This document shows positions 1-64,000 of a stretch of 64,000 nt of DNA, piece by piece. This stretch comes from Salinarchaeum sp. Harcht-Bsk1. GTDB lineage: Archaea > Halobacteriota > Halobacteria > Halobacteriales > Salinarchaeaceae. The stretch covers positions 2,561,014-2,625,013 of the forward strand of contig NC_021313.1 of NCBI RefSeq assembly GCF_000403645.1, written 5' to 3'. The position numbers and the translations under genes are program-made. The notes beneath the pieces are model-generated. The model was not told where the DNA came from, made no database searches, and saw nothing but the letters and a program-made list of their open reading frames with translations. Position 1 is the first letter of the stretch, and each line of letters starts with the position of its first letter.

Positions 1-2
1 TC

Positions 3-125
3 GCTGGCGTCCTCGGCGCAGTCTCGACGCTGGCGATGTCCACGGCGCTCGCGGTCGGCAGCGTGCCGGCGACCGGCGGCATCGGCTACGCGATTTTCGT
101 GGAGCAGCCGACGCAGGGTAGCTGA
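3..125 (+). CDS. C-terminal end of an unidentified membrane protein (partial)
   Basis: Forty codons of an open frame enter from the left edge and stop at TGA 123-125. The frame is rich in Ala, Gly, Val and small residues, with a hydrophobic stretch followed by a Gly-rich turn and a second short hydrophobic run, as at the end of a polytopic membrane protein. The other two forward frames read as Arg-rich shadow sequence. The N-terminal part lies outside the window, so no family can be named. Confidence 0.5.
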   Translation, partial: AGVLGAVSTLAMSTALAVGSVPATGGIGYAIFVEQPTQGS

Positions 126-161
126 CTGGCCTCGGTTCCAGCTTGCGGATTTCATCGCAAT

Positions 162-170
162 GCATAAGCC
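162..170 (+). promoter_or_regulatory. TATA-like element of the decayed tRNA-Cys copy
   Basis: GCATAAGCC lies about 25-33 bases before the first tRNA-Cys-like sequence. The same element recurs 170 bases further on at 332-340 before the intact gene, within a duplicated block (151-234 matching 321-404), so the promoter was duplicated with the tRNA. Confidence 0.4.
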
Positions 171-194
171 GACCACTGACCGATTTTGAACTGC

Positions 195-318
195 GCCACG
201 GTGGCAGAGTCCGGCCGAACGCAGCGGCCTGCAGTTCTGTCGGACTCGCTGTCGCTCGCCCGACAGCGTCGCACCCTCGCTTCGCTCGCGTGCGACAGCC
301 GCCCATCCCCTCGCGTGG
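195..318 (+). pseudogene. decayed tRNA-Cys copy split by a 62-base insert
   Basis: Bases 195-234 are identical to 365-404, the 5' half of the intact tRNA-Cys up to nucleotide 37. The match resumes at 297-310 with the 3' side of the anticodon stem and the variable region. The 62 bases between (235-296) sit exactly between tRNA positions 37 and 38, the usual archaeal tRNA intron site, and form two hairpins: 237-243 pairs with 260-266, and 268-274 pairs with 290-296. The copy cannot be functional as it stands because the T arm is missing: after 310 only a trace of the acceptor strand (GTGG) is left. Read as a pseudogene in a tandem duplication. Confidence 0.7.
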
Positions 319-364
319 TTTTCATCGCAACGCATAAGCCGGCCAGTCTCGGATTTGTACCTGC

Positions 365-440
365 GCCACGGTGGCAGAGTCCGGCCGAACGCAGCGGCCT
401 GCAGAGCCGCCCATCCCCGGTTCAAATCCGGGCCGTGGCT
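365..440 (+). tRNA. tRNA-Cys (anticodon GCA)
   Basis: The 76 bases fold as a complete tRNA. The acceptor stem GCCACGG pairs with CCGTGGC (433-439) and the discriminator is T440. The anticodon stem is GCGGC/GCCGC around the loop CTGCAGA, with GCA at 401-403. The variable region is CCATC, and the T arm is CCCGG-TTCAAAT-CCGGG (416-432). There is no encoded CCA, as is usual in archaea. A TATA-like GCATAAGCC at 332-340 lies at the right distance. A split, decayed copy lies upstream and a copy of the 3' end lies downstream. Confidence 0.95.
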
Positions 441-535
441 TGCTGCGACGAACGAACGTGAGGAGCGCAAGCCACCGCCGGATATGAACCCCGGAAGTCG
501 CAGCGGCCGAGCGGAGCGAGGCCGACCGTCTTCCT

Positions 536-560
536 CCGGTTCAAATCCGGGCCGTGGCTT
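536..560 (+). repeat. duplicate of the tRNA-Cys 3' end (att-like)
   Basis: These 25 bases repeat 417-441 exactly: the 3' half of the T arm, the acceptor strand and two bases beyond. A 3'-terminal tRNA fragment in direct orientation is the usual trace of a tyrosine-integrase attachment site, but only 119 bases separate the two copies and no integrase is present. The segment before it (441-535) keeps weak tRNA-like patches (GCCACC near 470, CAGCGGCC near 501), so a third decayed tRNA copy is an equally good reading. Confidence 0.6.
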
Positions 561-646
561 TCCGTTCGATACCTCGGTGCGCGTCCTGAACGATGCCGCT
601 TCATCGATATTTATCAGCGATACCTGAATAGATCCGAACGAAACGC

Positions 647-2248
647 GTGACACAGCACGATCAAGGCGACGAGCGACGCCGGAACGACGACGAATCGAAC
701 GCGGGTTCGGGTTTGTCCCGACGCGGTCTTCTCGGTGTTACTGGCTCCGCGATCCTCGGCACCTCGCTCGCCGATCCAGCATTCGCGAGGTCGACGCAGA
801 GCGACGACGAAACCGACTCGATCTCCTACGGGACCGTCACCTGGGTCGAGGTCGACGAGGACGACCCCGAGGGCCTCCGGGGACACTACGAGTCCGTCTC
901 GTTCCAGGGCGAGGCCGGCGACGTGGTCGAGATTCGGGTCTACCCACCGAGCACCGCAGCAGACTACGGTGTGACCCTGGTGCTCGAGGCGGAGTCGGTC
1001 GTCGGGAGCGAGCAGTTCACCGACGGCCAGGCCGAAGGCCGCCGGATTGGGCCGTACGAACTCCCCGAAACGAAAGCGTACCAGATCCTCGTGACGACGA
1101 GCGAACCAGCCGACACCGGGGCCTTCCAGCTGGAACTCGAGAAGGTCGGCAGCGGCGGTTCGACGCCGGCGGAGACGGCCCCACCCGACGCACCCTTCGC
1201 CGCGCGGCTCGTCGATTCCCGGGCGAACGCACTGGCTGGCGGCACGGTCCGCGTCTACCGCGACGAGGACGACGAGCAACTCGCCTCCAGTGAGGTGGGT
1301 GACGGTGGCTGGGTCACGCTCGACGCGGGCACGCTCGAATCGATCGGCGCAGCCGACAGGGTGCACGTCCTCGCACGCTCCGGCGACTGGTTCGACGGCT
1401 TCACGTTCGAGGGCGGATCGCTGGCTGAGAACCACGGCGAGGACCTGCCGCTCCGCCGAGAGCTACTCTACGGCCCGGAAATCGCCGACTCCGGCTCCGG
1501 GCCGCTGGGCGTCGTCTCCGTCTGGCGGCAGATCGGATTTCCCGATCCCGCCCTCCAGACGATCTGCGTCGAGGTGACGAACGCCGCCACCGCCGCGGAG
1601 CCCAGCAACGTCGGCACCCGAGCGTTCGACCTGACAGACGGGCTGATCAGCCTCTCCTACCCGGAAGACGACGTACTGGTCAGCTACGGCGCGTATACCG
1701 ACGTCGAACACCCCCGCGAGATGGACGTCGCGTCGGTCGGCACGCCTCACGAGGGGTCGATGAGCCGTGACCGGGAGGAACGCCCACGCTTGCCCGTCGA
1801 GGTCTACCACCCCGCGAGGACTGGGGTTCCGATGGGTGGCACCTCGATCGTGTCCTACGAGCCGCTCGAAACCTCCGCGGCGGAAGAGCGGATCAACGAA
1901 GGTACCGGTCGGATCGTGAGCAGCCTCCCGTTCGTCGGAATGGCGCTGGGTATCGGCGACCTCCTCCACTGGGGCTTCGGCGACCCGGTCGAGCGTTCTG
2001 CCTCGCTGGGCGTCGAGGATCCGATGCCTGTGGATCCGAACCGCTGGGACACGGCGACGCTTCCCTGGACGAGCGACAGCGGCGTCTTCGAGGAGGCGAG
2101 CGTGCTGGGCGTTTTCCCCGTCCGCCTCGACACGGACGAGTCAACGACGATCGACGTGCGTGCCGAGTGGACGATGGAGTCGGTGCTCTTTGGCTTCGGG
2201 ACCGGCAGCGGATCGTTCGCCAGGCAGTTCGAGATCGGGCCGTACTGA
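647..2248 (+). CDS. Tat-exported secreted protein with PPC-like domain
   Basis: The 533-residue protein starts at GTG 647, with a TATA-like GATATTTATC at 606-615. It has a Tat signal: SRRGLLG at residues 24-30, a hydrophobic stretch, and a likely AFA cleavage near residue 48. Residues 55-165 resemble a PPC (pre-peptidase C-terminal) beta domain, with the motif of a Tyr-Glu-Ser-Val-Ser-Phe strand followed by a Gly-Asp turn. A Pro/Gly linker leads to about 350 residues that I cannot assign and that carry no clear catalytic motif. There is no lipobox, so it is probably released or wall-associated. It converges with the ABC permease gene. Function unknown; PPC domains usually accompany secreted hydrolases. 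Confidence 0.75.
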   Translation: MTQHDQGDERRRNDDESNAGSGLSRRGLLGVTGSAILGTSLADPAFARSTQSDDETDSISYGTVTWVEVDEDDPEGLRGHYESVSFQGEAGDVVEIRVYPPSTAADYGVTLVLEAESVVGSEQFTDGQAEGRRIGPYELPETKAYQILVTTSEPADTGAFQLELEKVGSGGSTPAETAPPDAPFAARLVDSRANALAGGTVRVYRDEDDEQLASSEVGDGGWVTLDAGTLESIGAADRVHVLARSGDWFDGFTFEGGSLAENHGEDLPLRRELLYGPEIADSGSGPLGVVSVWRQIGFPDPALQTICVEVTNAATAAEPSNVGTRAFDLTDGLISLSYPEDDVLVSYGAYTDVEHPREMDVASVGTPHEGSMSRDREERPRLPVEVYHPARTGVPMGGTSIVSYEPLETSAAEERINEGTGRIVSSLPFVGMALGIGDLLHWGFGDPVERSASLGVEDPMPVDPNRWDTATLPWTSDSGVFEEASVLGVFPVRLDTDESTTIDVRAEWTMESVLFGFGTGSGSFARQFEIGPY

Positions 2249-2290
2249 TCGGTCGGCGTCGAAACTCGCCGACGAACCATCCGCTTCGGC

Positions 2291-3142
2291 TCAGATGTCC
2301 CGTCGCAGGAAGAAGATGTACGCCAACCCCAGCGGTACGATCGTCCACACGAGTTGCACCGCAACGAGGTACTCGATCGTGATGAACGCCGGGGGATCGA
2401 CGTTGTACCCGAACGTCTCGGTGATGCCGAAGGCCAGTAGGACGGCCTGCTGGTGCATGTCCATCGGGCTCAACACGAGCGACCGCCAGAGCCAGTCCGG
2501 GAACGTGACCTCCGGGCCGAAGAAGTCCTCGATCGAACCGCCAGTCGAGAGGTGGATCCCGAGGACGATCGTCCCGTAGATCGTCGACCAGAAGAAGAGG
2601 AGGATACCCGAGGCGATCGAGGTCGAGCGGCGCTTGCAGTACGCGGAGAAGGAGATCGAGAGGGAGAGGTAGAGCAGGCCGAGCAGGATCGCGAGCAGGA
2701 TGAACACGAGGTACGCCCCAGCGTTGGCCGTGCCCGCGACCGCGGCGATGACGACCCCGCCGGCACCGAAACCCGCGATCGTCGAGACGACGAGCACCGC
2801 GCTGAGGCCGAGGTACTTCCCGATCAGTACCTCGCCCTGAGAGACGGGATAGGAGAGCACGAGTCCCATCGCGCCGCTTTCGACCTCGCCGGAGATCGTC
2901 GCGTAGCCGAGCATGATGGCGATCAGTGGGATGAGCAGCGAGGAGAGGCTGATGAGCGTGACGACGGTGCCCTCCAGGCCGCCGAACACCTCGTTGCCGG
3001 CCGTCTGGCCGCCCGTGAGGTAGGAGGCAGCGATCGTGAGCACGACGAAGATGACGGTGACCGCGAGGATCCACCGGTTCCGGATCTGGTCCTCGAACTC
3101 CTTCCGTGCGACGGCGCGGATCGCGGCCACGTTGACGCTCAC
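2291..3142 (-). CDS. ABC-2 type transporter permease
   Basis: The 283-residue membrane protein has an amphipathic N-terminus ending in ARKEFEDQIRNRW, typical of ABC-2/NosY-type permeases, followed by about six transmembrane segments (near residues 25-45, 57-80, 105-130, 140-165, 178-198 and 255-275). The start ATG overlaps the 3' end of the upstream ATPase gene by four bases (ATGA), so the two are translationally coupled. Together they form an exporter of unknown substrate; relatives include the copper-handling NosFY and various drug and lantibiotic exporters. Confidence 0.88.
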   Translation of the reverse strand: MSVNVAAIRAVARKEFEDQIRNRWILAVTVIFVVLTIAASYLTGGQTAGNEVFGGLEGTVVTLISLSSLLIPLIAIMLGYATISGEVESGAMGLVLSYPVSQGEVLIGKYLGLSAVLVVSTIAGFGAGGVVIAAVAGTANAGAYLVFILLAILLGLLYLSLSISFSAYCKRRSTSIASGILLFFWSTIYGTIVLGIHLSTGGSIEDFFGPEVTFPDWLWRSLVLSPMDMHQQAVLLAFGITETFGYNVDPPAFITIEYLVAVQLVWTIVPLGLAYIFFLRRDI

Positions 3143-4221
3143 TCTCGATCCGCCTCCCGCCGTCCGTAGTCGTCGTGCTGCGTCGTCGTTGGACTCGGCT
3201 GCCCCTGATCCGCCGAGCCCGTGCCGATTCCACCGCGATTCGGCCCGCCAGTCCAGCCGTCATCGTCGCCCTCGGCAATCAGTTGTACGAAGGCCTCTTC
3301 GAGCGACGGTTCGAGCGTCCGGAAGTCTGCGACGGTGTAGCCCGCCTGTACCAGGCGAGCGACGACCGTTGCTCGGGTCCCCGGTGTGCTGGTGACGAGG
3401 AGCGTGTCGCCGTCCGCGCGGGCGGTTTCCACGCCGTCGAGCTTGTAGAGCACCTGCGGCATCTCGCCGTCGAGCCCCGGCACCGTTAGCTCGAGCTGGG
3501 GCGTGATCTCGAGGTGGTTGCCGACGGCGGCGACCGTGTCGACGACGAGGAGGCGACCGTCGTCGATGATCGCGACTCGGTCACAGAGGCGCTGGATCTC
3601 CGAGAGGATGTGCGAGGAGAGGAAGATCGTGGCACCCGCGTCCCGGAGCGCGAAGATCTTCTCACGGACGTTCCGGACCCACCGTGGGTCGAGTCCGGAG
3701 GCCGGCTCGTCGAGGACGTACGTCGACGGCGACCCGATCGTCGCCTGTGCGATCCCGAGGAGCTGGCGCATCCCCTTCGAGTACGTATCGACGGGGCGGT
3801 GCTTCGCGTGTTCGAGGCCGACCTCCGCGAGCGCGGCGTGCACGTCCGGGTCCGTCACGCCCCGGAGTTGCGCGAAGAACTCGAGCGTATCGACCGCGTT
3901 CAGGTTGTCGTAGAATCCCAGCGCTTCGGGGAGGTAGCCGACGTCGCGTTTGGCCGCTTTGCCGTCCGTCGCGACGTCGTGGTCGTTGAGTCGGACGGTA
4001 CCGGTGTCCGGGTGGAGCAACCCCAGCATCGCCTTGATCGTCGTCGACTTGCCGGAGCCGTTCGGGCCGAGAAAGCCGAAGATCTCGCCGTCGCGCACCG
4101 AGAAGGAGACGTCGGCGACCGCCGTGACGTCGCCGTAGGTCTTCGTCAACCCGTCCACGACGATGGGGTCGGTGGTCGCGTCCGTTTCCGGGCCGCTGGC
4201 CCGGTCCGCCCGCTGGTCCAT
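3139..4221 (-). CDS. ABC transporter ATP-binding protein (ABC-2 exporter)
   Basis: The 360-residue protein is the ATPase partner of the following permease. Walker A GPNGSGKST is at residues 52-60, the signature YSKGMRQ near 148, Walker B with LDEP near 170, and the switch His in LSSHI. The C-terminal third after residue 240 is the long extension seen in NosF/CcmA-like exporters, ending in an acidic, Gly/Pro-rich tail. It sits between the wHTH regulator (same strand, 91 bases upstream) and the permease, so the three may form one transcription unit. Confidence 0.92.
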   Translation of the reverse strand: MDQRADRASGPETDATTDPIVVDGLTKTYGDVTAVADVSFSVRDGEIFGFLGPNGSGKSTTIKAMLGLLHPDTGTVRLNDHDVATDGKAAKRDVGYLPEALGFYDNLNAVDTLEFFAQLRGVTDPDVHAALAEVGLEHAKHRPVDTYSKGMRQLLGIAQATIGSPSTYVLDEPASGLDPRWVRNVREKIFALRDAGATIFLSSHILSEIQRLCDRVAIIDDGRLLVVDTVAAVGNHLEITPQLELTVPGLDGEMPQVLYKLDGVETARADGDTLLVTSTPGTRATVVARLVQAGYTVADFRTLEPSLEEAFVQLIAEGDDDGWTGGPNRGGIGTGSADQGQPSPTTTQHDDYGRREADRE

Positions 4222-4312
4222 GGACGCTCTGCCCCGCCGACGCGGAAAGTAATAGCTCGATTACCCCGGACCGCTCGCGGTGCGAACCCGTTCGGTGAAG
4301 GGTTGGATCACG

Positions 4313-4732
4313 TTACTCCCGCGACGGCCGCTCCATCGCCTCGATCCGCTCGATCGCGTCCGTCTTCTCGACCTTGGCGTACTGGTCCGTCCACGTGTCG
4401 GGATCGAAGATGCCGTTCCGATCGAAGAACGCCCGGGCGTCGTCGGTCACGTAGTAGAACACGTAGGGTAGGTCCCGGGAGCGCTCGCCGACGGGGATCT
4501 CTGCTTTACCCACGATGCCGGCGTCCTCGAGTTTGTCGAGGTGCTCGCTGATCGCGCTCCGGTGGACGTCGGGGTTGACGTAGTCCAGTTCGGGGACGGA
4601 GGGCATTCCCTCCGGGTGGCCGACGACGTCGGCGACGATGCTCGCGCGGGTCTCCTGGGTGACTACCTGCATCGCTTTCCAGGTGTCGAACCCCTCCGAA
4701 CCGTCGTCCGCGCCGGGATCGATCGCTGCCAT
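4313..4732 (-). CDS. winged-helix transcriptional regulator
   Basis: The 139-residue protein has an ArsR-like winged helix. Helices cover residues 20-45 (TRASIVADVVGHPEG), a helix-turn-helix lies around SAISEHLDKLEDAGIV (residues 59-74), and a beta wing around VFYYVT follows. There are no metal-binding cysteines, so it is not a metal sensor of the classic ArsR type. The gene is upstream of, and co-directional with, the ABC exporter pair and diverges from the gene at 4894. Control of the exporter is an inference from position. Confidence 0.8.
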   Translation of the reverse strand: MAAIDPGADDGSEGFDTWKAMQVVTQETRASIVADVVGHPEGMPSVPELDYVNPDVHRSAISEHLDKLEDAGIVGKAEIPVGERSRDLPYVFYYVTDDARAFFDRNGIFDPDTWTDQYAKVEKTDAIERIEAMERPSRE

Positions 4733-4893
4733 ACGTGAAGCAAGGGACCGCCGCGCAATAACTGTATGGGTGACGACCGAAACGATTGCGAACGGATCGA
4801 TCTCGGCCGCTACGGTCTCGAGATGGCTCGACGATCGTCGAGTGAGACGCGGCGGAATTATTACCCACGCCTGCGCAGCACCGGAGTAGACCG

Positions 4894-5457
4894 ATGGCCG
4901 ACGACTCGGATCTCGCCGCCGTCTTCGAGCAGACCCGCAGTCTCTCCGAGAAGGAGACCCTCTCGCCCGAGGAGTACCAGGCCATCAAGCGCGCCGTCTT
5001 CGGCGAGGTATTTCAGGGAATCCTCCAGGCCGAGACGAGCTACTTCGTCCTCGGTCGTTACGACGGCGACGAGACGGAGGCCCGCCTCGAGGCCGTCACA
5101 GCTCGGCTGAACGACCGCGACGACGCGTTCGCCTATCTCATGAAGGACGTCCCGGAGGCCTGGGAGTTCTGGCCGACGAAGTTCCGGATCCTCGCCGAGC
5201 GCGCGGACCTGATCGTCCCGGTCCTCGAAGACACCGACGGCAGCCACGAGTGGGAGTTCGGCGTCGTCTCTGGCCCCGAATACCGGTCGAAGGTCCACGT
5301 GTTGAAGCGGGAGTACCCGACGGAAGCCGAGGAGCACGAGCACTTCGACGCGCTCCCCTCGCAGTTCGTGGACGTACTCGACCGCGACGGACGCGTGACG
5401 CGCTGGACGACGGAGGCGGAACTACTCGCAGCACTCGAGCACCTCCCCGAGGCGTAA
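4894..5457 (+). CDS. conserved haloarchaeal protein, unknown function
   Basis: The 187-residue soluble acidic protein has no signal or membrane segment. The middle part (residues 45-130) has alternating strands and helices: SYFVLGRYDG, a helix of charged residues, then ADLIVPVLED followed by EWEFGVV. That layout is reminiscent of nucleoside 2-deoxyribosyltransferase or TIR-like folds, in which a Glu follows the fourth strand. The resemblance is visual only. It stands alone between divergent and co-directional neighbours. Confidence 0.7.
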   Translation: MADDSDLAAVFEQTRSLSEKETLSPEEYQAIKRAVFGEVFQGILQAETSYFVLGRYDGDETEARLEAVTARLNDRDDAFAYLMKDVPEAWEFWPTKFRILAERADLIVPVLEDTDGSHEWEFGVVSGPEYRSKVHVLKREYPTEAEEHEHFDALPSQFVDVLDRDGRVTRWTTEAELLAALEHLPEA

Positions 5458-5636
5458 CCACCGGCGGGATCGGATCGAGACGCCGGAGTACCTGGCCCGA
5501 TCGGTACCAGTGCGACGGGGATCAGAGCCACCGATGGGCGACGGCCTCGATCGGCCGCCGCTGGCCCGTCTTCCCACCGTTCGATCTCGATAGCGTGGAA
5601 TAATCGGTAGACACGAAGCACCTAGATACCGTTGTT

Positions 5637-6542
5637 ATGCCCCACTACTCGCTGGGTACTGCCGTGCAACGGAAGCTACTGACACTCGGTGCGGTGATCG
5701 TGCTCGTGACGATGGCTGGCTGCTCCGGGGGCATCCTCGGTGGCGGTGGTGGCTCCGGTACGCCGGACTGGTGTCACCAGAACGCGTTCCAGGAACTGTC
5801 CGCCAGCGGCGGCGAGATGAACGAGAACGTCTCCGCCAGCGTGCAGGGGATGACCGACCGCGAGGGGAACGACGTCTGCCAGGTCAGGTACGAGGCGCCG
5901 AGCGACAGCAACTCGATGTACCAGCGCGTCGACCTGTTCTACAACGAGGACCAGAGCTACGTGGTGATGGTTTACTACGACAGTCACGGCAACCAGGTCG
6001 GCGAAGTCGACCTCTCCGGCATGGTGGGCGGGACTGACAGCGGGGGCACGACCGACGACAGCACCGGTGGAACGACCGACGATGGCACCGATTCCACGAC
6101 TGGCGACAGCACCGGTGGAACGACCGACGACAGCACCGGGGGCACCAGCGACGACGGCGATTCGACGACCGACAACTCGAACCCGTCGCCGGTCGTCGGC
6201 ACGCTCTCCTACGGCCAGACCGTCAACGCTGAACTCACCGAAGACGACGGCGTCGCGGGCGAGTGGCGCGACGCCAACGCCGACGCCTACGAGTTCCAGG
6301 GCTCCGCCGGTGACTCGGTGGTCATCTCCATGACGTCCGATCCTGTCGACACGTACCTGATCCTCGAGGGCCCCAACGGGGAACGCGTCGCGGTGAACGA
6401 CGACAACGGCTACTCGCTGGACAGCGAGATCAACTACACGCTCCAGCAGAGTGGCACCTACACCATCTGGGCGACGACATTCACGCTCGACAATTACGCG
6501 GGCGGTGAGGGCCCATACACCCTCACCCTGGAACAGCAGTAA
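5637..6542 (+). CDS. secreted lipoprotein with Thr/Asp repeat linker and PPC domain
   Basis: The 301-residue protein has an N-terminal hydrophobic signal ending in the lipobox MAGC (Cys at about residue 29) followed by a Gly-rich tether. Residues 40-130 form a first domain with two cysteines. Residues 135-190 are a Thr/Ser/Asp/Gly linker made of degenerate STGGTTDD units. Residues 190-301 are a PPC-like domain: SYGQTVNAEL, then YEFQGSAGDSV, DTYLILEGPNG, NDDNGYSLDSE and a final YTLTLEQQ. The truncated gene at 21241 encodes a paralogue of this last domain. Role at the cell surface unknown. Confidence 0.8.
   Translation: MPHYSLGTAVQRKLLTLGAVIVLVTMAGCSGGILGGGGGSGTPDWCHQNAFQELSASGGEMNENVSASVQGMTDREGNDVCQVRYEAPSDSNSMYQRVDLFYNEDQSYVVMVYYDSHGNQVGEVDLSGMVGGTDSGGTTDDSTGGTTDDGTDSTTGDSTGGTTDDSTGGTSDDGDSTTDNSNPSPVVGTLSYGQTVNAELTEDDGVAGEWRDANADAYEFQGSAGDSVVISMTSDPVDTYLILEGPNGERVAVNDDNGYSLDSEINYTLQQSGTYTIWATTFTLDNYAGGEGPYTLTLEQQ
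6041..6176 (+). repeat. degenerate tandem repeat coding the Thr/Asp linker
   Basis: Repeated units of about 24 bases encode STGGTTDD-like octapeptides inside the lipoprotein at 5637. The longest near-perfect copies begin at about 6057 and 6105. Such arrays change length easily and usually serve as surface spacers. Confidence 0.7.
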
Positions 6543-6563
6543 TCCCGCTGGAACGGGGAGTCG

Positions 6564-7430
6564 TTACAGTTCGATTCGCGAACGGAACTCCGGTACCCCG
6601 CTGACGCCGGGTTCGAAACGGAACAGTGAGCCCGCACCGTCGCCCTCCTCCTCGCGCGCGTTCCCGTCTTCTCCGAGCGCGGTCGTGACGTAGGCGTCCT
6701 CGTAGTCCTCGCCGCCGAATGTGATACTGGAGACTTTCTTCGCGGGGAACTCGACGACCTCGCGTTCGACGCCGTCCGGGGCGTATCGCCCGACGCGCCC
6801 GCCGTCCCAGAACGCGATCCAGACGTCGCCCTCGCCGTCGACGGTGAGTCCGTCCGGGACTTCGGGGCCATCGACCTCGATGAAGGGGTCGACCTCGTCG
6901 ATGGCGCCGCTGTCGGCGTCGTAGTCGAACTGGTGGACGAGACGGGCTTCGGACTCGGCGAAGTACATCGTCTCGCGGTCGGGTGCGAAGCCCATCCCGT
7001 TCGGAACGTCGACGTCCTCGTAGACGCGCCCGATCGAGCCGTGGGTATCGAGGCGGTAGAGACTCCCGAGGTGGTCGTCGGTCGGCATCGTTCCCGCGAA
7101 CACGCGCCCCTCGGGATCGGCGATCACGTCGTTGAACCGGGACTCTGCCTCGCCAGGAAGCGCCTCGATCACGACGGCGGCCTCGCCGTCGTCGAAGTGC
7201 TCGACGCGACCGCTGTCCTCGAACAGCAGGAGCGACCCGTCGGCCTGGATCGTGTAGCCGCCGATGGCGTCGGGGTCGTCGTAGACGAGCTCGTTCTCGC
7301 CAGCTTCGGGATCGTAGCGGAACAGTTCGCCGTCGGGGATGTCGACCCAGTAGAGCACCTGCTCGTCCGGGTGCCACATGGGTCCCTCGCCAGTGAGGCT
7401 GTGTGAATCGACGGCGCGCTCGGGTTCCAT
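6564..7430 (-). CDS. SMP-30/gluconolactonase/LRE family protein
   Basis: The 288-residue beta-propeller hydrolase has family landmarks: GEGPMWHPDEQVLYWVDI near the start (first metal-binding Glu), SRFNDVIADPEGRVFAGTM (Asn-Asp of the metal site), VPNGMGFAPDRETMYFAES, and VPDGLTVDGEGDVWIAFW (Asp of the metal site). Members hydrolyse sugar lactones with a divalent metal. I chose ATG 7430 because family proteins begin about here; an in-frame ATG at 7457 adds nine residues. The longer upstream frame is antisense to msrB and was excluded. Confidence 0.88.
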   Translation of the reverse strand: MEPERAVDSHSLTGEGPMWHPDEQVLYWVDIPDGELFRYDPEAGENELVYDDPDAIGGYTIQADGSLLLFEDSGRVEHFDDGEAAVVIEALPGEAESRFNDVIADPEGRVFAGTMPTDDHLGSLYRLDTHGSIGRVYEDVDVPNGMGFAPDRETMYFAESEARLVHQFDYDADSGAIDEVDPFIEVDGPEVPDGLTVDGEGDVWIAFWDGGRVGRYAPDGVEREVVEFPAKKVSSITFGGEDYEDAYVTTALGEDGNAREEEGDGAGSLFRFEPGVSGVPEFRSRIEL

Positions 7431-7656
7431 GCCGGTTCCTACCGTCCGTCCGACCATAGTTCGGTCGTCGCGGACCGACCTTCCCCAGGTCGCTACAGCA
7501 CCCGAATCCGGTCGACGCGAGCGGTCGCGATCCACCCGGGTTTGGCGGGACTCACCCGACGACCGCCGAGCTGGAAGAGACGGTGCCAATGGGTGGGACG
7601 GTGCCGAGTGGACTATCGAGCCGTTCCTTGCGGCGTTAGTGACGTCCTGGCGTGCG

Positions 7657-8064
7657 CTATTCGGCTTCGAAGTCGAGCGCGACGGAGTTGATGCAGTAGC
7701 GCTTCCCCGTGGGCTCCGGGCCGTCGTCGAACACGTGACCGAGGTGACCGTCGCACGTCGCGCAGAGGACTTCGGTCCGGACCATCCCGTGGCTGGTGTC
7801 CTCCTCGTACTCGACGCGATCCTCCGCGGCGGGCTGGAAGAAACTCGGCCAGCCACAGCCGTGCTCGAACTTGGCGTCGCTGTCGAAGAGGACGACCCCA
7901 CAGCCAGCACAGCGATACTGGCCGTCTTCCCAGTGGTCGTCGTACTCGCCGGAGCCGGCGGGCTCGGTCCCGGAATTGCGCAGCACGTGGTACTCGTCCT
8001 CGTCGAGACGCTCGCGCCACTCGGCGTCGGTCTCGGGGAGATCGTCGGTCGCGGTTTCGGACAT
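7657..8064 (-). CDS. msrB: peptide-methionine (R)-S-oxide reductase
   Basis: The 135-residue MsrB reduces the R-sulfoxide of methionine in oxidised proteins. Zinc cysteines form the pairs CAGC (52, 55) and CATC (101, 104). The catalytic Cys124 is in the C-terminal motif RYCINS, and HGCGWPSFF and HLGHVF are the substrate-site motifs. Start ATG 8062-8064 is followed directly by an acidic N-terminus. It diverges from the exonuclease gene at 8156 across a 91-base promoter region. Confidence 0.95.
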   Translation of the reverse strand: MSETATDDLPETDAEWRERLDEDEYHVLRNSGTEPAGSGEYDDHWEDGQYRCAGCGVVLFDSDAKFEHGCGWPSFFQPAAEDRVEYEEDTSHGMVRTEVLCATCDGHLGHVFDDGPEPTGKRYCINSVALDFEAE

Positions 8065-8155
8065 GGGAACGCCTACGCGACGGGGGCGGAAAAACGCGCG
8101 GTCGGCAGCGATCGCGCGAGCAACTTTTCCGGACCGAGCACCTCCGGCGTGACAG

Positions 8156-9667
8156 ATGCAGCACGGTCGCCTCGCAGTCGTCGATTCGGACGCCCTCGAC
8201 GGGCTGGCGACCGCGCAGCTACGGGACGCGATAGCGGCCACCGATCCGCACGCACTCCTCGCGACCACCCCGAACACGAGAATTCGACTTCGGTCTGCGC
8301 TACCCGAGTTCGACCGGCCGGTCGTCGCGCCCGGATCCGACCAGGCCGGCGGCGAACTGTCGATCGGCGCGGTCGGCGACGTGCAGGTGGCCGTCGCCGG
8401 ATCGACGGCGTCGGTCGCCGATCTCGCGGCGCTAGAAACCGCTGGCGAAATCGACGCCACGACGCACACCTACGTCCTCACGGACGCGCTCGATCTCTCG
8501 GTCCGCCCCACGGAGCTCCGAACTGTTCGCCAGGGCGTCGCGGCCTACCGCCGCGCGATCGCGACCGGCGAACGCGACGCCGACCACGCGCTCCGGGGGT
8601 CCTACACCCATCTCTCCACGAACCTCCCGACCGACTACTACGGCGAGTGGGGCGAACTGACCGTCCGCGGGGTCGCCCCGGGCTCGATCGACGGCGCTCC
8701 GTCCGGGGGCCCTGGCAGTACCGAGACGGCGATCGCGAGCCTGGAACTCGGCGTGGACGGCACCGTGTCGAGTGGCGACCTCCGAGCGGCCTCGCTCGGA
8801 CTGCGAGCGATCGACGGCGTCGGCGAGCAGCGCGCCCGGACGCTCCGGGAGGCCGGGTACCCCGACCGCGAAGCGCTCGCGAAGGCGGACGTCGCGACCC
8901 TCGCGGATCTCGACGACCTCGCTCGCTCGACGGCAACGAGCATCGTCAACTGTGCGCGGGCGTTCGAAGCCGGACGGGTTCGCCGCAGGACCGACGAGCG
9001 ACTCCCCGGCCCCGAACCGATCTTCGTCGACATAGAGACCGACGGCCTCTCACCGTCGACGGCGTGGCTGATCGGGGTGCTCGACAGGGAGGCCGATCAG
9101 CCGTATCGCTCGTTCCTGGCAGCCGATCCCGACCGGCCGGTCGAAGCGCTCGAATCGTTCTGCGCGTGGTACGCGGAGCGCGTCGATCAGGGTTCCCAGC
9201 GGCCACTCGTCGCGTACAACGGTCAGCCGTTCGACTTCCCCGTCCTCGCCGAACTGATCGAGATGCACTGCCCGGAGTACCGTACCGTCTGGGCCGACGC
9301 CTGGACGTTCGACCCCTACGCCTGGGCGATTCGAGACGGCAATGCGTCGTTCCCGGCGCGGACGAATCGGCTCGAGGACGTGGCCACGGCGCTGGGCTTC
9401 GACGACGGTGAAACGACGAAACACGCCAACGCACTGCCCCTGGACGGCGCGGAGGTCGCCAGAGTCTACCGAACGTGGCAGGCCGACCCCTCGCCGGAAA
9501 CCGAGCCGGACTGGGAAGCGCTCGAAGCCTACTGCGAGGCAGACGTGCGGGCACTGGCGCACGTCTACGACGCGATCGACGCGGCGGATCGAACGGCAGG
9601 AGACTCCGGTGGAGCAGTTCGCGAACCGACGGCCGAGACGACCCAGGGGAGCCTGGGTGACTTCTGA
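8156..9667 (+). CDS. DEDDy 3'-5' exonuclease, MrfB/YprB-like, with helix-hairpin-helix
   Basis: The 503-residue protein has three parts. Residues 1-200 are unassigned. Residues 214-265 form a helix-hairpin-helix region (GVGEQRARTLREAG). Residues 285-475 are an RNase H-fold exonuclease: DIET near 290, YNGQPFDFPVL near 354, and the third motif YCEADV near 459, which spells the DEDDy type (Tyr three residues before Asp). This exonuclease pattern is that of Bacillus YprB/MrfB, partner of the helicase YprA/MrfA in mitomycin-damage repair. Here the helicase is two genes downstream in the same tight operon. Repair function is inferred. Confidence 0.85.
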   Translation: MQHGRLAVVDSDALDGLATAQLRDAIAATDPHALLATTPNTRIRLRSALPEFDRPVVAPGSDQAGGELSIGAVGDVQVAVAGSTASVADLAALETAGEIDATTHTYVLTDALDLSVRPTELRTVRQGVAAYRRAIATGERDADHALRGSYTHLSTNLPTDYYGEWGELTVRGVAPGSIDGAPSGGPGSTETAIASLELGVDGTVSSGDLRAASLGLRAIDGVGEQRARTLREAGYPDREALAKADVATLADLDDLARSTATSIVNCARAFEAGRVRRRTDERLPGPEPIFVDIETDGLSPSTAWLIGVLDREADQPYRSFLAADPDRPVEALESFCAWYAERVDQGSQRPLVAYNGQPFDFPVLAELIEMHCPEYRTVWADAWTFDPYAWAIRDGNASFPARTNRLEDVATALGFDDGETTKHANALPLDGAEVARVYRTWQADPSPETEPDWEALEAYCEADVRALAHVYDAIDAADRTAGDSGGAVREPTAETTQGSLGDF

Positions 9668-9668
9668 G

Positions 9669-11021
9669 ATGTACGAAACCGACGCCAGCGCGGCGCTGCT
9701 CGAACGCTGCCGACGCGACGAGATCGTGCATCCCGATTACGGGGGCTACTGCATCGAGGGCGTGCCGGGAACTGCTGCCGGCGTCCTCGGCGTCGACGTC
9801 GGTCAGCCCGATCCGAGCGGCGTCTCCGACGTCAGCGCGTCCCTCCCCGCCGAAACCCTCGGCGGTGCAGTGGGCGCGTCCTCACCTGCGGAAGCCCACT
9901 CCGACGTCTCCCACCCCGACCTCTCCCAGGTCGTCGTCCTCGTCATCGATGGGCTGGGCTGGCATCGGTTCCACCGGGACGCGTCCGATCGTCGATTCGT
10001 CGGCCGATTCCTCGAACGGGGATCCGTCACGCCGTTGACCTCGGTGTTGCCGTCCTCGACCGGCGCCGCGATCCCGACGCTCCACACCGGCGCTCCGCCA
10101 GCCGAGCACGGGGTCCTGGGATGGGACGTCCGGCTTCCCGAGCACGACGCGATCGTCGAGGCGTTCCCGCACGCCGTCCGCGACGGAGTCGAGGAGACGA
10201 CGCCGCCGATTCCCCCGAGCGGGGTCGTTCGGTCGGAACCCATCTATCCGGCCCTGGAAGCTGCCGACGTCGAAACCAGGGTAGTGCAACCGGCTGGCAC
10301 GCTGGGGACGGCCTACGCGAACGCCACGTTCCGCGGCGCGACCCAGGTCCCGTACGACGGGATCGAAGACGGTGCGGAGGTGCTCCGGTCGGTGCTCGAA
10401 TCCAGCGCGGGGCCGTCGTACACCTACGTCTACGTCCCGGACGTCGACGCGGTGAGCCACACCAGCGGCTCGGATTCGGCCGCGTACCACGAGGTGCTCG
10501 AGACGGTCTGTTCGGCACTCGCCCGCGCACTCTACGACGACCTCGACGCTGCGACCGCCAGGGAGACGCTTCTGCTGGTCACCGCCGACCACGGCTTCGT
10601 CGATTTCGACCCCGGGCCCGAAGGCTGTCTCGACCCCACCACGATCCAGGCCGTCGCCGATGCCCTCGAGCGACGCCCGAACGGCGACCCCGTCCCGCCG
10701 TGGGGCGACTACCGCGTCAGTCACCTCGCGGTGCGCGACGGTGAGCGAGCGACGGTCCGGCGGACGCTCGAGGCACGCGGCGCGATCGTTTTCGACGACG
10801 AGACCGTAACCGACGTGGAACTCTTCGGGCCGGCTCCGTCGTCAGCATTCCAGCGCCGGTGCGGTGATCTCGTCTGTACGCATCCCGAGCGGAAGATCGT
10901 GCATCCGGCTGCAGAGCGGATCGTGCCCAAGATCGGGATGCACGGCGGGCCGACGGCGCGTGAGCTACTGGTTCCCTTCGCCGCGGCGAGGGTGTCCCGC
11001 CTTCGATGTGAGAACGAATGA
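9669..11021 (+). CDS. alkaline-phosphatase-superfamily phosphodiesterase/nucleotide pyrophosphatase
   Basis: The 450-residue metal-dependent hydrolase starts at ATG 9669, one base after the exonuclease stop. Metal and nucleophile motifs are visible: VLVIDGLG (87-95), PSSTGAAIPTLHTG near 128 carrying the nucleophile Ser/Thr, AEHGVLGWD, DVDAVSH near 257, and TADHGF near 307. No signal peptide is present, so it acts in the cytoplasm. The gene overlaps the helicase gene by four bases. Its position between an exonuclease and a helicase suggests a nucleotide or nucleic-acid substrate, but relatives also cleave phosphonates and phospholipids. Confidence 0.85.
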   Translation: MYETDASAALLERCRRDEIVHPDYGGYCIEGVPGTAAGVLGVDVGQPDPSGVSDVSASLPAETLGGAVGASSPAEAHSDVSHPDLSQVVVLVIDGLGWHRFHRDASDRRFVGRFLERGSVTPLTSVLPSSTGAAIPTLHTGAPPAEHGVLGWDVRLPEHDAIVEAFPHAVRDGVEETTPPIPPSGVVRSEPIYPALEAADVETRVVQPAGTLGTAYANATFRGATQVPYDGIEDGAEVLRSVLESSAGPSYTYVYVPDVDAVSHTSGSDSAAYHEVLETVCSALARALYDDLDAATARETLLLVTADHGFVDFDPGPEGCLDPTTIQAVADALERRPNGDPVPPWGDYRVSHLAVRDGERATVRRTLEARGAIVFDDETVTDVELFGPAPSSAFQRRCGDLVCTHPERKIVHPAAERIVPKIGMHGGPTARELLVPFAAARVSRLRCENE

Positions 11022-13507
11022 CCGAGTACGACGGCTCCGATGCCGACCGACGGAACGGTGGCTGGAGCGAACACGCGGAGATCCTCGACCCCGCGCACTT
11101 CGAGGCGCGCTTCCCGGACTACGACGACCAGATCGTCCACACCCGGACCCAGCCCGCCGAATCCGCCGAGACTGTTCCGGCCGCCGACGTTCTCCCGAGC
11201 GACCTCGCCGACCGACTCGGCCACGACCTCTACGCCCACCAGGCCGACGCGATCGAGCGACTCCGCGACGGCGAGAACGTCGCGGTCGCCACCCCGACGG
11301 CGTCGGGCAAAACGCTCGTCTACGCACTCTACGTCGCCCTCCGGAAGCGTGCGGATCCCGACGCTCGCGCGATCGTCTGCTACCCGACGAAGGCACTCGC
11401 TCGGGACCAGCGGGCCTCGATCGCCGACCTGTACCGACGACTCGGACTCGATTTCGAGGTCGCGGTCTACGACGGTGACACGCCCGGCCATCGTCGCCCG
11501 GAAATCCGCGAGAACGCCGACGTCGTCATGACGAACGCCGCTGGCCTCAACGTCTACCTCGCCCACCACACGCAGTGGCGGGAGTGCTTCGGGAACTGCG
11601 CGTTGCTCGTGATCGACGAGGCCCACGCCGCGTCCGGGATCCACGGCATGCACGTCGCGTGGGTCCTGCGCCGTCTCCGCCGCGTCCTCGATTTCTACGA
11701 CGCCGACCCGCGGATCGTCTGCACGTCCGCGACGATCGGGAATCCCGCGGAACACGCGCTCCGATTGACCGGGGAGGAGCACGCGGTGGTCGACGCGGAC
11801 GGCAGCCCACACGGTCGCCGGGAGATCGCGTTCTGGAAGCCGCCGCTGGAAGACGACCTCGGCGAGGACTACGGCATGGACGAGTACCTCGGTGCGGTCA
11901 AGCGTGCGGGCGCTGCAACCGGCGAGATCGTGGCCCACCTCGGGCTTCACGGCGTGCAGACGCTCGCGTTCTCTCGCTCCCGGCAGGGGACGGAACTGAC
12001 GGCGAAGGGCGCGGAGCGAGCGGCCAGTGATCACCCTGCAGGTGGCGGATCCGGAGCCGGTAGCGGCTACCTCTCCGTCGCGCCCTACCACGCCGGCCAC
12101 GGTAAGCAGACGCGCCGACAGATCGAGGAACGCCTCCAGTCCGGCGACCTCGACGCCGTGATCTCCACCAGCGCGCTCGAACTCGGGATCGACGTCGGGA
12201 GCGTGGACGCAACGGTCCTCTCGGGCTACCCAGGCTCCCGTCAGTCCTTCTGGCAGCGCCTCGGTCGCTCCGGCCGGGGCACCGAGGACGCGCTCTCGGT
12301 GCTCGTCGGCCGAGCGGACGCCATCGACCAGTACGTCCTCGACCATCCGGAGTTCCTCTTCGAGGACGACGTCGAGGACGCAGTGATCGACCTCGGCAAC
12401 GACGCTGTCTACGCGCGGCACCTGTTGGCTGCCGCGAACGAACTGCCGATCGACCGCGACGACGAGCGGTGGTTCGGTGCGAGTGCCCTGCCGGCGGGTG
12501 AGGTTCAGGACGCCGACGACCGCCTCGACCGCGCCGTCTCGATGTGGCAGGAGGCCGGCGTGCTCGTCGGCGACCTCGACCGCGAGGTCCGCTACGACGG
12601 CCCGCCGCGTCCGGAGGCCGACGTCTCGATGTACGCGACGGACTCGGAGACGTTCCTCGTCGAGTGCGCGGATGGCGAAATCGACGTCGCGCCGATCGGG
12701 AAGGATCGCGCCTACCGGGAGTACCACCCGGGTGCGGTCGTGATCCACGACGGGACCGAGTACGAGGTCGTGGAGTTCGAGGAGGACCTGCCCCAGCCCC
12801 GCGTGACTCTCGCGGAGATCGAGGAGGACGTCTACACCAGGACCCACTCGACGAAGTCCGTCTCCGACGTCGAGGAGCGAACCAGCCGGGACCTCGGCGA
12901 CGGCTGGCACCTGAAGTTCGGCGTCGGCACGGTCAGCGTCCACTACGCGCACTACGAGCGCCGCGACGTCCAGAGCGGCGACCTCGTTGGTCCGATCCAG
13001 GAGACCGGCCTCGGGCCAATCGAGTTGCGAACCCAGCTGACGTGGGTCGAGGCGCCGAAATCGCTGCGAGAGACGGCGCTGGAGGACGTGCCGCCCGAGG
13101 ACCTCCTCGCCGAACCCGCCCAGTACGGACGGGGCCAGCGTCAGTACACCTTCCTCGGCGGTCTCCACGGCGCCGAGCACGCGATGATCGAACTCGCGCC
13201 GCTGGAACTCCGGCTCGACAGCTCCGAGATCGGCGGGCTGAGCATCGATCCCCACCCGGAAACCGGCGTGCCGACCTGGTTCATCCACGACGGCGTCGAC
13301 GGCGGGATCGGGTACGCGCGGGGGATCTACGAGCACGCCGATTCGCTGGTGGCCCGGACTCGCGAGCACGTCGACACCTGTGGCTGTGACGGGGTTCGGG
13401 GCTGTCCGGCCTGCCTGATGGACGTCCAGTGTGGCAACCGCAACGAACCGTTGCATCGTCCGGCGACGATTGCGATCCTGTCCGAACTCGAGGAGCGACT
13501 CGATTAG
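11018..13507 (+). CDS. DEAD/DEAH helicase with C-terminal DUF1998 Cys cluster (MrfA/YprA-like)
   Basis: The 829-residue superfamily 2 helicase has Walker A TPTASGKT (92-99), DEAH near 198, TSATIGN as motif III, TSALELGIDVG near 384 and QRLGRSGRG near 413. The C-terminal part is DUF1998-like and ends with a cysteine cluster (CGC, CPAC and CGN between 787 and 808), the metal-binding signature of MrfA. Bacterial MrfA is a 3'-5' helicase working with the MrfB nuclease. Start ATG overlaps the previous stop (ATGA), so it is coupled to the phosphodiesterase gene. Confidence 0.92.
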   Translation: MTEYDGSDADRRNGGWSEHAEILDPAHFEARFPDYDDQIVHTRTQPAESAETVPAADVLPSDLADRLGHDLYAHQADAIERLRDGENVAVATPTASGKTLVYALYVALRKRADPDARAIVCYPTKALARDQRASIADLYRRLGLDFEVAVYDGDTPGHRRPEIRENADVVMTNAAGLNVYLAHHTQWRECFGNCALLVIDEAHAASGIHGMHVAWVLRRLRRVLDFYDADPRIVCTSATIGNPAEHALRLTGEEHAVVDADGSPHGRREIAFWKPPLEDDLGEDYGMDEYLGAVKRAGAATGEIVAHLGLHGVQTLAFSRSRQGTELTAKGAERAASDHPAGGGSGAGSGYLSVAPYHAGHGKQTRRQIEERLQSGDLDAVISTSALELGIDVGSVDATVLSGYPGSRQSFWQRLGRSGRGTEDALSVLVGRADAIDQYVLDHPEFLFEDDVEDAVIDLGNDAVYARHLLAAANELPIDRDDERWFGASALPAGEVQDADDRLDRAVSMWQEAGVLVGDLDREVRYDGPPRPEADVSMYATDSETFLVECADGEIDVAPIGKDRAYREYHPGAVVIHDGTEYEVVEFEEDLPQPRVTLAEIEEDVYTRTHSTKSVSDVEERTSRDLGDGWHLKFGVGTVSVHYAHYERRDVQSGDLVGPIQETGLGPIELRTQLTWVEAPKSLRETALEDVPPEDLLAEPAQYGRGQRQYTFLGGLHGAEHAMIELAPLELRLDSSEIGGLSIDPHPETGVPTWFIHDGVDGGIGYARGIYEHADSLVARTREHVDTCGCDGVRGCPACLMDVQCGNRNEPLHRPATIAILSELEERLD

Positions 13508-13537
13508 CGAAGACCACGCTTGCCGCGAAACCCGACC

Positions 13538-13568
13538 GCGAACCGCTTGGAAGCCCCTCCCGCTCGAC
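13538..13568 (-). repeat. half copy of the dispersed repeat (right end only)
   Basis: The sequence from GCGAACCGCTTGGAAGCCCC to GCTCGAC is the reverse complement of the right end of the repeat copy at 33319-33455, with one C missing. The core and left end are absent, so this is a remnant or a solo end. Confidence 0.7.
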
Positions 13569-13630
13569 CGTCCGTCGCAGGTTCGGCGGGGACGACAAGC
13601 GTTTTTGCGAGGTGTCTCCACCGATCGAGC

Positions 13631-13870
13631 ATGGACACGGTTACCGATGGCGAGGGAGAGACGCTCTACGTCGCCACCGACGAGGGCGACCGGGGCTCTC
13701 GCGGTCCGTTCTACGTCGCCTACCGGGATCCGGAGCGAGCGCGGCGCTACGGCTGGGTCTGTGGTGCCTGCGGGAGCCTCGACGCGATGATGGACACGAT
13801 GGGCCGGATCGAGTGTGACAATTGCGGCAATCAGCGAAAGCCCACCGAGTGGGACGCCGCCCACGAGTGA
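13631..13870 (+). CDS. small zinc-ribbon protein (DUF5816-like)
   Basis: The 79-residue protein has two CxxC pairs, VCGACGSL and ECDNCGN, 23 residues apart in a treble-clef or zinc-ribbon arrangement, and an acidic C-terminus (PTEWDAAHE). The layout matches haloarchaeal small proteins grouped as DUF5816, as I recall them. ATG 13631 follows a T-rich AGCGTTTTTGC element (about 13599-13610) at leaderless distance. It follows the helicase on the same strand but with its own promoter, so it is not clearly part of that operon. Confidence 0.8.
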   Translation: MDTVTDGEGETLYVATDEGDRGSRGPFYVAYRDPERARRYGWVCGACGSLDAMMDTMGRIECDNCGNQRKPTEWDAAHE

Positions 13871-13992
13871 GGAACTGGCTACGCGTCGCGCCCGAGCGGT
13901 TTCAGCGTGCGTATCACCGAACTTCCCGCACATTCTTTCGACGACCGTCGTACGCGAAGTTTTAGGGTGGTGCGTGCCGACAAGTAACACGA

Positions 13993-14304
13993 ATGGAGAG
14001 TGTTACCGCGTCTCTCGCGACCAGAGCGCGATCGATTTTCGACGATCTGGGGTACACCGTCGTGGGTGAGGGGTCGGAGTTCCGTGCGGAACGTGACTGG
14101 AAAGTCGTCCGCGTGACCGCCACCGACGGCGAGGCCAATCCCGACGACGAGGGCTTGCACTGTTACGTGACGCCGAGCGAGCAGGTCGGCACGCTCCGTC
14201 GTCGGCTGGCAGGTGGGGACTCGGAGGAGTGGGCGATTATCGCGATCGACGGCGAGGACTACGAGGTCGTTCGCGCGCCGCCTGGTCCGGCGACGCCGAC
14301 CTGA
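13993..14304 (+). CDS. small conserved haloarchaeal protein, unknown function
   Basis: The 103-residue soluble protein starts at ATG 13993. A TATA-like AGTTTTAGGG at 13958-13967 sits about 26-35 bases before it, which supports a leaderless start. The N-terminal helix (TRARSIFDDLGYTV) is followed by strands (FRAERDWKVVRVTA; LHCYVTPSE; WAIIAIDGEDYEVVRAP), a compact alpha-beta domain. It resembles a haloarchaeal DUF family (perhaps DUF7116) but I cannot confirm the assignment. Confidence 0.7.
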   Translation: MESVTASLATRARSIFDDLGYTVVGEGSEFRAERDWKVVRVTATDGEANPDDEGLHCYVTPSEQVGTLRRRLAGGDSEEWAIIAIDGEDYEVVRAPPGPATPT

Positions 14305-14450
14305 GCGAGCGACTGGTTTCTGGCCCGACGGACGGTCGTGGGCGGCGCTCCGTACCGATTCGAGTGGGTGATCTGGGGTATCCGAAAGCGCAGGCAGGAG
14401 CGGTGACGATGACCCAACACCTAAATGCCGTGCCGAATATTCCCGAAGCA

Positions 14451-16241
14451 ATGCCCTCCACTGGCCTGTCTCGCCGTTCCCTCCTGACGGCGGCGAGCGG
14501 TGGCGCGGCCGCCGCGACCGCAGGCTGTTTCTCTCGCCTCCGGTCTCAGATCACCTACGATGCCGCCGATCCCATCTCGCTCAGCGTCAAGACCGTCCCG
14601 GCGGATCGGGATCCAAGCGCCGTGTTGCTCGGCAGGGAGCTCGCCGACCACCTCGAAACGGTCGGGATCGACGTCTCCCACGATCTGATCGACGAGGTCC
14701 AGTTGTTGCGGGACGCCTTCTTCAACCACGACTACGACCTGTTCGTCACCGAGATACCCGGTCATCGCGATCCCGACGAACTGCGCGCGCTCCTCCACTC
14801 GCAGTTCGCGCCGGAACTGGGGATGCAGAACCCCTTCGGCTACGCCTCGCCACGGACCGACGACCTCCTCGAAGCTCAGCGACGCCCGGCGACGGGCACC
14901 GACGATCCTGCATCCGACAATCCCGCATCCGACAATCTCGCGACCGACGATCGAGCGATGCTCGTCGAGCGGCTGCAACGACAACTCCTGGAACAACAGC
15001 CGTTTCTGACGGTCGTCTCCAGGCCGCACACGACCGCCGTCGCCTCCGACCTCACGTTCAGCGGCGGCGTCAGCTTCGCGTCGTCCCTCGCCTACCTCAC
15101 GGTCGACCGCCCCGAGGGGGACCTCGACACGCTGACTGTCGGCCTCCAGCGCCCCAACGTCACGAGGAACCGGAACGTCCTCGCCGTCGAGTACCGTCTG
15201 CACGACCGGCTCACCGATCTCCTCTACGATCCGATCGTCCAGCGCGTAGGCGACCAGTACGTGCCGTGGCTCGCCGCGGAGTACTCCGTACACGGCCAGT
15301 CGAACACCATCACGGTCGATCTCCGCCCGAACCTGAGCTGGCACGACGGGACGCCGCTCACCGCGTCGGACGTGGCCTTCACCTACAGGTTCTGCAAGGA
15401 CACGGCGCTCGGCGGGACCGACTCGCCCGTACCTGCACCGCGATTTCGCCAGCAGACGAGCCTCGTGCGCAGCGTGAGCGACGTGGACCAGACGACGGTC
15501 GAGATCGAACTCCACCCGACGCGGGTGGGGCTCGCCCCCACGGCGCTGACGGTTCCGGTGCTCCCCGAACACGTCTGGAACAGCCGCTCCTCGCTCCAGC
15601 ACGAGTACTTCACCAGGGCCATCACTGCCTCTGTGTCCTCTCCCGTCGGCAGTGGCCCGCTTCGGTTCGACAGCGCGGAGGAGGGACAGTCACTCACGCT
15701 CCAGCGGTTCGACGACCACTTCCTCCGGACCACGTCCGATCTCCCGAACGCCCTCCAGCCGTTCGCGGGCGGTCCAGCCTACGAGACGCTCTCTGCGGAG
15801 AGCGCGCCGAACATCGGCGTCGTCCTCGACGACATCGCCGAGGGTCGCGTCCAGGTGCTCGACGGAACAGTCCCCGTGGATGACGTGCCCGACGCACGGG
15901 ATCGAAGCGACGTCCGCGTCCTCGAATCGCCCACGCCCTCTTACTACCTGATCGGCATCAACACCCGTCGCCATCCGCTCTCGAACTACGCGTTCCGGTC
16001 GGCGCTCGGCCGACTGATCGACCGCGATCACGTCGTCGAGGCCGTCTTCGACGGCATCGCCATGGCGACGGAGACACCGCTCCACGACACGGCGTACGTC
16101 TCCGAGGAGCTACGGTGGGACGGGGAGAGCGTCACCGGTGGCTTCCCGGGCGAGGACGGCCAACTCGACCGAGACGCAGCTCGCCAGCTATTCCGGGACG
16201 CGGGCTTTCGCTACCAAGAAGGATCGCTTCGGGGCCGCTGA
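14451..16241 (+). CDS. ABC transporter substrate-binding lipoprotein, family 5 (peptide/nickel type)
   Basis: The 596-residue protein has a Tat signal (SRRSLL, residues 7-12) and lipobox TAGC with Cys26. Residues 200-560 show the family 5 extracellular domain: [26 protein letters not shown] and [31 protein letters not shown] are its landmarks. ATG 14451 is chosen because a TATA-like CACCTAAATG at about 14418-14427 sits 24-33 bases before it; ATG 14409 would place the promoter inside the gene. No permease or ATPase genes adjoin it. A DppF-type ATPase lies far away at the right edge. Confidence 0.88.
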
Positions 16242-16276
16242 CCGCACAGGCCGGAGGACGCACCGCGCCGGCGCGA

Positions 16277-16287
16277 GCTTTTATTTG
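16277..16287 (+). promoter_or_regulatory. TATA box of the dodecin gene
   Basis: GCTTTTATTTG lies 25-35 bases before ATG 16312, the spacing expected for a leaderless haloarchaeal transcript. Confidence 0.6.
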
Positions 16288-16311
16288 CCCGCCTGCCGAC
16301 GTATCAGGTCC

Positions 16312-16512
16312 ATGGTGTTCAAGAAAATCACCCTGATCGGTACCAGCCCCGAGAGCTTCGACGCCGCGGCCGACGACGCGCTCGACCGCGCCGAAGACAC
16401 CCTCGACAACATTCACTGGGCCGAGGTCGACGAACTCGGCGTGGAGGTCGCCTCCGTCGCGGACCGCGAGTACCAGGCAGAGGTCACCGTCGCTTTCGAA
16501 CTCGACCAGTAA
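16312..16512 (+). CDS. dodecin (flavin-storage protein)
   Basis: The 66-residue protein matches the dodecin fold: [24 protein letters not shown], then [13 protein letters not shown], and a final strand [12 protein letters not shown]. Dodecins form hollow dodecamers; the haloarchaeal type binds riboflavin and lumichrome between stacked tryptophans, here Trp36. The full family length is present. A TATA box at 16277-16287 indicates its own promoter. Confidence 0.95.
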
Positions 16513-16622
16513 CCGTCGACGGCGCGGAGTCGCCGCCGCAGTTTTCTCCGCCGATTTCGCGGTCGATCCGTGATCGTCGACTCCGTCGATCGGTCTCGAG
16601 CGTCGATTTCCTCGATCGATCC

Positions 16623-17093
16623 CTACGATTCGATCCCCTCGATCGCACGGAGGCGCCGCCGCACCGCCCCCGGTGTAGCGCCGCGCCCGTCGTCGACGCG
16701 ATGATCGGGTAACACGAGCGGGATCGGATTTGCCGACAGCGCCGACTGCACGGTGGCCGCGGCGTCGTCGCCATCCGGATCGAGTCCCGGCGTCCGTCGG
16801 ACCAGCGACTCGACGGTGGTGGTCTCACCGTAGGGAACCGTCCGGAGCGTCTGGAGGACGGCGCGCTGGTCGCTCGGAATCGTCAGTGCGATCTCGACGT
16901 CGCGGAAGTCGTCCTCGGTCTCCTGTTCGGCGTAGGCCTCGATCCGGTCGAGCAGTTCGTGTTCGGATTCGGCGTTCGCCTCGGGCGTCGCCGGGAACGA
17001 ACACTGGATGAGCTTCCCGCTCGCGACGCCGAGCTGGACCGTGGCGTCGAGGCTGGGCACGGAGCGCGCGTAAATTCCGCCGAGTTCGTCCAT
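16623..17093 (-). CDS. alkyltransferase-like protein of the MGMT family lacking the active cysteine
   Basis: The 156-residue protein has the C-terminal MGMT/Ogt DNA-binding domain: VPYGETTTVESLV (86-98), a recognition-helix region around 112-121, and NPIPLVLPDHRV (122-133). The catalytic motif is normally PCHRV; here Cys is replaced by Asp130. Members without the cysteine are alkyltransferase-like proteins that bind O6-alkylguanine and flag it for nucleotide excision repair. The N-terminal 75 residues are an acidic MGMT-like N-domain. It diverges from the hydrolase at 17256. Confidence 0.85.
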   Translation of the reverse strand: MDELGGIYARSVPSLDATVQLGVASGKLIQCSFPATPEANAESEHELLDRIEAYAEQETEDDFRDVEIALTIPSDQRAVLQTLRTVPYGETTTVESLVRRTPGLDPDGDDAAATVQSALSANPIPLVLPDHRVDDGRGATPGAVRRRLRAIEGIES

Positions 17094-17255
17094 GTCCGCA
17101 CTCGAACGCGTGGATGGAAAACAGTCCCGCAGGACGATGGCTGATCGCCACGGGGAGTTCGCGGCACCGTCGTGTTCAGGACGATCGTTCCACACAGTTG
17201 CAGCGACTGCAACACTGCTGCACTTCTTAGGGGGCAGGCGGTACGACCGGGGCGT

Positions 17256-18665
17256 ATGGCTCCGACCAGACGCCGTGTATTGCAGGCACTGGGCGCTGCC
17301 AGCGCTGCCGCGATCGCGGGCTGTTCGAGCGACGGTGGTGGCGGCTCGGGCGACGACGGGAACGACTCCACCGGCGGCTCCACCGACGCCCCTGCAGCGG
17401 ACGACGGCGACGCGACCGGGGACGGCAGTGCGCAGGACGAACCGCAGTCGCCGGAGGCTGCCGCCCGACAGCTCGTCGACCACCTCTTCGCTGGCGAGTA
17501 CGAGGCCGGTCAGGCGCTGTTCGTGGAGGCGTACCAGTCGCGGGCGACGCCGGCGATCCTCGAGCGGCTCCGCCTCGGGTTCAACGCCGCAGGTGGCGCG
17601 TTCCAGGAGATTACGGGCGTCGAGACGAGCGTCCGCTCGGGGCTCGATGCGGTCGACCTGACGCTCCAGCTCGAACGGACGACCGCGCCGTTCCGGGTCA
17701 CGGTCACGCAGGACGTCCAGATCCGGTCCGCCATCATCGCTGGGGAGTACGAGCGCGCCAGCTACGCCGATGCCGGGCGCTTCGACGCGACGGAGCACAC
17801 GCTCGAACCCGGCGGGTGTCAGCTTGGCGCGACGGTCACGACACCAGCTGACGCAGAGCAGGCGCCAGGGGTCGTCCTCGTTCACGGGAGCGGCCCGAGC
17901 GATCGCGACCTGACGGTGGGCGCGAACAAACCCTACCGCGACCTCGCGGAGGGGCTGGCGAGCCGCGGCGTCGCCGTCCTGCGCTACGAGAAACGCACCT
18001 TCGCCTGCAACGTGGCGGCTGCGGAGCACACCGTCGATCACGTGACCGTCGACGACGCGCTTCACGCCCTCTCGTGGTTCCGCAACCGCGACGACGTCCT
18101 CGCCGACGACGTGGCGGTCGTCGGGCACAGCCTCGGTGCGATGATGGCGCCGGAGATTGCACGCCGGGACGGTCGGGTCGCCGGGGCGGTGGGCCTCGCC
18201 GCGCCGACGCGTCCGCTCGCGGACGTCTTCCTCGACCAGGTCGACCACCTCGCGTCCGTCGGCGAACACACGCCCTCGGGAATCGAACAACAGCGCAACC
18301 AGTGGCAGCGCGCAGCCGAGCAGATTCGCACCGGCAACTTCGAGGACGACGAGTCGCTGCTGGGCTATCCCGGGGCGCTCTGGCGGAGTCTCGACGGCTA
18401 CGATCCGGTCGCGACGGCCGAAGGCCTCGACGTCCCCCAGCACTACCTCCAGGGCGGTCGCGACTACCAGGTCACCGTCGAAGACGACTTCGCGGCGTGG
18501 CAATCTGCCTTCGGCGACGCGGACGACGTCGCGCTCTCCGCCTACGACCCGCTCAACCACGCGTTTCTCCCCGGCCAGGGCCCGTCGGTCCCGCAGGCAT
18601 ACGCCGTCCCCAACCAGGTCTCCGAGTCGGTCGTCGCCGACCTCGCGGCCTGGCTGCAGCGTTGA
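17256..18665 (+). CDS. alpha/beta-hydrolase lipoprotein with N-terminal DUF3887-like domain
   Basis: The 469-residue protein begins with RRRVLQ and a hydrophobic signal ending in the lipobox IAGC (Cys23), followed by a Gly/Asp/Ser-rich tether. Residues 68-165 look like a DUF3887 domain. Residues 190-469 are an alpha/beta-hydrolase with VHGSGPSD near 208 (oxyanion region), nucleophile motif GHSLG near 290, and a late His in DPLNHAFLPG. A TATA-like CTTCTTAGGG at about 17223-17232 supports ATG 17256 over the longer frame. It is a surface-anchored esterase or peptidase of unknown substrate. Confidence 0.88.
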   Translation: MAPTRRRVLQALGAASAAAIAGCSSDGGGGSGDDGNDSTGGSTDAPAADDGDATGDGSAQDEPQSPEAAARQLVDHLFAGEYEAGQALFVEAYQSRATPAILERLRLGFNAAGGAFQEITGVETSVRSGLDAVDLTLQLERTTAPFRVTVTQDVQIRSAIIAGEYERASYADAGRFDATEHTLEPGGCQLGATVTTPADAEQAPGVVLVHGSGPSDRDLTVGANKPYRDLAEGLASRGVAVLRYEKRTFACNVAAAEHTVDHVTVDDALHALSWFRNRDDVLADDVAVVGHSLGAMMAPEIARRDGRVAGAVGLAAPTRPLADVFLDQVDHLASVGEHTPSGIEQQRNQWQRAAEQIRTGNFEDDESLLGYPGALWRSLDGYDPVATAEGLDVPQHYLQGGRDYQVTVEDDFAAWQSAFGDADDVALSAYDPLNHAFLPGQGPSVPQAYAVPNQVSESVVADLAAWLQR

Positions 18666-18916
18666 GCGCTGTGCTGTGAGTCCCGCTGACGCGCTCGCCC
18701 TCCACTCGTGCGACGTTCGGCCCCCTCCGCCCGTTGACGTTCGGGCCCTCCCGCCCGCTTCCTACTTCGGTATACCTTCCGATCCTGCGCGCTTCCTGGG
18801 CTCCCCTGCACGCGTCTGTGGGCCGGTCCCCTCTTGCACCGTCGAACACCCCGTCGACCCCGTCCCACTTGCAGCGTCCCCGCAACGTCTTGTGTCCGGC
18901 CCTCCTCGCCCGGCGT

Positions 18917-19819
18917 ATGCAGACCGTGCGTACCCTGCTCGTCGACGCGTTCACGGACGAACCGCTCTCGGGGAACGCCGCCGGCGTGGTGCCCGACGCC
19001 GCGGGTCTCTCCGAACCCCAGCGGCAGGCGATCGCCCGCGAACTGTCCGTCAGCGAGACTGCGTTCCTGGCGAACGGCGACGGCGCGGACTACCGGATTC
19101 AGTACTTCACGCCGACGCAGCCAGTGGACCTCTGTGGCCACGCGACCATCGGCACGTTCGCGGGCCTCGCCGCCACCGACGCGATCGGTGCTGGAACGGT
19201 CGAGGTGGAGACGCCCGTCGGCGTCCTCGAGGTGACTGTCGAGGACGACGGCTCCGTCTGGATGACGCAGGACGACCCGACGATCCGGCGGGTCGACCTC
19301 GACCGCGAACGGCTCGCGGCGGCGCTCGGTCTCCGGCCCTCCGCGGTCACGGACCTCGAATCCGAACTGCCGCTCGCGGTCTCCTCGACCGGGCTTCCCT
19401 GGCTGCTCGTCCCGGTCGCCTTCCTCTCACAGCTCGGTGATGCCGATCCGGACCTCGACGCCGTCGCCGAGATCGCCGACGAGGTCGACGCCGTCGGCAT
19501 CTATCCGTTCACCTTCGACACGCTGGAGCGCGAGGCGCACGTCCACGCCCGGGCCTTCGCGCCGGGTGCTGGCGTCCCGGAAGACCCCGTGACGGGAACG
19601 GCCAGTGGCGCAACCGGCGCGTTCCTCCGCCACGTCGGCGCGTTCGACGGCGACCTCCCCGAGGAACTCCTGATCGAACAGGGTCACTACGTCGAGCGGC
19701 CCGGCACGGTGCGGGTTCGCGCCGGCGAGAAAATCCGCGTCGGCGGGAACGGGGCGCTGGCGCTCGACGGCGAGTTGCGCGTCCCCGAGATGGAGTCCGA
19801 CGACATCCTGGAAGCCTGA
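18917..19819 (+). CDS. PhzF family isomerase/epimerase
   Basis: The 300-residue protein has two pseudo-repeated DapF-like halves. Family motifs are NAAGVVPD, SETAFL with the conserved catalytic Glu (about residue 46), QPVDLCGHATIGT and EDPVTGTASGATGAF. Members isomerise or cyclise small acids. ATG 18917 opens at the usual family N-terminus (VRTLLVDAFTDEPLSGNAAGV). The 251 bases before it are unusually C-rich and contain an imperfect direct repeat near 18710-18760. Confidence 0.92.
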   Translation: MQTVRTLLVDAFTDEPLSGNAAGVVPDAAGLSEPQRQAIARELSVSETAFLANGDGADYRIQYFTPTQPVDLCGHATIGTFAGLAATDAIGAGTVEVETPVGVLEVTVEDDGSVWMTQDDPTIRRVDLDRERLAAALGLRPSAVTDLESELPLAVSSTGLPWLLVPVAFLSQLGDADPDLDAVAEIADEVDAVGIYPFTFDTLEREAHVHARAFAPGAGVPEDPVTGTASGATGAFLRHVGAFDGDLPEELLIEQGHYVERPGTVRVRAGEKIRVGGNGALALDGELRVPEMESDDILEA

Positions 19820-19852
19820 TCGGGCTGCGACTGGTGGCGTGAGCGAGTCGTC

Positions 19853-20662
19853 TCAGGAGTTCCGGTAGTACTCGCCGTCATCGGTATCGCCCTCCCACTC
19901 GAAGCCGTCGTCGGGTTCGTCGTCGGCTTCGGACTCGTCGTCGCTCGTCGGTTCCTCCACACCGTCCGACGGTCCGTCCTCGCCAGCCTCGGAACCGGCC
20001 TCCGTCTCCGCAGGATCGTCGGATCCGGCAGCTGCTGATCCGGTTCCTGCAGCCTGCGCGTCGTCGCCCGTATCGTCAGCGGTATGGCTCTCGACCGCCT
20101 CCTCGCTCGTCGCATCAGTCCCGATCGCATCCGGTCCGGACTCGTCCACGGTGCTGTCGACGGACGCAGCGCCACCAGCCGCGGCAGCACTGGCGGGTTC
20201 TGCGCCGCCAGCGGCGCTCCCGTCGTCGCTCCCGAACTCGTCGCTGCCCAGTTCGTCGCCACGGACCTGCTGTTCGAGCCGCGTCGTCTTGCGGTTCACC
20301 TGCTGGACGTCCGCCTCGACGTCGGCGATTCGATCGTCGACCTTGCTCGCGGCGGTACTCGCGATCCGCTCCTCGTCGACGAGTTCGTCGATCTGGTTCT
20401 CGATCGCCTTTCGCATGGTGTGGTGGCGCACCGCCGAGCGACCCAGCTGCCAGACGATGAGCCCGAGGACGAATCCGCCGGCGATCATCGGGATACTCGC
20501 GGGCTGGCCGGCGTCGGAGGGATCGCCAAAGGCGATTTCGCTCAGAAAGGCGCCCGCTCCGAGCCAGACGCCAGCGGCGACGATTCCGATGCCGAGAAGG
20601 AAGGGAAGCAGGGCCAGCGCGCGGTCGTAGAGGCTCCACCGGAGTGCCGACTTGAGTTGCAT
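19853..20662 (-). CDS. membrane protein with coiled coil and long acidic tail
   Basis: The 269-residue protein starts at ATG 20662. A TATA-like GGTTTAAGCC (20687-20696 on this strand) lies 25-34 bases upstream. Two transmembrane helices occupy residues 10-33 and 50-70. A charged coiled coil covers about 78-132 (KAIENQIDELVDEERIASTAASKVDDRIADVEADV). The last 130 residues are disordered and rich in Ala, Gly, Ser, Asp and Glu. No enzyme motif is seen. Similar two-TM coiled-coil proteins occur widely in haloarchaea without known function. Confidence 0.75.
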   Translation of the reverse strand: MQLKSALRWSLYDRALALLPFLLGIGIVAAGVWLGAGAFLSEIAFGDPSDAGQPASIPMIAGGFVLGLIVWQLGRSAVRHHTMRKAIENQIDELVDEERIASTAASKVDDRIADVEADVQQVNRKTTRLEQQVRGDELGSDEFGSDDGSAAGGAEPASAAAAGGAASVDSTVDESGPDAIGTDATSEEAVESHTADDTGDDAQAAGTGSAAAGSDDPAETEAGSEAGEDGPSDGVEEPTSDDESEADDEPDDGFEWEGDTDDGEYYRNS

Positions 20663-20779
20663 GCACACGGGTAGGGGTCGGGATTGGCTTAAACCCAATC
20701 CCCGATCGGGCCCCGGTCGGAATCCGGATTCGTCGTCTCCGGGGCCGAACCTGATCGGCAGGCTCGTGCACCTGTCCGG

Positions 20780-21070
20780 TCAGCGCCGTACGTCGAATCC
20801 CGAGAGTCCCTCGGGCGGTTCGCGCTCGACCTCCACAGCTTCGACCGACGCCGCTGGGCTGCCCTCGTGGCAGAACTCGACCATCTCCGTCACCTGCTCG
20901 TCGGTCCCCTCGAAGACCGCCTCGACCCGGCCGTCCTCGAGGTTGCGAACCCAGCCGTCGACGCCCACCGCTTCGGCTCGATCCCGCGTCGTCGCCCGGA
21001 AGAAGACGCCCTGGACGCGGCCGGTCACGAACACGTGTGCGCGACGACGATCCTCGGTCTGCTCACTCAT
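20780..21070 (-). CDS. acyP: acylphosphatase
   Basis: The 96-residue enzyme hydrolyses acyl phosphates. The signature GRVQGVFFRATTRDRA holds catalytic Arg25, and WVRNLEDGRVE holds Asn43. Length and fold order (beta-alpha-beta-beta-alpha-beta) match the family. ATG 21070 adds a short charged N-terminal extension. It is followed closely upstream by the deletion scar at 21123. Confidence 0.94.
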   Translation of the reverse strand: MSEQTEDRRRAHVFVTGRVQGVFFRATTRDRAEAVGVDGWVRNLEDGRVEAVFEGTDEQVTEMVEFCHEGSPAASVEAVEVEREPPEGLSGFDVRR

Positions 21071-21122
21071 GCCTGCCCGTTCGGGGGCTCGGCAAAAAAC
21101 GGTGTCCACGGAAGGTGTCCGC

Positions 21123-21300
21123 CTACTCCGCGAGCCTGAGGACGGCGTAGTGGAATGCTCCGTCGCCGACCGGCCGGGTCTCGGTCTTCCCGACCTCGAA
21201 CGGGACCGGCGCGTCGAAGATGGGACCGTCGTAGACGAAGGTGTGGAAGCTGCCGTGCTGGCCGCACGGTTCGACGCCCTCGGAGAGCGCCGCGAGCCTC
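21123..21300 (-). pseudogene. 3' fragment of a diphthine-ammonia-ligase-like (Dph6) gene
   Basis: Read on the minus strand from about 21300 to the TAG at 21123-21125, the frame gives LAALSEGVEPCGQHGSFHTF, then VYDGPIFDAPVPF and an ordinary C-terminus ending ALRLAE-like. The CG-x-HG-x-FHTFVYDGP pattern is the C-terminal hallmark of Dph6/MJ0570-type ATP-binding amidoligases. There is no start codon and the N-terminal 150 or more residues are missing. The frame runs head-to-head into a truncated lipoprotein gene on the plus strand. Confidence 0.65.
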
Positions 21301-21678
21301 GCTGGCTGCTCGTCGCTGCCAATCGTCGGTGGGGACGGCGGCAGCGGTGGACTCTCCTACGGCGACACCGTCGAGGACGAGATCGTCGCCGACGGTCCGC
21401 GCGATCCGATCTACAACGATCTCGCGACGCCCCACGAGTTCAGCGGCTCCTCGGGCGATCGCATCCGGGCAACGCAGGACTCCCAGGCGTTCGACTGCTG
21501 GCTGCTCGTGGTCGACGGCAACGACAACCTCGTCGTGGAGAACGACGACCGCAGCATGTCGACGCTCAACAGCGGCTTCGAGACCACGCTGCCCGCTGAC
21601 GGTACCTACACGCTCTGGCCCGGTTCGTTGTCCGGTCAGGCGACCGGTGGGTACACGCTATCCCTCGAGAAGCTGTAG
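21241..21678 (+). pseudogene. 5'-truncated lipoprotein with PPC domain
   Basis: The recognisable sequence begins at the lipobox LAGCSS (21298-21315), followed by a Gly-rich tether and a PPC-like domain (SYGDTVEDEI, HEFSGSSGDRI, DCWLLVVDGNDNLVVENDD, YTLSLEKL) paralogous to the end of the 5637 gene. The normal hydrophobic signal is absent: upstream codons from GTG 21241 are antisense to the dph6-like fragment and give a non-hydrophobic leader. The product could not be exported as a lipoprotein, so it is called a pseudogene, although the frame remains open. Confidence 0.65.
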
Positions 21679-21769
21679 TTCCACGTGGCGTCGCCGTCGG
21701 ATCGAGGAGCGGAGCAAGCTCAACGGACGCCGCTGGCGGTGGCGTCGCAGACTCGTTTCCTTCGGGGCG

Positions 21770-22729
21770 CTAGACGTCTTCGGGGCCGACGCGGAGCCAG
21801 TGAAATACGTAGGTCTGAACGTACCCAGCGTACTCGCCGCCGAAACGCTCTCGGATCGCCCGAGAGGTCTCCGCGTAGTTTCCGCGGTCGCACTCCGGGT
21901 AGTACTCCGCGATCGCGGTCTGGATCCACGTGTCGAGCGGGACGGCCTCCAGGTAGCCGAGCGAGAACAGGAGGATGCAGTCCGCGACCTTGTCGCCGAC
22001 GCCGACGAACCCGGTCAGTAGCTCTCGGGCGTCCTCGTAGGACTCGCCGAGGGCGTCCGTCGGTTCGAGTTCCCCGCTGGCGACGAGTTCGGCGGTTTCC
22101 TGGACGTAGGGGGCTCGATACCCGAGACCGAGGTCCCGTAGCTCCGCCTCTGTCGCGTCGGCCAGCGCGGCTGGTTCCGGAAACGCGTGGTAGGTGCGAC
22201 CGTCGAACGCGACGGACTCGCCGTACGCCTGGGCCAGTGCGGTGACCATCCCGTGGATCCGCGCGACCCGCATCTGCGTCGAGCAGATGAACGCGATCAA
22301 CGTCTCGAAGGGCGGATCCCGGACGAGGCGCATCCCGGGCGCGTACTCGATGGCGGAAGCGAGCAGCGGATCGTCCGGTGCACTCTCGAGGATCGCGGGG
22401 AGGTCGTCGTCGAGGCGGAGCAGCCGTCGGAGGTCCGCCTCCAGGTCCGCGCTGCCCTCCCACTCGAGCGTCCCGTCGGTGACGCCACCGCGCTGTCGCA
22501 CCCGGAGCACGTCGCCGTCGACGACCCGAACGTACCACGGAGAGTCCGATCGCGCGTCGGTGCTTGCGTCCTCGGACGCCGTCGCCGGTTCGCGCCAGCG
22601 TGGCGGACCGTCGCCCTCGTAGCAGCGGCCGTCCTCTCGGATCCATCCGTAGGACTGCCCACTCTCGAGCGTCGCGTAGAGGTCCAGACCGCCGGGGAGC
22701 GTCGCCAGGTCGATCGACCCGCGTTCCAT
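21770..22729 (-). CDS. ogg: 8-oxoguanine DNA glycosylase (OGG1 type, HhH-GPD)
   Basis: The 319-residue base-excision repair enzyme has an N-terminal OGG-like beta domain (LESGQSYGWIR near 21-31), then the helical core with FETLIAFICSTQ (141-152). The helix-hairpin-helix GFVGVGDKVADCILLFSLG carries catalytic Lys247, and the loop LDTWI carries Asp266. The Lys/Asp pair marks a bifunctional glycosylase/lyase. It diverges from the M20 hydrolase at 22857. Confidence 0.92.
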   Translation of the reverse strand: MERGSIDLATLPGGLDLYATLESGQSYGWIREDGRCYEGDGPPRWREPATASEDASTDARSDSPWYVRVVDGDVLRVRQRGGVTDGTLEWEGSADLEADLRRLLRLDDDLPAILESAPDDPLLASAIEYAPGMRLVRDPPFETLIAFICSTQMRVARIHGMVTALAQAYGESVAFDGRTYHAFPEPAALADATEAELRDLGLGYRAPYVQETAELVASGELEPTDALGESYEDARELLTGFVGVGDKVADCILLFSLGYLEAVPLDTWIQTAIAEYYPECDRGNYAETSRAIRERFGGEYAGYVQTYVFHWLRVGPEDV

Positions 22730-22856
22730 CTGGTGGCTGCTCCGCGCCCACGGCGTATGGGGATTTCGTCTCCACGGGACGGGACTGCTCGGCGCTCGTT
22801 CGTCGCAGTCCGCCTGCTCGCGAGCCGTTAAGTGGATTCGTCACGGACGCCCAGCC

Positions 22857-24143
22857 ATGGCGACAGCGACGGAAATCGATCGACTGGTGGACCTCCGGCG
22901 AGACCTCCACCGCCACCCGGAGCCGGCGTGGCGCGAATTCTACACGACTGCGCGGATCGTGGAAGCGTGCCGCGAGATCGGCGTGGACGACCTCCACGTC
23001 GGCCCCGACGCGCTCGCGAGCGATGCGCGGATGGCGGTGCCCGACGACGAAACGCTCTCGGAGTGGTCCGACCGAGCGCTAGAGGCGGGCGCCGACGAGG
23101 CGATCGTCTCCCAGCTCGAGGGCGGCCACACCGGTCTGATCGCGGAACTCCACCGCGGCGAGGGCCCGACGGTCGCGCTCCGCGTCGACATCGACGGCCT
23201 CCCGCGGGCCGAGTCCGACGACCCCGAACACGTCCCCGCCGCCGAGGGCTTCCGCTCGGAGAACGAGGGCGCGATGCACGCTTGCGGTCACGACGGCCAC
23301 GCAGCCATCGGCGTCGGCGTGCTCCGGGCGATCGCCGAGAGCGACGACTTCGCGGGCACGCTCAAGGTAATTTTCCAGCCCGCCGAGGAGCAGGTTGGCG
23401 GCGCCAAGGCCGTCGCCGAGTCCGGGCACCTCGACGACGTGGACGCCCTGCTCGCGATCCACCTCGGGCTCGACCACCCCACCGGCGAGATCGTCGCGGG
23501 CGTCGAGGGCTTCCTCGCCGTCGCGCAGGTCGAGGCGGAGTTCGAGGGCGAACCAGCCCACGCGGGCGGCCGCCCTGAGCAGGGGCGGAACGCCAATCAG
23601 GCGATGGCCGCGGCGATCCAGAACCTCTACGCGATTCCCCGGCACTCGGACGGCCCCACGCGGGTCAACGCCGGGATCGCGGAGGGTGGCACCGCATCGA
23701 ACGTCATCCCAGAGTACGCGCGTCTCGTCGTCGAGGTCCGCGGCGAGACGACGCCGTTGATGGAGTACGTGGACGACCGCGCGCGCTCGGTGCTCGAGGG
23801 CGCCGCGACGATGCACGAGTGCGACCTCACGATCTCCGAGGACGGCCGTGCGCCCTCCGCCACGAGCGACGACGAACTCCGCGACGTCGTCGGCGCGGTC
23901 GCGAAGGGCCACGCGGACGTCGAGCGCGTCCTCGATCGCGACGACCTCGCCGGCAGCGAGGACGCGACCTACCTCATGCAGGCCGTGCAGGACAACGGCG
24001 GCCTCGCTGCCTACGTCGGTGTCGGCACCGACCACCCAGGCGGGCACCACACCGCGACGTTCGACGTCGACGAGGACTCGATCGGCATCGGCGTGGACGT
24101 GCTGAGCGAGTCGATCGAGCGGATCGCTGCGGATTTGCCCTAA
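22857..24143 (+). CDS. M20 family amidohydrolase (aminoacylase/IAA-amido hydrolase type)
   Basis: The 428-residue metalloenzyme opens with LVDLRRDLHRHPEPAWREF, the family start. It shows metal ligands in HACGHDGHAAIGV (near 140) and the catalytic Glu in FQPAEEQVGGAKA. A lid domain with HAGGRPEQGRN follows, then the C-terminal metal His in DHPGGHHTATFDVDEDS. The lid sequence is that of AbgB/HipO-like enzymes, which cleave N-acyl or aminobenzoyl amino acids. The phosphatase gene follows after seven bases, so the two are probably co-transcribed. Confidence 0.92.
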   Translation: MATATEIDRLVDLRRDLHRHPEPAWREFYTTARIVEACREIGVDDLHVGPDALASDARMAVPDDETLSEWSDRALEAGADEAIVSQLEGGHTGLIAELHRGEGPTVALRVDIDGLPRAESDDPEHVPAAEGFRSENEGAMHACGHDGHAAIGVGVLRAIAESDDFAGTLKVIFQPAEEQVGGAKAVAESGHLDDVDALLAIHLGLDHPTGEIVAGVEGFLAVAQVEAEFEGEPAHAGGRPEQGRNANQAMAAAIQNLYAIPRHSDGPTRVNAGIAEGGTASNVIPEYARLVVEVRGETTPLMEYVDDRARSVLEGAATMHECDLTISEDGRAPSATSDDELRDVVGAVAKGHADVERVLDRDDLAGSEDATYLMQAVQDNGGLAAYVGVGTDHPGGHHTATFDVDEDSIGIGVDVLSESIERIAADLP

Positions 24144-24150
24144 TCGCACG

Positions 24151-24657
24151 ATGGCGTCCCAGGACGACCCCCGAATCGAGTTCCGGATCGACGGTCGCGA
24201 ACTGGAGGGCCCACACGTGCGTCCCTTCGGCTGTCACCCCGAGGCGTCGATCGTCAGGCAGATCGGCGATCGACCGCTCTACCTCGGCAACTGTCACGCC
24301 GCGGATCCGGCGTACTGCGACCGGGCGTTCGACGCGGTCCTGACCGTCGCCAAGGATCCGGCACCGGCGACCACCCATCACAGGCCGATGCCCGACAGCA
24401 GGGAGGCCACCTGGGAGCAGTTCCGATCGGCCGCGGACGCGGCCTGCGAGTGCTACCGCGAGGAGGGGGATCTCCTCGTCCACTGCAAGGCCGGCATCTC
24501 CCGCAGCACTGCCGTCGTCGCCGCGACCGTCGCGGTGGAGGAACGTCGTCACCTCTCTGAAGCGTACGACGTCGTGCGAGCCCACCGTCCGTACGCCGTC
24601 TCCCACCCGCAGATTAGGAAGCTGGCCGCCTACTACGTCGCTGCGTACGGTAACTGA
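24151..24657 (+). CDS. dual-specificity protein phosphatase
   Basis: The 168-residue cysteine phosphatase has P-loop HCKAGISRS with Cys112 and Arg118, the CX5R signature. The C-terminal AYDVVRAHRPYAVSHPQ region is typical of DSP substrate loops. About 75 residues precede a conserved Asp that may be the general acid. It lies seven bases after the M20 hydrolase stop. Its substrate in the cell is unknown. Confidence 0.9.
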   Translation: MASQDDPRIEFRIDGRELEGPHVRPFGCHPEASIVRQIGDRPLYLGNCHAADPAYCDRAFDAVLTVAKDPAPATTHHRPMPDSREATWEQFRSAADAACECYREEGDLLVHCKAGISRSTAVVAATVAVEERRHLSEAYDVVRAHRPYAVSHPQIRKLAAYYVAAYGN

Positions 24658-24710
24658 CGGTAGTCCGACCGTCCGTGATCGTCGAATCGATCTATCAACG
24701 CTCCAACCAC

Positions 24711-25229
24711 CTAGTCGTCTGTTATCCGGAGAAGTGCAGCCGGTGATCCGCGTGGGGTCGCGATGGCGGCCAAATAGGTCGCTGGTTCTGGATCGAACCG
24801 GTCGTTGATGAGCTCGATGACTTCCTCGAACCCCCATTCGTGGGTCTGTCCTGGACCGAGATCGGCGAAGCCGTCGCCGACCCACGTTTGCTCCAGCGCG
24901 CGCCACTCGCCGGATTGCTCTAGCCAGATCGACCAACTTGCTGGATTGAACCGCATCGACGTCTCCGACTCGTTCGTGAGGTGCAAGCGGACCTCGCTCG
25001 GGTTCGGGCTTTGCTCGACGGACGGTTCGAGGACGAGTTCCCGGTCGTCGGCATCTGCCGTGTGCGAACACCACAGTTCGCGACCCTCGGCGTCGATGCC
25101 CTCAGGGGGACAGGTATAGCTCGAAAACGGCTCGTCACTCACCGAATCGGACTGGCCACCGAGGTCCAGACAGCCCGCCGTTCCTGCTATCAGGCCAGCC
25201 ATCCCGGCGAGGTAGGTTCGGCGCTCCAC
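24711..25229 (-). CDS. haloarchaeal lipoprotein, unknown function
   Basis: The 172-residue protein has a signal ending in GTAGC (Cys20). Two further cysteines are in the first third (YTCPPEG and LWCSH). The rest is a beta-rich domain: VRLHLTNESETSMRFNPASWSIW and GPGQTHEWGFEEVIELINDRF. That pattern resembles immunoglobulin-like secreted domains seen in haloarchaeal lipoproteins. It is convergent with the phosphatase. Confidence 0.8.
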   Translation of the reverse strand: MERRTYLAGMAGLIAGTAGCLDLGGQSDSVSDEPFSSYTCPPEGIDAEGRELWCSHTADADDRELVLEPSVEQSPNPSEVRLHLTNESETSMRFNPASWSIWLEQSGEWRALEQTWVGDGFADLGPGQTHEWGFEEVIELINDRFDPEPATYLAAIATPRGSPAALLRITDD

Positions 25230-25339
25230 GGCCGGTTCTTCCGCCGTTTGCGTGGTAAAAACTGGGATGACTCAAACGATCACTGGCGTCTTCGGTCGAC
25301 GGGCTGGCGCATTTTCCCATCGGCGAGGCTGCCCGGCCG

Positions 25340-25939
25340 CTACTCGTAGTGCTTGAACAGCAACGCCCGGACGTCGTCCTGCGTGCCCGCGCTCTCCGTC
25401 GAGCCATCGGGGAGTTCGACCTCGTAGCCGGTGTCGCCCGACGCCTCCTCCCACTTGTCGTCGTGGGTGTCCATCAGCGCCATCATCGCCGAGAGCATCC
25501 CGTCGTCGTCGCCGCCAGCAGCCGCGGCCATCGGCGGGGAGCTGGTCGTGCCGCCGGAGTCCTCCTCGTCCGCGTCGGCGTCGTCTTCAGCATCGTCGTC
25601 GGCCTCGGCTCCGTCCTCCGCTGTTTCCTCCGCGTCCTCGCTCTCGTCCGCATCCGCTTCCTCCTCCGGTTCGTCGTCGGCTTCCGCATCGTCTTCGGCG
25701 TCGTCCTCGCTGCTCTCTTCCACGGGGTCCGCCGCCGGCGCGTTTTCCGCAGAGACCTCCGGACCGGCGGAGGGGGCGGTCACCGTCGCGTTGATCTCGC
25801 CTTCGTGGTTGTCGATGAGGTACTGGACCGCGTCGACCATCCGGACGTGGGCGTACTTCCCCACGACGTCCTGCTGGATGTCCTCCCGGAGGGCCTCTAG
25901 GTACTCGTGCTGGTCCTCCGTGATCTCGATCTCGGGCAT
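25340..25939 (-). CDS. acidic protein with N- and C-terminal ordered segments
   Basis: The 199-residue protein starts at ATG 25939. A TATA-like GCTTATTAGC (about 25963-25972 on this strand) lies 25-33 bases upstream. Residues 1-58 are helical (EITEDQHEYLEALREDIQQDVVGKYAHVRMVDAVQYLIDNH) and resemble a ribbon-helix-helix or coiled segment. Residues 70-150 are an almost pure Asp/Glu/Ala linker. Residues 150-199 are ordered and end in GTQDDVRALLFKHYE. It may be a DNA- or protein-binding adaptor; no function can be assigned. Confidence 0.75.
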   Translation of the reverse strand: MPEIEITEDQHEYLEALREDIQQDVVGKYAHVRMVDAVQYLIDNHEGEINATVTAPSAGPEVSAENAPAADPVEESSEDDAEDDAEADDEPEEEADADESEDAEETAEDGAEADDDAEDDADADEEDSGGTTSSPPMAAAAGGDDDGMLSAMMALMDTHDDKWEEASGDTGYEVELPDGSTESAGTQDDVRALLFKHYE

Positions 25940-26025
25940 GGCCGGATCCGACGGCCCCGGGGCTAATAAGCGTGCGTCTGACGCCAGGGAACTTCGTCTC
26001 AAGTGACCGAAGCACTGCCCGGACA

Positions 26026-26150
26026 GCGAACCGCTTGGAAGCCCCCGAGCGCTGGCTGCAGCTACCTCGTTGCGCTCCTCGCTCACTCCGTTCGCTGCGG
26101 TGCTTACTTCGGTACCAGCCGCCAGCGCTCGGCCCCTTCCATTCCCACCC
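26026..26150 (-). repeat. dispersed repeat copy 1 (about 125 bp)
   Basis: The reverse complement runs from GGGTGGGAATGGAAGGGGCC through a core GTAAGCACCGCAGCG...GAGGAGCGCAACGAG to GGGGGCTTCCAAGCGGTTCG. It matches the copies at 26272 and 33319. The ends are partly complementary (TGGAAGGGGCC against GGGGGCTTCCA), so a transcript would fold into a long hairpin. It has no open reading frame of note. Confidence 0.75.
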
Positions 26151-26271
26151 GGCGAGTAATGTCGGGTGCGCGAAATGCGTTGGATTTCCCACCAGCTACG
26201 GAGACGGGATTGACCGCCAGTCACAGCTTGCTCGTCGATCCACCGGGGCGACGACCTGTTCACATTTCACA

Positions 26272-26400
26272 GGGTGGGACTGGAAGGGGCCGACCGCTCG
26301 ATCCGGCCCCGGCGAAGTAAGGACCGCAGGCGAAGGAGCGTAGCGACTGAGCCGAGGACCGAAGCGAGCCGCGGCCGGTCGAGCGGGAGGGGGCTTCCTA
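26272..26400 (+). repeat. dispersed repeat copy 2 (about 129 bp)
   Basis: It starts GGGTGGGACTGGAAGGGGCC and ends GAGCGGGAGGGGGCTTCC, with the core AAGTAAGGACCGCAGGCGA followed by AGCGTAGCGACTGAG. It lies in opposite orientation to copy 1, 121 bases away, so the two form a larger inverted pair between the 25340 gene and rpl12. The 562-base gap 25940-26501 holds nothing else that I can recognise. Confidence 0.8.
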
Positions 26401-26501
26401 CTGCTTTGCTGTAGCGGTCGAGCAGTTCTTCACGGCCAGCGCTGCAGCTATCGAATCCAAATAAAACGAGGATGTAGTCGGAACTGCGTTCGAAACGGAG
26501 T

Positions 26502-26849
26502 TCAGCCGAAGAGGTCGCCGAGGCCCTCGCCGCTGGCCTCCTCTTCCTCGTCGTCGTCCGTCGTGTCGGGGAGGTCCTCGTCGGCCTCCTCCACCTCTTC
26601 GTCCTCCTCGTCCTCGGCCTCGTCGGCCGAGCCCTCGGCGGCGCCACCTGCGGCGGCTCCGCCGGCGGGGACTGCGGCCGCCTCCGCGACGGCCTCGTCG
26701 ATGTCGACGTCCTCGAGGGCGGCCACGAGGGCCTTGACGCGGGACTCCTCGACGTCCACGCCCGCTGCCTCCAGCACGTCCGTCAGGTTACTCTCGTTGA
26801 TCTCTTCGCCGGTCTCGTTGAGGATGAGTGCTGCGTATACGTACTCCAT
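26502..26849 (-). CDS. rpl12: 50S ribosomal protein L12 (P1 stalk protein)
   Basis: The 115-residue archaeal P1 protein begins [19 protein letters not shown], the dimerisation domain. An Ala/Gly hinge covers about 60-72, followed by a long acidic stretch and the conserved tail GEGLGDLFG that recruits translation factors. It is the last gene of the L1-L10-L12 operon, six bases after rpl10. Confidence 0.97.
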
Positions 26850-26855
26850 TTGTAA

Positions 26856-27917
26856 TCACCCGAACATGTCGCCGAGGCCTTCCGCTGCTGCGTCGCCGTC
26901 GTCGTCACCGTCGTCTTCGTCGTCGGCCTCCGCGTCCGCTTGGTCGTCTGCCTGTTCGTCGTCTGCCTCGTCGTCGCCCGCCTCGTCAGCCTCGGCGGCC
27001 TCCTCGGCTGCCGGCTGTGCGGGGGCTTCGACGTCCTGGAGGTCCTCCGGGAGCGCCTCGGGGTCGTCGACCTGTGCGACGAGCGCGCGGACCTGCGCGT
27101 CCGCCTTGCTCACGAGGTCGTCGGCCAGCGAGGGGCTCTCGATGGAGGCCTGGAGACCGAGGCTCTTGGCCTCACCCTGCGCCTTCGCGATGAGGGTCCC
27201 TGCGGTCGTCGCCGTCGGATACGTCGCGTTGACCGAGAGGTTGCGAGCGCGCGCCGCGGCGGTCGCGACGTCGTCGCGGTACTCGTCCACGTCGATCTCG
27301 AGTTCCTCGGGCTCGAACAGGACGCCGTCTGCGACGACGCCGCGGAGATCGAGACCGACCTCCTTGGGTTCGAGGCCGAGTTCGCCGAGGACGTTCGCGA
27401 GGTCGTCGGAGACCTCGTCGCCGGCCTCTGCGACGGTGCTGTCCTCGGTGACGTGGATCGAGCCCTCCATGATCCGCGCGGCCGCGCCGACGGTCTGGAG
27501 GTCACCGACGAACGGACCGGGGTCGATCCCCGTGTCCTGCTCCTCGATCACGATGTCGTTGGGAGCCACCTCGCCGGCGCCGATGGGCGCAGGCGTCTTG
27601 GACTCCTCCAGCTGCTGGTAGAGTCCGAAGGGGTTCTCGTTGGTCGTGATGAGCCCGACCTGACCGGTCACGAACTCCGTGAGCTGGTCGAGTCCGCGAT
27701 CGGACTCCTCCAGCGCGCGACGGAGCAGCGTGTTCCGGCTGACGCGGAGCGCGGCGGTGCCGTGGAGGCCACGGCGCATGTCCTGGAGCTGCTTGCTCGG
27801 AATGCCGGTGATGTCGACCACGCCGACGCTGTCGTACTGGTCGAGCATGTCGACGATCGCGTCGACCTCCTCGCGCTTCCACTCCGGGATCGTCTCGGTG
27901 CGGTGTTCGGCGCTCAT
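26856..27917 (-). CDS. rpl10: 50S ribosomal protein L10 (P0 stalk base)
   Basis: The 353-residue archaeal L10/P0 binds 23S rRNA with its N-terminal domain ([40 protein letters not shown]) and carries L12 dimers on the C-terminal spine. It ends with the same acidic tail as L12 (EGLGDMFG). Length fits the long archaeal form. It starts one base after the rpl1 stop, with a GGAGG ribosome-binding site inside rpl1. Confidence 0.97.
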
Positions 27918-28556
27918 CTACACTACCTCCTCGGCGGGACCCATCGTCGTCTTCACGAAGACCGTGTCGACGTTCTGGGGGCCCTTCTCCAGGTCCGCGT
28001 AGAGACGCCGGAGGATCACGTCGATGTTGTCGGCGATCTCCTCGGCGGACATCTCTTCGGCGCCGACCAGCGCGTGGAACGTGCGCCGGTCGCCGCTGCG
28101 GAGCTGGACGGTGTTCTTCATCCGTTCGACGACTTCGACGACGTCGTCGTCTGGAGAGAGCGGGGTCGGCATCTTGCCGCGTGGCCCCAGGATCGTCCCG
28201 AGGTAGCGCCCGACGTCCTGCATGAGCGCCTCCTCTGCGACGAAGAAGTCGGTGTCGCCAGCGAGGTCCTTCGCCGCATCGTCGTCGTCGCCGAGGTCTG
28301 CGAGGTCGTCGCCGGAGAGGACGTCGTCGGCTACCTCTTCGGCTCGGACGCCGGTTTCACCTTCAGCAATGACGACGATCTTCGTCTCCTGGCCGGTGCC
28401 GGCAGGAAGGACGATGCTCTCGTCGACACGATTCGACGGGTCGTTCAAGTCTAGGTCGCGCAGATTGATCGCGAGGTCGACGGACTCGGTAAAGTTCCGG
28501 TCCGGCGACTCCTCGAGTGCGCGAGAAACTGCCAGTTCGATCTCCTGATCTGCCAT
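27918..28556 (-). CDS. rpl1: 50S ribosomal protein L1
   Basis: The 212-residue archaeal L1 has landmarks [43 protein letters not shown], the lid domain between them, and the end [11 protein letters not shown]. It is the first gene of the operon and, in archaea, the repressor that binds a structured site on its own mRNA. A complete GGAGGTGA ribosome-binding site (28560-28567 on this strand) precedes ATG. The usual upstream neighbour rpl11 is not here. Confidence 0.97.
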
Positions 28557-28617
28557 TGTTCACCTCCGTAGTGCGCCTTAGGCTCCTACGGATCAGTGAA
28601 ACAGGCGAAGCCTGTCT
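28557..28617 (-). promoter_or_regulatory. structured leader of the L1 operon (putative L1 autoregulatory site)
   Basis: The region between the predicted transcription start and ATG 28556 holds two hairpins. One is CCGTAG/CTACGG (28566-28591) immediately before and touching the GGAGGTGA site. The other is ACAGGC-GAA-GCCTGT (28601-28615) at the 5' end. In Halobacterium the L1-L10-L12 leader carries a mimic of the 23S rRNA L1 site (established knowledge). That this hairpin pair plays the same role is inferred. Confidence 0.55.
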
Positions 28618-28636
28618 CGTCGGAAACGATGGTTAT

Positions 28637-28650
28637 GGGCTATAAAAAGT
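28637..28650 (-). promoter_or_regulatory. TATA box of the rpl1-rpl10-rpl12 operon
   Basis: On the minus strand the sequence reads ACTTTTTATAGCCC, a strong haloarchaeal TATA box. It places transcription start near 28615 and gives a leader of about 60 bases. Confidence 0.7.
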
Positions 28651-28733
28651 CGTCGAAGCCGTCCCCCGTTCCTCGGGCCGCCCCACGTCGGGGACTCGAC
28701 GGCGAAAGCGCTTGGCTCTCTGAAGTAGCCGCC

Positions 28734-29021
28734 TCAGTGCTCGTGACCAGCCATCTCCTCGAAGGTCATGCCGAACCGATCCTCGAAGAGTTCGTCGAGG
28801 TCCTCGTTGGCCTGCTGGATCTGCTCGGAGGGCGCCTGCTCGGAGTGGAAGACGTTGGCGTGGAGCTGCTGGGCCAGGCCGAGCATCACGAGGTCACCGG
28901 CCATCACGGTCGGCGAATCGTCGTCCTGTGCCAGTGCGTCGATCGCACCCTGGGGGACCTCGACGGTCTCGTCCTCGTGCTCGGAATCCGACTCGATGGT
29001 GAGCGTGTACGTATCGGCCAT
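28734..29021 (-). CDS. conserved haloarchaeal acidic protein, unknown function
   Basis: The 95-residue soluble protein begins with strands (YTLTIESDSEHEDETVEVP), then a helix (GAIDALAQ) and a long helical C-terminal half (VMAGDLVMLGLAQQLHANVF; IQQANEDLDELFEDRFGMTFEEMAGHEH). No cysteine, signal or motif is seen. I recall similar proteins as a haloarchaeal DUF family, but cannot name it with certainty. It lies upstream of rpl1 with its own start. Confidence 0.75.
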   Translation of the reverse strand: MADTYTLTIESDSEHEDETVEVPQGAIDALAQDDDSPTVMAGDLVMLGLAQQLHANVFHSEQAPSEQIQQANEDLDELFEDRFGMTFEEMAGHEH

Positions 29022-29146
29022 GAGCGATCCTGCCCGTCCAGTCCCTTCAACCCTCCCTTTCGGAGTCGCGTACAGAGGTCATATCTCGCGTTCAGCCGTC
29101 GTCTCGTTCGCAGAAAGGCGTCGTAGCTCGCGTTCAACCGCGTCGT

Positions 29147-31948
29147 TCAGCCCTCGTCGTTCGGCCGTCGGAACGAGAGCGTCACTCGGGCGCCGTCGGC
29201 CGCTTCGTCGAAGGTTACCGTGCCGCCGCTGGCGGCGGTCGCGTGGGCGACGAGCCAGAGGCCGAGCCCGCTTCCATGCTGGAGCGGCGTAATTTCTCCG
29301 TCCTCGAGGACGTTCCGCTCTGCCTCGGGAATGCCGGGGCCGTCGTCGGCGACGGTCAGCTCCGCACCGTCGTCGTCACAGGTGAGCGTCAGCCGGATGG
29401 TCGGAGCCGTTCCCCCGTGCTGGAGTGCGTTTCCGAGGAGTTCTTCGATAGCGCGTTCGATCGCTCCCGATCCGAGGATCGGGCACTCCGGGGGCAGGTC
29501 GGCCTCGATCGTCGCGTCGGTGTTGAGATGCCTGAATTGCTCGACGACAGAGCGGGTGATCGCCGCCGCGTCGAGCTCTCCGAGTCTGTCGGTCTCGGCG
29601 TCGATGACTCGGCTGATTCGCTTGGCCTTCTGACTCATGGTGAGGAGGTCCTGCGCGGTCTCGTCGAGGGTCGCGAGTAGTTCGGCTTCCTGCTCGTCGT
29701 CGATTTCTCCCGAGTCGTCCTGCCGGGCTGCTTCGAGCTGGTCGATTCCCGCGAGGAGGACGTTGACCTCGTTGCGAACGTTGTGTCTGAGGAGCCGTTG
29801 GAGCACCTCGAGGTGACGCTCCCGCTCCTTCTGCTCGGTGATGTCCGTGTAGATGCCGAAGCCGTGCATTCGACCATCGGGCGCCTCGTACGGGACGCCC
29901 CGGAAGAGGAACTCGCGGAGTCCGTACTGCGTCTCCCGCTCGACCTCCGCCTGGTTGACCTTCCCCGCTGCCGACCGCTCGTCGAGCTCGCGGGCCTGAT
30001 CGAGGTTCTCCTCGGGGACGATCACGTCGTTGAGCGTTTCCCCTGCGATTTCAGATTCTTCGTAGCCGAACGTCTCCTCGAACGCCGTGTTGACCGATCC
30101 GACCGTCGCCTCGTCATCGAGGTAGCCCTCGACGACGGGGTCGGGGATGTTCTCGAAGAGGTACTCGAAGCGATCCTGCTGCGAGTCGAGCCGTTCCCGG
30201 ACGGCCAGCAGGTCGCTGATGTCTCGAACCGAGCCGACGACGCCGCGGTACTCCTCGCCCGGGAGGAGACTGATGTCCAGCTCGACGGGGACCTCCTCGC
30301 CGTCGCTGGTCGAGAGATCGAGTCGCTGGGTCTTCGTCGCCCCCGGCGGTTCGCCGATCAGCTCCTGAATCAGGTTGACGCCCTCGGCCTCCGCTTCTTT
30401 GTCGATGAGCGTCCCGACGTTCTCGCCGATCAACTCGTCGCGGTCGTACCCCAGCCTGTCGGCCAGGACGGGGGTGCAGTGGAGCAGGTAGCCGTCCTCG
30501 TCGTGGACGTACACCATGTCGTTGACCGTGTCGAAGACTGTCTCGAGCCGTTCGAGTTCGTGGGTTCGCTCGACTCGATCGAGCGCTCTTGCGGTATTCG
30601 TCGCGAGCAAGCGTGCGACTTGCACGTCGGACTCGTCGAACGGTTCGTCCCCAGGCGTAGCGACGAGGATCGTCCCGTGGGACTCGATGGGAACGTGGAG
30701 TCTACTCGTGAACGGCAAATCGGCACCGCCGTCTATCCCGCCCGACGATCCAGCACTATCTCTACGAACGACGACGCCGGACTGGAACGCTTCCATCGCA
30801 CCGTCACCCGGGGAAGGGGATGGGATATCGCCGTCCGTCAAGGCGTCCGTCTCCGCCGTCCAGGCGACGGGCTGGAGCCGCTCCGTCTCCTCGTCGTGCA
30901 TGAAGCACGTGACGAACCGGTAGCCGAGGATCGACCGCGCCGCATCGACTGCGTAATCAGCGACCTCGTCGGGACTGCGTGCGTCGAGCATCTCGCGCAT
31001 CACGCCGTGGATTGTCTCGATGCGCTCGACGCGTTCGATACGGTCGAGTGCGCTGCGGGCGTTCGCTGCGAGGAGTTCGCCCGCCCTACGGTCGCCCTCG
31101 CCGAAGGCGTCCTCGTCCGTCGACCCAAACCCGAGGACGCCGTGGCTCCCGAGCGGAAAGAGTACTGCACCGCCGAGCGACTCGATGGTTTGCTCCGCGA
31201 GCGCCTCGGCATCGAGTTCGACCGTCCGCTCGTTCTCCAGCGTGGCCCGAAGGAGACTCTCTTCGAGTGGCTTTGTCTCCACGCCCTCGAGGAGTTCGTC
31301 CGCTCGGGCGGACTTCGCGGCCAGTCTGGTGGTTTCGCCGTCTTCGTCCTGCAGAAAGACTCCGACGATGCCGTATCCGAGCGCTCGCTCTGCCGTCTCG
31401 ACCGCGGTCTCGGCGACGGCGTCGGCCGAACTGGCAGCCATGAAGTCCTGAGCGCCTTCGAGGAGCGCCCCGATCCTGTGGTCGTGGATTCCGTCGTACT
31501 GACCGGGGGTGTCGCGGCCGGTCGCCGACCGTCTCTGTCCCGTTGGAAGCGACCCGTTTGACCGCTCCGGGGACTCGACGAGGCCGGTCAGCCGTCGTGA
31601 AATCCGGTCACCGTCGCGATCGCCGTTCAGTAGTACTCTGTCGTCCGCGCCAGCCGCGAGTGCGGCGCCGGCAGCACCCGCAGCCTCCGCATCGACCGCG
31701 TACAGTATCGGCAGGTTCGGCACGGTATCGCTGAGGATCTCGATCGCGTCCAGGTCCCAGTCGCAGACGCTAACGAGCGCGCAGTCCACCTCCTCGACGC
31801 GCTCCGTGACTGCTCCCCGCAGGTCGGATCCGCCGTTTGCAGGGTCGACCAGCAGTTGCTCGTCGACGCCCTCGACCGTGTAGCCGCCGTCGGCAAGCGT
31901 CGCGGTCGCAGTCTCCGAAATCGACCCCACGAGGAGTATCGCTGGCAT
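29147..31948 (-). CDS. GAF/PAS multi-sensor histidine kinase
   Basis: The 933-residue cytoplasmic kinase starts with a receiver-like domain (1-125) that has no clear phospho-Asp. GAF domains lie at about 165-310 and 320-460, and PAS domains at about 475-595 (DTVNDMVYVHDEDGYLLHC) and 600-720. The dimerisation helix has the H-box LLRHNVRNEVNVL. The ATPase domain has NALQHG, GPGIP and GSGLGLWLV boxes. There are no membrane segments. ATG 31948 (PAILLVGSISET) is preferred over ATG 31987, which would add 13 residues. No response regulator adjoins it, as is common in haloarchaea. Confidence 0.93.
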   Translation of the reverse strand: MPAILLVGSISETATATLADGGYTVEGVDEQLLVDPANGGSDLRGAVTERVEEVDCALVSVCDWDLDAIEILSDTVPNLPILYAVDAEAAGAAGAALAAGADDRVLLNGDRDGDRISRRLTGLVESPERSNGSLPTGQRRSATGRDTPGQYDGIHDHRIGALLEGAQDFMAASSADAVAETAVETAERALGYGIVGVFLQDEDGETTRLAAKSARADELLEGVETKPLEESLLRATLENERTVELDAEALAEQTIESLGGAVLFPLGSHGVLGFGSTDEDAFGEGDRRAGELLAANARSALDRIERVERIETIHGVMREMLDARSPDEVADYAVDAARSILGYRFVTCFMHDEETERLQPVAWTAETDALTDGDIPSPSPGDGAMEAFQSGVVVRRDSAGSSGGIDGGADLPFTSRLHVPIESHGTILVATPGDEPFDESDVQVARLLATNTARALDRVERTHELERLETVFDTVNDMVYVHDEDGYLLHCTPVLADRLGYDRDELIGENVGTLIDKEAEAEGVNLIQELIGEPPGATKTQRLDLSTSDGEEVPVELDISLLPGEEYRGVVGSVRDISDLLAVRERLDSQQDRFEYLFENIPDPVVEGYLDDEATVGSVNTAFEETFGYEESEIAGETLNDVIVPEENLDQARELDERSAAGKVNQAEVERETQYGLREFLFRGVPYEAPDGRMHGFGIYTDITEQKERERHLEVLQRLLRHNVRNEVNVLLAGIDQLEAARQDDSGEIDDEQEAELLATLDETAQDLLTMSQKAKRISRVIDAETDRLGELDAAAITRSVVEQFRHLNTDATIEADLPPECPILGSGAIERAIEELLGNALQHGGTAPTIRLTLTCDDDGAELTVADDGPGIPEAERNVLEDGEITPLQHGSGLGLWLVAHATAASGGTVTFDEAADGARVTLSFRRPNDEG

Positions 31949-32095
31949 CCGCTCTATCGCGAGGATGGGCCCGCAATTGAAGACCATTGTGGCCAGCTAC
32001 ACAGTGGACGCCGTAGGCTGTGTTCAGCCGACGGTCGACCTCACACGACGCTCCCTGGAGAGCGGCACGGACCGGGACTGGAACCCCGTCGTCGC

Positions 32096-33103
32096 TTAGA
32101 AGGAGGGCATCACGTCGTCGGCGACGAACTCCGCGAAGGCCTCCTGGTCGGGAGAGTGGCTCTGGTAGACGATGTGCTCGAACCCACAGTCGACGTAGGT
32201 CTCGGTGACGTCGATGACGTCCTGGGGGTCGTCGGTGACCACGTAGGCGTCGGTGAGTTCCTCCTCGCTGACTTCCTCCTCGCCGGCCTCCTGGATGACG
32301 CGGGGGTCGGCCACGTCGTCGGTGTAGAACCGCTCGACGAGGGTGCCCCGCCAGGGGAGCGCTGGCTTCAGAGCGGCCTCGTAGTCCTCGTCCAGCGAGA
32401 CGTGGATGTGGATCGTCTTCTCGACGTCGTCGAAGTGCTCGTTGCGCTCGGACTTCTCCACGCCGTTGCGGACCTGCGCGAAAATCGTGTCGTGGATGAA
32501 TTCTGGGTCCTCGTAGACGGTGATCAGGCCGTCGCCGAGGTCGCCAGCCATCCGTGCCGCGGTCGGGCCGCTCGCGGCGATGTGGATCGGCGGCGCCTCG
32601 TCGGGACCGGTGTAGAGTTTCGCCTCGTCGGTCTGGTAGAAGTTGCCGTCGAAGGTGACGAACTCCTCCTCGAACATGCGGCGGATCAGTCGGATCGCCT
32701 CCGCCGTGCGCTTGGCTCGCTCGCCGTAGTCGGGCAGCGGATTACCGAGCGGTGACTCGTTGAGTGCCTCGCCGGTGCCGACGCCGAGGAAGACGCGGCC
32801 CGGATACAGTTCTTCGAGCGTCGCGAGACGGTGGGCGACGTTCGCGGGGTGGTAGCGCCGGAGCAGCGCGCTGACGCCGGTCCCGATCTCCATGTCCTCG
32901 GTGCGGTCGAGCGCGATCGGCATCCAGGACCAGCAGTTCCCGCAGTTGGCCTCCTCGCCGTCCGCGCCCGTGTGGAACCACGGGTGGAAGTGGTCGTTGA
33001 CCGTGATCGAGTCGAAGTCGTTCGCGTACGCGATGTCGACCTGATCGAGGCACTCCTGCGGGGAGAACTCCTCGAGCGAGGCGAACCAGCCGAACTTCGT
33101 CAT
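32096..33103 (-). CDS. F420-dependent oxidoreductase, luciferase-like (G6PDH-related)
   Basis: The 335-residue TIM-barrel protein of the bacterial luciferase superfamily shows F420-family landmarks: GWFASLEEFSPQECLDQVDIAY at the start, HFHPWF, EIGTGVSALLRRYHPANVAH, the loop GRVFLGVGTGEALNE, and FEHIVYQSHSP near the end. It most resembles F420-dependent glucose-6-phosphate dehydrogenase relatives (TIGR03557-like), but substrate assignment is uncertain. ATG 33103 has a TATA-like GAGTTATCC (about 33126-33134 on this strand) upstream. Confidence 0.9.
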   Translation of the reverse strand: MTKFGWFASLEEFSPQECLDQVDIAYANDFDSITVNDHFHPWFHTGADGEEANCGNCWSWMPIALDRTEDMEIGTGVSALLRRYHPANVAHRLATLEELYPGRVFLGVGTGEALNESPLGNPLPDYGERAKRTAEAIRLIRRMFEEEFVTFDGNFYQTDEAKLYTGPDEAPPIHIAASGPTAARMAGDLGDGLITVYEDPEFIHDTIFAQVRNGVEKSERNEHFDDVEKTIHIHVSLDEDYEAALKPALPWRGTLVERFYTDDVADPRVIQEAGEEEVSEEELTDAYVVTDDPQDVIDVTETYVDCGFEHIVYQSHSPDQEAFAEFVADDVMPSF

Positions 33104-33289
33104 ACCGTCGCTTTCCGGTCGCTGCGGATAACTCTTGAGACACCGGTCCGACCGGCCGCTGTCCGTGACTCCGGCAAGGATGCCCACAGGAGTCGATCCT
33201 GCCAGCCGCAGGGACGGAGTGCACGTCGACGACCTCGCGACGTGAGCTTTCACACCCCACCGGGGCGTCGTGGGCCTCGACGATCCACC

Positions 33290-33317
33290 ATGGCTTGACT
33301 CCATTTGTCAAGCCACC
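33290..33317. repeat. inverted repeat beside the dispersed repeat
   Basis: GGCTTGAC (33292-33299) and GTCAAGCC (33307-33314) form an eight-base-pair stem with a seven-base loop, directly abutting the dispersed repeat copy at 33319. It may be a terminator or part of the mobile repeat unit. Confidence 0.5.
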
Positions 33318-33318
33318 G

Positions 33319-33455
33319 TGGGTGGGACTGGAAGGGGCCGACCGCTCGACGAAGGCCGGCGTAGTAAGCACCACAGCCGAGGGAGCGAAGCGACTGAGGC
33401 GAGGAGCGCAACGAGCCGCCCGAGTCGAGCGGGAGGGGGCTTCCAAGCGGTTCGA
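33319..33455 (+). repeat. dispersed repeat copy 3 (about 137 bp)
   Basis: This is the best-preserved copy. It begins GGGTGGGACTGGAAGGGGCC and CGACCGCTCGAC, has the core GTAGTAAGCACCACAGCC and GAGGAGCGCAACGAGCC, and ends GTCGAGCGGGAGGGGGCTTC followed by CAAGCGGTTCG. Its ends GACCGCTCGAC and GTCGAGCGGGA are inverted. The gap 33104-33564 holds the inverted repeat at 33290, this element and the panB promoter. No gene is visible there. Confidence 0.8.
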
Positions 33456-33530
33456 TGTCTAGCCATCAGCAGCAATCACTACAGCACATATTCACGCATC
33501 GAAGGACACACAGATTCGCAATTTCGACGC

Positions 33531-33540
33531 GAGATTTATC
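33531..33540 (+). promoter_or_regulatory. TATA box of panB
   Basis: GAGATTTATC lies 25-34 bases before GTG 33565, consistent with a leaderless transcript starting at or near the GTG codon. Confidence 0.6.
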
Positions 33541-33564
33541 ACATCGGCCCGCCCGATTTGACCT

Positions 33565-34395
33565 GTGTCGCGAACGACGATTCGGGATCTCCAGACCCGC
33601 TACGAGTCCGGAGAGCCCATCACGATGCTGACGGCCTACGACGCGCCGATCGCCCGCCAGGTCGATCGTGGCGGCGTCGACGCCATCCTCGTCGGTGACA
33701 GCGCCGGGGACAACCACATGGGGTACGACGACACCCTGCCGGTGACCCTCGAGGAAGCGCTCTCGAACACGGCCGCGGTCGACCGGGCCGTCGACGATGC
33801 GCTCGTGATCGGCGACATGCCGTTCCTCTCCTACGGCACCTCGATCGCCGAGTCCGTCGAGAACGCTGGCCGGTTTATGAAGGAGGCTGGCGCCGACGCG
33901 GTGAAACTCGAGACCGCTCCCTACGGCGAGACGACGATCGAGATCGTCGATCGCTGCACGGAACTCGGGATCCCGGTCCAGGGCCACATCGGCTACACGC
34001 CCCAGCGCAACAACGAGATCGGAGGGGCGTTCGTCCAGGGCAAGGACCGGGACGTCTCGGCGGGCATGCAAGCGCTCGTCGATACTGCAGAGGAGCTGGT
34101 AGCTGCTGGCGCGTTCTCGATCGTCCTGGAAACGGTGAGCGAGGCTGCGGCAAAAGCCGTCACCGAAGCCGTCGACGTCCCGACGATCGGCATCGGCGCC
34201 GGGCGGTACGTCGACGGGCAGGTGCTCGTCACGAACGACGTCATCGGCCTGAGCGGCGAGTCGTTCAAACTCTCGAAGCAGTACGCGGACCTCGATTCGA
34301 AGATCCGTTCGGCCGTCGAAGCCTACGTTGCCGACGTCGAGTCGGGCGAATTCCCGACTGGGGAGCACGCCTTCGAACCGATCGACGAGGAGTAA
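33565..34395 (+). CDS. panB: 3-methyl-2-oxobutanoate hydroxymethyltransferase
   Basis: The 276-residue ketopantoate hydroxymethyltransferase, first step of pantothenate/CoA synthesis, transfers a one-carbon unit to alpha-ketoisovalerate. The motifs are ITMLTAYDAPIARQVD, LVGDSAGDNHMGYDDTLPVT (metal Asp), EAGADAVKLE, and GIGAGRYVDGQVLVTNDVIGL. Start is GTG 33565: no in-frame ATG precedes the conserved region, and a TATA box is 25 bases away. It is followed by the MinD-type gene after 81 bases. Confidence 0.96.
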   Translation: MSRTTIRDLQTRYESGEPITMLTAYDAPIARQVDRGGVDAILVGDSAGDNHMGYDDTLPVTLEEALSNTAAVDRAVDDALVIGDMPFLSYGTSIAESVENAGRFMKEAGADAVKLETAPYGETTIEIVDRCTELGIPVQGHIGYTPQRNNEIGGAFVQGKDRDVSAGMQALVDTAEELVAAGAFSIVLETVSEAAAKAVTEAVDVPTIGIGAGRYVDGQVLVTNDVIGLSGESFKLSKQYADLDSKIRSAVEAYVADVESGEFPTGEHAFEPIDEE

Positions 34396-34476
34396 ACCGA
34401 TTGGTGCGCAAGGTGGACCGAGCGTCTCGCGTTCGATCCGAACTCTTTTGCCTGAAAGATTCCACAGTAGCAGCCA

Positions 34477-35250
34477 ATGGTTGAGGCCTTCGCCGTCGCG
34501 AGCGGGAAAGGCGGGACCGGCAAGACCACGTCTGTGCTCGCGCTCGGGATGGCGCTTGCCGAGGAATACGACGTCACCGTCGTCGACGCGGATACCGGGA
34601 TGGCGAACCTCCTCTTCCACGCAGGACTCGCCGACGTCGACACGACGCTACACGATCTCCTCGTGGAGGACCCGGAGTTGCCCGTAGAGGACGCCGTCTA
34701 CGAGCGTCACGGACTGTCGGTCGTCCCCTGTGGCACGAGCCTCGCCGGCTTCAGCGCGGCGCATCCCGAGCGCCTTCGGGACGTCGTGGCCGAGCTCGCC
34801 GACGACACGGACGTCATTCTGCTCGACTCGCCGGCTGCGCTCGGCTCGAAGAGCGCAGTGTTGCCGATCGTCCTCGCGGACCGAACGATCACCGTGCTCC
34901 AGCCGACGGTGCCCGCCCTGAGCGACGGCCTGAAAGTCAGGGAGTACGCTCGCTCCTACGGCACCGAAGGCGCGGGCGTGCTGTTCAATCGGGTGACAGA
35001 CGACCGTGCTGTCGAGCGCGTATCGGCGTCGAGCGATCGGTACTTCGACGGGCCGGTGCTCGGCGTGGTGCCCGAGTCCGAGGCGGTTCGTGCTGCGCGT
35101 GAGGCTGGCAAACCTCTCCTCGCGCACGCGCCCGATTCGTCCGCAGCATCGGCCTACAGGGAAGCGGCACGGACGCTGACGGTCGAGGCTGGCGACCCGG
35201 GTGCTGTCGCGGATCGCTTCGCCAGCGCCGTGGTACCGGATCCGCCATGA
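34477..35250 (+). CDS. MinD/ParA-family ATPase
   Basis: The 257-residue protein has a canonical deviant Walker A, SGKGGTGKTT (residues 9-18), with the signature lysine. DADTGMANLLFHAG (switch I) and VILLDSPA (Walker B region) follow. The C-terminal quarter lacks the clear amphipathic membrane-targeting helix of bacterial MinD. The gene overlaps the next by four bases (ATGA), so the pair is coupled. Haloarchaea carry several MinD homologues, some of which affect archaellum and chemosensory array placement (established). A link to the nearby arl genes is inferred. Confidence 0.9.
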   Translation: MVEAFAVASGKGGTGKTTSVLALGMALAEEYDVTVVDADTGMANLLFHAGLADVDTTLHDLLVEDPELPVEDAVYERHGLSVVPCGTSLAGFSAAHPERLRDVVAELADDTDVILLDSPAALGSKSAVLPIVLADRTITVLQPTVPALSDGLKVREYARSYGTEGAGVLFNRVTDDRAVERVSASSDRYFDGPVLGVVPESEAVRAAREAGKPLLAHAPDSSAASAYREAARTLTVEAGDPGAVADRFASAVVPDPP

Positions 35251-35807
35251 CTGCACATGGCGGGCAGCTGCTCCAGTCGAAGGTGGTCTCCGACCTCGGC
35301 GACGTCCTCGAGCGTGCCCTCGACGGCTCGATCACCGGCTACGCCACGGTCGAACCCCAGGATGTCCTCCTGCTCGATGCGGAGGGCGTCGGCGTGCTTG
35401 CCTTCGAGGCTGGCGTTCCCGTCGCGGCCCGACACTCTGGGACCGGCAGGGTCGGCCGGGAGGCGCTCGCGGAGCTGTCGGTCCCCGGGCCCTGCCGCGT
35501 CGAACTCTACGAGCGCCATCGTCCGGTGCCGTTCGTCGAGGAGCCAGCCAATCGCATTCCGCCGGGCCTTCCCGCTGATCGGCTGGTGCGAGACGCGGAC
35601 CTCGCGAACCGGACGCGATCGGCTGCCGCCGATCGGGGCATCGGCGAGCGAACCGACGCGGACGCTCTTCAGGCGTTTCTCACCGACGAGGAACGCGTCG
35701 ACGCGATTCGTCGCGAGGCTCGTGAGGAGGCGCGAGCACGTGCGGAGCAGTGGGGACTCGAAGACGCACTGGTCGACTCGTCACCGGATGGCGATTCGCC
35801 CCACTGA
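35247..35807 (+). CDS. unknown protein coupled to the MinD-type ATPase
   Basis: The 186-residue acidic protein has an N-terminal domain (1-95) with strands GYATVEPQDVLLLDAEGVGVLAFEAGVPVAARH and CRVELYERH. A Pro-rich turn follows, then a helical, highly charged C-terminus (DEERVDAIRREAREEARARAEQWGLEDAL). The coupling by a four-base overlap suggests a partner or activator of the ATPase, as ParB-, MinE- or adaptor-like genes often are. I see no sequence resemblance to any of those. Confidence 0.8.
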   Translation: MTAHGGQLLQSKVVSDLGDVLERALDGSITGYATVEPQDVLLLDAEGVGVLAFEAGVPVAARHSGTGRVGREALAELSVPGPCRVELYERHRPVPFVEEPANRIPPGLPADRLVRDADLANRTRSAAADRGIGERTDADALQAFLTDEERVDAIRREAREEARARAEQWGLEDALVDSSPDGDSPH

Positions 35808-35947
35808 GACGTCCCGAAACGGTCGATGCTGGCCGCCAGAGCGATTTCGTCGGCGTGAGAATCCCGTTATTGTGGGTGAAAACGGCGGTCCAAGCGCCTG
35901 GGACGCGGCAATAACTTATTTGAGTCGTTTCCGGTTAGTAGTTCGAT

Positions 35948-36283
35948 ATGGATCCGGTGGAGCTGTTGAGCACGCTCGGGAACAAGTACAATCCCGAGAT
36001 TCTGCAGACGACTTACGAGCCCAAGTCGGCCCAGGAGCTCAGCGAGGAACTCGACATTCCGATCGCTACGAGCTACCGGCGGGTCGAGCAGCTCCAGGAG
36101 CTGGGACTGCTAGAGCAGGAGGGGAAGGAGTTCTCCGACGAAGGCCGCCAGCGAAAGGTGTACCGCCGGAACGTCGACGAGATCGTCGTCGAACTGGGCA
36201 ACGACGATCTCGACGTCGACACCACCGAGCGCACGGAGGCCAAGAACGCGCTCAATGACGTTTGGAGCGACCTTCGCGGCTGA
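35948..36283 (+). CDS. winged-helix regulator upstream of the archaellin gene
   Basis: The 111-residue protein has a helix-turn-helix at about 27-55 (SAQELSEELDIPIATSYRRVEQLQELGLL) and an acidic C-terminal helix. The TATA-like ATAACTTATTTGAG (35911-35924) is 25-37 bases before the ATG. A wHTH gene followed by a small membrane-protein gene and then archaellin genes is a recurring haloarchaeal order, as in Haloferax volcanii. It is therefore a good candidate regulator of archaellum expression; no experiment is implied here. Confidence 0.82.
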   Translation: MDPVELLSTLGNKYNPEILQTTYEPKSAQELSEELDIPIATSYRRVEQLQELGLLEQEGKEFSDEGRQRKVYRRNVDEIVVELGNDDLDVDTTERTEAKNALNDVWSDLRG

Positions 36284-36388
36284 GACGCTCCCGTCGATCT
36301 GGCGGCTATCACAGCAGAGAATTCCCGCCGTGGATTTATGGTGGTCTCCTTCCCAGGTCGTGTCAGTCCCGCAGACGCGGGTGTCACG

Positions 36389-36667
36389 ATGAAATCCATC
36401 GAACTCCTCTATCTGGCGTTCAGCGGTACCCTGGCTGTGGCGGGTCTCACCATGGTCGGCATGGCGATCCGCGCATACGCCGAGACGCAACGCCGCCACA
36501 TGGTCCACCTGTCGATCGGCTTCACGCTCATCGTCGGTGCAGCTGTGGCGACCACGATCAGTGCCTTCATCAACGACTTCCAGAACCCCCAGTCGCTGTT
36601 GACGGTCAACTACTTCGTGACGACCCTCGGCTTCGTCTTCATCGTCTTCAGCCTCGTCGCCGAATAA
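36389..36667 (+). CDS. small three-TM membrane protein (DUF7521-like)
   Basis: The 92-residue protein has three hydrophobic segments: residues 3-28 (IELLYLAFSGTLAVAGLTM), 35-58 (HLSIGFTLIVGAAVATTI) and 68-90 (LTVNYFVTTLGFVFIVFSLV). ATG 36389 is chosen because a TATA-like GGATTTATGG (about 36332-36341) makes the in-frame ATG 36338 part of the promoter. Proteins of this kind (I believe DUF7521) sit beside the wHTH gene next to archaellin genes in other haloarchaea. Function unknown; the two may form a membrane sensor-regulator pair. Confidence 0.75.
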   Translation: MKSIELLYLAFSGTLAVAGLTMVGMAIRAYAETQRRHMVHLSIGFTLIVGAAVATTISAFINDFQNPQSLLTVNYFVTTLGFVFIVFSLVAE

Positions 36668-36968
36668 CGTCAAGTCGGTAGCCGTTTTTCGATATTGAGA
36701 ACGACAGAGATGGTATTCTCTCCTGTGAGACCACGATCTATCTCATTTATCTGATCAGAGATTTACTCGGTATCGTGCGCGTAGTGCCGCTCAGAGACGA
36801 ATATACTCGCGAAATTCGCCTCCATCTACTCGATATGGCCAATAGCCTTAACATACTGATTCCTGGATCGGTCTTCCGGGTTATCAACAGAGAAAATATC
36901 GCCACTGGATTTATACACTGTCGTCCATCCGGTTGCAGGTACGCCCTCGCAACAGGGCTGGTCAACCA
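36668..36968 (+). promoter_or_regulatory. AT-rich regulatory region and TATA box before the archaellin gene
   Basis: This 301-base gap is visibly poorer in GC than its surroundings. A TATA box, GATTTATACA, is at 36909-36918; transcription would begin near 36940, giving a leader of about 30 bases. Further up are AT-rich stretches around 36735-36765 and 36805-36860, including the palindrome CTGATCAG near 36751. No open frame with gene-like composition is seen. These are likely binding sites for regulators of filament expression (inference). Confidence 0.55.
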
Positions 36969-37580
36969 ATGAAACTGATTCCAAACGAAGATGACCGCGG
37001 TCAGGTGGGGATCGGCACCCTCATCGTGTTCATCGCGATGGTGCTGGTCGCCGCGATCGCCGCGGGCGTACTGATCAACACGGCAGGCTTCCTGCAGGAC
37101 CAGGCAGAAAATACAGGGACCGAATCGACCGCGCAGGTCGCGAACAATCTGCAGGTTCAGACCCAGACGGGGATCGTGAACAACGCCGGAACCGGAGACA
37201 ACATCTCCGAAATTCACGTGGGCGTCCAGCCAGCTGCCGGGGCCGAGGCGATAAACCTCGAGGAGCTGACGATCCAGTACAACAACGAGAACAGTACGAA
37301 CTTCATCCACAACGACTCAACGAACGACGGCGTCAGTAACACGTTCACGACGACCGCCGTCTCTGCGGAGGACGGCAGCGACAACGTGATGAGTCAGTCC
37401 GGTGACTTCTACGAGATCGTGCTCGATCTCTCGGCGACGAACAGCACGGCGAACCTCGAACCCAGTGAGGAGGCCGAGGTGACGATTACGACGCCACAGG
37501 GGTCCCAGACTGTGGTCACGCTCAGAGCTCCGGACTCGCTCGCCACCGCCGACCCGGGAGAGACCGTCGAACTACGATAG
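36969..37580 (+). CDS. arlA: archaellin (archaellum filament protein)
   Basis: The 203-residue preprotein has a class III signal: the short charged leader EDDRG is cut before [24 protein letters not shown] by the prepilin peptidase, leaving the hydrophobic helix that packs in the filament core. The remaining domain is rich in Asn, Thr and Ser, with many N-glycosylation sequons (for example NIS, NST, NDS). Only one archaellin gene is present here, whereas many haloarchaea have two or more. Two hairpins at 37590-37622 form its terminator. Confidence 0.96.
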
Positions 37581-37589
37581 CGCGTAGCT

Positions 37590-37622
37590 GATCACAGCGG
37601 TGATCGCGGGCAACCCTGCCCG
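37590..37622 (+). terminator. archaellin transcription terminator (double hairpin)
   Basis: GATCAC/GTGATC (37590-37605) is followed by CGGGCA/TGCCCG (37607-37622) and the pyrimidine run TCTTCTTC. The pair starts ten bases after the archaellin stop. The remaining gap 37623-37896 has no gene; it ends with the promoter of the next gene. Confidence 0.5.
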
Positions 37623-37866
37623 TCTTCTTCGGCACTTCGTTTTTGCACCGTGGCGTCGAGATCCTTAATCGAGCAGCGGCGCGCAACGTGACGTGGCGTG
37701 TCGGCGGTGCTCCGGTTAGCGACTCTCGGCCGATCGGCTTGCGGGCGTGAGTGTGAACGAGTGCCTGGGGGTGCGCGTGAGAGTGCGGGAGCAACGACGC
37801 GTCGTCGTCGCGCGGGTTACAGCGACTGGATGCCAGGGATCGCGCTTCCGCTGGCCCCGCCCGCAA

Positions 37867-37876
37867 ACCTATATGT
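37867..37876 (+). promoter_or_regulatory. TATA box of the gene at 37897
   Basis: ACCTATATGT centres about 26 bases before ATG 37897, which decides that start against upstream in-frame ATG and GTG codons. Confidence 0.6.
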
Positions 37877-37896
37877 GCCGACTGAATATCTCGACT

Positions 37897-38511
37897 ATGG
37901 CACCCGACGGGGACCCCACCGACGAGGAGGGGAAGGTTCTCTCGCCCCAGGAGCTCGAACTCGCCGACAAGGACGGGGTCGAACAGCTCGGGGAAGGGCG
38001 ATTCGTGGTCTCGCCCGACGGGACCGATCCGAACGTTCCGACCGAACTGTCCGTCGACGATGCCGACGTCGAAGCGTCGGCTCGCGAGGAGTCAGTAGCG
38101 GCGACGACCGGTGAGGCACCGACCGCATCCCCCGAGTCGCCTTCGTTGGACCGGACCGCGATTCAGGACTGGCACGAGCGCCAGCTTCGAGAGTCTCCCT
38201 CCGCGTACGGCTACCACCTCTCGCTCAAGGCCGGGACGGCGATCGATCACCACACCCTCCACTCCGACGACGTGACGATGGCGTTCAACAACCTCCTGCT
38301 GTGGTACGCCCGGACCGTCGACGCGGACCTGCCGCCCGGTGCCGTGCTCGGCATCCTCCTCTCCGACGCGAGCGTTCCCGTCCAGTACCCCGTCAAGACG
38401 CTCGAGCAGTTCGTGATGAACCAGGGACTCTCGACGGACGACTCGATCGGGGACCTCCTCGAAGCGGCTCGGGACGACGGTGGCGTCGTGTTCCCGCCGC
38501 GAACCGAGTAA
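37897..38511 (+). CDS. conserved haloarchaeal protein of the arl region (DUF7500-like)
   Basis: The 204-residue soluble protein has an acidic low-complexity N-terminal half (1-85) with a short ordered start (KVLSPQELELADKDGVEQLGEGRFVVSP). The compact C-terminal domain (88-204) includes WHERQLRESPSAYGYHLSLK, FNNLLLWYARTVDADLPPGAVLGILLSDASV and VMNQGLSTDDSIGDLLEAAR. It resembles a haloarchaeal family I know as DUF7500, found near motility genes. No function is established. Confidence 0.75.
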   Translation: MAPDGDPTDEEGKVLSPQELELADKDGVEQLGEGRFVVSPDGTDPNVPTELSVDDADVEASAREESVAATTGEAPTASPESPSLDRTAIQDWHERQLRESPSAYGYHLSLKAGTAIDHHTLHSDDVTMAFNNLLLWYARTVDADLPPGAVLGILLSDASVPVQYPVKTLEQFVMNQGLSTDDSIGDLLEAARDDGGVVFPPRTE

Positions 38512-38672
38512 CGCTGCCGTTACAACCGCAGTCAGACTGTTGCTTCGTCGTGCACTCGCCGTTTCCGTCGGTCTCGCCAGTTTTCGAGTGCGTCGATCGC
38601 ACCCACAGACCACTCGGGAGCCGTGTTTCCCGCTGGGCCCGGGATCGAGGGGTCACTTGAGGCTTACGACAA

Positions 38673-38692
38673 AATTATCTTCGAAGATAATT
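38673..38692. promoter_or_regulatory. perfect 20-bp palindrome, possible operator
   Basis: AATTATCTTC followed by its exact reverse complement gives a perfect 20-base AT-rich palindrome in otherwise GC-rich DNA. It lies 70 bases before the TATA-like element of the arl operon, between the 37897 gene and arlCE. The symmetry suggests a binding site for a dimeric regulator. Confidence 0.5.
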
Positions 38693-38762
38693 GGGGGTAC
38701 CATCTGTCTTCTGTAGGTCGCTGGGCCGCTGGCTTACCGTTCGCGCATACACGGCAATAAGA

Positions 38763-38818
38763 CCTTTAAGAACTCCCGGTGTACGAAGTTCCACGACTCT
38801 ACGTGGACGGTATCCACG
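38763..38818 (+). promoter_or_regulatory. putative promoter and leader hairpin of the arlCE-J operon
   Basis: A TATA-like CCTTTAAGAA at 38763-38772 would start transcription near 38797. Just downstream CGTGGA (38802-38807) pairs with TCCACG (38813-38818), nested in GTTCC (38788) and GGAAC (38820-38824). The leader would be about 87 bases long. With the palindrome at 38673 this accounts for most of the 372-base gap 38512-38883. Confidence 0.45.
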
Positions 38819-38883
38819 AGGAACCAACGCGGACGTTGCGAACACGCGAACATTACAATGCACGATAATCGGGGGTGGTAGAA

Positions 38884-40545
38884 ATGGGCGACGAGGACTC
38901 GAACGGCGTCGTCGGCCGCGTTGCCGACGTGCTGGCACGCCTCGGTGGCGATCCACGCGGCGCACGACCAGCGTCGAGTACCGAGCGATCGGACCAGCCG
39001 GCGTTCGAACGGGCCACCTCGCGCGCCGACCCGGCGATCGGATCCGAGGAAGCCCGCCCAGTCACCGATGGCGGTGCCGACGGCGTGCCACCGGGTGAGA
39101 GCCCCTGGCCGGACGACGATCCGATCGTCTTCGGATCGGACGCCGAGAGCGAACGCGGCACCGCGATCCTGGACGCGGTCGTCGATTCCGAGGCCGAGGA
39201 CGCGCCGCCGTTTTCCGCCGCCGACCAGGAGGACTCCGACGCCGCAGCAGGCGGCGCCGACCCCCGGGACGCGGACGGGTCACCTCCGAATGCAGGTATC
39301 GACCCCGATCACCTCGACGAACTCGAGGCCCGCATCGAGGCACTCGAGTCCGATCACCTCCACCTGGAATCGAGCATCGCCGACGTGGCACGGAGTCTGG
39401 ACGACCTCAAAGGCGAGGTCGCTGGCGTCGGTGCCGACGTGCAGTCGCTCGTCGCGGTGCTCGGGGGTATCGCGATCGCTCGCGACGGTGCTGCTTCCGG
39501 CGACGACGGGGCGAACGTCGAAGCGATCCTGGAACGTGCCGCCGTCGAAGCCGCAGACGTCGAGACCGCGGACACGGAAACCCGCGCCGGGTCCGACGCC
39601 GAGCGCTCCGCTGAATCTGAACGCTCCCCCGAATCCGAGCCTTCACTGTCCGAGGACGAGTGCTCGGCCTCGAACGAGCGCTCGTCCGAAACCGAGCACC
39701 CTTCCGAAACCGAGCACCCTTCCGAAACCGAGCACCCTTCCGAAGCAGCGAACGCACCCGAATCGGATCGCTCACCCGGCGCCGTGAAGTCACCTGACGC
39801 CGAACCCTCACTCGACCCCGGGGCCTCGACCGGAGGTGGTGACGCCGCGGACGGCTCCACCGTCGATGGAAACGGATCCACCTCCGACGCGCAGGAATCC
39901 ACCTCCGACGCCAAGGGTTCGTCGTTCGACCCGGACGAACCCCCGTCGGGAATCCATCGCGGTGCTGGCGATCCCCGCCGACCTCCTGAAGGCGGAGACT
40001 CGACGGTCGCACCGTCGCCGTCGGCCGACCACGACCCGGCGCGAGAACTCGTCGATCCACGGACCGACGCCGTCGGGGCACGGCTCCGCCAGTTCCGCGA
40101 TGGCTTCGTGGACGACCCGACGGCGGACCTGCCGACCGGCAACGGGGCAGACGAGTTCCGCTTCGAGAAGGTCCTCCTTCCGACCGACGGTGCGGCCGCT
40201 CCCGACCTCTCGAACGCCGAACTCGCGAAGCCGTACCTCGAAGCGCTTCCAGACGGCTACGCTGGCGACGCCGTCGTCCTCGAGTGGCTGGACTGGCTGG
40301 TCTCGGCGGCCGACGGCGCGACCGCCGCTCACGCGATCCGGTACTACGAGTCGATCGAGTGGCTCACTGCGGACGTCAGGGACGACCTCCTCGGCTACCT
40401 GGAGGGCCTCGGGGAGCAGCACCAGGAAGGCGAGACCGCTCCGGCCGGGACGCCGCCGGCAGCGCTCGACCTGCAGGACCACCTCCGCAGTCTCCAGTAC
40501 GTGACCGAACTCGCATCCGGGGAGGTGGGTTCGGATGGGGTTTAG
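38884..40545 (+). CDS. arlCE: archaellum motor accessory protein ArlC/ArlE fusion
   Basis: The 553-residue protein has an acidic N-terminus, then a coiled coil at about 142-195 (LDELEARIEALESDHLHLES), the ArlC-type segment. A long disordered Ser/Glu/Asp region (200-400) contains tandem SETEHP repeats. The ArlD/E domain is at about 423-530 (FRFEKVLLP; LEWLDWLVSAADGATAAHAIRYYESIEW). ArlCE links the motor to the chemotaxis system through CheF and to ArlH. It overlaps arlF by 11 bases. A separate arlD gene is not in the window. Confidence 0.9.
   Translation: MGDEDSNGVVGRVADVLARLGGDPRGARPASSTERSDQPAFERATSRADPAIGSEEARPVTDGGADGVPPGESPWPDDDPIVFGSDAESERGTAILDAVVDSEAEDAPPFSAADQEDSDAAAGGADPRDADGSPPNAGIDPDHLDELEARIEALESDHLHLESSIADVARSLDDLKGEVAGVGADVQSLVAVLGGIAIARDGAASGDDGANVEAILERAAVEAADVETADTETRAGSDAERSAESERSPESEPSLSEDECSASNERSSETEHPSETEHPSETEHPSEAANAPESDRSPGAVKSPDAEPSLDPGASTGGGDAADGSTVDGNGSTSDAQESTSDAKGSSFDPDEPPSGIHRGAGDPRRPPEGGDSTVAPSPSADHDPARELVDPRTDAVGARLRQFRDGFVDDPTADLPTGNGADEFRFEKVLLPTDGAAAPDLSNAELAKPYLEALPDGYAGDAVVLEWLDWLVSAADGATAAHAIRYYESIEWLTADVRDDLLGYLEGLGEQHQEGETAPAGTPPAALDLQDHLRSLQYVTELASGEVGSDGV
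39685..39738 (+). repeat. three perfect 18-bp tandem repeats in arlCE
   Basis: The unit TCCGAAACCGAGCACCCT occurs three times without a mismatch and encodes SETEHP. A partial fourth unit follows. Identical copies imply recent expansion in the disordered linker. Confidence 0.9.
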
Positions 40546-40978
40546 CGTCAGCGGCGCGACTGCCGTGATCCTCATCGGCGGCCTGATCGCGTTCAGTTTC
40601 GCCTTCAGCGCGGTGAACAACGGGTACGAGCGCGTCTCGGAGGCCCAGGAGGATCGCGAGGACCGCCAGTTGATGCAGGCGAACTCCGACGTCGGAATCG
40701 CGAACGCGACCTACGATAGCGGTACCTCGACGCTGACGGTCAACGCCACGAACACCGGCTCCTCCGAGCTCGTCGTCGGTCGCGTGTCCTTGCTGGTGGA
40801 CGGCGCCTATCGATCGAACGTGACCACGGCGATCGACGGCGACGCGACGACAGACGTGTTCCTGCCCGGCGAGGTGCTCACGATGACGGTGAACCAGTCC
40901 GTCCGGCCCGACCGGGTCAAGGTGATTACAGGGACCGGCGTTGCAGCCATCTCGACGGAGGTGAACGCCAGTGCGTGA
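40535..40978 (+). CDS. arlF: archaellum stator protein ArlF
   Basis: The 147-residue protein has one N-terminal transmembrane segment (residues 5-28, SGATAVILIGGLIAFSFAFSAV). A beta-sandwich domain outside the membrane follows: DVGIANATYDSGTSTLTVNATNTGSSEL, SLLVDGAY, FLPGEVLTMTV. ArlF with ArlG binds the S-layer and anchors the motor in the pseudo-periplasm. It overlaps arlCE. Confidence 0.94.
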   Translation: MGFSVSGATAVILIGGLIAFSFAFSAVNNGYERVSEAQEDREDRQLMQANSDVGIANATYDSGTSTLTVNATNTGSSELVVGRVSLLVDGAYRSNVTTAIDGDATTDVFLPGEVLTMTVNQSVRPDRVKVITGTGVAAISTEVNASA

Positions 40979-41040
40979 TCCATTCCACGCGCTGACAGTC
41001 TGCCCGAGCGCTCGTCGCCGGGCGATCGGGGTGATCCGGC

Positions 41041-41505
41041 ATGGCTAGCGTCTCGATCTCGCACCTCGTGATCTTCATCGCGAGTCTGCTCGTGGCGGCG
41101 ACGGTCGCCGGCGCACTCGTCACCGGGGTCGATCGCATCAGCGGCTCCGTCACGGATCGGAGCCTGGACACCAGCGAGGAGGTACGGACCGACCTGACGA
41201 TCATCTCCGACGCCGGCAGCGACGCGGTGTACAACGAGTCCGGCGGCAACGGAACCGTGACAGTGCTCGTGAAGAACACGGGATCGTTGAATCTGGACGC
41301 GACAGCCGACCAGGTCGACGTGCTCGTCGACGGCGCCTACGTCGGCAACGGTGACGTCACTGTGACGTCGCTGGAGGGCGAGCCGCTCGACTGGCGAACC
41401 GGCTCCGTCGTCCGGATCGAGATCGCGACGACGCTCGATGCCGGTGACCACCGGGTGCAGGTGACGGCAAACGGCGACGAGGAGGTGTTGCGATTCCGCG
41501 TATGA
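41041..41505 (+). CDS. arlG: archaellum stator protein ArlG
   Basis: The 154-residue protein has an N-terminal transmembrane helix (residues 7-29, [19 protein letters not shown]) and a beta domain related to ArlF ([29 protein letters not shown]). It forms the stator filament with ArlF. A 62-base spacer with a GC hairpin separates it from arlF, which is unusual because the other genes overlap. Its end overlaps arlH by four bases. Confidence 0.93.
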
Positions 41506-42260
41506 GTGGACGAAACCTCGTACCGCTCGGTCTCGACGACCGAGACCGACTCAACGCGGAGCTGGGCGGCGGGATTCCCCGTGGGAGCATCGCCATCATG
41601 GAGGGCCAGTACGGCGCCGGAAAATCCGCGCTCACCCAGCGGTTCACGTACGGCATCTGCGAGGAGGGCCACACGGTCACCTTCCTCTCGACGGAACTCA
41701 CCGTCAAGGGGTTCATCGACCAGATGCACTCGCTGGACTACGGCGTCGAGGATCACCTGCTCGACGAGCGCCTCCTCTTTCTCCACGGCGACATCGACTC
41801 TTCGAGCGCGCTCCGTGGGGACGAGGAGGATGAGGGCGAGCGGATGCAGCTACTGAAGCGGCTGATGGACGCCGAGACGATGTGGGAATCGGACGTGATC
41901 ATCCTCGACACGTTCGACGCCATCCTCCGGAACGACCCCAAGTTCGAACACCTCGTCCGGCAGGGCGACGAGCGACAGGCGGCCCTCGAGATCATCTCCT
42001 TCTTCCGGGAAATCGTCGCGAAGGGCAAGATCGTCATCCTTACCGTCGACCCGACTGCCGTCGACGAGGAGGCGATGGGACCGTTCCGGTCGATCGCCGA
42101 CGTCTATCTGGAACTCCAGATGATCGAGGTCGGCAACGACGTCCGTCGGAACATCGCGGTGAAGCGATTCACTGGCATGGGCGAACAGGTCGGTGACTCG
42201 GTCGGGTACTCCGTCCGGTCGGGCATCGGAATCGTCATCGAGAGCAGGAGTGTGGCCTGA
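41502..42260 (+). CDS. arlH: archaellum motor ATPase-like protein ArlH
   Basis: The 252-residue RecA/KaiC-like protein has Walker [10 protein letters not shown] (residues 33-41) and Walker [10 protein letters not shown]. ArlH binds ATP, autophosphorylates and sits inside the ArlX/CDE ring beneath ArlI. Start ATG overlaps the arlG stop (ATGA-type). ArlI begins one base after its stop. Confidence 0.95.
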
Positions 42261-42261
42261 C

Positions 42262-43929
42262 ATGGCAGATCACGGAACCAAACAGATCACGCCGGAGCTT
42301 CGGAAGGTCGCGGGGCGACGCCCGCACCTGGCCCAGCACCTCAAGGAGTTCAAACGCATCACGGGCGAGTTCCCGGAGCTGATCGAGGAACCGACTGGCG
42401 AGTACGAGACCCACCGGCCGAACGTGCTCTATCCCGTCGGTGGTCCGATTTACTGTCACGTCTACGGTGACCTCGGTCGCGACACGAAGTACTACGCGAT
42501 CGAGCCGACGCTCGACGACACCGAACTCGGGCTCTACAACGACGTCCGTCGTCGGCTACTCGAACGCTCGGCGACGAAACCCGCTCCCGAGACCGAGGAG
42601 GAGTACGACCAGCGGATCGACCAGCTGCTCTCCGAGACGGTCGCGATCGAGGGTCGAGAGGTCGGTACGATCGACCAGCTCGTCGACCGGATCAGCGGCG
42701 GGCCGAAGACGGTCGACCGCAAGACCTACGAGAATATCCGGTACCAGCTGACGCGGGACATCGTCGGGTTCGGGCCGCTCGAACCGGTCATGCGCGACCC
42801 CGCGAACGAGGACATTCACGTCATCGGGCCCCAGCAGTGCTTCGTCGATCACGACACGTTCGGCATGCTCGAGACGACCGTCGAGTGGGGCTCGAACGAG
42901 GAGTTCGACAACTGGCTGCGGAACATGGGCGAGCGAATCGGCGATCCACTCAGTGACTCCGACCCGATCGTCGACTCGACGCTGCCCGACGGCTCGCGTA
43001 TCAACATCATCTACTCCGACGACGTCTCGATACAGGGCTCCTCGCTGACGATCCGCCAGGGCGAAGAGGTCCCGCTGTCGGTCCTCCAGATCACGAAGTG
43101 GGGCACACTCTCCCCGGAACTCGCCGCGTACCTCTGGCTCTGCCTCGAGAACGAGCAGACGGTCTTCGTCGTCGGGGAGACGGCGTCCGGGAAGACGACT
43201 ACGTTGAACTCCATCATGTCGTTCATCCCCGCGGACTCGAAGATCTACACCGCGGAGGACACCGCAGAGGTCCTGCCGCCCCACGACACCTGGCAACAGC
43301 TCCTGACTCGCGAGGGCGGCGACGGCAACTCGGACGTCGACATGTTCGACCTCGTCGCCGCCGCACTGCGCTCTCGCCCCGACTACATCATCGTCGGCGA
43401 GGTTCGTGGCGAGGAGGGGCGGATGGCGTTCCAGGCCGCCCAGACCGGCCACCCGGTCATGCTGACCTTCCACGCGAGCGACATCGTCTCCATGATCCAG
43501 CGGTTCACCGGCGATCCGATCAACGTCCCCGAGACGTTCATGGACAACGCCGACGTGGCGCTGTTCCAGAACCGGGTCAAGCAGGGCGACGACGTGCTGC
43601 GCCGGGTCACCTCTGTCCAGGAGATCGAGGGGTACTCCAAGGAGATGGACGGCGTCGTCACCCGGCAGTCCTTCTACTGGGATCCCGCGTCCGACGAGAT
43701 CGTCTTCCAGGGAATGAACAACTCCTTCGTCCTCGAAGAGCAGATCGCGACGCTGCTCGGGTACGAGGATACCCGCGAAATCTACGACGAACTCCAGTTC
43801 CGGGCGGATCTCATCCGCCGGATGATCGAGGAGAACGTGCTCGGCTACCACGAGGTCAACGAGGCCATCGCCGACTTCCAGCGCGACGGCATCGAGGGCC
43901 TCCCGTTCGACATGGCCAGAACGACGTGA
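42262..43929 (+). CDS. arlI: archaellum motor ATPase ArlI
   Basis: The 555-residue hexameric type II/IV secretion ATPase drives filament assembly and rotation. An N-terminal domain of about 270 residues precedes Walker A GETASGKTTT. Asp box (EDTAEV), Walker B (YIIVGEVRGEE) and His box (MLTFHAS) follow, and the C-terminal helical domain ends MARTT. ATG 42262 lies one base after the arlH stop; the longer upstream frame runs back over arlH and was rejected. Confidence 0.97.
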   Translation: MADHGTKQITPELRKVAGRRPHLAQHLKEFKRITGEFPELIEEPTGEYETHRPNVLYPVGGPIYCHVYGDLGRDTKYYAIEPTLDDTELGLYNDVRRRLLERSATKPAPETEEEYDQRIDQLLSETVAIEGREVGTIDQLVDRISGGPKTVDRKTYENIRYQLTRDIVGFGPLEPVMRDPANEDIHVIGPQQCFVDHDTFGMLETTVEWGSNEEFDNWLRNMGERIGDPLSDSDPIVDSTLPDGSRINIIYSDDVSIQGSSLTIRQGEEVPLSVLQITKWGTLSPELAAYLWLCLENEQTVFVVGETASGKTTTLNSIMSFIPADSKIYTAEDTAEVLPPHDTWQQLLTREGGDGNSDVDMFDLVAAALRSRPDYIIVGEVRGEEGRMAFQAAQTGHPVMLTFHASDIVSMIQRFTGDPINVPETFMDNADVALFQNRVKQGDDVLRRVTSVQEIEGYSKEMDGVVTRQSFYWDPASDEIVFQGMNNSFVLEEQIATLLGYEDTREIYDELQFRADLIRRMIEENVLGYHEVNEAIADFQRDGIEGLPFDMARTT

Positions 43930-43975
43930 TCGCGATGCTGGGACAGACCGCCGAACCGTGCGTCCGCCGTGGTGG

Positions 43976-43983
43976 GGAGGTGA
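43976..43983 (+). promoter_or_regulatory. complete Shine-Dalgarno sequence of arlJ
   Basis: GGAGGTGA is fully complementary to the archaeal 16S rRNA 3' end and ends 11 bases before ATG 43995. It fixes the arlJ start and shows internal initiation within the operon. Confidence 0.75.
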
Positions 43984-43994
43984 CCTGCTGAACG

Positions 43995-45737
43995 ATGTCC
44001 ACGAGTGGCAGCAACCCCGGCGCGACGAAGGGCAACCTCCTGCTCGGGGCGCAGGCGATCCTCGACTCCTACGAGGAGATGGACATGCCGATGGAGCGGT
44101 ACCTGCTGCTCGTCATCGCGCCCGCGGCGTCCTTCTTCGTCTTCACGCTCGTCGCGACCCTCCAGGTGCCCCTGCCGCTCGTCCTCCGGTTGCCGATTCC
44201 CGGGCTCGGCTTCCTCGGCGTCGTCGCCGCTGTCATCTACCCGAAACTCGCACAGAACCGGGCCAAAGCGGCGATCGGCGACCGGCTCCACCTGTTCGTC
44301 ACGCACATGACGATCCTCTCGACGACGAACATCGACCGCGTCGTCGTGTTTCGCAAACTCGCGAACGAACAGGAGTACGGCCCACTCGCCGACGAGATGC
44401 GGCGGATCGTCGAACTCGTCGATACCTGGAACCAGAGCCTCGACGACGCGTGTCGGATGCGCGCCCGACAGGTACCCAACGACGCGCTCGCCGACTTCCT
44501 CGAACGGTTGGCCTACACGCTCAACGCCGGGCAGGAACTTGGCGACTTCCTGCTGGCCGAGCAGGACATGATCATCCGGAACTACGTCACGCACTACCGG
44601 TCCAGCCTGGACAACCTGGAGGTGCTGAAGGACCTCTACCTCTCGATGATCCTGTCGATGACGTTCGCACTCGTGTTCGCGGTCGTCCTCCCGATCCTCA
44701 CCGGCTCGAACCCGACGGTGATGGTCGCCGCGGTGATCATGATGTTCTTCATCGTCCAGCTGGGGTTCCTCTACGCCGTCCGGGTGATGACGCCCAACGA
44801 CCCAGTCTGGTACCAGGACGACGAGAAGCGACTCCCCTACGACCTCCGGGTCGTCGCGAGCCTCGCGATTGCGATCGTCCTGATGTTGCTGATCGTGGTC
44901 CTCGCGATCCTCTCGGCGCTGGGCGTTCCCCCGCTGCCGCCGTCGATCCACGCGTCGATCCCGCTGCCGTTCTACGTCGCGATCCCGATCACGCCGCTGC
45001 TCGTTCCGGGGATCGTCATCCGTCGAGAGGAACAGCGCATCCGGAGCCGGGACGAGGAGTTCGCGAGCTTCATCCGAGCGCTCGGCGCCAGCGAGAGCGT
45101 CAAGCAGTCCACGACCTCGAACGTCCTCTCGACGCTGCGAACGCGTGAGTTCGGGCCGCTCACCGACACCATCGACAACCTGTACAAGCGGCTGAACATC
45201 CGGATCGACACGCTCTGGGCGTGGGACTACTTCGCCGCAGAGTCCCACTCCTTCCTCATCCAGAAGTTCAGCGAGATGTACGTCGTCGGCCGCGAGATGG
45301 GCGGTGACCCGAAGGTGCTCGGTGAACTCATCTCCAAGAACCTCTCGGAGGTCCTCCAGCTCCGCGAGCAGCGCGCCCAGTCGACGGTCACGTTCGTCGG
45401 TCTCCTCTACGGTATCACCGCGGCCGCGGCCTTCGCCTTCTTCATCGGGCTCGAGGTCGTCAACGTGCTCACGGCGATGTCCGCGGGCCTCCAGACGCCG
45501 GACAACATGGCCGTCGGGAACATCATCTACCCGGACATCTACAATATCCCGCTGATCGAGTTCCTGCTGATCATGCTGGTCCTGATAAACGCGATGATCT
45601 CCTCGCTGATGATCCGCGCTGCAGACGGCGGGAACAGCGCGAACGCCTACATGCACTTCGTGTTCCTCACCTGGATCGGCGCGACCGTCGGCTGGTTCAC
45701 CCGCACGATGATCGGCGTCTTCCTCCAGGTCGGGTAA
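43995..45737 (+). CDS. arlJ: archaellum membrane platform protein ArlJ
   Basis: The 580-residue polytopic protein is the type II/IV pilus GspF-like platform that couples ArlI to the filament. Hydrophobic segments lie near residues 35-60, 63-85, 215-240, 243-262, 295-318, 325-345, 470-495, 515-535 and 555-575. Cytoplasmic loops contain repeated GspF-like helices (FLERLAYTLNAGQELGDFL; FASFIRALGASESVKQ). It is the last gene of the arl block. Confidence 0.95.
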   Translation: MSTSGSNPGATKGNLLLGAQAILDSYEEMDMPMERYLLLVIAPAASFFVFTLVATLQVPLPLVLRLPIPGLGFLGVVAAVIYPKLAQNRAKAAIGDRLHLFVTHMTILSTTNIDRVVVFRKLANEQEYGPLADEMRRIVELVDTWNQSLDDACRMRARQVPNDALADFLERLAYTLNAGQELGDFLLAEQDMIIRNYVTHYRSSLDNLEVLKDLYLSMILSMTFALVFAVVLPILTGSNPTVMVAAVIMMFFIVQLGFLYAVRVMTPNDPVWYQDDEKRLPYDLRVVASLAIAIVLMLLIVVLAILSALGVPPLPPSIHASIPLPFYVAIPITPLLVPGIVIRREEQRIRSRDEEFASFIRALGASESVKQSTTSNVLSTLRTREFGPLTDTIDNLYKRLNIRIDTLWAWDYFAAESHSFLIQKFSEMYVVGREMGGDPKVLGELISKNLSEVLQLREQRAQSTVTFVGLLYGITAAAAFAFFIGLEVVNVLTAMSAGLQTPDNMAVGNIIYPDIYNIPLIEFLLIMLVLINAMISSLMIRAADGGNSANAYMHFVFLTWIGATVGWFTRTMIGVFLQVG

Positions 45738-45826
45738 CACTGAATCGGTCCCGATCCTCCTGGCGAGTCGCCCTCGGACGCCGTCGAGACGAGAGGGTTT
45801 TGCGGTTCGCCGGTCAATCGGCGGGC

Positions 45827-46492
45827 ATGGATCGCGACGCGGCCGTCGATCGGGTCGAACGCCTCGTCGACGCCGTCGCCACGGAACGCATGCCCGTCCC
45901 CGTCAGAGAGGTCTGGGTGTACGGCGACCTCGCTCTGGGCGTGGACCCCGTCGATCGTCTGGACGTCTACCTGACCAAGGACGTGCTGCTCGAGGACGAC
46001 AGCGACCTCGATGAGGATGGTGCGCCGAACCCAGAAGCGATCGAAGCCGAGCACGGCGTGGAGGGGATCGGCTCGACCGTCCGCACTGACTGGGCTGCGG
46101 AGCACCCCGAGCACCTCCGGGCGAACCCCAACGGCTACGCCGCTCCCGAGCGCTGCCTCGCGGCGCACCTCCTCGGCGACGACGAGCCGATCCACCTCGA
46201 GGTCTGTAACACCGGCTTCGAAGACAACGTCACCCAGCGCCTCCGCGGCGCGGTCGCTCGTGACGCCTACGAGCAACTGCTCGACCCTCGTGGCGTCTGC
46301 CTGTGGGTCGACGGCGTCCGGAGCGACACCGCCTTCGAGAAGCTCCGCGAATCGGCGCTCCCCTTCCCGCCACTCTCTGAAGCGCTCGGACAACTCGGCC
46401 TGGAAGACGACGAGGCAGAACGCGCCGCGAAAGCGGTCCACTCCTGGCGCGAAGCCCAGGACGGCGTCACCGTTCGTGGCGACGTGGTCTAG
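45827..46492 (+). CDS. conserved haloarchaeal protein after arlJ (DUF7095-like)
   Basis: The 221-residue soluble protein starts at ATG 45827, with a T-rich GGGTTTTGCGG element (45795-45805) as possible promoter. The N-terminal half (REVWVYGDLALGVDPVDRLDVYLTKD) is reminiscent of nucleotidyltransferase-like folds, but the second catalytic acidic pair is not obvious. The C-terminal half is helical (EALGQLGLEDDEAERAAKAVHSW). I recall it as a haloarchaeal DUF family (possibly DUF7095). It ends convergently, overlapping the next gene's stop by four bases. Confidence 0.78.
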   Translation: MDRDAAVDRVERLVDAVATERMPVPVREVWVYGDLALGVDPVDRLDVYLTKDVLLEDDSDLDEDGAPNPEAIEAEHGVEGIGSTVRTDWAAEHPEHLRANPNGYAAPERCLAAHLLGDDEPIHLEVCNTGFEDNVTQRLRGAVARDAYEQLLDPRGVCLWVDGVRSDTAFEKLRESALPFPPLSEALGQLGLEDDEAERAAKAVHSWREAQDGVTVRGDVV

Positions 46493-48081
46493 TCGCCGTC
46501 CTCTCGCTCACGACGTTCCTGCACGCGCGACATCGTCTCCTTGAACACCGCCTCGATCTCCTCGTCGCTGAGTTCGGCGTCGTCCTCGTTGGAATCGTCG
46601 TCGGCCTCCGTCTCCAGGTCGAGTGAAGAGCCGTCAGTTGCCGAGTCGGCGCTCTGCCCACCGTCTCTCGACTGCCGATCGTCATCGATCCGTTCCTTCA
46701 CGTCGCCCAGCAGGCCGTCGAGGGGCTTCGAATCGTCATCGCCATCCGACGCGTTCCCGTCGTCGGTGGCTCCCGATTGCTGCTTCTCGGCAGATAAGGG
46801 AGTCCTCGACGCCGCCTCATCTGTCGGCGGTTCCGCCGGCTTTGCTTCGGGGTTGGTGAACGGGTCGTCGTCGGTCGGAATCGTATCGTCGGTCGACGCC
46901 GCATCACCGGTCGTCTCCTCCGCGTCGGCCGTCGAGGCTTCGTCAGTACCGCTCTCTCGTGGTTGGCTTGGATCGTTGCTCGCGCCGCCCGCCCGTGACT
47001 CGTCAGCGTCCCGGGAGGCGACCGTCTCCGCCCCTTCGACGCTCACCGGGGCGGCCGATTTGGCAGGTCCCTGCGTCGACGTGCCCGATGCCCCCGTCGA
47101 CGTCGGCGGTTCGGATTCCGACTCCTCGGCCACCACGTCGGCCGTGTCAGATCGCGCCGGACCGCTGGCCGATGCGTCGCTCTCGCCGTCCCGGTCGGTC
47201 TGCCCATCTCGATCGTTCCCGTCGTCGCTTGTCGGGGCAGAATCGTCGGGTTCGCGTTCGTGAGCCTCCTCGCGTTCCGTCTCGCCGATCTCCTCGCTGG
47301 CCTGGCCGTCGTCGGCCTCACCGTCGTCCGTGGCGGTGCTCGCGGTTCGCGAGGGGCCGCCGCTCATCGGGAGTACGGGTTCGTCGTGGTCCCCGTCGCG
47401 GAACCGGAGCCCGAGTTCCCAGGCACAGGTCGCGATCATGCTGTCGGGCTCGGTCCGGAGGACGGAGGCGCCAGCCTCGGCGGCGGCGCCGACCGTCGGG
47501 TCTTCCGGGAGGACCCCGAGCACGGGCTGGTCGGTCGACTCCAGTGCCTCGACTGCGTCGTCTACTTCCTTGGGTGGCACGCGGTTGGCCAGCACGCCTC
47601 GGACCGGCACGTCGAACGCCCCCGCGAGGGCGACGGTCTCCGGAACGGCACCCGCGACGTCGGGATCGGTGACGATCGTCACAGCGTCTGCGTGGCCGAG
47701 CCAGGCGCTCTGGGCGGGCGAGAGGGTGGCGCCACAGTCGACGAGGACGACGTCGAATCGATCGCGGAGCTGGTCGTAGAGGGTCGCCACCGCGTTCGGG
47801 CGGATCGCGCCCCAGTTCGTGTCGGGGTCGGCCGGGAACGCGGCGATGTCGTGGGGTCCCGCGGCCTGCACGTCGCCGACGGCAGTTCCCCGACGCAACG
47901 CGTCTGTCAGGTCACCGGCGCCGTCGAGGTCGATCGCGTCGGTGAGCCGCGATCCCTCCTCGGTCGCGTCGACGAGTGCGACGCGCTGGCGTTGCTCGCC
48001 GAGTGCGCTGCCCAGTGCTGTCACGGCCGTCGTCGTCCCGGCCCCCGCGATCGTCCCGACGACGGCGACGACGGAGCTCAT
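46489..48081 (-). CDS. ParA/MinD-like protein with degenerate P-loop and long acidic tail
   Basis: In this 530-residue protein, residues 1-245 have the ParA/MinD layout: strand VVAVVG, P-loop region TIAGAGTTTAV (residues 9-19), ALVDAT, and VVLVDCGATL (Walker B-like). The Walker A lysines are missing: GAGTTT stands where GxGKTT is expected. Residues 250-490 are disordered, with Asp, Glu, Ser, Thr and Ala. Residues 495-530 are a charged helix (DAELSDEEIEAVFKETMSRVQERRERE). A TATA-like ATCGTTATGCC lies upstream (48106-48116 on this strand). Haloferax MinD4 also has a C-terminal extension, but identity with it is not claimed. Confidence 0.85.
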   Translation of the reverse strand: MSSVVAVVGTIAGAGTTTAVTALGSALGEQRQRVALVDATEEGSRLTDAIDLDGAGDLTDALRRGTAVGDVQAAGPHDIAAFPADPDTNWGAIRPNAVATLYDQLRDRFDVVLVDCGATLSPAQSAWLGHADAVTIVTDPDVAGAVPETVALAGAFDVPVRGVLANRVPPKEVDDAVEALESTDQPVLGVLPEDPTVGAAAEAGASVLRTEPDSMIATCAWELGLRFRDGDHDEPVLPMSGGPSRTASTATDDGEADDGQASEEIGETEREEAHEREPDDSAPTSDDGNDRDGQTDRDGESDASASGPARSDTADVVAEESESEPPTSTGASGTSTQGPAKSAAPVSVEGAETVASRDADESRAGGASNDPSQPRESGTDEASTADAEETTGDAASTDDTIPTDDDPFTNPEAKPAEPPTDEAASRTPLSAEKQQSGATDDGNASDGDDDSKPLDGLLGDVKERIDDDRQSRDGGQSADSATDGSSLDLETEADDDSNEDDAELSDEEIEAVFKETMSRVQERREREDGD

Positions 48082-48292
48082 TGGACGTGGCTACCAACTC
48101 CCACGGCATAACGATTGCGTCGATCCCAGGTACGTACCGTGAATTCGGACGATAAAGACGCGCTCGCTGCCGTTTGCTATCATTCCATCTTCGCACGTGG
48201 AACCACCGTCGAATCCTCCGATCGAACCGCTCGTACGTTCCGGAATGGAAGTGCGCCGAACGATCGTCTATCTGACAGCATCCGGGTGGCGG

Positions 48293-49108
48293 TCACCTGT
48301 CGGCCCCTGGAGGCACGGTGCCGACGGTCACGTAGAACGGGACGACCTCTCGCCGGCGATACCGGTCGTCACGGACCTGCTCGATTGCCGCTCGACCCAC
48401 CGCCCGCCAGCGCTCGCGGAGGTCGTCGTACGCAGCCTCGGAGAGTCCGCCAGCGAGCAGCGTCTCGCGGTCCCCTGCCAGGCCGGCACCGCTGGCGGTC
48501 CGTCGCACGGCTTCGAGGTCCGCCTCGGCGTACGGCGGTTCGATCGTCCGGACGTGGTCGTAGCGCGTCGTCCGGACGTCGGCCAGTCCGGCGTCCTCGA
48601 ACGCGGCTCGCGTCCCCGCGCCGCCGAGGGCCACGTCCGTCGGGACACCACGACGATAGGCGGCCCTCGCCTCCGCCGTGAGCGTGGCTTCCTGCTCGAC
48701 AGAGGACTCGACGGTCACGTCCGAATTGTCGGGTTCGATCGCGGCGACCGCGTCGCTCGCGACCCGAGCGAACTCCTCGACGGCAGCGGCGGGGTCTGGA
48801 AGATTGATCAGGAGCGCCTGACAGACGACCAGGTCCATGGCGTCGTCGGCGAACGGCAATTGAAGCGCGTCCCCGGCGACGACCGGCGAGTACTCGCGTG
48901 CGACCGTGAGGAGCGCTGGATCGGCGTCGACGCCGTAGACCTCGCCGGTGGTCTCCTCGGCGAGCACGCGCGTGAGTTCGCCCGTGCCACAGCCGACGTC
49001 GAGCACCCGATCGCGCTCGGCGAGCGAGAGGTCCGCGAGCGTGGCTCGCGAGTCGGCCCACATCCCACGTCGGGTGTTCGTGAGGTACTCCGCGGAGAAC
49101 TCGCGCAC
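48293..49108 (-). CDS. SAM-dependent methyltransferase
   Basis: The 271-residue class I methyltransferase has motif I VLDVGCGTGELTRVL, acidic motif YGVDADP, the motif PFADDAMDLVVCQALLINLPDP, and a C-terminal lid. GTG 49108 is chosen because a TATA-like TTTTTGCC (about 49130-49138 on this strand) is 25-30 bases upstream; a TTG at 49135 would lie within it. The substrate is unknown; the family includes ubiquinone/menaquinone and small-molecule methylases. Confidence 0.88.
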   Translation of the reverse strand: MREFSAEYLTNTRRGMWADSRATLADLSLAERDRVLDVGCGTGELTRVLAEETTGEVYGVDADPALLTVAREYSPVVAGDALQLPFADDAMDLVVCQALLINLPDPAAAVEEFARVASDAVAAIEPDNSDVTVESSVEQEATLTAEARAAYRRGVPTDVALGGAGTRAAFEDAGLADVRTTRYDHVRTIEPPYAEADLEAVRRTASGAGLAGDRETLLAGGLSEAAYDDLRERWRAVGRAAIEQVRDDRYRRREVVPFYVTVGTVPPGADR

Positions 49109-49186
49109 GGGGAACGCCTCGCGGCGCGCCGGCAAAAACGTCTCGTCCGTCGACGGCGATTCCGCGACGTCGGCGCTCCCGTGCGG

Positions 49187-49627
49187 TCACCGAGCGCGGA
49201 GCAGCGCCCATCGGCGCCCGTCCGGGGTCTCCTGGCACTCGGCACCCAGCGCCTCGTAGAACGGTTCGACGTCGGCGTCGAAGTCGGCGACGAGCGGCGA
49301 CCACCGCTCCCGCGCCGCGTCGAGCAACGCGGTGCCGATCCCGGATCGTCGACGTTTGCGCCGCACGGCGATCGCACGCAGGTGTGCCGCGTCGGGCCAG
49401 TCCGCAGGCGGGTCTAGATTCGTCGGGCCCTCCGGCGCGACCACGAGGGTCCCGACGACCGCGTCCGAGGTTCCCTCCAGGGTCGCGACGAGGACGGTCC
49501 CGTCTTCGAGGCGAGTCCGCAGCCCATCGACCTCGAGGAGCGCCCCGTCGAGCACGCGGCTGACCGCGACGTGGTCCGCCGTGGTCGCTACGCGGACGAC
49601 CGGGGATCGGGCTCCGCCGACGCTCAT
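49187..49627 (-). CDS. GNAT family N-acetyltransferase
   Basis: The 146-residue protein has the GNAT fold. The acetyl-CoA loop is AIAVRRKRRRSGIGTALLDAARE, where RRSGIG replaces the usual Q/RxxGxG/A. The preceding strand is VLVATLEGTSDAVVGTLVV and the last helix is EPFYEALGAE. The acceptor substrate cannot be read from sequence. It is upstream of and co-directional with the methyltransferase. Confidence 0.9.
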   Translation of the reverse strand: MSVGGARSPVVRVATTADHVAVSRVLDGALLEVDGLRTRLEDGTVLVATLEGTSDAVVGTLVVAPEGPTNLDPPADWPDAAHLRAIAVRRKRRRSGIGTALLDAARERWSPLVADFDADVEPFYEALGAECQETPDGRRWALLRAR

Positions 49628-49730
49628 ACCGATCGATCGGTCGTCGCGCGAAAAAGCCGTCCGATCGGGTTTCCCCGTCCGGGCAGCTTCCGCGCACTTG
49701 ACGCCAGAAATGTCCGCAATTGCTTGTCCG

Positions 49731-49931
49731 CTATCCGCCTTTGACGAGTTGGAGCACGGTTACGGCGTCCGCGTCGACTGGCGCATCGGCGGGTACCGGC
49801 TGCCCGTCGACCAGGGCGGTCGCCTCGTGCTTGGAGCGGTCGACGGCCTCGAGCAGGTCGTCGTACGTCGCGTCGGCCGGGAGCGTGACCTCGCGGGCGT
49901 CCTCGCCAGCGACCTCGACGACCACGTTCAT
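49731..49931 (-). CDS. samp2: ubiquitin-like small archaeal modifier protein (SAMP2 type)
   Basis: The 66-residue beta-grasp protein begins MNVVVEVAGEDAREVTLPAD and ends VLQLVKGG. The C-terminal di-glycine (65-66) is the site adenylated by UbaA for conjugation to lysines and for tRNA thiolation. The layout and the phrase ALVDGQPVP follow Haloferax SAMP2 closely. Lys33 and Lys64 are possible chain sites. ATG 49931 matches the family start. Confidence 0.93.
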   Translation of the reverse strand: MNVVVEVAGEDAREVTLPADATYDDLLEAVDRSKHEATALVDGQPVPADAPVDADAVTVLQLVKGG

Positions 49932-50078
49932 GCCCGGAGAGAGCCCTGCCGGGACCAAGAACCTCCCGCCTCGAACTCGATCGAGTACTCGATATCTCAC
50001 GGTGGGATCGAGCACCCCCACCTCGCAGGGGTCGGATTGATTCTCCCCGCTGCTGGGCTGGTCGCCAGCATCCGGCGA

Positions 50079-51440
50079 TCACTCGATCCAGACGGTCTTG
50101 CGGTTGGTGAACTCCTGGATGCCCGCCTCGGAGAGTTCGCGGCCGTAGCCGGACACGCCGACCCCGCCGAAGGGAACGCGCGGGTCGGATTTCACGAGCT
50201 GGTTGACGTAGGTACAGCCAGCGTCGATCCGCTCCGCGATCCGCTCGCCCCGCTCGCGGTCCTCGGTCCAGACGCTCGCGCCGAGGCCGAACTCGGTGTC
50301 GTTGGCTTTCTCGATGGCCGCACCGTCGCTCTCGACGCGATAGACCGCGGCGACGGGCCCGAACACCTCTTCGGAATCGGCCGGGCAGCCTTCGGGGACG
50401 TCGGTCAGGACCGTCGGTGGGTAGTACGCACCTTCCCGATCGAGCGGTTCGCCGCCGGTGACGACGGTCGCCCCGGCGTCGACGCTGGCCTGGACCTGCT
50501 CGTGGAGCGTCTCGAGTTGCCCCTCGCTCGACTGTGGGCCGACGTCGGTCGCCTCGTCCATCGGATCGCCAACCGCGTATGACTCGATTTCGGCGACGAA
50601 CCGATCGAGAAACTCGTCGTAGACGGCGTCGTGGACGACGAACCGCTTGGCGGCGATGCAGGACTGGCCGCCGTTGAGGTTGCGCGCCCAGGCCCCGGTT
50701 TCGGCGGCGTCGTCGAGGGCTGCGTCGTCGAGGACGACGAAAGGATCGCTCCCGCCGAGTTCGAGCACCGTCTTCTTGCACTCGGCGCCCGCCGTTTCGG
50801 CGACTGCGCGCCCGGCCGGCCCGCTCCCCGTCAGGGTAGCTGCTTTCACGCGATCGTCTTCGAGCACGTCCTCGACGAGGTCCGAGGAGACCAACAGCGA
50901 CTGGAAGACGCCGTCGGGATAGCCCGCCTCGGCGAAGACTTCCTGGATGGCCATCGCGCACCCGGGGACGTTCGAGGCGTGCTTGAGGAGTCCGACGTCG
51001 CCGGCTGTCAGGTACGGCGCCGCGAATCGAAACACCTGCCAGAACGGGAAGTTCCAGGGCATCACCGCCAGCACCGGCCCGAGGGGCTCGTAGCTCGTCT
51101 TCACCGTCGTACCGGGCGGGCTCGGGTGGTGCTCGTCCGCGAGGTACTCGCCAGCGTGCTCGGCGTAGTGGTCGCAGACCCACGCACACTTCTGGACCTC
51201 AGAACGGGCCTGCGAGATCGGCTTGCCCATCTCCCTCGTCATCAACTCCGCGTAGCGGTCCTCGTTCTCGCGGAGCACCTCGCCCGCGTTCGCGAGCAAC
51301 TGCTCGCGTTCGCGGAGGGGTTGCCCGCGCCAGTCTTCGAACGCGTCGTCCGCACGCTGGAGGGCTGTTTCGACCTCCTCGCGGGAGTGCTCGTCGTACG
51401 TGTCGATGCGATCGCCGGTCGCCGGGTTGACGACCTCCAT
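50079..51440 (-). CDS. NAD(P)-dependent aldehyde dehydrogenase
   Basis: The 453-residue enzyme has catalytic Cys261 in GGQSCIAAKRF, general-base Glu227 in VLELGGSDPF, Asn130 in MPWNFPFWQV, and the cofactor motif TGSGPAGRAV. The sequence around EVVNPATGDRIDTY and the 450-residue length point to the succinate-semialdehyde dehydrogenase subgroup (GabD/YneI-like). The exact aldehyde is not determined by sequence. Confidence 0.93.
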   Translation of the reverse strand: MEVVNPATGDRIDTYDEHSREEVETALQRADDAFEDWRGQPLREREQLLANAGEVLRENEDRYAELMTREMGKPISQARSEVQKCAWVCDHYAEHAGEYLADEHHPSPPGTTVKTSYEPLGPVLAVMPWNFPFWQVFRFAAPYLTAGDVGLLKHASNVPGCAMAIQEVFAEAGYPDGVFQSLLVSSDLVEDVLEDDRVKAATLTGSGPAGRAVAETAGAECKKTVLELGGSDPFVVLDDAALDDAAETGAWARNLNGGQSCIAAKRFVVHDAVYDEFLDRFVAEIESYAVGDPMDEATDVGPQSSEGQLETLHEQVQASVDAGATVVTGGEPLDREGAYYPPTVLTDVPEGCPADSEEVFGPVAAVYRVESDGAAIEKANDTEFGLGASVWTEDRERGERIAERIDAGCTYVNQLVKSDPRVPFGGVGVSGYGRELSEAGIQEFTNRKTVWIE

Positions 51441-51898
51441 ACCCGATCGACGGCTCGCAAGCGTTTGAATCTCGGGTTGGATTCGAGTCCGGCCGTTCGC
51501 GACCGGTCTGGGAGGAATCGATGCGGCGGCGCCGCTCGATCCGTGGTCTCGGCAGCCCAGACGGCCGTCGACCCCGACGCAGTCACGCGCTCGTCTGACG
51601 CGGATTTAATAGCCACACTCCCATCCGACCAGACCGGGCGCGCACTACTGCCCACTCCCCATCCTCACCAGCGCGCGCCCGCACCGCTCTCTCCCGTTCG
51701 CTCCCGTTCGACCGCTCCCGACGGCGGCTCCCCGCCGTCGAACTCGATTTCGACGCTGTACGCTGGACAGCGAATCCGCTATTGGTGGCGTGTGATCGGA
51801 CGACGGGATCGGCTGGATCGGTTCGGCTGGAAGGATGCGACTAGGACGGTTCGGCTACTATGGATCGGATGCGCGGCGGGGATAGCTGTTGGAACCGG
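51441..51898. other. 458-base intergenic region without a recognisable gene
   Basis: No frame here has gene-like composition or a family match. A TATA-like GGATTTAATAGCC at 51601-51613 could act on either strand: for an unannotated transcript to the right or, reversed, far upstream of the aldehyde dehydrogenase. The stretch 51640-51730 is pyrimidine-rich, with repeated CCCGTTCG units near 51704-51725. Confidence 0.4.
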
Positions 51899-52558
51899 TC
51901 AGGCCGCTCCGAGGAGTGCCTCGCGCACGCCCGGGACGCTCTCGGTCTCGACGATGACGGCGACGCGGTCGCCGGAGTCGATCTGCGTTCCGGGGAGGGG
52001 AATCGTCAACGAATCGTGGGAGCGCCCGTGGGCGTAGATCCGGGCCGACGGCGGGAGATCCACCTCGCTGACTCGCTTGCCGACCGCGGGCGCGTCGCGA
52101 CCGATCTCGAAGACGCTGAGCTGGAGGTTCTCGGTGAGATCCGCGATGACGTTGAACGTTCCGCCGAGCAGTGCCGTCTTCGCACCCGCAGCGCCGAGTC
52201 GTTCGGGATAGATGACCTCGTCGACGTCGTCCGCGTACTTCTCGTAGATCTCCTCGCGGTAGTCCTCGTCGATGCGGAGGACGGTCCGGCAGCCGTGGTG
52301 CTTGCCGATCATGCAGGCCGCGAAGTTGCTGTTGAGATCGCCCGTGAGTCCGCCGAGCGCGTCGACGGTCTCGAGGTCGATCCCCTCGAAGGCGTCCTCG
52401 GTCGTCCCGTCGCCCTCGTGGACCTCGAACCCTTCCGTCTGCGCGCGCTTGACCTTCTCCTGGTCGTTCTCGACGAGGAGTACCTCGTGGCCCTCCGAGC
52501 GCAGAATGCGTGCGGTGCGGGCACCGACGCGTCCGTAACCGACGATGACGAACTTCAT
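51899..52558 (-). CDS. trkA: TrkA-type K+ transport regulator (RCK protein)
   Basis: The 219-residue protein starts FVIVGYGRVGARTARILRSEGHEV, a Rossmann nucleotide-binding RCK_N domain (GYGRVG at 6-11, acidic end VEND). The RCK_C domain occupies about 140-219. It gates a Trk/Ktr potassium channel in response to nucleotides. The channel gene is not adjacent. K+ uptake is central to salt-in haloarchaea. Confidence 0.93.
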   Translation of the reverse strand: MKFVIVGYGRVGARTARILRSEGHEVLLVENDQEKVKRAQTEGFEVHEGDGTTEDAFEGIDLETVDALGGLTGDLNSNFAACMIGKHHGCRTVLRIDEDYREEIYEKYADDVDEVIYPERLGAAGAKTALLGGTFNVIADLTENLQLSVFEIGRDAPAVGKRVSEVDLPPSARIYAHGRSHDSLTIPLPGTQIDSGDRVAVIVETESVPGVREALLGAA

Positions 52559-52725
52559 AGCAGACTCGTTGGTCACGGGCGGCTTAAATACCGTCGATGC
52601 CGCAACTACTGAATCGTTGACGATCCAGTGTAGACGCGGTCCGTTTCCCCCGACGGTCCCCACGATCGTCCAGTCCCGTACGCGACCGGCACCACTAAAG
52701 TGCCGGCGCTCCCGACGAGATAGGT

Positions 52726-52908
52726 ATGCGAGCAGAGGACGACATCCGTCGCCGACTCGAGGACCTCGAGGCCCGGTACGACGACAACGACCCGCCATCC
52801 TCCCCGACCGCCGACGAGCTCGAGGTCGAACTCCTCCGGGCGATCGCCGAACTGGAGTGGGTGCTCGACGAGCGCTCGGAGCCCCAGGAACTCCCGCCGG
52901 ACGTCTGA
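52726..52908 (+). CDS. small acidic conserved protein
   Basis: The 60-residue protein is nearly all helical: residues 3-20 (AEDDIRRRLEDLEARYDD), then a Pro/Ser turn, then 30-52 (DELEVELLRAIAELEWVLDE), suggesting a helical hairpin. ATG 52726 follows ACTAAAGTGCC (about 52694-52704), a weak TATA-like element. Small size limits certainty, but codon use and acidic bias fit real genes here. Confidence 0.65.
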   Translation: MRAEDDIRRRLEDLEARYDDNDPPSSPTADELEVELLRAIAELEWVLDERSEPQELPPDV

Positions 52909-52930
52909 GCGCCCCGGATCGTCGGCACCA

Positions 52931-53248
52931 TCAGGGCCCTGTTTCGCTCTGGACCGACCAGCCCCCGGCGAGTCCACAGGCCTCCCGCTCCCGGAAGCGA
53001 ACCGCCGTCTCGTCGTCGATCGCCTCGCCACCCTCGACGGCCTCGACGCGTAGCGGCACGTCCAGGCTGTCACCACAGCACCCGACGCCGACGAACTCTG
53101 ACCACTCGTCACCGACGGCAGCCGTGTCGTAGACGCGTCGGAGGTACGCCCGGAACGGCGTTCCTTCGACGATGCTACGGCCCCACTTGCTGAGGTCCGC
53201 CGGGTAGGACACCGTGATCGCTCGGGCCGTTCCGTCGCGCTCGGTCAT
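52931..53248 (-). CDS. conserved haloarchaeal protein, unknown function
   Basis: The 105-residue protein begins MTERDGTARAITVSYPADLSKWGRSIVEG after an ATG at 53248. It has paired cysteines in VGCCGDSLDVPLRV and one more in EACGLAGGW near the end; these might bind a metal or be redox active. The fold appears beta-rich. It converges on the small gene at 52726 and diverges from secF. Confidence 0.72.
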   Translation of the reverse strand: MTERDGTARAITVSYPADLSKWGRSIVEGTPFRAYLRRVYDTAAVGDEWSEFVGVGCCGDSLDVPLRVEAVEGGEAIDDETAVRFREREACGLAGGWSVQSETGP

Positions 53249-53505
53249 ACCCGTTCCTACGTACGCGAGAGGTTTAGCGGCCAGGGTCGACGGCGGCGAA
53301 TGGAGTCGATCTCTGTGAGTCAGGCCGAACCGGCGTGTCGCGATCGGGGTCGATCGACTCGTTGCGCGTTCGAGTCCGTCGCCCTCATCAATCGCGGTCG
53401 CACCCGTGCGCCCGCTGTGCGCGCTCACCTGTCGGTAGCCACGTCCTTCGTCGCGGCGGCATCGCCCGATCGCGTCGTCGCCGTGCAGTACCGGCACCCG
53501 AAGCG

Positions 53506-53521
53506 GTATAACAAGGCTTAT
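53506..53521 (+). promoter_or_regulatory. promoter of secF-secD
   Basis: GGTATAACAAGGCTTA contains two TATA-like elements 26-41 bases before ATG 53547. A GGAGG site at 53535-53539 sits seven bases before the ATG, so the transcript has a short leader. The rest of 53249-53505 shows no gene. Confidence 0.55.
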
Positions 53522-53546
53522 TCGGGAACCGATTGGAGGCACTGGC

Positions 53547-54443
53547 ATGCGTAGTTTCGACGTACCGGAACCGGATTTCGACCGGTACACCAACCGCCAG
53601 CTCGCGGCTGTACCGCTGGCGCTCCTCGCGCTCGCCCTCGTCGTCGTCGGTGCGAACGTCATGCTCATCGGTGCCCCCGCACCGCTTGGCATCGAGTTCA
53701 CTGGTGGGACCGAACTCGTCATCGACACGACGGGGAGTGCCGACGACGTCCGGACTGCCTTCGACACCCAGCCGGAGGACATCCAGACTGTTCAGGGCCA
53801 GTCGAATCGGTATATCGTCACCTTCGGCCCGGACGCGGGGGAGAACGGGCCGTCGGTGCAGGATCAGGCGAACGACAGACTGGAGCCGCCGTCCGGGAAC
53901 GACGCCGTCGTCCAGGGTGTGAGCTCCGTCGACGCAACGTTCGCCGAGAACACGCAACGACTTGCCCTCATCGGGATCATCGCGGCGTTCGTCGGCATGA
54001 GCGTCATCGCTTTCGCGCTGTTCCGGGTCTTCGTGCCGAGCGTCGCCATCGTCATCTCGGCGTTCTCCGACATCATGATCCCCCTCGCGCTGATGGGGAT
54101 CGTCGGCTACGAACTGAGCCTCGGCACCGTCGCCGCACTCCTGATGTTGATCGGGTACTCCGTCGACTCCGACATCCTGCTCAACAACCACGTGCTCAGA
54201 CGCGGCACCGGCGGGGACTTCTACGACGACGTGCACCGCTCGATGAAAACTGGTGTCACGATGACCGTCACGTCGATGGCCGCGATGGCGACGATGGCGA
54301 TCGTCGCGTACCTCTTCGGCATTGATTTGCTGACCGCGATCGGTACGATCCTCTTCGTTGGATTGGCCGCCGACATCATGAACACGTACATGCTCAACGT
54401 CACGCTGCTCCGCTGGTACAAGTTCGAGGGGGTCAAGCGATGA
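53547..54443 (+). CDS. secF: protein-export membrane protein SecF
   Basis: The 298-residue RND-type protein works with SecD to pull substrates out of the SecYE channel. TM1 is at residues 20-43. A periplasm-side domain opens with GIEFTGGTEL, the SecF signature. TM2-6 fill 135-290, with the conserved IGYSVDSDILLNNHVLR. Its end overlaps secD by four bases (ATGA). The order secF before secD is the common archaeal one, opposite to bacteria. Confidence 0.95.
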   Translation: MRSFDVPEPDFDRYTNRQLAAVPLALLALALVVVGANVMLIGAPAPLGIEFTGGTELVIDTTGSADDVRTAFDTQPEDIQTVQGQSNRYIVTFGPDAGENGPSVQDQANDRLEPPSGNDAVVQGVSSVDATFAENTQRLALIGIIAAFVGMSVIAFALFRVFVPSVAIVISAFSDIMIPLALMGIVGYELSLGTVAALLMLIGYSVDSDILLNNHVLRRGTGGDFYDDVHRSMKTGVTMTVTSMAAMATMAIVAYLFGIDLLTAIGTILFVGLAADIMNTYMLNVTLLRWYKFEGVKR

Positions 54444-56032
54444 GCGTCCTCGGCGCAGCCCGCGAGAACTGGCGGGTTCTGCTGCTCGTCGTCCTCCTGC
54501 TGGCCTCGGCGTTCTTCCTCTTCTTTCCGGGGGCGCCGATCGCCGGCGCTGCCGCAGAGGGCGATGGCGGTGGTAACGCGACTGCTGGCATCTCGAACAT
54601 CCAGTTCGGGATCGACCTCGCGGGCGGGGCGCGGATCTCCGCGCCGCCGAACGGGTATCTCGTCACCGGCGTCGATGTGACTGCGGAGAACCGCATCGTG
54701 GTAAAGGAGTCGGTGGCGGACGCGACGAACGCCTCGACCGAGGACGTCGTCACGTCGGTCGACTACGGCAACAACGAGGGCTTCCCGGACGACGCCGTCG
54801 AGGTAAGGGCAGACGTCTCTCGTCAGGCGGTGATCGACGGCCTCCGGAACGCGGGCCTCGAGGTCTCCGACGGCGACGTACGCCACGGCGTCTCGGAGTA
54901 CACCCTGGACCTGATGGTCGACGTGCTCGGCAGTCGCCTAAGCGAATCCGTATTCACAGGCGGCGAAGTTAGAGGAGCCCAGACGCGGAATCAGCCACGC
55001 GATCGCATTATAATTAGGGCACCGGGCCAATCGATCGAGGACCTGGAGCAGCTCGTCGCCCCCCAGGGGAAGGTCGAAATCGTCGCCCACTACCCCAATC
55101 CCAACGGCAGCGGCGCCCAGCGCGAGACGCTGCTGACCCAGGAGGACTTCGACGCCGGCACCGTCGACAGCAGCGGTGAGAATCCCTTCGTTCCGGTCAC
55201 CGTCACCCAGTCCGCTGCCGACGACATGACCGCGTTCATGCAAGACAGCGGCTTCGCCGCCAACAGCCAGGGGACGGTGCGCTGTCCGACCGAGGACATT
55301 CCGGATAGCAGCTACTGTATCCTCACCGTCGTCGACAACGAGACGGTGTACTCCTCGCCGCTCGGTGGGGACCTGGCACGCGGCTTCCAGACCGGCGACT
55401 TTCGCCAGAGTCGATCCTTCGTCGTCTACGCGCCCGACGTTGCCACTGCCCAGGACCTGCTCATCAACATGCGCTCCGGTGCGCTCCCGACCACCCTCGA
55501 CTTCGACGACTCCACCCAGGTGCTCATCAGCCCGGCGCTGGCGGAGGACTTCCGACAGAACTCGCTGCTCACTGGCGTGATCGCGGTGATCGCCGTCGTG
55601 CTCACGGTGTTCGCGAGGTACGGCGATCCTCGCGTCGCGGTACCGATGGCGGCGACGGCACTCTCCGAGGTCGTCATCCTGCTCGGGTTCGCCGCGGCGA
55701 TCGGCTGGCCGCTCCAACTGTCACACGTCGCCGGATTCATCGCCGTGATCGGGACGGGTGTGGACGACCTCATCATCATCGCCGACGAGGTACAAGCGGA
55801 AGACGACGTCAGCTCCACGCGGGTGTTCCAGAGCCGCTTCCGCAAGGCGTTCTGGGTCATCGGCGCGGCGGCAGCGACGACGATCGTGGCGATGAGTCCG
55901 CTGGCGATCCTCGACCTCGGGCAGCTCCGCGGCTTCGCGATCATCACGATCCTCGGCGTCCTGCTCGGCGTCGCCGTCAGCCGACCGGCCTACGGGAGCA
56001 TCCTTCGGTCGCTGACCACTGACGGTCGCTGA
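54440..56032 (+). CDS. secD: protein-export membrane protein SecD
   Basis: The 530-residue partner of SecF has TM1 at residues 10-35, then an extracytoplasmic P1 domain (about 40-360) beginning with FGIDLAGGARI, the SecD signature. TM2-6 lie at about 370-520, with SHVAGFIAVIGTGVDDLIIIADEV. Archaea lack SecA, so the pair probably aids late translocation using ion gradients. Confidence 0.95.
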   Translation: MSVLGAARENWRVLLLVVLLLASAFFLFFPGAPIAGAAAEGDGGGNATAGISNIQFGIDLAGGARISAPPNGYLVTGVDVTAENRIVVKESVADATNASTEDVVTSVDYGNNEGFPDDAVEVRADVSRQAVIDGLRNAGLEVSDGDVRHGVSEYTLDLMVDVLGSRLSESVFTGGEVRGAQTRNQPRDRIIIRAPGQSIEDLEQLVAPQGKVEIVAHYPNPNGSGAQRETLLTQEDFDAGTVDSSGENPFVPVTVTQSAADDMTAFMQDSGFAANSQGTVRCPTEDIPDSSYCILTVVDNETVYSSPLGGDLARGFQTGDFRQSRSFVVYAPDVATAQDLLINMRSGALPTTLDFDDSTQVLISPALAEDFRQNSLLTGVIAVIAVVLTVFARYGDPRVAVPMAATALSEVVILLGFAAAIGWPLQLSHVAGFIAVIGTGVDDLIIIADEVQAEDDVSSTRVFQSRFRKAFWVIGAAAATTIVAMSPLAILDLGQLRGFAIITILGVLLGVAVSRPAYGSILRSLTTDGR

Positions 56033-56221
56033 CTACCGGCACTTCCTGACGCCCAACGGCTGCTGACGCCAACGGCCGATGACGCCCGAGGGTTGCTGAC
56101 GCCGGATAGCCGCGAGCCTCCGCTGCTTCCGCCGATTTTCGGTCCGATCCAGTACCCCCCATGGCCATCGCGACTGCCAGCATCGCCAGTTTCAATACCT
56201 CCTCGCGGCGACTGTCGGCCG

Positions 56222-56674
56222 ATGGATCTGCGGCGGACCGTGGCGGCACCGTTCCGGCAACGGGGCGTGGAGGAACTTGGGGAGAGCGAGTTCGTCGCGG
56301 CGATCGCGATGGACCGTCGCTGGTACTCGCCGGCACAGGCGAAGCGCCTGCTCGACGTCGCCGATGGAGAGGGGCTGATCGATCGGAGCGACGACGCCGT
56401 CGCGCCGACCTTCGACGTCGGCGAGACGAGTATTCCCGAGGAGTTCTCGCCCGGGGAGGACCTGCTGCGCGATCGCTCGGCCTTCGAGCGCGTCCTCGAC
56501 GTCCTGACCGACGCCGGGCACGAGAAGCGCGAGGCAGTGGCGGGGATCAACCAGCTCCAGTCCGACCTCGGCGTGACCATCGAGGCCGCCGCGGTGGTCT
56601 ACGCGCGCCGACAAGGCGAGCCGGTGACCGACGTCGCCGAGCGGGCACGGTCCGAGTTGGCGGCCGACGAGTGA
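56222..56674 (+). CDS. DUF2240 family protein
   Basis: The 150-residue protein begins MDLRRTVAAPFRQRGVEELGESEFVAAIAMDRRWYSP, with a predicted winged-helix in the first 70 residues. A helical region (RSAFERVLDVLTDAGHEKREAVAGINQLQSDLGVTIEAAAVVYARRQG) follows, a pattern of the archaeal DUF2240 family. A TATA-like GTTTCAATACC (56188-56198) precedes ATG 56222 at leaderless distance. Function unknown, perhaps nucleic-acid binding. Confidence 0.82.
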   Translation: MDLRRTVAAPFRQRGVEELGESEFVAAIAMDRRWYSPAQAKRLLDVADGEGLIDRSDDAVAPTFDVGETSIPEEFSPGEDLLRDRSAFERVLDVLTDAGHEKREAVAGINQLQSDLGVTIEAAAVVYARRQGEPVTDVAERARSELAADE

Positions 56675-56773
56675 ACGGTCGATCGATCCACGCTGTACGA
56701 TCGGGCGACCCGAAGTGTTCGGTCGATCGTGCCCGACCGCGTCGCCCAAGTGTGGCGACCGCGGAATGCGGGT

Positions 56774-57232
56774 ATGGTGCAGGAGCGGCTCACCGACGGC
56801 TATCGCATCGGCGAGCTGCTGGCTTCGGAGATCGACGGCCGCCGGAGCGGCTTGCTGGCGCCGCTCGCGGTCGCGAACGCCGACCGGACGGTGGAGGGTA
56901 CGCCCGACGGCGAGCGCGCCTACGACGTTCGATTGCTCGAGGGCGACAGGGATCCTCGACGAGAGCCGACGCCAGGCGACGCCGGCGAACTGTTCGCCCG
57001 GGTGTTCGTCCACGAGACGGGGGCGACGCTGGTACTCGACGCCACGAGGCCCGATGCACGGGACGCGGCAGTCGCAGCCGACCTCGAGGTCGATCCGGAG
57101 TGGCGAACCGGCGGCCTCGCCGTTCGGCTGGCGTACGGTGCGCAGGTCAAGCGTGCAGTCGACGTCCTCGAAGCGGCCGTGGCCGAGCGAGTCACCTCCG
57201 GAGACGCGGCCGATGCCGATACAAACGAGTAA
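56774..57232 (+). CDS. conserved haloarchaeal protein upstream of pyrF
   Basis: The 152-residue soluble protein starts at ATG 56774. It has a helix-strand N-terminus (QERLTDGYRIGELLASEIDGRRSGLLAPLAVA), a variable acidic middle, and a C-terminal helix (AQVKRAVDVLEAAVAERV). No catalytic motif is seen. It ends 25 bases before pyrF on the same strand, so co-transcription is likely. Confidence 0.75.
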   Translation: MVQERLTDGYRIGELLASEIDGRRSGLLAPLAVANADRTVEGTPDGERAYDVRLLEGDRDPRREPTPGDAGELFARVFVHETGATLVLDATRPDARDAAVAADLEVDPEWRTGGLAVRLAYGAQVKRAVDVLEAAVAERVTSGDAADADTNE

Positions 57233-57257
57233 AGACCGGCCCGCCACACGTGCAGGT

Positions 57258-58076
57258 ATGAACTGCTTCGATCGCCTGGCCGATCGCGTGGCCGCGGCGG
57301 ACAGCCTCCTCTGCGTCGGCCTCGATCCCGACCTCGACCGGCTGCCGCCCGCCGTACAGGACCACGACCTGCCGCGCTGGGCGTTCAACCGGCGGATCAT
57401 CGACGCGACGGCCGAGCACGCGGCCGCGTTCAAGCCAAACGCCGCCTTCTACGAGGATCCCGACGGGTGGCGAGCACTCGAGGAGACGCTGGCCTACGCC
57501 GAGGGAAAGGGCGTGCCGGTCGTCCTCGACGCGAAGCGAGCCGACATCGGGAACACCGCTCGCCAGTACGCGAAGCTGTTGGATTCCGCGGACGCGATCA
57601 CGGCCAACCCCTATATGGGCGAGGACTCCCTCCAGCCGTTCCTCTCCCATCGCGAGGCGGCGACGTTCGTCCTCTGCCGGACCTCGAACCCCGGTGGCGA
57701 GGACCTCCAGTCACTGGAACTCGAGGACGGCGACCAGGTCTACGAGCGCGTCGCGGACCTCGCAGCGGAGTGGGACGACGGCAACGTCGGTCTCGTCGTC
57801 GGTGCGACGGCCCCCGAGGAACTCGAGGAAGTGCGCGACCGCGTCCCCGAACTCCCGTTCCTCGTCCCTGGCGTTGGCGCCCAGGGAGGTGACGCCGAGG
57901 CCGCCGTCGAGTACGGCACCGCCTCGGCAGGCCCCTACGAGGGCGTCGGTCTCGTCAACTCCACGCGGGGGATCATCTTCGCGTATGAAGACGCGAACGT
58001 CCCGGCGGATCGCTTCGAGGAAGCCGCCGCCAGCGCCGCCCGGTCTCTGAAGCGTCGACTCAATCGGCACCGGTAA
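57258..58076 (+). CDS. pyrF: orotidine 5'-phosphate decarboxylase
   Basis: The 272-residue enzyme makes UMP in pyrimidine synthesis. The catalytic motif VVLDAKRADIGNTA gives Asp91, Lys93 and Asp96. SLLCVGLDPD and VPGVGAQGGD bind the phosphate region. The length and the DAKRADIGNT form mark the longer type 2 family used by haloarchaea. It is a classic selectable gene in the group. Confidence 0.96.
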   Translation: MNCFDRLADRVAAADSLLCVGLDPDLDRLPPAVQDHDLPRWAFNRRIIDATAEHAAAFKPNAAFYEDPDGWRALEETLAYAEGKGVPVVLDAKRADIGNTARQYAKLLDSADAITANPYMGEDSLQPFLSHREAATFVLCRTSNPGGEDLQSLELEDGDQVYERVADLAAEWDDGNVGLVVGATAPEELEEVRDRVPELPFLVPGVGAQGGDAEAAVEYGTASAGPYEGVGLVNSTRGIIFAYEDANVPADRFEEAAASAARSLKRRLNRHR

Positions 58077-58109
58077 CCCGCTACGCGCTGCCGTCGAGCA
58101 GGTGGCAGC

Positions 58110-58198
58110 CGCTCTCTCCCTCTCCTGCTCTCTCTCTCTCGATTTCTCTAGCTCTCGTCGTCTCTGGTCCTCGCTAACTCTCGCTGCCTCGCTCTCAG
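58110..58198. other. pyrimidine-rich tract between convergent genes
   Basis: About 90 bases of almost uninterrupted C and T on the plus strand, including runs of CT repeats at 58126-58140, lie between the convergent pyrF and zinc-finger genes. T-rich patches may help terminate pyrF; on the other strand it is a purine tract. Confidence 0.5.
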
Positions 58199-58380
58199 AA
58201 CTGGAACGTATCTCCACCCTCGCCGGGCGTGGGATCGCCACCCTGCACCTCGGCGGCGCATCGCGTACAGAATCCGAGCCGTTCTGCGAGGTGTTCGCGG
58301 CAGACAACGGCGCCACAGCGCTCGCACCTGTCCACTGCCGGTGCCTGTTCGCAGATCTCACAGAGGCCGGAGACGCTCAT
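58195..58380 (-). CDS. small zinc-finger protein (B-box/HIT-like)
   Basis: The 61-residue protein has four Cys pairs or near pairs: CEIC (7-10), CERC (19-22), a C-x-x-x-H (27-31) and CTRC (38-41). These are enough for two cross-braced zinc sites. The tail is Gly/Pro/Asp-rich. Haloarchaeal small zinc-finger proteins of this size can affect swarming or biofilm formation (known for Haloferax), but no role is shown here. Confidence 0.85.
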   Translation of the reverse strand: MSVSGLCEICEQAPAVDRCERCGAVVCREHLAERLGFCTRCAAEVQGGDPTPGEGGDTFQF

Positions 58381-58500
58381 GGCCCCAAACTACGACCTGT
58401 GGTGGTTTGAATCCCAGGCCGGCACTCGCGGCGGACCGCCGTCGCTCCGCCCTCATTCCCCGGCGAGGGGCTTACGGCGATCGACGCCCAATAATCCCCC

Positions 58501-59118
58501 GTGCACTCGGTGGTCCTCGGCTGGCTGGCCGGCCTCTTCGCCGTCATGGCGGCGATGCTCGCCCTGACGGCGGCCGTCGTCGGCTGGCCGATCCTGCTGC
58601 TCGCGATTCCGCTGGCCGCGGTCGCGTACCTGTTCTGGTACCACGCGACCGGACGGCTGACCGAGCGGTTGCGCCAGCGGGCACGGCGGCAGGGTGGGCG
58701 CCGCCGGTCGGCTGGCACCCGACGAGACCGCCGTCGCCGTCGGGCTGCTGCGACGGGCTTCGGGCCCCAGAACGACCCGGACGGCAGCGGTGGTACCTAC
58801 TGGCGCGAGGAGCGCCGGCGAGCGCGCGAGCGAACGGCTGCTGAGCGCGGACGGGACAGGGCGGAACCCTGGGCGCCCGGCCCCGGCCATCGTGGTAGTG
58901 AGGCGTCGGGACGGCGGCCAGGCGCGCAGCCGTCGAACGCCGGCATGTCGCCCGATCGAGCCCGCGGCGTGCTCGGTGTGCGGTCGGACGCGGACGCCGA
59001 AACGATCCGGGACGCCTACCGCGAGAAGGTCAAAGAGACGCATCCGGACCGTGGCGGCTCGACGGACGCGTTCAAGCGCGTCAACGAGGCCTACGAGACG
59101 CTAGACCGGGCGGCCTGA
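58501..59118 (+). CDS. membrane-anchored J-domain protein
   Basis: The 205-residue protein starts at GTG 58501. Two hydrophobic segments at residues 5-25 and 28-47 anchor the N-terminus. A long Arg-rich, Gly-rich disordered region (55-150) follows, unusual for an acidic haloarchaeal proteome. The C-terminal J domain (152-205) has RGVLGVRSDADAETIRDAYREKVKETHPDRGG with the HPD motif. It would recruit an Hsp70 (DnaK) to the membrane. Confidence 0.85.
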   Translation: MHSVVLGWLAGLFAVMAAMLALTAAVVGWPILLLAIPLAAVAYLFWYHATGRLTERLRQRARRQGGRRRSAGTRRDRRRRRAAATGFGPQNDPDGSGGTYWREERRRARERTAAERGRDRAEPWAPGPGHRGSEASGRRPGAQPSNAGMSPDRARGVLGVRSDADAETIRDAYREKVKETHPDRGGSTDAFKRVNEAYETLDRAA

Positions 59119-59251
59119 CGGTATCGACGTCCTACCAGAGGGATCTAGAGCGCTCCCGAGTCGCTGGTACGCCTCGATATGCTCCAATCGTGCCATGCAC
59201 ACGCATACCGACCGGGAGAGTTTTGTCGCCCGATTCCCAACGCTGGATCAC

Positions 59252-60958
59252 ATGAGCCCGCCGCGGGCCGCGCTCGAGCAGGCGCTCGATCGCGGCGAAC
59301 GCGAAGGGGGCAGCGTGGAGTTCAAGGAGCGCCTCTCGAAGGACACCCACCTCTCGGAGGGGCGCAGGGAGAGCCTGGCGGCACAACTCCGCCACCGGGT
59401 GCTCTCCGGCGACGGCGAGGCGACCTACGTCCTCGGCGTCACTGATGACGGCGGCATCGCCGGCGTCGCCCCCGACGTCTTCTCCGAGACGATGGACGTC
59501 CTCAGCCTGCTCGCCGAGGAGGCCGAGTGCCACATCGACGAGGTCCAGACCTGGGGCGTCCCCGTCGAAGAGACTAGCCCCGAACTCGACGGATCGATGG
59601 ACGCTGCGGAGGTGCCGGATCCCCGCCGCGGTCACGTCAGCTCCGGGGACGTCGACGCGGATCGCGGCCTCGTGGGGCTCGCAACGGTCCGCGAGGGCGC
59701 GATTCTCGAGACGGACGACGAGCACATCGTCGTCGGCACCGCCGGCCACGTCGACCACGGCAAGTCCACGCTCGTCGGCACGCTGCTGACCGGGCAGGCC
59801 GACGACGGCGAGGGCGGCACTCGCTCCTACCTCGACGTCCAGCCCCACGAGGTCGAGCGCGGCCTCTCCGCGGACCTCTCCTACGGCGTCTACGGCTTCG
59901 ACGACGACGGCCCGGTGCGGATGGACAACCCCGATCGAAAGACGGACCGGGCGCGGATCGTCGAGGAGGCCGACCGGCTCGTCTCCTTCGTCGACACCGT
60001 CGGCCACGAGCCCTGGCTGCGGACGACGATCCGCGGCCTCGTCGGCCAGAAGCTCGACTACGGGCTGTTGACGGTTGCGGCCGACGACGGCCCGACCCGG
60101 ACGACCCGCGAGCACCTCGGCGTCCTGCTCGCGACGGACCTCCCGACGATGGTCGCGATCACGAAGACCGACCTCGTCTCCGAGGAGCGCCTCGAGGAGG
60201 CCGAACGGGAGATCGAGCGCCTCCTGCGCGACGCCGACCGCACGCCGCTGCTCGTACGGCGACACGGCGTCGAGGCCGCGATCGAGGAGATCGACGAGAC
60301 CGTCGTCCCGATCGTCGGCACGAGCGCGGTGACGATGGAGGGCATCACCGTCCTCGACGAACTGTTCGAGCACCTCCCGAAGACCGGCGGCGGTGCGGCC
60401 GCCGACCCCTTCCGGATGTACGTGGACCGGACCTACTCGGTCACGGGCGTCGGTGCGGTCGCGTCGGGAACGATCACCTCCGGCACCGTCGAGTCCGGCG
60501 ACGAACTCTTGCTGGGGCCGATGCCCGACGGTTCCTTCCGTGAAGTCGAGGTCCGTTCGATCGAGATGCACTACCACCGCGTCGACAGGGCCCGGGCGGG
60601 CCGGATCGTCGGCATCGCGCTCAAGGGCGTCGAGGAGCGGGAGATCGACCGCGGGATGGCGCTCCTGCCTCGCGACGCCGAGCCGACGCCGACCCGCGAG
60701 TTCGAAGCCGAGGTGATGGTGCTCAACCACCCGACGCGCATCGACGCCGGCTACGAGCCCGTGGTCCACCTCGAGACCCTGAGCGAGGCGGCGGCGATCT
60801 ACCCGGAGGACGGCCCGCTCCTGCCCGGTGACACCGGTCGCGCCCGCCTCCGCTTCAAGTTCCAGCCGTACCTCGTCCAGGAAGGCCAGCGCTTCGTCTT
60901 CCGCGAGGGAAGTAGCAAGGGCGTGGGGACGGTCCTGGATGCGGCACCAGAGGAGTGA
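59252..60958 (+). CDS. GTP-binding translation-factor-like protein (GTPBP1 family)
   Basis: The 568-residue EF-Tu-like GTPase has G1 GHVDHGKST near 165-173, G3 DTVGHE near 248, and G4 TKTD near 304. Beta-barrel domains II and III are at about 390-565 (VTGVGAVASGTITSGTV). The N-terminal 150 residues hold EFKERLS and YVLGVTDDGGIAGVAPD, a pattern like the AlbA_2/Schlafen fold, and GTPBP1-type N-domains. ATG 59252 is chosen over ATG 59195, with a TATA-like AGTTTTGTCG (59218-59227) between them. Eukaryotic relatives act in ribosome rescue and mRNA decay. Confidence 0.88.
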   Translation: MSPPRAALEQALDRGEREGGSVEFKERLSKDTHLSEGRRESLAAQLRHRVLSGDGEATYVLGVTDDGGIAGVAPDVFSETMDVLSLLAEEAECHIDEVQTWGVPVEETSPELDGSMDAAEVPDPRRGHVSSGDVDADRGLVGLATVREGAILETDDEHIVVGTAGHVDHGKSTLVGTLLTGQADDGEGGTRSYLDVQPHEVERGLSADLSYGVYGFDDDGPVRMDNPDRKTDRARIVEEADRLVSFVDTVGHEPWLRTTIRGLVGQKLDYGLLTVAADDGPTRTTREHLGVLLATDLPTMVAITKTDLVSEERLEEAEREIERLLRDADRTPLLVRRHGVEAAIEEIDETVVPIVGTSAVTMEGITVLDELFEHLPKTGGGAAADPFRMYVDRTYSVTGVGAVASGTITSGTVESGDELLLGPMPDGSFREVEVRSIEMHYHRVDRARAGRIVGIALKGVEEREIDRGMALLPRDAEPTPTREFEAEVMVLNHPTRIDAGYEPVVHLETLSEAAAIYPEDGPLLPGDTGRARLRFKFQPYLVQEGQRFVFREGSSKGVGTVLDAAPEE

Positions 60959-61761
60959 CGCGAACGCTCCTGACCGGCGCGACCGGGACCCTCGGCTCGG
61001 AGCTACTGCCGCGACTCCGCGAGGCCGGCCACGACGTGATCGCTGCGAGTCGGTCACCCCCGACCGATTCCGGTGGGGACGATCCGATTGGCCGCGGTAG
61101 CGATTCCGAACTCGAGTGGGTCGAACTCGACCTGGGCACGGGCGAGGGGATCGAGGGGGCAGTGGCAGCCGCGGACGTGATCGTCCACGCGGCGAGCAAC
61201 GCGACGGGCGATTCCGAGGCGGTCGACGCTCGGGGAACCGGGCGGCTGGTCGCTGCAGCCGAGGCGGCGGACGTCTCCCACCTCGTCTACCCCTCGATCG
61301 TGGGCGTCGACGAGATGACCTCCTTCAGCTACTACGAACACAAACTCGCCGCCGAGCAGGCGATCCGTGAGGGCGACGTCCCCTGGACGATCGTCCGTGC
61401 GACGCAGTTTCACGAGTTCGTCGACGAACTGCTCGGCATGGTCGCACGGCTCCCGATCTGGCCGTGGGTCACGCGATTTCGGGTCCAGCCCATCGCCGCT
61501 GCCGAGGTCGCGGTCGCGATTTCCGAGCACGCCGACGAGGATCCGGTCGGCTACGCCGCGGAACTTGGCGGTTCTGAGGTCCGAACCGGCCGCGAACTCG
61601 CAGAGGCGTACCGCTCGGCCCGCGGGTACAGGCGGCCGATCGTCCGCCTGCCGCTCCCGGGAAAGACAGCCGCTGCGTTCCGGGCCGGCGCTGCGACGAC
61701 CCCCGACCGCGCGGTGGGGAAGCAGCCCTGGGAAGCGTGGCTCGCCGAGCGGTACGACTGA
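60955..61761 (+). CDS. NAD(P)-binding epimerase/reductase (NmrA-like, extended SDR)
   Basis: The 268-residue protein begins TRTLLTGATGTLGSELLPRL, the dinucleotide motif. The later VIVHAASNATGD and YYEHKLAAEQ (YxxxK) support an SDR reaction core. The GTG start at 60955 overlaps the GTPase stop (GTGA), so the two are coupled. NmrA-like members often act as redox sensors or quinone reductases; substrate unknown. Confidence 0.88.
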   Translation: MTRTLLTGATGTLGSELLPRLREAGHDVIAASRSPPTDSGGDDPIGRGSDSELEWVELDLGTGEGIEGAVAAADVIVHAASNATGDSEAVDARGTGRLVAAAEAADVSHLVYPSIVGVDEMTSFSYYEHKLAAEQAIREGDVPWTIVRATQFHEFVDELLGMVARLPIWPWVTRFRVQPIAAAEVAVAISEHADEDPVGYAAELGGSEVRTGRELAEAYRSARGYRRPIVRLPLPGKTAAAFRAGAATTPDRAVGKQPWEAWLAERYD

Positions 61762-61840
61762 GCCCGATTCGGCCGGTCACAGCACGGGCAGATTCCGGAA
61801 GCCGCGGGCGTTTTTTGGTGCTCCGGTGCCAGCATCGCGT

Positions 61841-62776
61841 ATGTCCAGCGAGTCCTCGGTATTTGCCGGTCTCCGACGCCCCGAGTACACCGGTTCGAAC
61901 CGATGCCTCCCATGTACAGTGGTCAACCTCGTGCTGGCGGGTGCAGCGAGCCTGCTCGCCGCGGTGATTGCGCCCCCGCTGGCGGCGGCGGTGTTCGCGG
62001 TGTCAGTGCTCGTGATTTACTTCCGTGGCTACCTCGTCCCAGGGACGCCAGAGTTGACGAAGCGGTACCTGCCCGATTCAGTGCTCGCTCGGTTCGATCA
62101 CGCCGAGAGTCACCCCGCCGAGAGCGGAGGAACTGGGGTGCGTGGGGACGAAACGGGGACTGGTGCCGGCGCCGACGACGCCTCCGACGGCGACGAACCG
62201 GAGTTTGAGGCCATACAGAAGCTCGAGGAACAGAGGGCCAACGAGGTAGATCCGGAGACGTTCCTGCAGGACAACGGCGTCATCGAGCCAGGGCCGTCCG
62301 ATGACCCCGTCTTGACCGATGCGTTCACCGAACGAGTCGCTCGTCACCTCGAAGGGCTCGCCGTCGACGACCTCGACGACGGGCTCGCGACGTTGTTCGA
62401 GGTCGAACCAGCCGAGCTCGAACACGTCGATCGAGACTATCCGGCGATCAAAATCGACGCCCGCATCCGGCAGTGGCCGTCCGAGGCGGCGTTGCTCGCG
62501 GACGTTGCCGCTCACGAAGCACTTCTCGCGAGCGACGCCGACTGGCTCGACGTTCCGCTGGAACAGCGACTGAACCTCCTCGAATCGCTCCGGTCCTTCC
62601 GCCAAGCGTGCCCGGCGTGTGGCGGTTCGGTCGTGGGTAACGAGTCGGTCGTCCAGTCGTGTTGCCGATCGTTCGATGTCGTGACCATGGCGTGTGAGGA
62701 TTGCGAGGCGCGGATCCTGGAGCTCCCGGCCCACGCCGCGGACGGGATCGATACGCCCGGCGGCACGCTCCGCTAG
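61841..62776 (+). CDS. membrane protein with C-terminal zinc-ribbon, unknown function
   Basis: The 311-residue protein starts at ATG 61841. A TATA-like GCGTTTTTTGG (61808-61818) lies 23-33 bases upstream. Hydrophobic residues 25-62 form two membrane helices. An acidic linker (80-125) is followed by a helical domain, and a C-terminal cysteine-rich module: CPACGG, SCC and ACEDC between about 262 and 295, probably binding zinc. I do not recognise the family. Confidence 0.78.
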   Translation: MSSESSVFAGLRRPEYTGSNRCLPCTVVNLVLAGAASLLAAVIAPPLAAAVFAVSVLVIYFRGYLVPGTPELTKRYLPDSVLARFDHAESHPAESGGTGVRGDETGTGAGADDASDGDEPEFEAIQKLEEQRANEVDPETFLQDNGVIEPGPSDDPVLTDAFTERVARHLEGLAVDDLDDGLATLFEVEPAELEHVDRDYPAIKIDARIRQWPSEAALLADVAAHEALLASDADWLDVPLEQRLNLLESLRSFRQACPACGGSVVGNESVVQSCCRSFDVVTMACEDCEARILELPAHAADGIDTPGGTLR

Positions 62777-62850
62777 CGGCCCGGTCGGTGCATGAGGTAG
62801 TAGGTGTCACTGCAACGGACGCCCGCGAACGTCACAGCAAAGACGCCCCA

Positions 62851-63393
62851 TCAGTCTTCGTCTATCCGGATAGTCGTCGTTGCCTCGAGGCCGACGTCTG
62901 CTGGATTTGCGACGTTCACCGCGACGCTGATGGCGTGCTCGCCGGCAGCCGCCGGCTCCCACTCCCTCCTGGCGATACGGAACGAACCGGACCAGTGTCG
63001 CGTGAACTCCTTTGCCTCGCCTCGATCGAAGTGGTAGCCGCGACGTTCGTCCGGGACGGTCGTTCGCTGGACGTGGGAGGCTTCGGGGTGGCCGTCGACG
63101 GCCCACGTCCACGGAAGGGGCGATTCGATCGGCAGTGTGATCGGGATCGGTAACTCGTTGCGCATCCGGATGGTGAACGGGACGCGCTGTCCCTGCTCGA
63201 AGGTGCGATCGGGGGTCGAGACGTCGACCGAAACAGCCCGATAACGCAGCCAGTAGGGGACGAAGAGCTTGCTCAAGAAGCCGCTCGGTACCGACCGCAT
63301 CGCCTGTGGCCTGGCCTCCCGGTTGCGCTCACGCGGAGCGTGCGTCTCCGCGTCGTCCCGATGGAGCGCGCTCGAGTCGTAGATCCGTCGCAT
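62851..63393 (-). CDS. conserved haloarchaeal protein with Ig-like beta domain
   Basis: The 180-residue protein starts at ATG 63393 (RRIYDSSALHRDD). Residues 1-50 are basic and disordered. Residues 50-180 form a beta sandwich: RAVSVDVSTPDRTFEQGQRVPFTIRMRNELPIPITLPI, SPLPWTWAVDG and GEHAISVAVNVANP. No signal or membrane segment is seen, so it is cytoplasmic. The family is common in haloarchaea and unnamed. Confidence 0.8.
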   Translation of the reverse strand: MRRIYDSSALHRDDAETHAPRERNREARPQAMRSVPSGFLSKLFVPYWLRYRAVSVDVSTPDRTFEQGQRVPFTIRMRNELPIPITLPIESPLPWTWAVDGHPEASHVQRTTVPDERRGYHFDRGEAKEFTRHWSGSFRIARREWEPAAAGEHAISVAVNVANPADVGLEATTTIRIDED

Positions 63394-63455
63394 CTGTCTC
63401 TGCGTTGGCGTGTGAGTCGCTAAAGCGTTCCGAGTGAAGTGTACTCGTCCGCGGC

Positions 63456-64000
63456 CTAATCGTCCGCCGTCGCGTCGCCCGGACTCTGGCCCTCCCAGAC
63501 CGGCCGCGTTCCCTCGTGGGTGTCGTCGTAACGGAGACACGCGATCTGGTGGGTGCCGCCGACGTGGATCTGCTCGGGAGTGGTCGTCTCGCAGGGTGAG
63601 GGGAGTTCCTCGTCGATGTGCTCGCTCGCGCCCCGAACGTCGCCCTCGTGGAGCGCACCGATCGTGTCCGAGAGGACGGATTCCGCGCGGCTGTCGGCGA
63701 GCGTCGCCGGCAGTTCGAACTCGTCGCGAACGAGCGTGTCGAGTTCGGCGCGCGACGCGGTCTCCGGATCGACGTGTCCCTCGGCCGTGATCTCGGAGGA
63801 GGTATCGACGGCGGACGTCTCCTCGGCGCCCTCGATTGCCGTGACCGATTCGAGGCCTTCGGCTTCCCGGAGCCGGACCTTGAAGTCCATCAGCGACCGC
63901 CAGTCCGCCTGTTCCAGGTCCACGCTCTCGGGCTGGATCACCCGCGGACACCGGGAGTGGAACCGGCAGCCGCTGGGTGGGTTGATCGGCGACGGCACGG
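63456..64000 (-). CDS. oligopeptide/dipeptide ABC transporter ATPase, C-terminal part (DppF/OppF)
   Basis: The frame enters from the right edge and ends at 63456. The first readable residues, PSPINPPSGCRFHSRCP, are the oligopeptide-transporter C-terminal (oligo_HPY) domain that follows the ATPase core of DppF/OppF. About 160 further residues form an acidic extension with several cysteines (CETTT, CLRYDD). The Walker motifs lie outside the window. The gene probably heads a peptide transporter operon to the right. Confidence 0.85.
   Translation of the reverse strand, partial: VPSPINPPSGCRFHSRCPRVIQPESVDLEQADWRSLMDFKVRLREAEGLESVTAIEGAEETSAVDTSSEITAEGHVDPETASRAELDTLVRDEFELPATLADSRAESVLSDTIGALHEGDVRGASEHIDEELPSPCETTTPEQIHVGGTHQIACLRYDDTHEGTRPVWEGQSPGDATADD

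Follow-up and report, generated by a model that had tools for sequence, protein, structure and literature searches.

A MrfB-MrfA-like nuclease-helicase pair of haloarchaea, split by a phosphodiesterase gene in Salinarchaeum HArcht-Bsk1

The Bacillus subtilis MrfAB (YprA/YprB) system of mitomycin C repair pairs a DUF1998/MZB helicase with a DEDD exonuclease encoded by an adjacent gene; the exonuclease, MrfB, is a DEDDh enzyme with a C-terminal TPR domain (PMC11194089). YprA helicases that are paired with MrfB lie within the repair branch of the family (Bell et al. 2025, PMC12458937). In archaea, a precedent for PCNA-linked mitomycin repair is provided by NreA (PMC4929162), an unrelated protein that has no known biochemical activity and is not a helicase partner. 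Among the methanogens that we compared, several MrfB relatives directly adjoin a YprA helicase, and in these pairs (L237-L240, L242 and L244) a nuclease with a helix-hairpin-helix (HhH)-like motif and a DEDD core is encoded directly upstream of the helicase.

Here we analyze a locus of Salinarchaeum HArcht-Bsk1, contained in a 64,000-nucleotide stretch of genomic DNA (the window), that carries the haloarchaeal counterpart of these pairs. In haloarchaea, the nuclease gene comes first and its product ends in a C-terminal PIP-box motif, two features that set the pair apart from B. subtilis MrfAB, as does the TPR domain: none is detected in the haloarchaeal nuclease by Pfam, and the C-terminus consists of a linker and the PIP motif. 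Methanogen MrfB, in turn, is a DEDDh enzyme (HNRQD) that has no C-terminal PIP motif and a shorter N-terminus than the haloarchaeal protein. We found no paper on haloarchaeal MrfB/YprB among the open-access papers searched, and no experiment on haloarchaeal MrfBA; the haloarchaeal pair, with its putatively clamp-tagged nuclease, is a little-described archaeal variant of MrfAB.

Gene order and domain composition of the pair

Three open reading frames follow one another on the plus strand in the order nuclease, phosphodiesterase (PDE), helicase (Table 1), exactly as the original prediction had described them, down to the 1-base gap and the 4-base overlap. The nuclease TGA is followed by a single G and the PDE ATG, and the PDE stop and helicase start share the tetranucleotide ATGA. 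The PDE would thereby share a transcript with the nuclease and helicase, and we read the three genes as a putative single operon. ARAGORN predicts a tRNA-Glu within the helicase gene; we rejected it, as it lies antisense to the coding sequence and is missing from the sister locus.

Table 1. Position of the features of the nuclease-PDE-helicase locus in the window
Feature	Position	Strand	Evidence
MrfB/YprB-like DEDDy exonuclease gene, 503 aa, predicted 3'-5'	8156..9667	+	RNase_H_2 (PF13482) 2.5e-24
HhH domain of nuclease, aa 216-268	8801..8959	+	HHH_5 4.3e-9
DEDDy exonuclease core, aa 289-473	9020..9574	+	RNase_H_2 Pfam match; residues invariant in 33/33
Predicted PCNA-binding tail QGSLGDF (PIP-box-like), aa 497-503	9644..9664	+	pattern conserved in 43/43
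Left edge of putative insertion: nuclease TGA, G, PDE ATG	9667..9669	+	base-level junction compared with sister
Putatively inserted gene, NPP-type phosphodiesterase, predicted cytosolic, 450 aa	9669..11021	+	Phosphodiest (PF01663) 6e-23; absent from sister locus
Right edge of putative insertion: ATGA, PDE stop over helicase start	11018..11021	+	base-level junction
MrfA/YprA-like SF2 helicase gene, 829 aa	11018..13507	+	DEAD, Helicase_C, MZB; 6znp match
MrfA Zn-binding (MZB, DUF1998) domain of helicase	13172..13417	+	MZB 1.3e-19

The nuclease combines an RNase_H_2 core with an HHH_5 domain, and its predicted identity as a DEDDy exonuclease is borne out by the active site: all 33 aligned haloarchaeal orthologues share D292, E294, D360, Y459 and D463, with Tyr459 four residues ahead of the last Asp. 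The site departs from the DEDDh arrangement of B. subtilis MrfB, whose His258 is replaced by this tyrosine. Kinship with MrfB becomes visible in two steps. Compared directly with the B. subtilis MrfB structure (8un9), the haloarchaeal profile gives a weak match (0.0086). Profile-profile comparison with methanogen MrfB yields a probability of 99.2% (E 6e-20) over both HhH and core, and the methanogen profile matches 8un9 at 4e-35. Because the methanogen relatives bridge to 8un9, we take the haloarchaeal core to be a homologue of MrfB, and the proposed YprB/MrfB-like assignment stands by this route. The accompanying idea that the HhH had been added to the nuclease does not hold: an HhH-like motif is recognizable by eye in the methanogen relatives, and the alignment with them covers this region. 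Since no TPR domain was detected and the catalytic His is replaced by Tyr, the function of the nuclease may have shifted.

After a variable linker, the nuclease C-terminus conforms to the pattern Qxx[LIM]xx[FWY] in all 43 haloarchaeal orthologues, most commonly as QGxLxDF or QxGLxDF; in shuffled nuclease C-termini, the pattern occurs at a frequency of 0.17%. The tail fits the PIP motif QxxLxxFx described for Haloferax (PMC7776575) and is predicted from its sequence to bind PCNA. Whereas the classical PIP motif contains two aromatic residues, this tail has a single one, placed at the end of the chain or close to it. The repair reading of the pair also draws on Giroux and MacNeill 2016, to the extent that this work is cited in PMC7776575.

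The helicase contains DEAD (6e-27) and Helicase_C (1e-13) domains in addition to MZB, and matches B. subtilis YprA/MrfA (6znp) at 6e-97 over residues 59-800, which together confirm the DUF1998 YprA/MrfA-like enzyme originally proposed. Its pairing with MrfB, rather than its own position in a tree, would place it in the YprA repair branch. Many sampled genomes that are devoid of the nuclease encode a different helicase, with an identity of about 39%.

Nuclease and helicase were each searched in the same 146 Halobacteria genomes, an even rather than complete draw, in which presence and absence are defined by E-value cut-offs. Nuclease genes were found in 60 places in 55 genomes, some of which carry two nuclease-helicase pairs, and a helicase lies directly downstream on the same strand in 60 of 60. 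The two genes form a conserved adjacent MrfB/MrfA-like pair, nuclease first. The hit-to-hit gap between them ranges from 14 to 490 bases, with the sole exception of Salinarchaeum HArcht-Bsk1, where it measures 1,354 bases and is filled by the PDE; where the junction was inspected base by base, in 42 pairs, the helicase start lies -4 to +26 bp from the nuclease stop, except in one pair, with a distance of 120. As the nuclease is found in only about 38% of the sampled haloarchaea, its role is dispensable.

The phosphodiesterase and the junction that it occupies

The middle gene encodes an enzyme of the alkaline phosphatase superfamily without a signal, as had been proposed, which can now be described more closely as an NPP-type protein with an intact active site and a predicted cytosolic location. 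Its N-terminus, MYETDASAALLERCRRDE, displays neither a signal nor a Tat motif by eye. Seven residues (D94, T131, D260, H264, D307, H308 and H425) are invariant in both alignments made (A1 and A4); they correspond to the metal ligands and the nucleophile of NPP enzymes. An AlphaFold2 model of the PDE (pLDDT 90.6) has its best PDB match in Xanthomonas NPP (E 2e-18), followed by ENPP6, ENPP5 and phosphonoacetate hydrolase. The fold and the metal and nucleophile residues are common to the PDE, Xanthomonas NPP (2gsn/7mw8), ENPP6 and phosphonoacetate hydrolase. Identity to these NPP and alkaline-phosphatase-superfamily enzymes is 16-18%, and the PDE differs from them in its predicted cytosolic location and in belonging to a haloarchaeal family whose usual place is between aroA and aroC. 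It is likely to be catalytically active in the cytosol, as a hydrolase of phosphodiesters or pyrophosphates.

The junction can be compared base by base with that of a sister species (G146), the only other genome of the genus included and 93% complete. The two loci are syntenic over about 13 kb, comprising an SMP-30-like gene, msrB, nuclease, helicase, DUF5816, DUF7116 and a solute-binding protein, and the helicases are 87% identical. In the sister, the nuclease TGA directly abuts the helicase ATG, with a gap of 0, and no PDE homologue was found anywhere in this 93% complete genome at E 1e-20, the junction itself being covered. The PDE is likewise absent between nuclease and helicase in the 59 other pairs of the 146 genomes; it splits the pair only in Salinarchaeum HArcht-Bsk1, in whose lineage it sits exactly at the point where the nuclease stops and the helicase starts. 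The gene-neighbourhood survey gives no sign that the three genes stay together. On the original prediction's own terms, adjacency in close relatives only would refute a three-gene system; the adjacency found is narrower still, failing already within the genus.

The interpretation that we favour for the PDE gene is that it was inserted recently, as a single gene, at the stop/start junction; parsimony speaks for this over loss. Insertions within haloarchaeal operons are a documented minority of changes (86 of 946 single-type changes; PMC7760734), in a study whose authors regard gain and loss as not strictly separable. Base composition is uninformative as to a foreign origin, since the GC3 of the PDE gene (0.83) resembles that of its neighbours. 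The genes flanking the locus, msrB on one side and DUF5816 and DUF7116 on the other, are common to the sister species.

Roles of the pair and of the inserted gene

We consider it likely that one unrelated gene has been inserted here into a haloarchaeal MrfB-MrfA operon of two genes, and that the pair serves in MrfAB-like repair. By analogy, the pair would act like bacterial MrfAB, and we infer its substrates, polarity, PCNA binding and damage specificity as follows. The helicase, moving 3'-5', would open the duplex around an adduct of the bulky or mitomycin type; the DEDDy exonuclease would degrade the damaged strand in the 3'-5' direction, while its HhH may help hold the DNA. Through its C-terminal PIP motif, the nuclease would be held on PCNA, so that repair would take place at the clamp and could be handed over to gap filling. 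The PDE would serve a separate metabolism as a phosphodiester or pyrophosphate hydrolase, merely sharing the transcript. The pair offers a testable archaeal variant of MrfAB, in which the DEDDy exonuclease bears a tail that is apparently universal and predicted to bind the clamp; if this prediction is true, an excision pathway of bacterial type would be linked to the PCNA toolbelt of archaea.

The original prediction took the PDE to be the third member of a candidate repair or defence system, in which it may process nucleotides or DNA ends freed by the nuclease. Phosphodiesters of nucleotides can serve as substrates of NPP enzymes, and both the 1-base gap with the 4-base overlap and the intact, cytosolic NPP-type active site are what such a three-enzyme system would display. 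It is nonetheless very unlikely, given the empty sister site, the absence of the PDE from all 59 other pairs and the distribution of its family. Unambiguous homologues of the PDE (at E below 1e-30) occur in 43 of the 146 Halobacteria genomes, independently of the nuclease: 17 genomes have both, 26 the PDE only, 38 the nuclease only and 65 neither (odds ratio 1.12, p = 0.85). The closest relatives of the Salinarchaeum PDE, in G283 (53% identity) and in G016 and G214 (46-47%), form with it a four-member clade in a quick tree (SH-aLRT 100), and their three genomes contain no nuclease at E 1e-10. The family is linked to aroA-aroC instead. The empty sister site is in this respect a clean natural control, which removes the false lead of a three-enzyme repair or defence system.

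We give similarly little credence to the idea that this one lineage has recruited the PDE as a partner of MrfBA, for example to hydrolyse adducted nucleotides or oligonucleotides set free by the exonuclease. The tight packing with overlap could mean that selection has favoured co-expression of the PDE here; had the PDE been recruited, the translational packing would be a product of selection and not of chance insertion.

The locus had also been put forward as a candidate defence system, and an anti-virus system built on the YprA-family helicase would agree with PADLOC helicase models that score up to 4e-36, with the patchy distribution and with the presence of two pairs in some genomes. The PADLOC matches, however, concern the generic helicase domain only, and YprA helicases with a MrfB partner group with repair (PMC12458937). 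The flanking msrB, DUF5816 and DUF7116 are housekeeping genes, and no partner of DISARM, Druantia, ARMADA or Dpd (methyltransferase, PLD nuclease, BrxHII helicase) or other defence partner was found among the Pfam-scanned neighbours; a defence function is accordingly improbable. An ancestral three-gene operon from which the PDE was lost elsewhere is scarcely credible: insertion and loss are indistinguishable at one junction alone, but loss would have to occur independently in the sister and in all the other lineages sampled, with a tight junction left behind each time.

With the PDE read as an unrelated insertion, its family can be considered separately. EPSP synthase (aroA) lies upstream and chorismate synthase (aroC) downstream of the PDE in 68 of 101 loci, always on the same strand; in a clustering of neighbours that covered 32 loci, 25 had aroC downstream. 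No MrfAB/MrfBA pair was found near the PDE in 65 named PDE loci; helicase matches of 28-29% in four of these belong to another helicase family. The loci were searched with the pattern PSETA, which misses the subclade of the Salinarchaeum PDE, where the sequence is PSSTG; this subclade was covered through a separate search of 394 genomes. None of the four clade members (G283, G016, G214 and Salinarchaeum) is aro-linked, and in HArcht-Bsk1 the PDE and aroC are about 217 kb apart. We found no paper on the aroA-PDE-aroC gene order among the open-access papers searched; a cytosolic NPP-type PDE family nested in the haloarchaeal aroA-aroC operon is a side product of this analysis and a lead for the study of how aromatic amino acids are metabolized. 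In one genus (g34), four genomes without a PDE at this site have aroA and aroC 3 bases apart, and a fifth has the PDE between them, a second instance of a PDE nested at a tight junction.

The phosphodiesterase family and the aroA-aroC junction

The phosphodiesterase family comprises cytosolic NPP-type enzymes. At 68 of the 101 haloarchaeal loci carrying the gene (e.g., L044, L047, L127 and L130, in the range L043–L190), it is flanked on the upstream side by the EPSP synthase gene aroA and on the downstream side by the chorismate synthase gene aroC, all on the same strand. No prior description of this placement was found in the open-access papers searched, and the enzyme is a candidate for an accessory role in how haloarchaea make aromatic amino acids. 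In one genus (g34), aroA and aroC are spaced by 3 bases in four genomes (L208–L211), and the phosphodiesterase gene separates them in a fifth (L206), which is a second case of this family inside a tight operon junction.

Divergence of the nuclease from its sister-species counterpart

The nuclease shares only 59% identity with that of the sister species (L034; tblastn), while the helicase shares 84% and most other neighbors 70–84%, all of them closer than the nuclease, which either evolves faster than its neighbors or was partly replaced. The tRNA-Glu(CTC) call was judged a false positive, as it lies antisense in the helicase gene and ARAGORN made no such call at the sister locus.

Coordinates of the features discussed
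Feature	Position	Strand	Remark
Nuclease	8156-9667	+	
Sister nuclease	L034:8098-9639		
tRNA-Glu(CTC)	11233-11308	-	ARAGORN call

Nuclease-helicase pairs in other archaea

Methanogen-type MrfB relatives (L237–L244) carry an HhH-like motif and a DEDDh site, and most are directly adjoined by a YprA helicase. Separately, five sampled genomes (G031, G033, G037, G046 and G137) each harbor two separate nuclease-helicase pairs.
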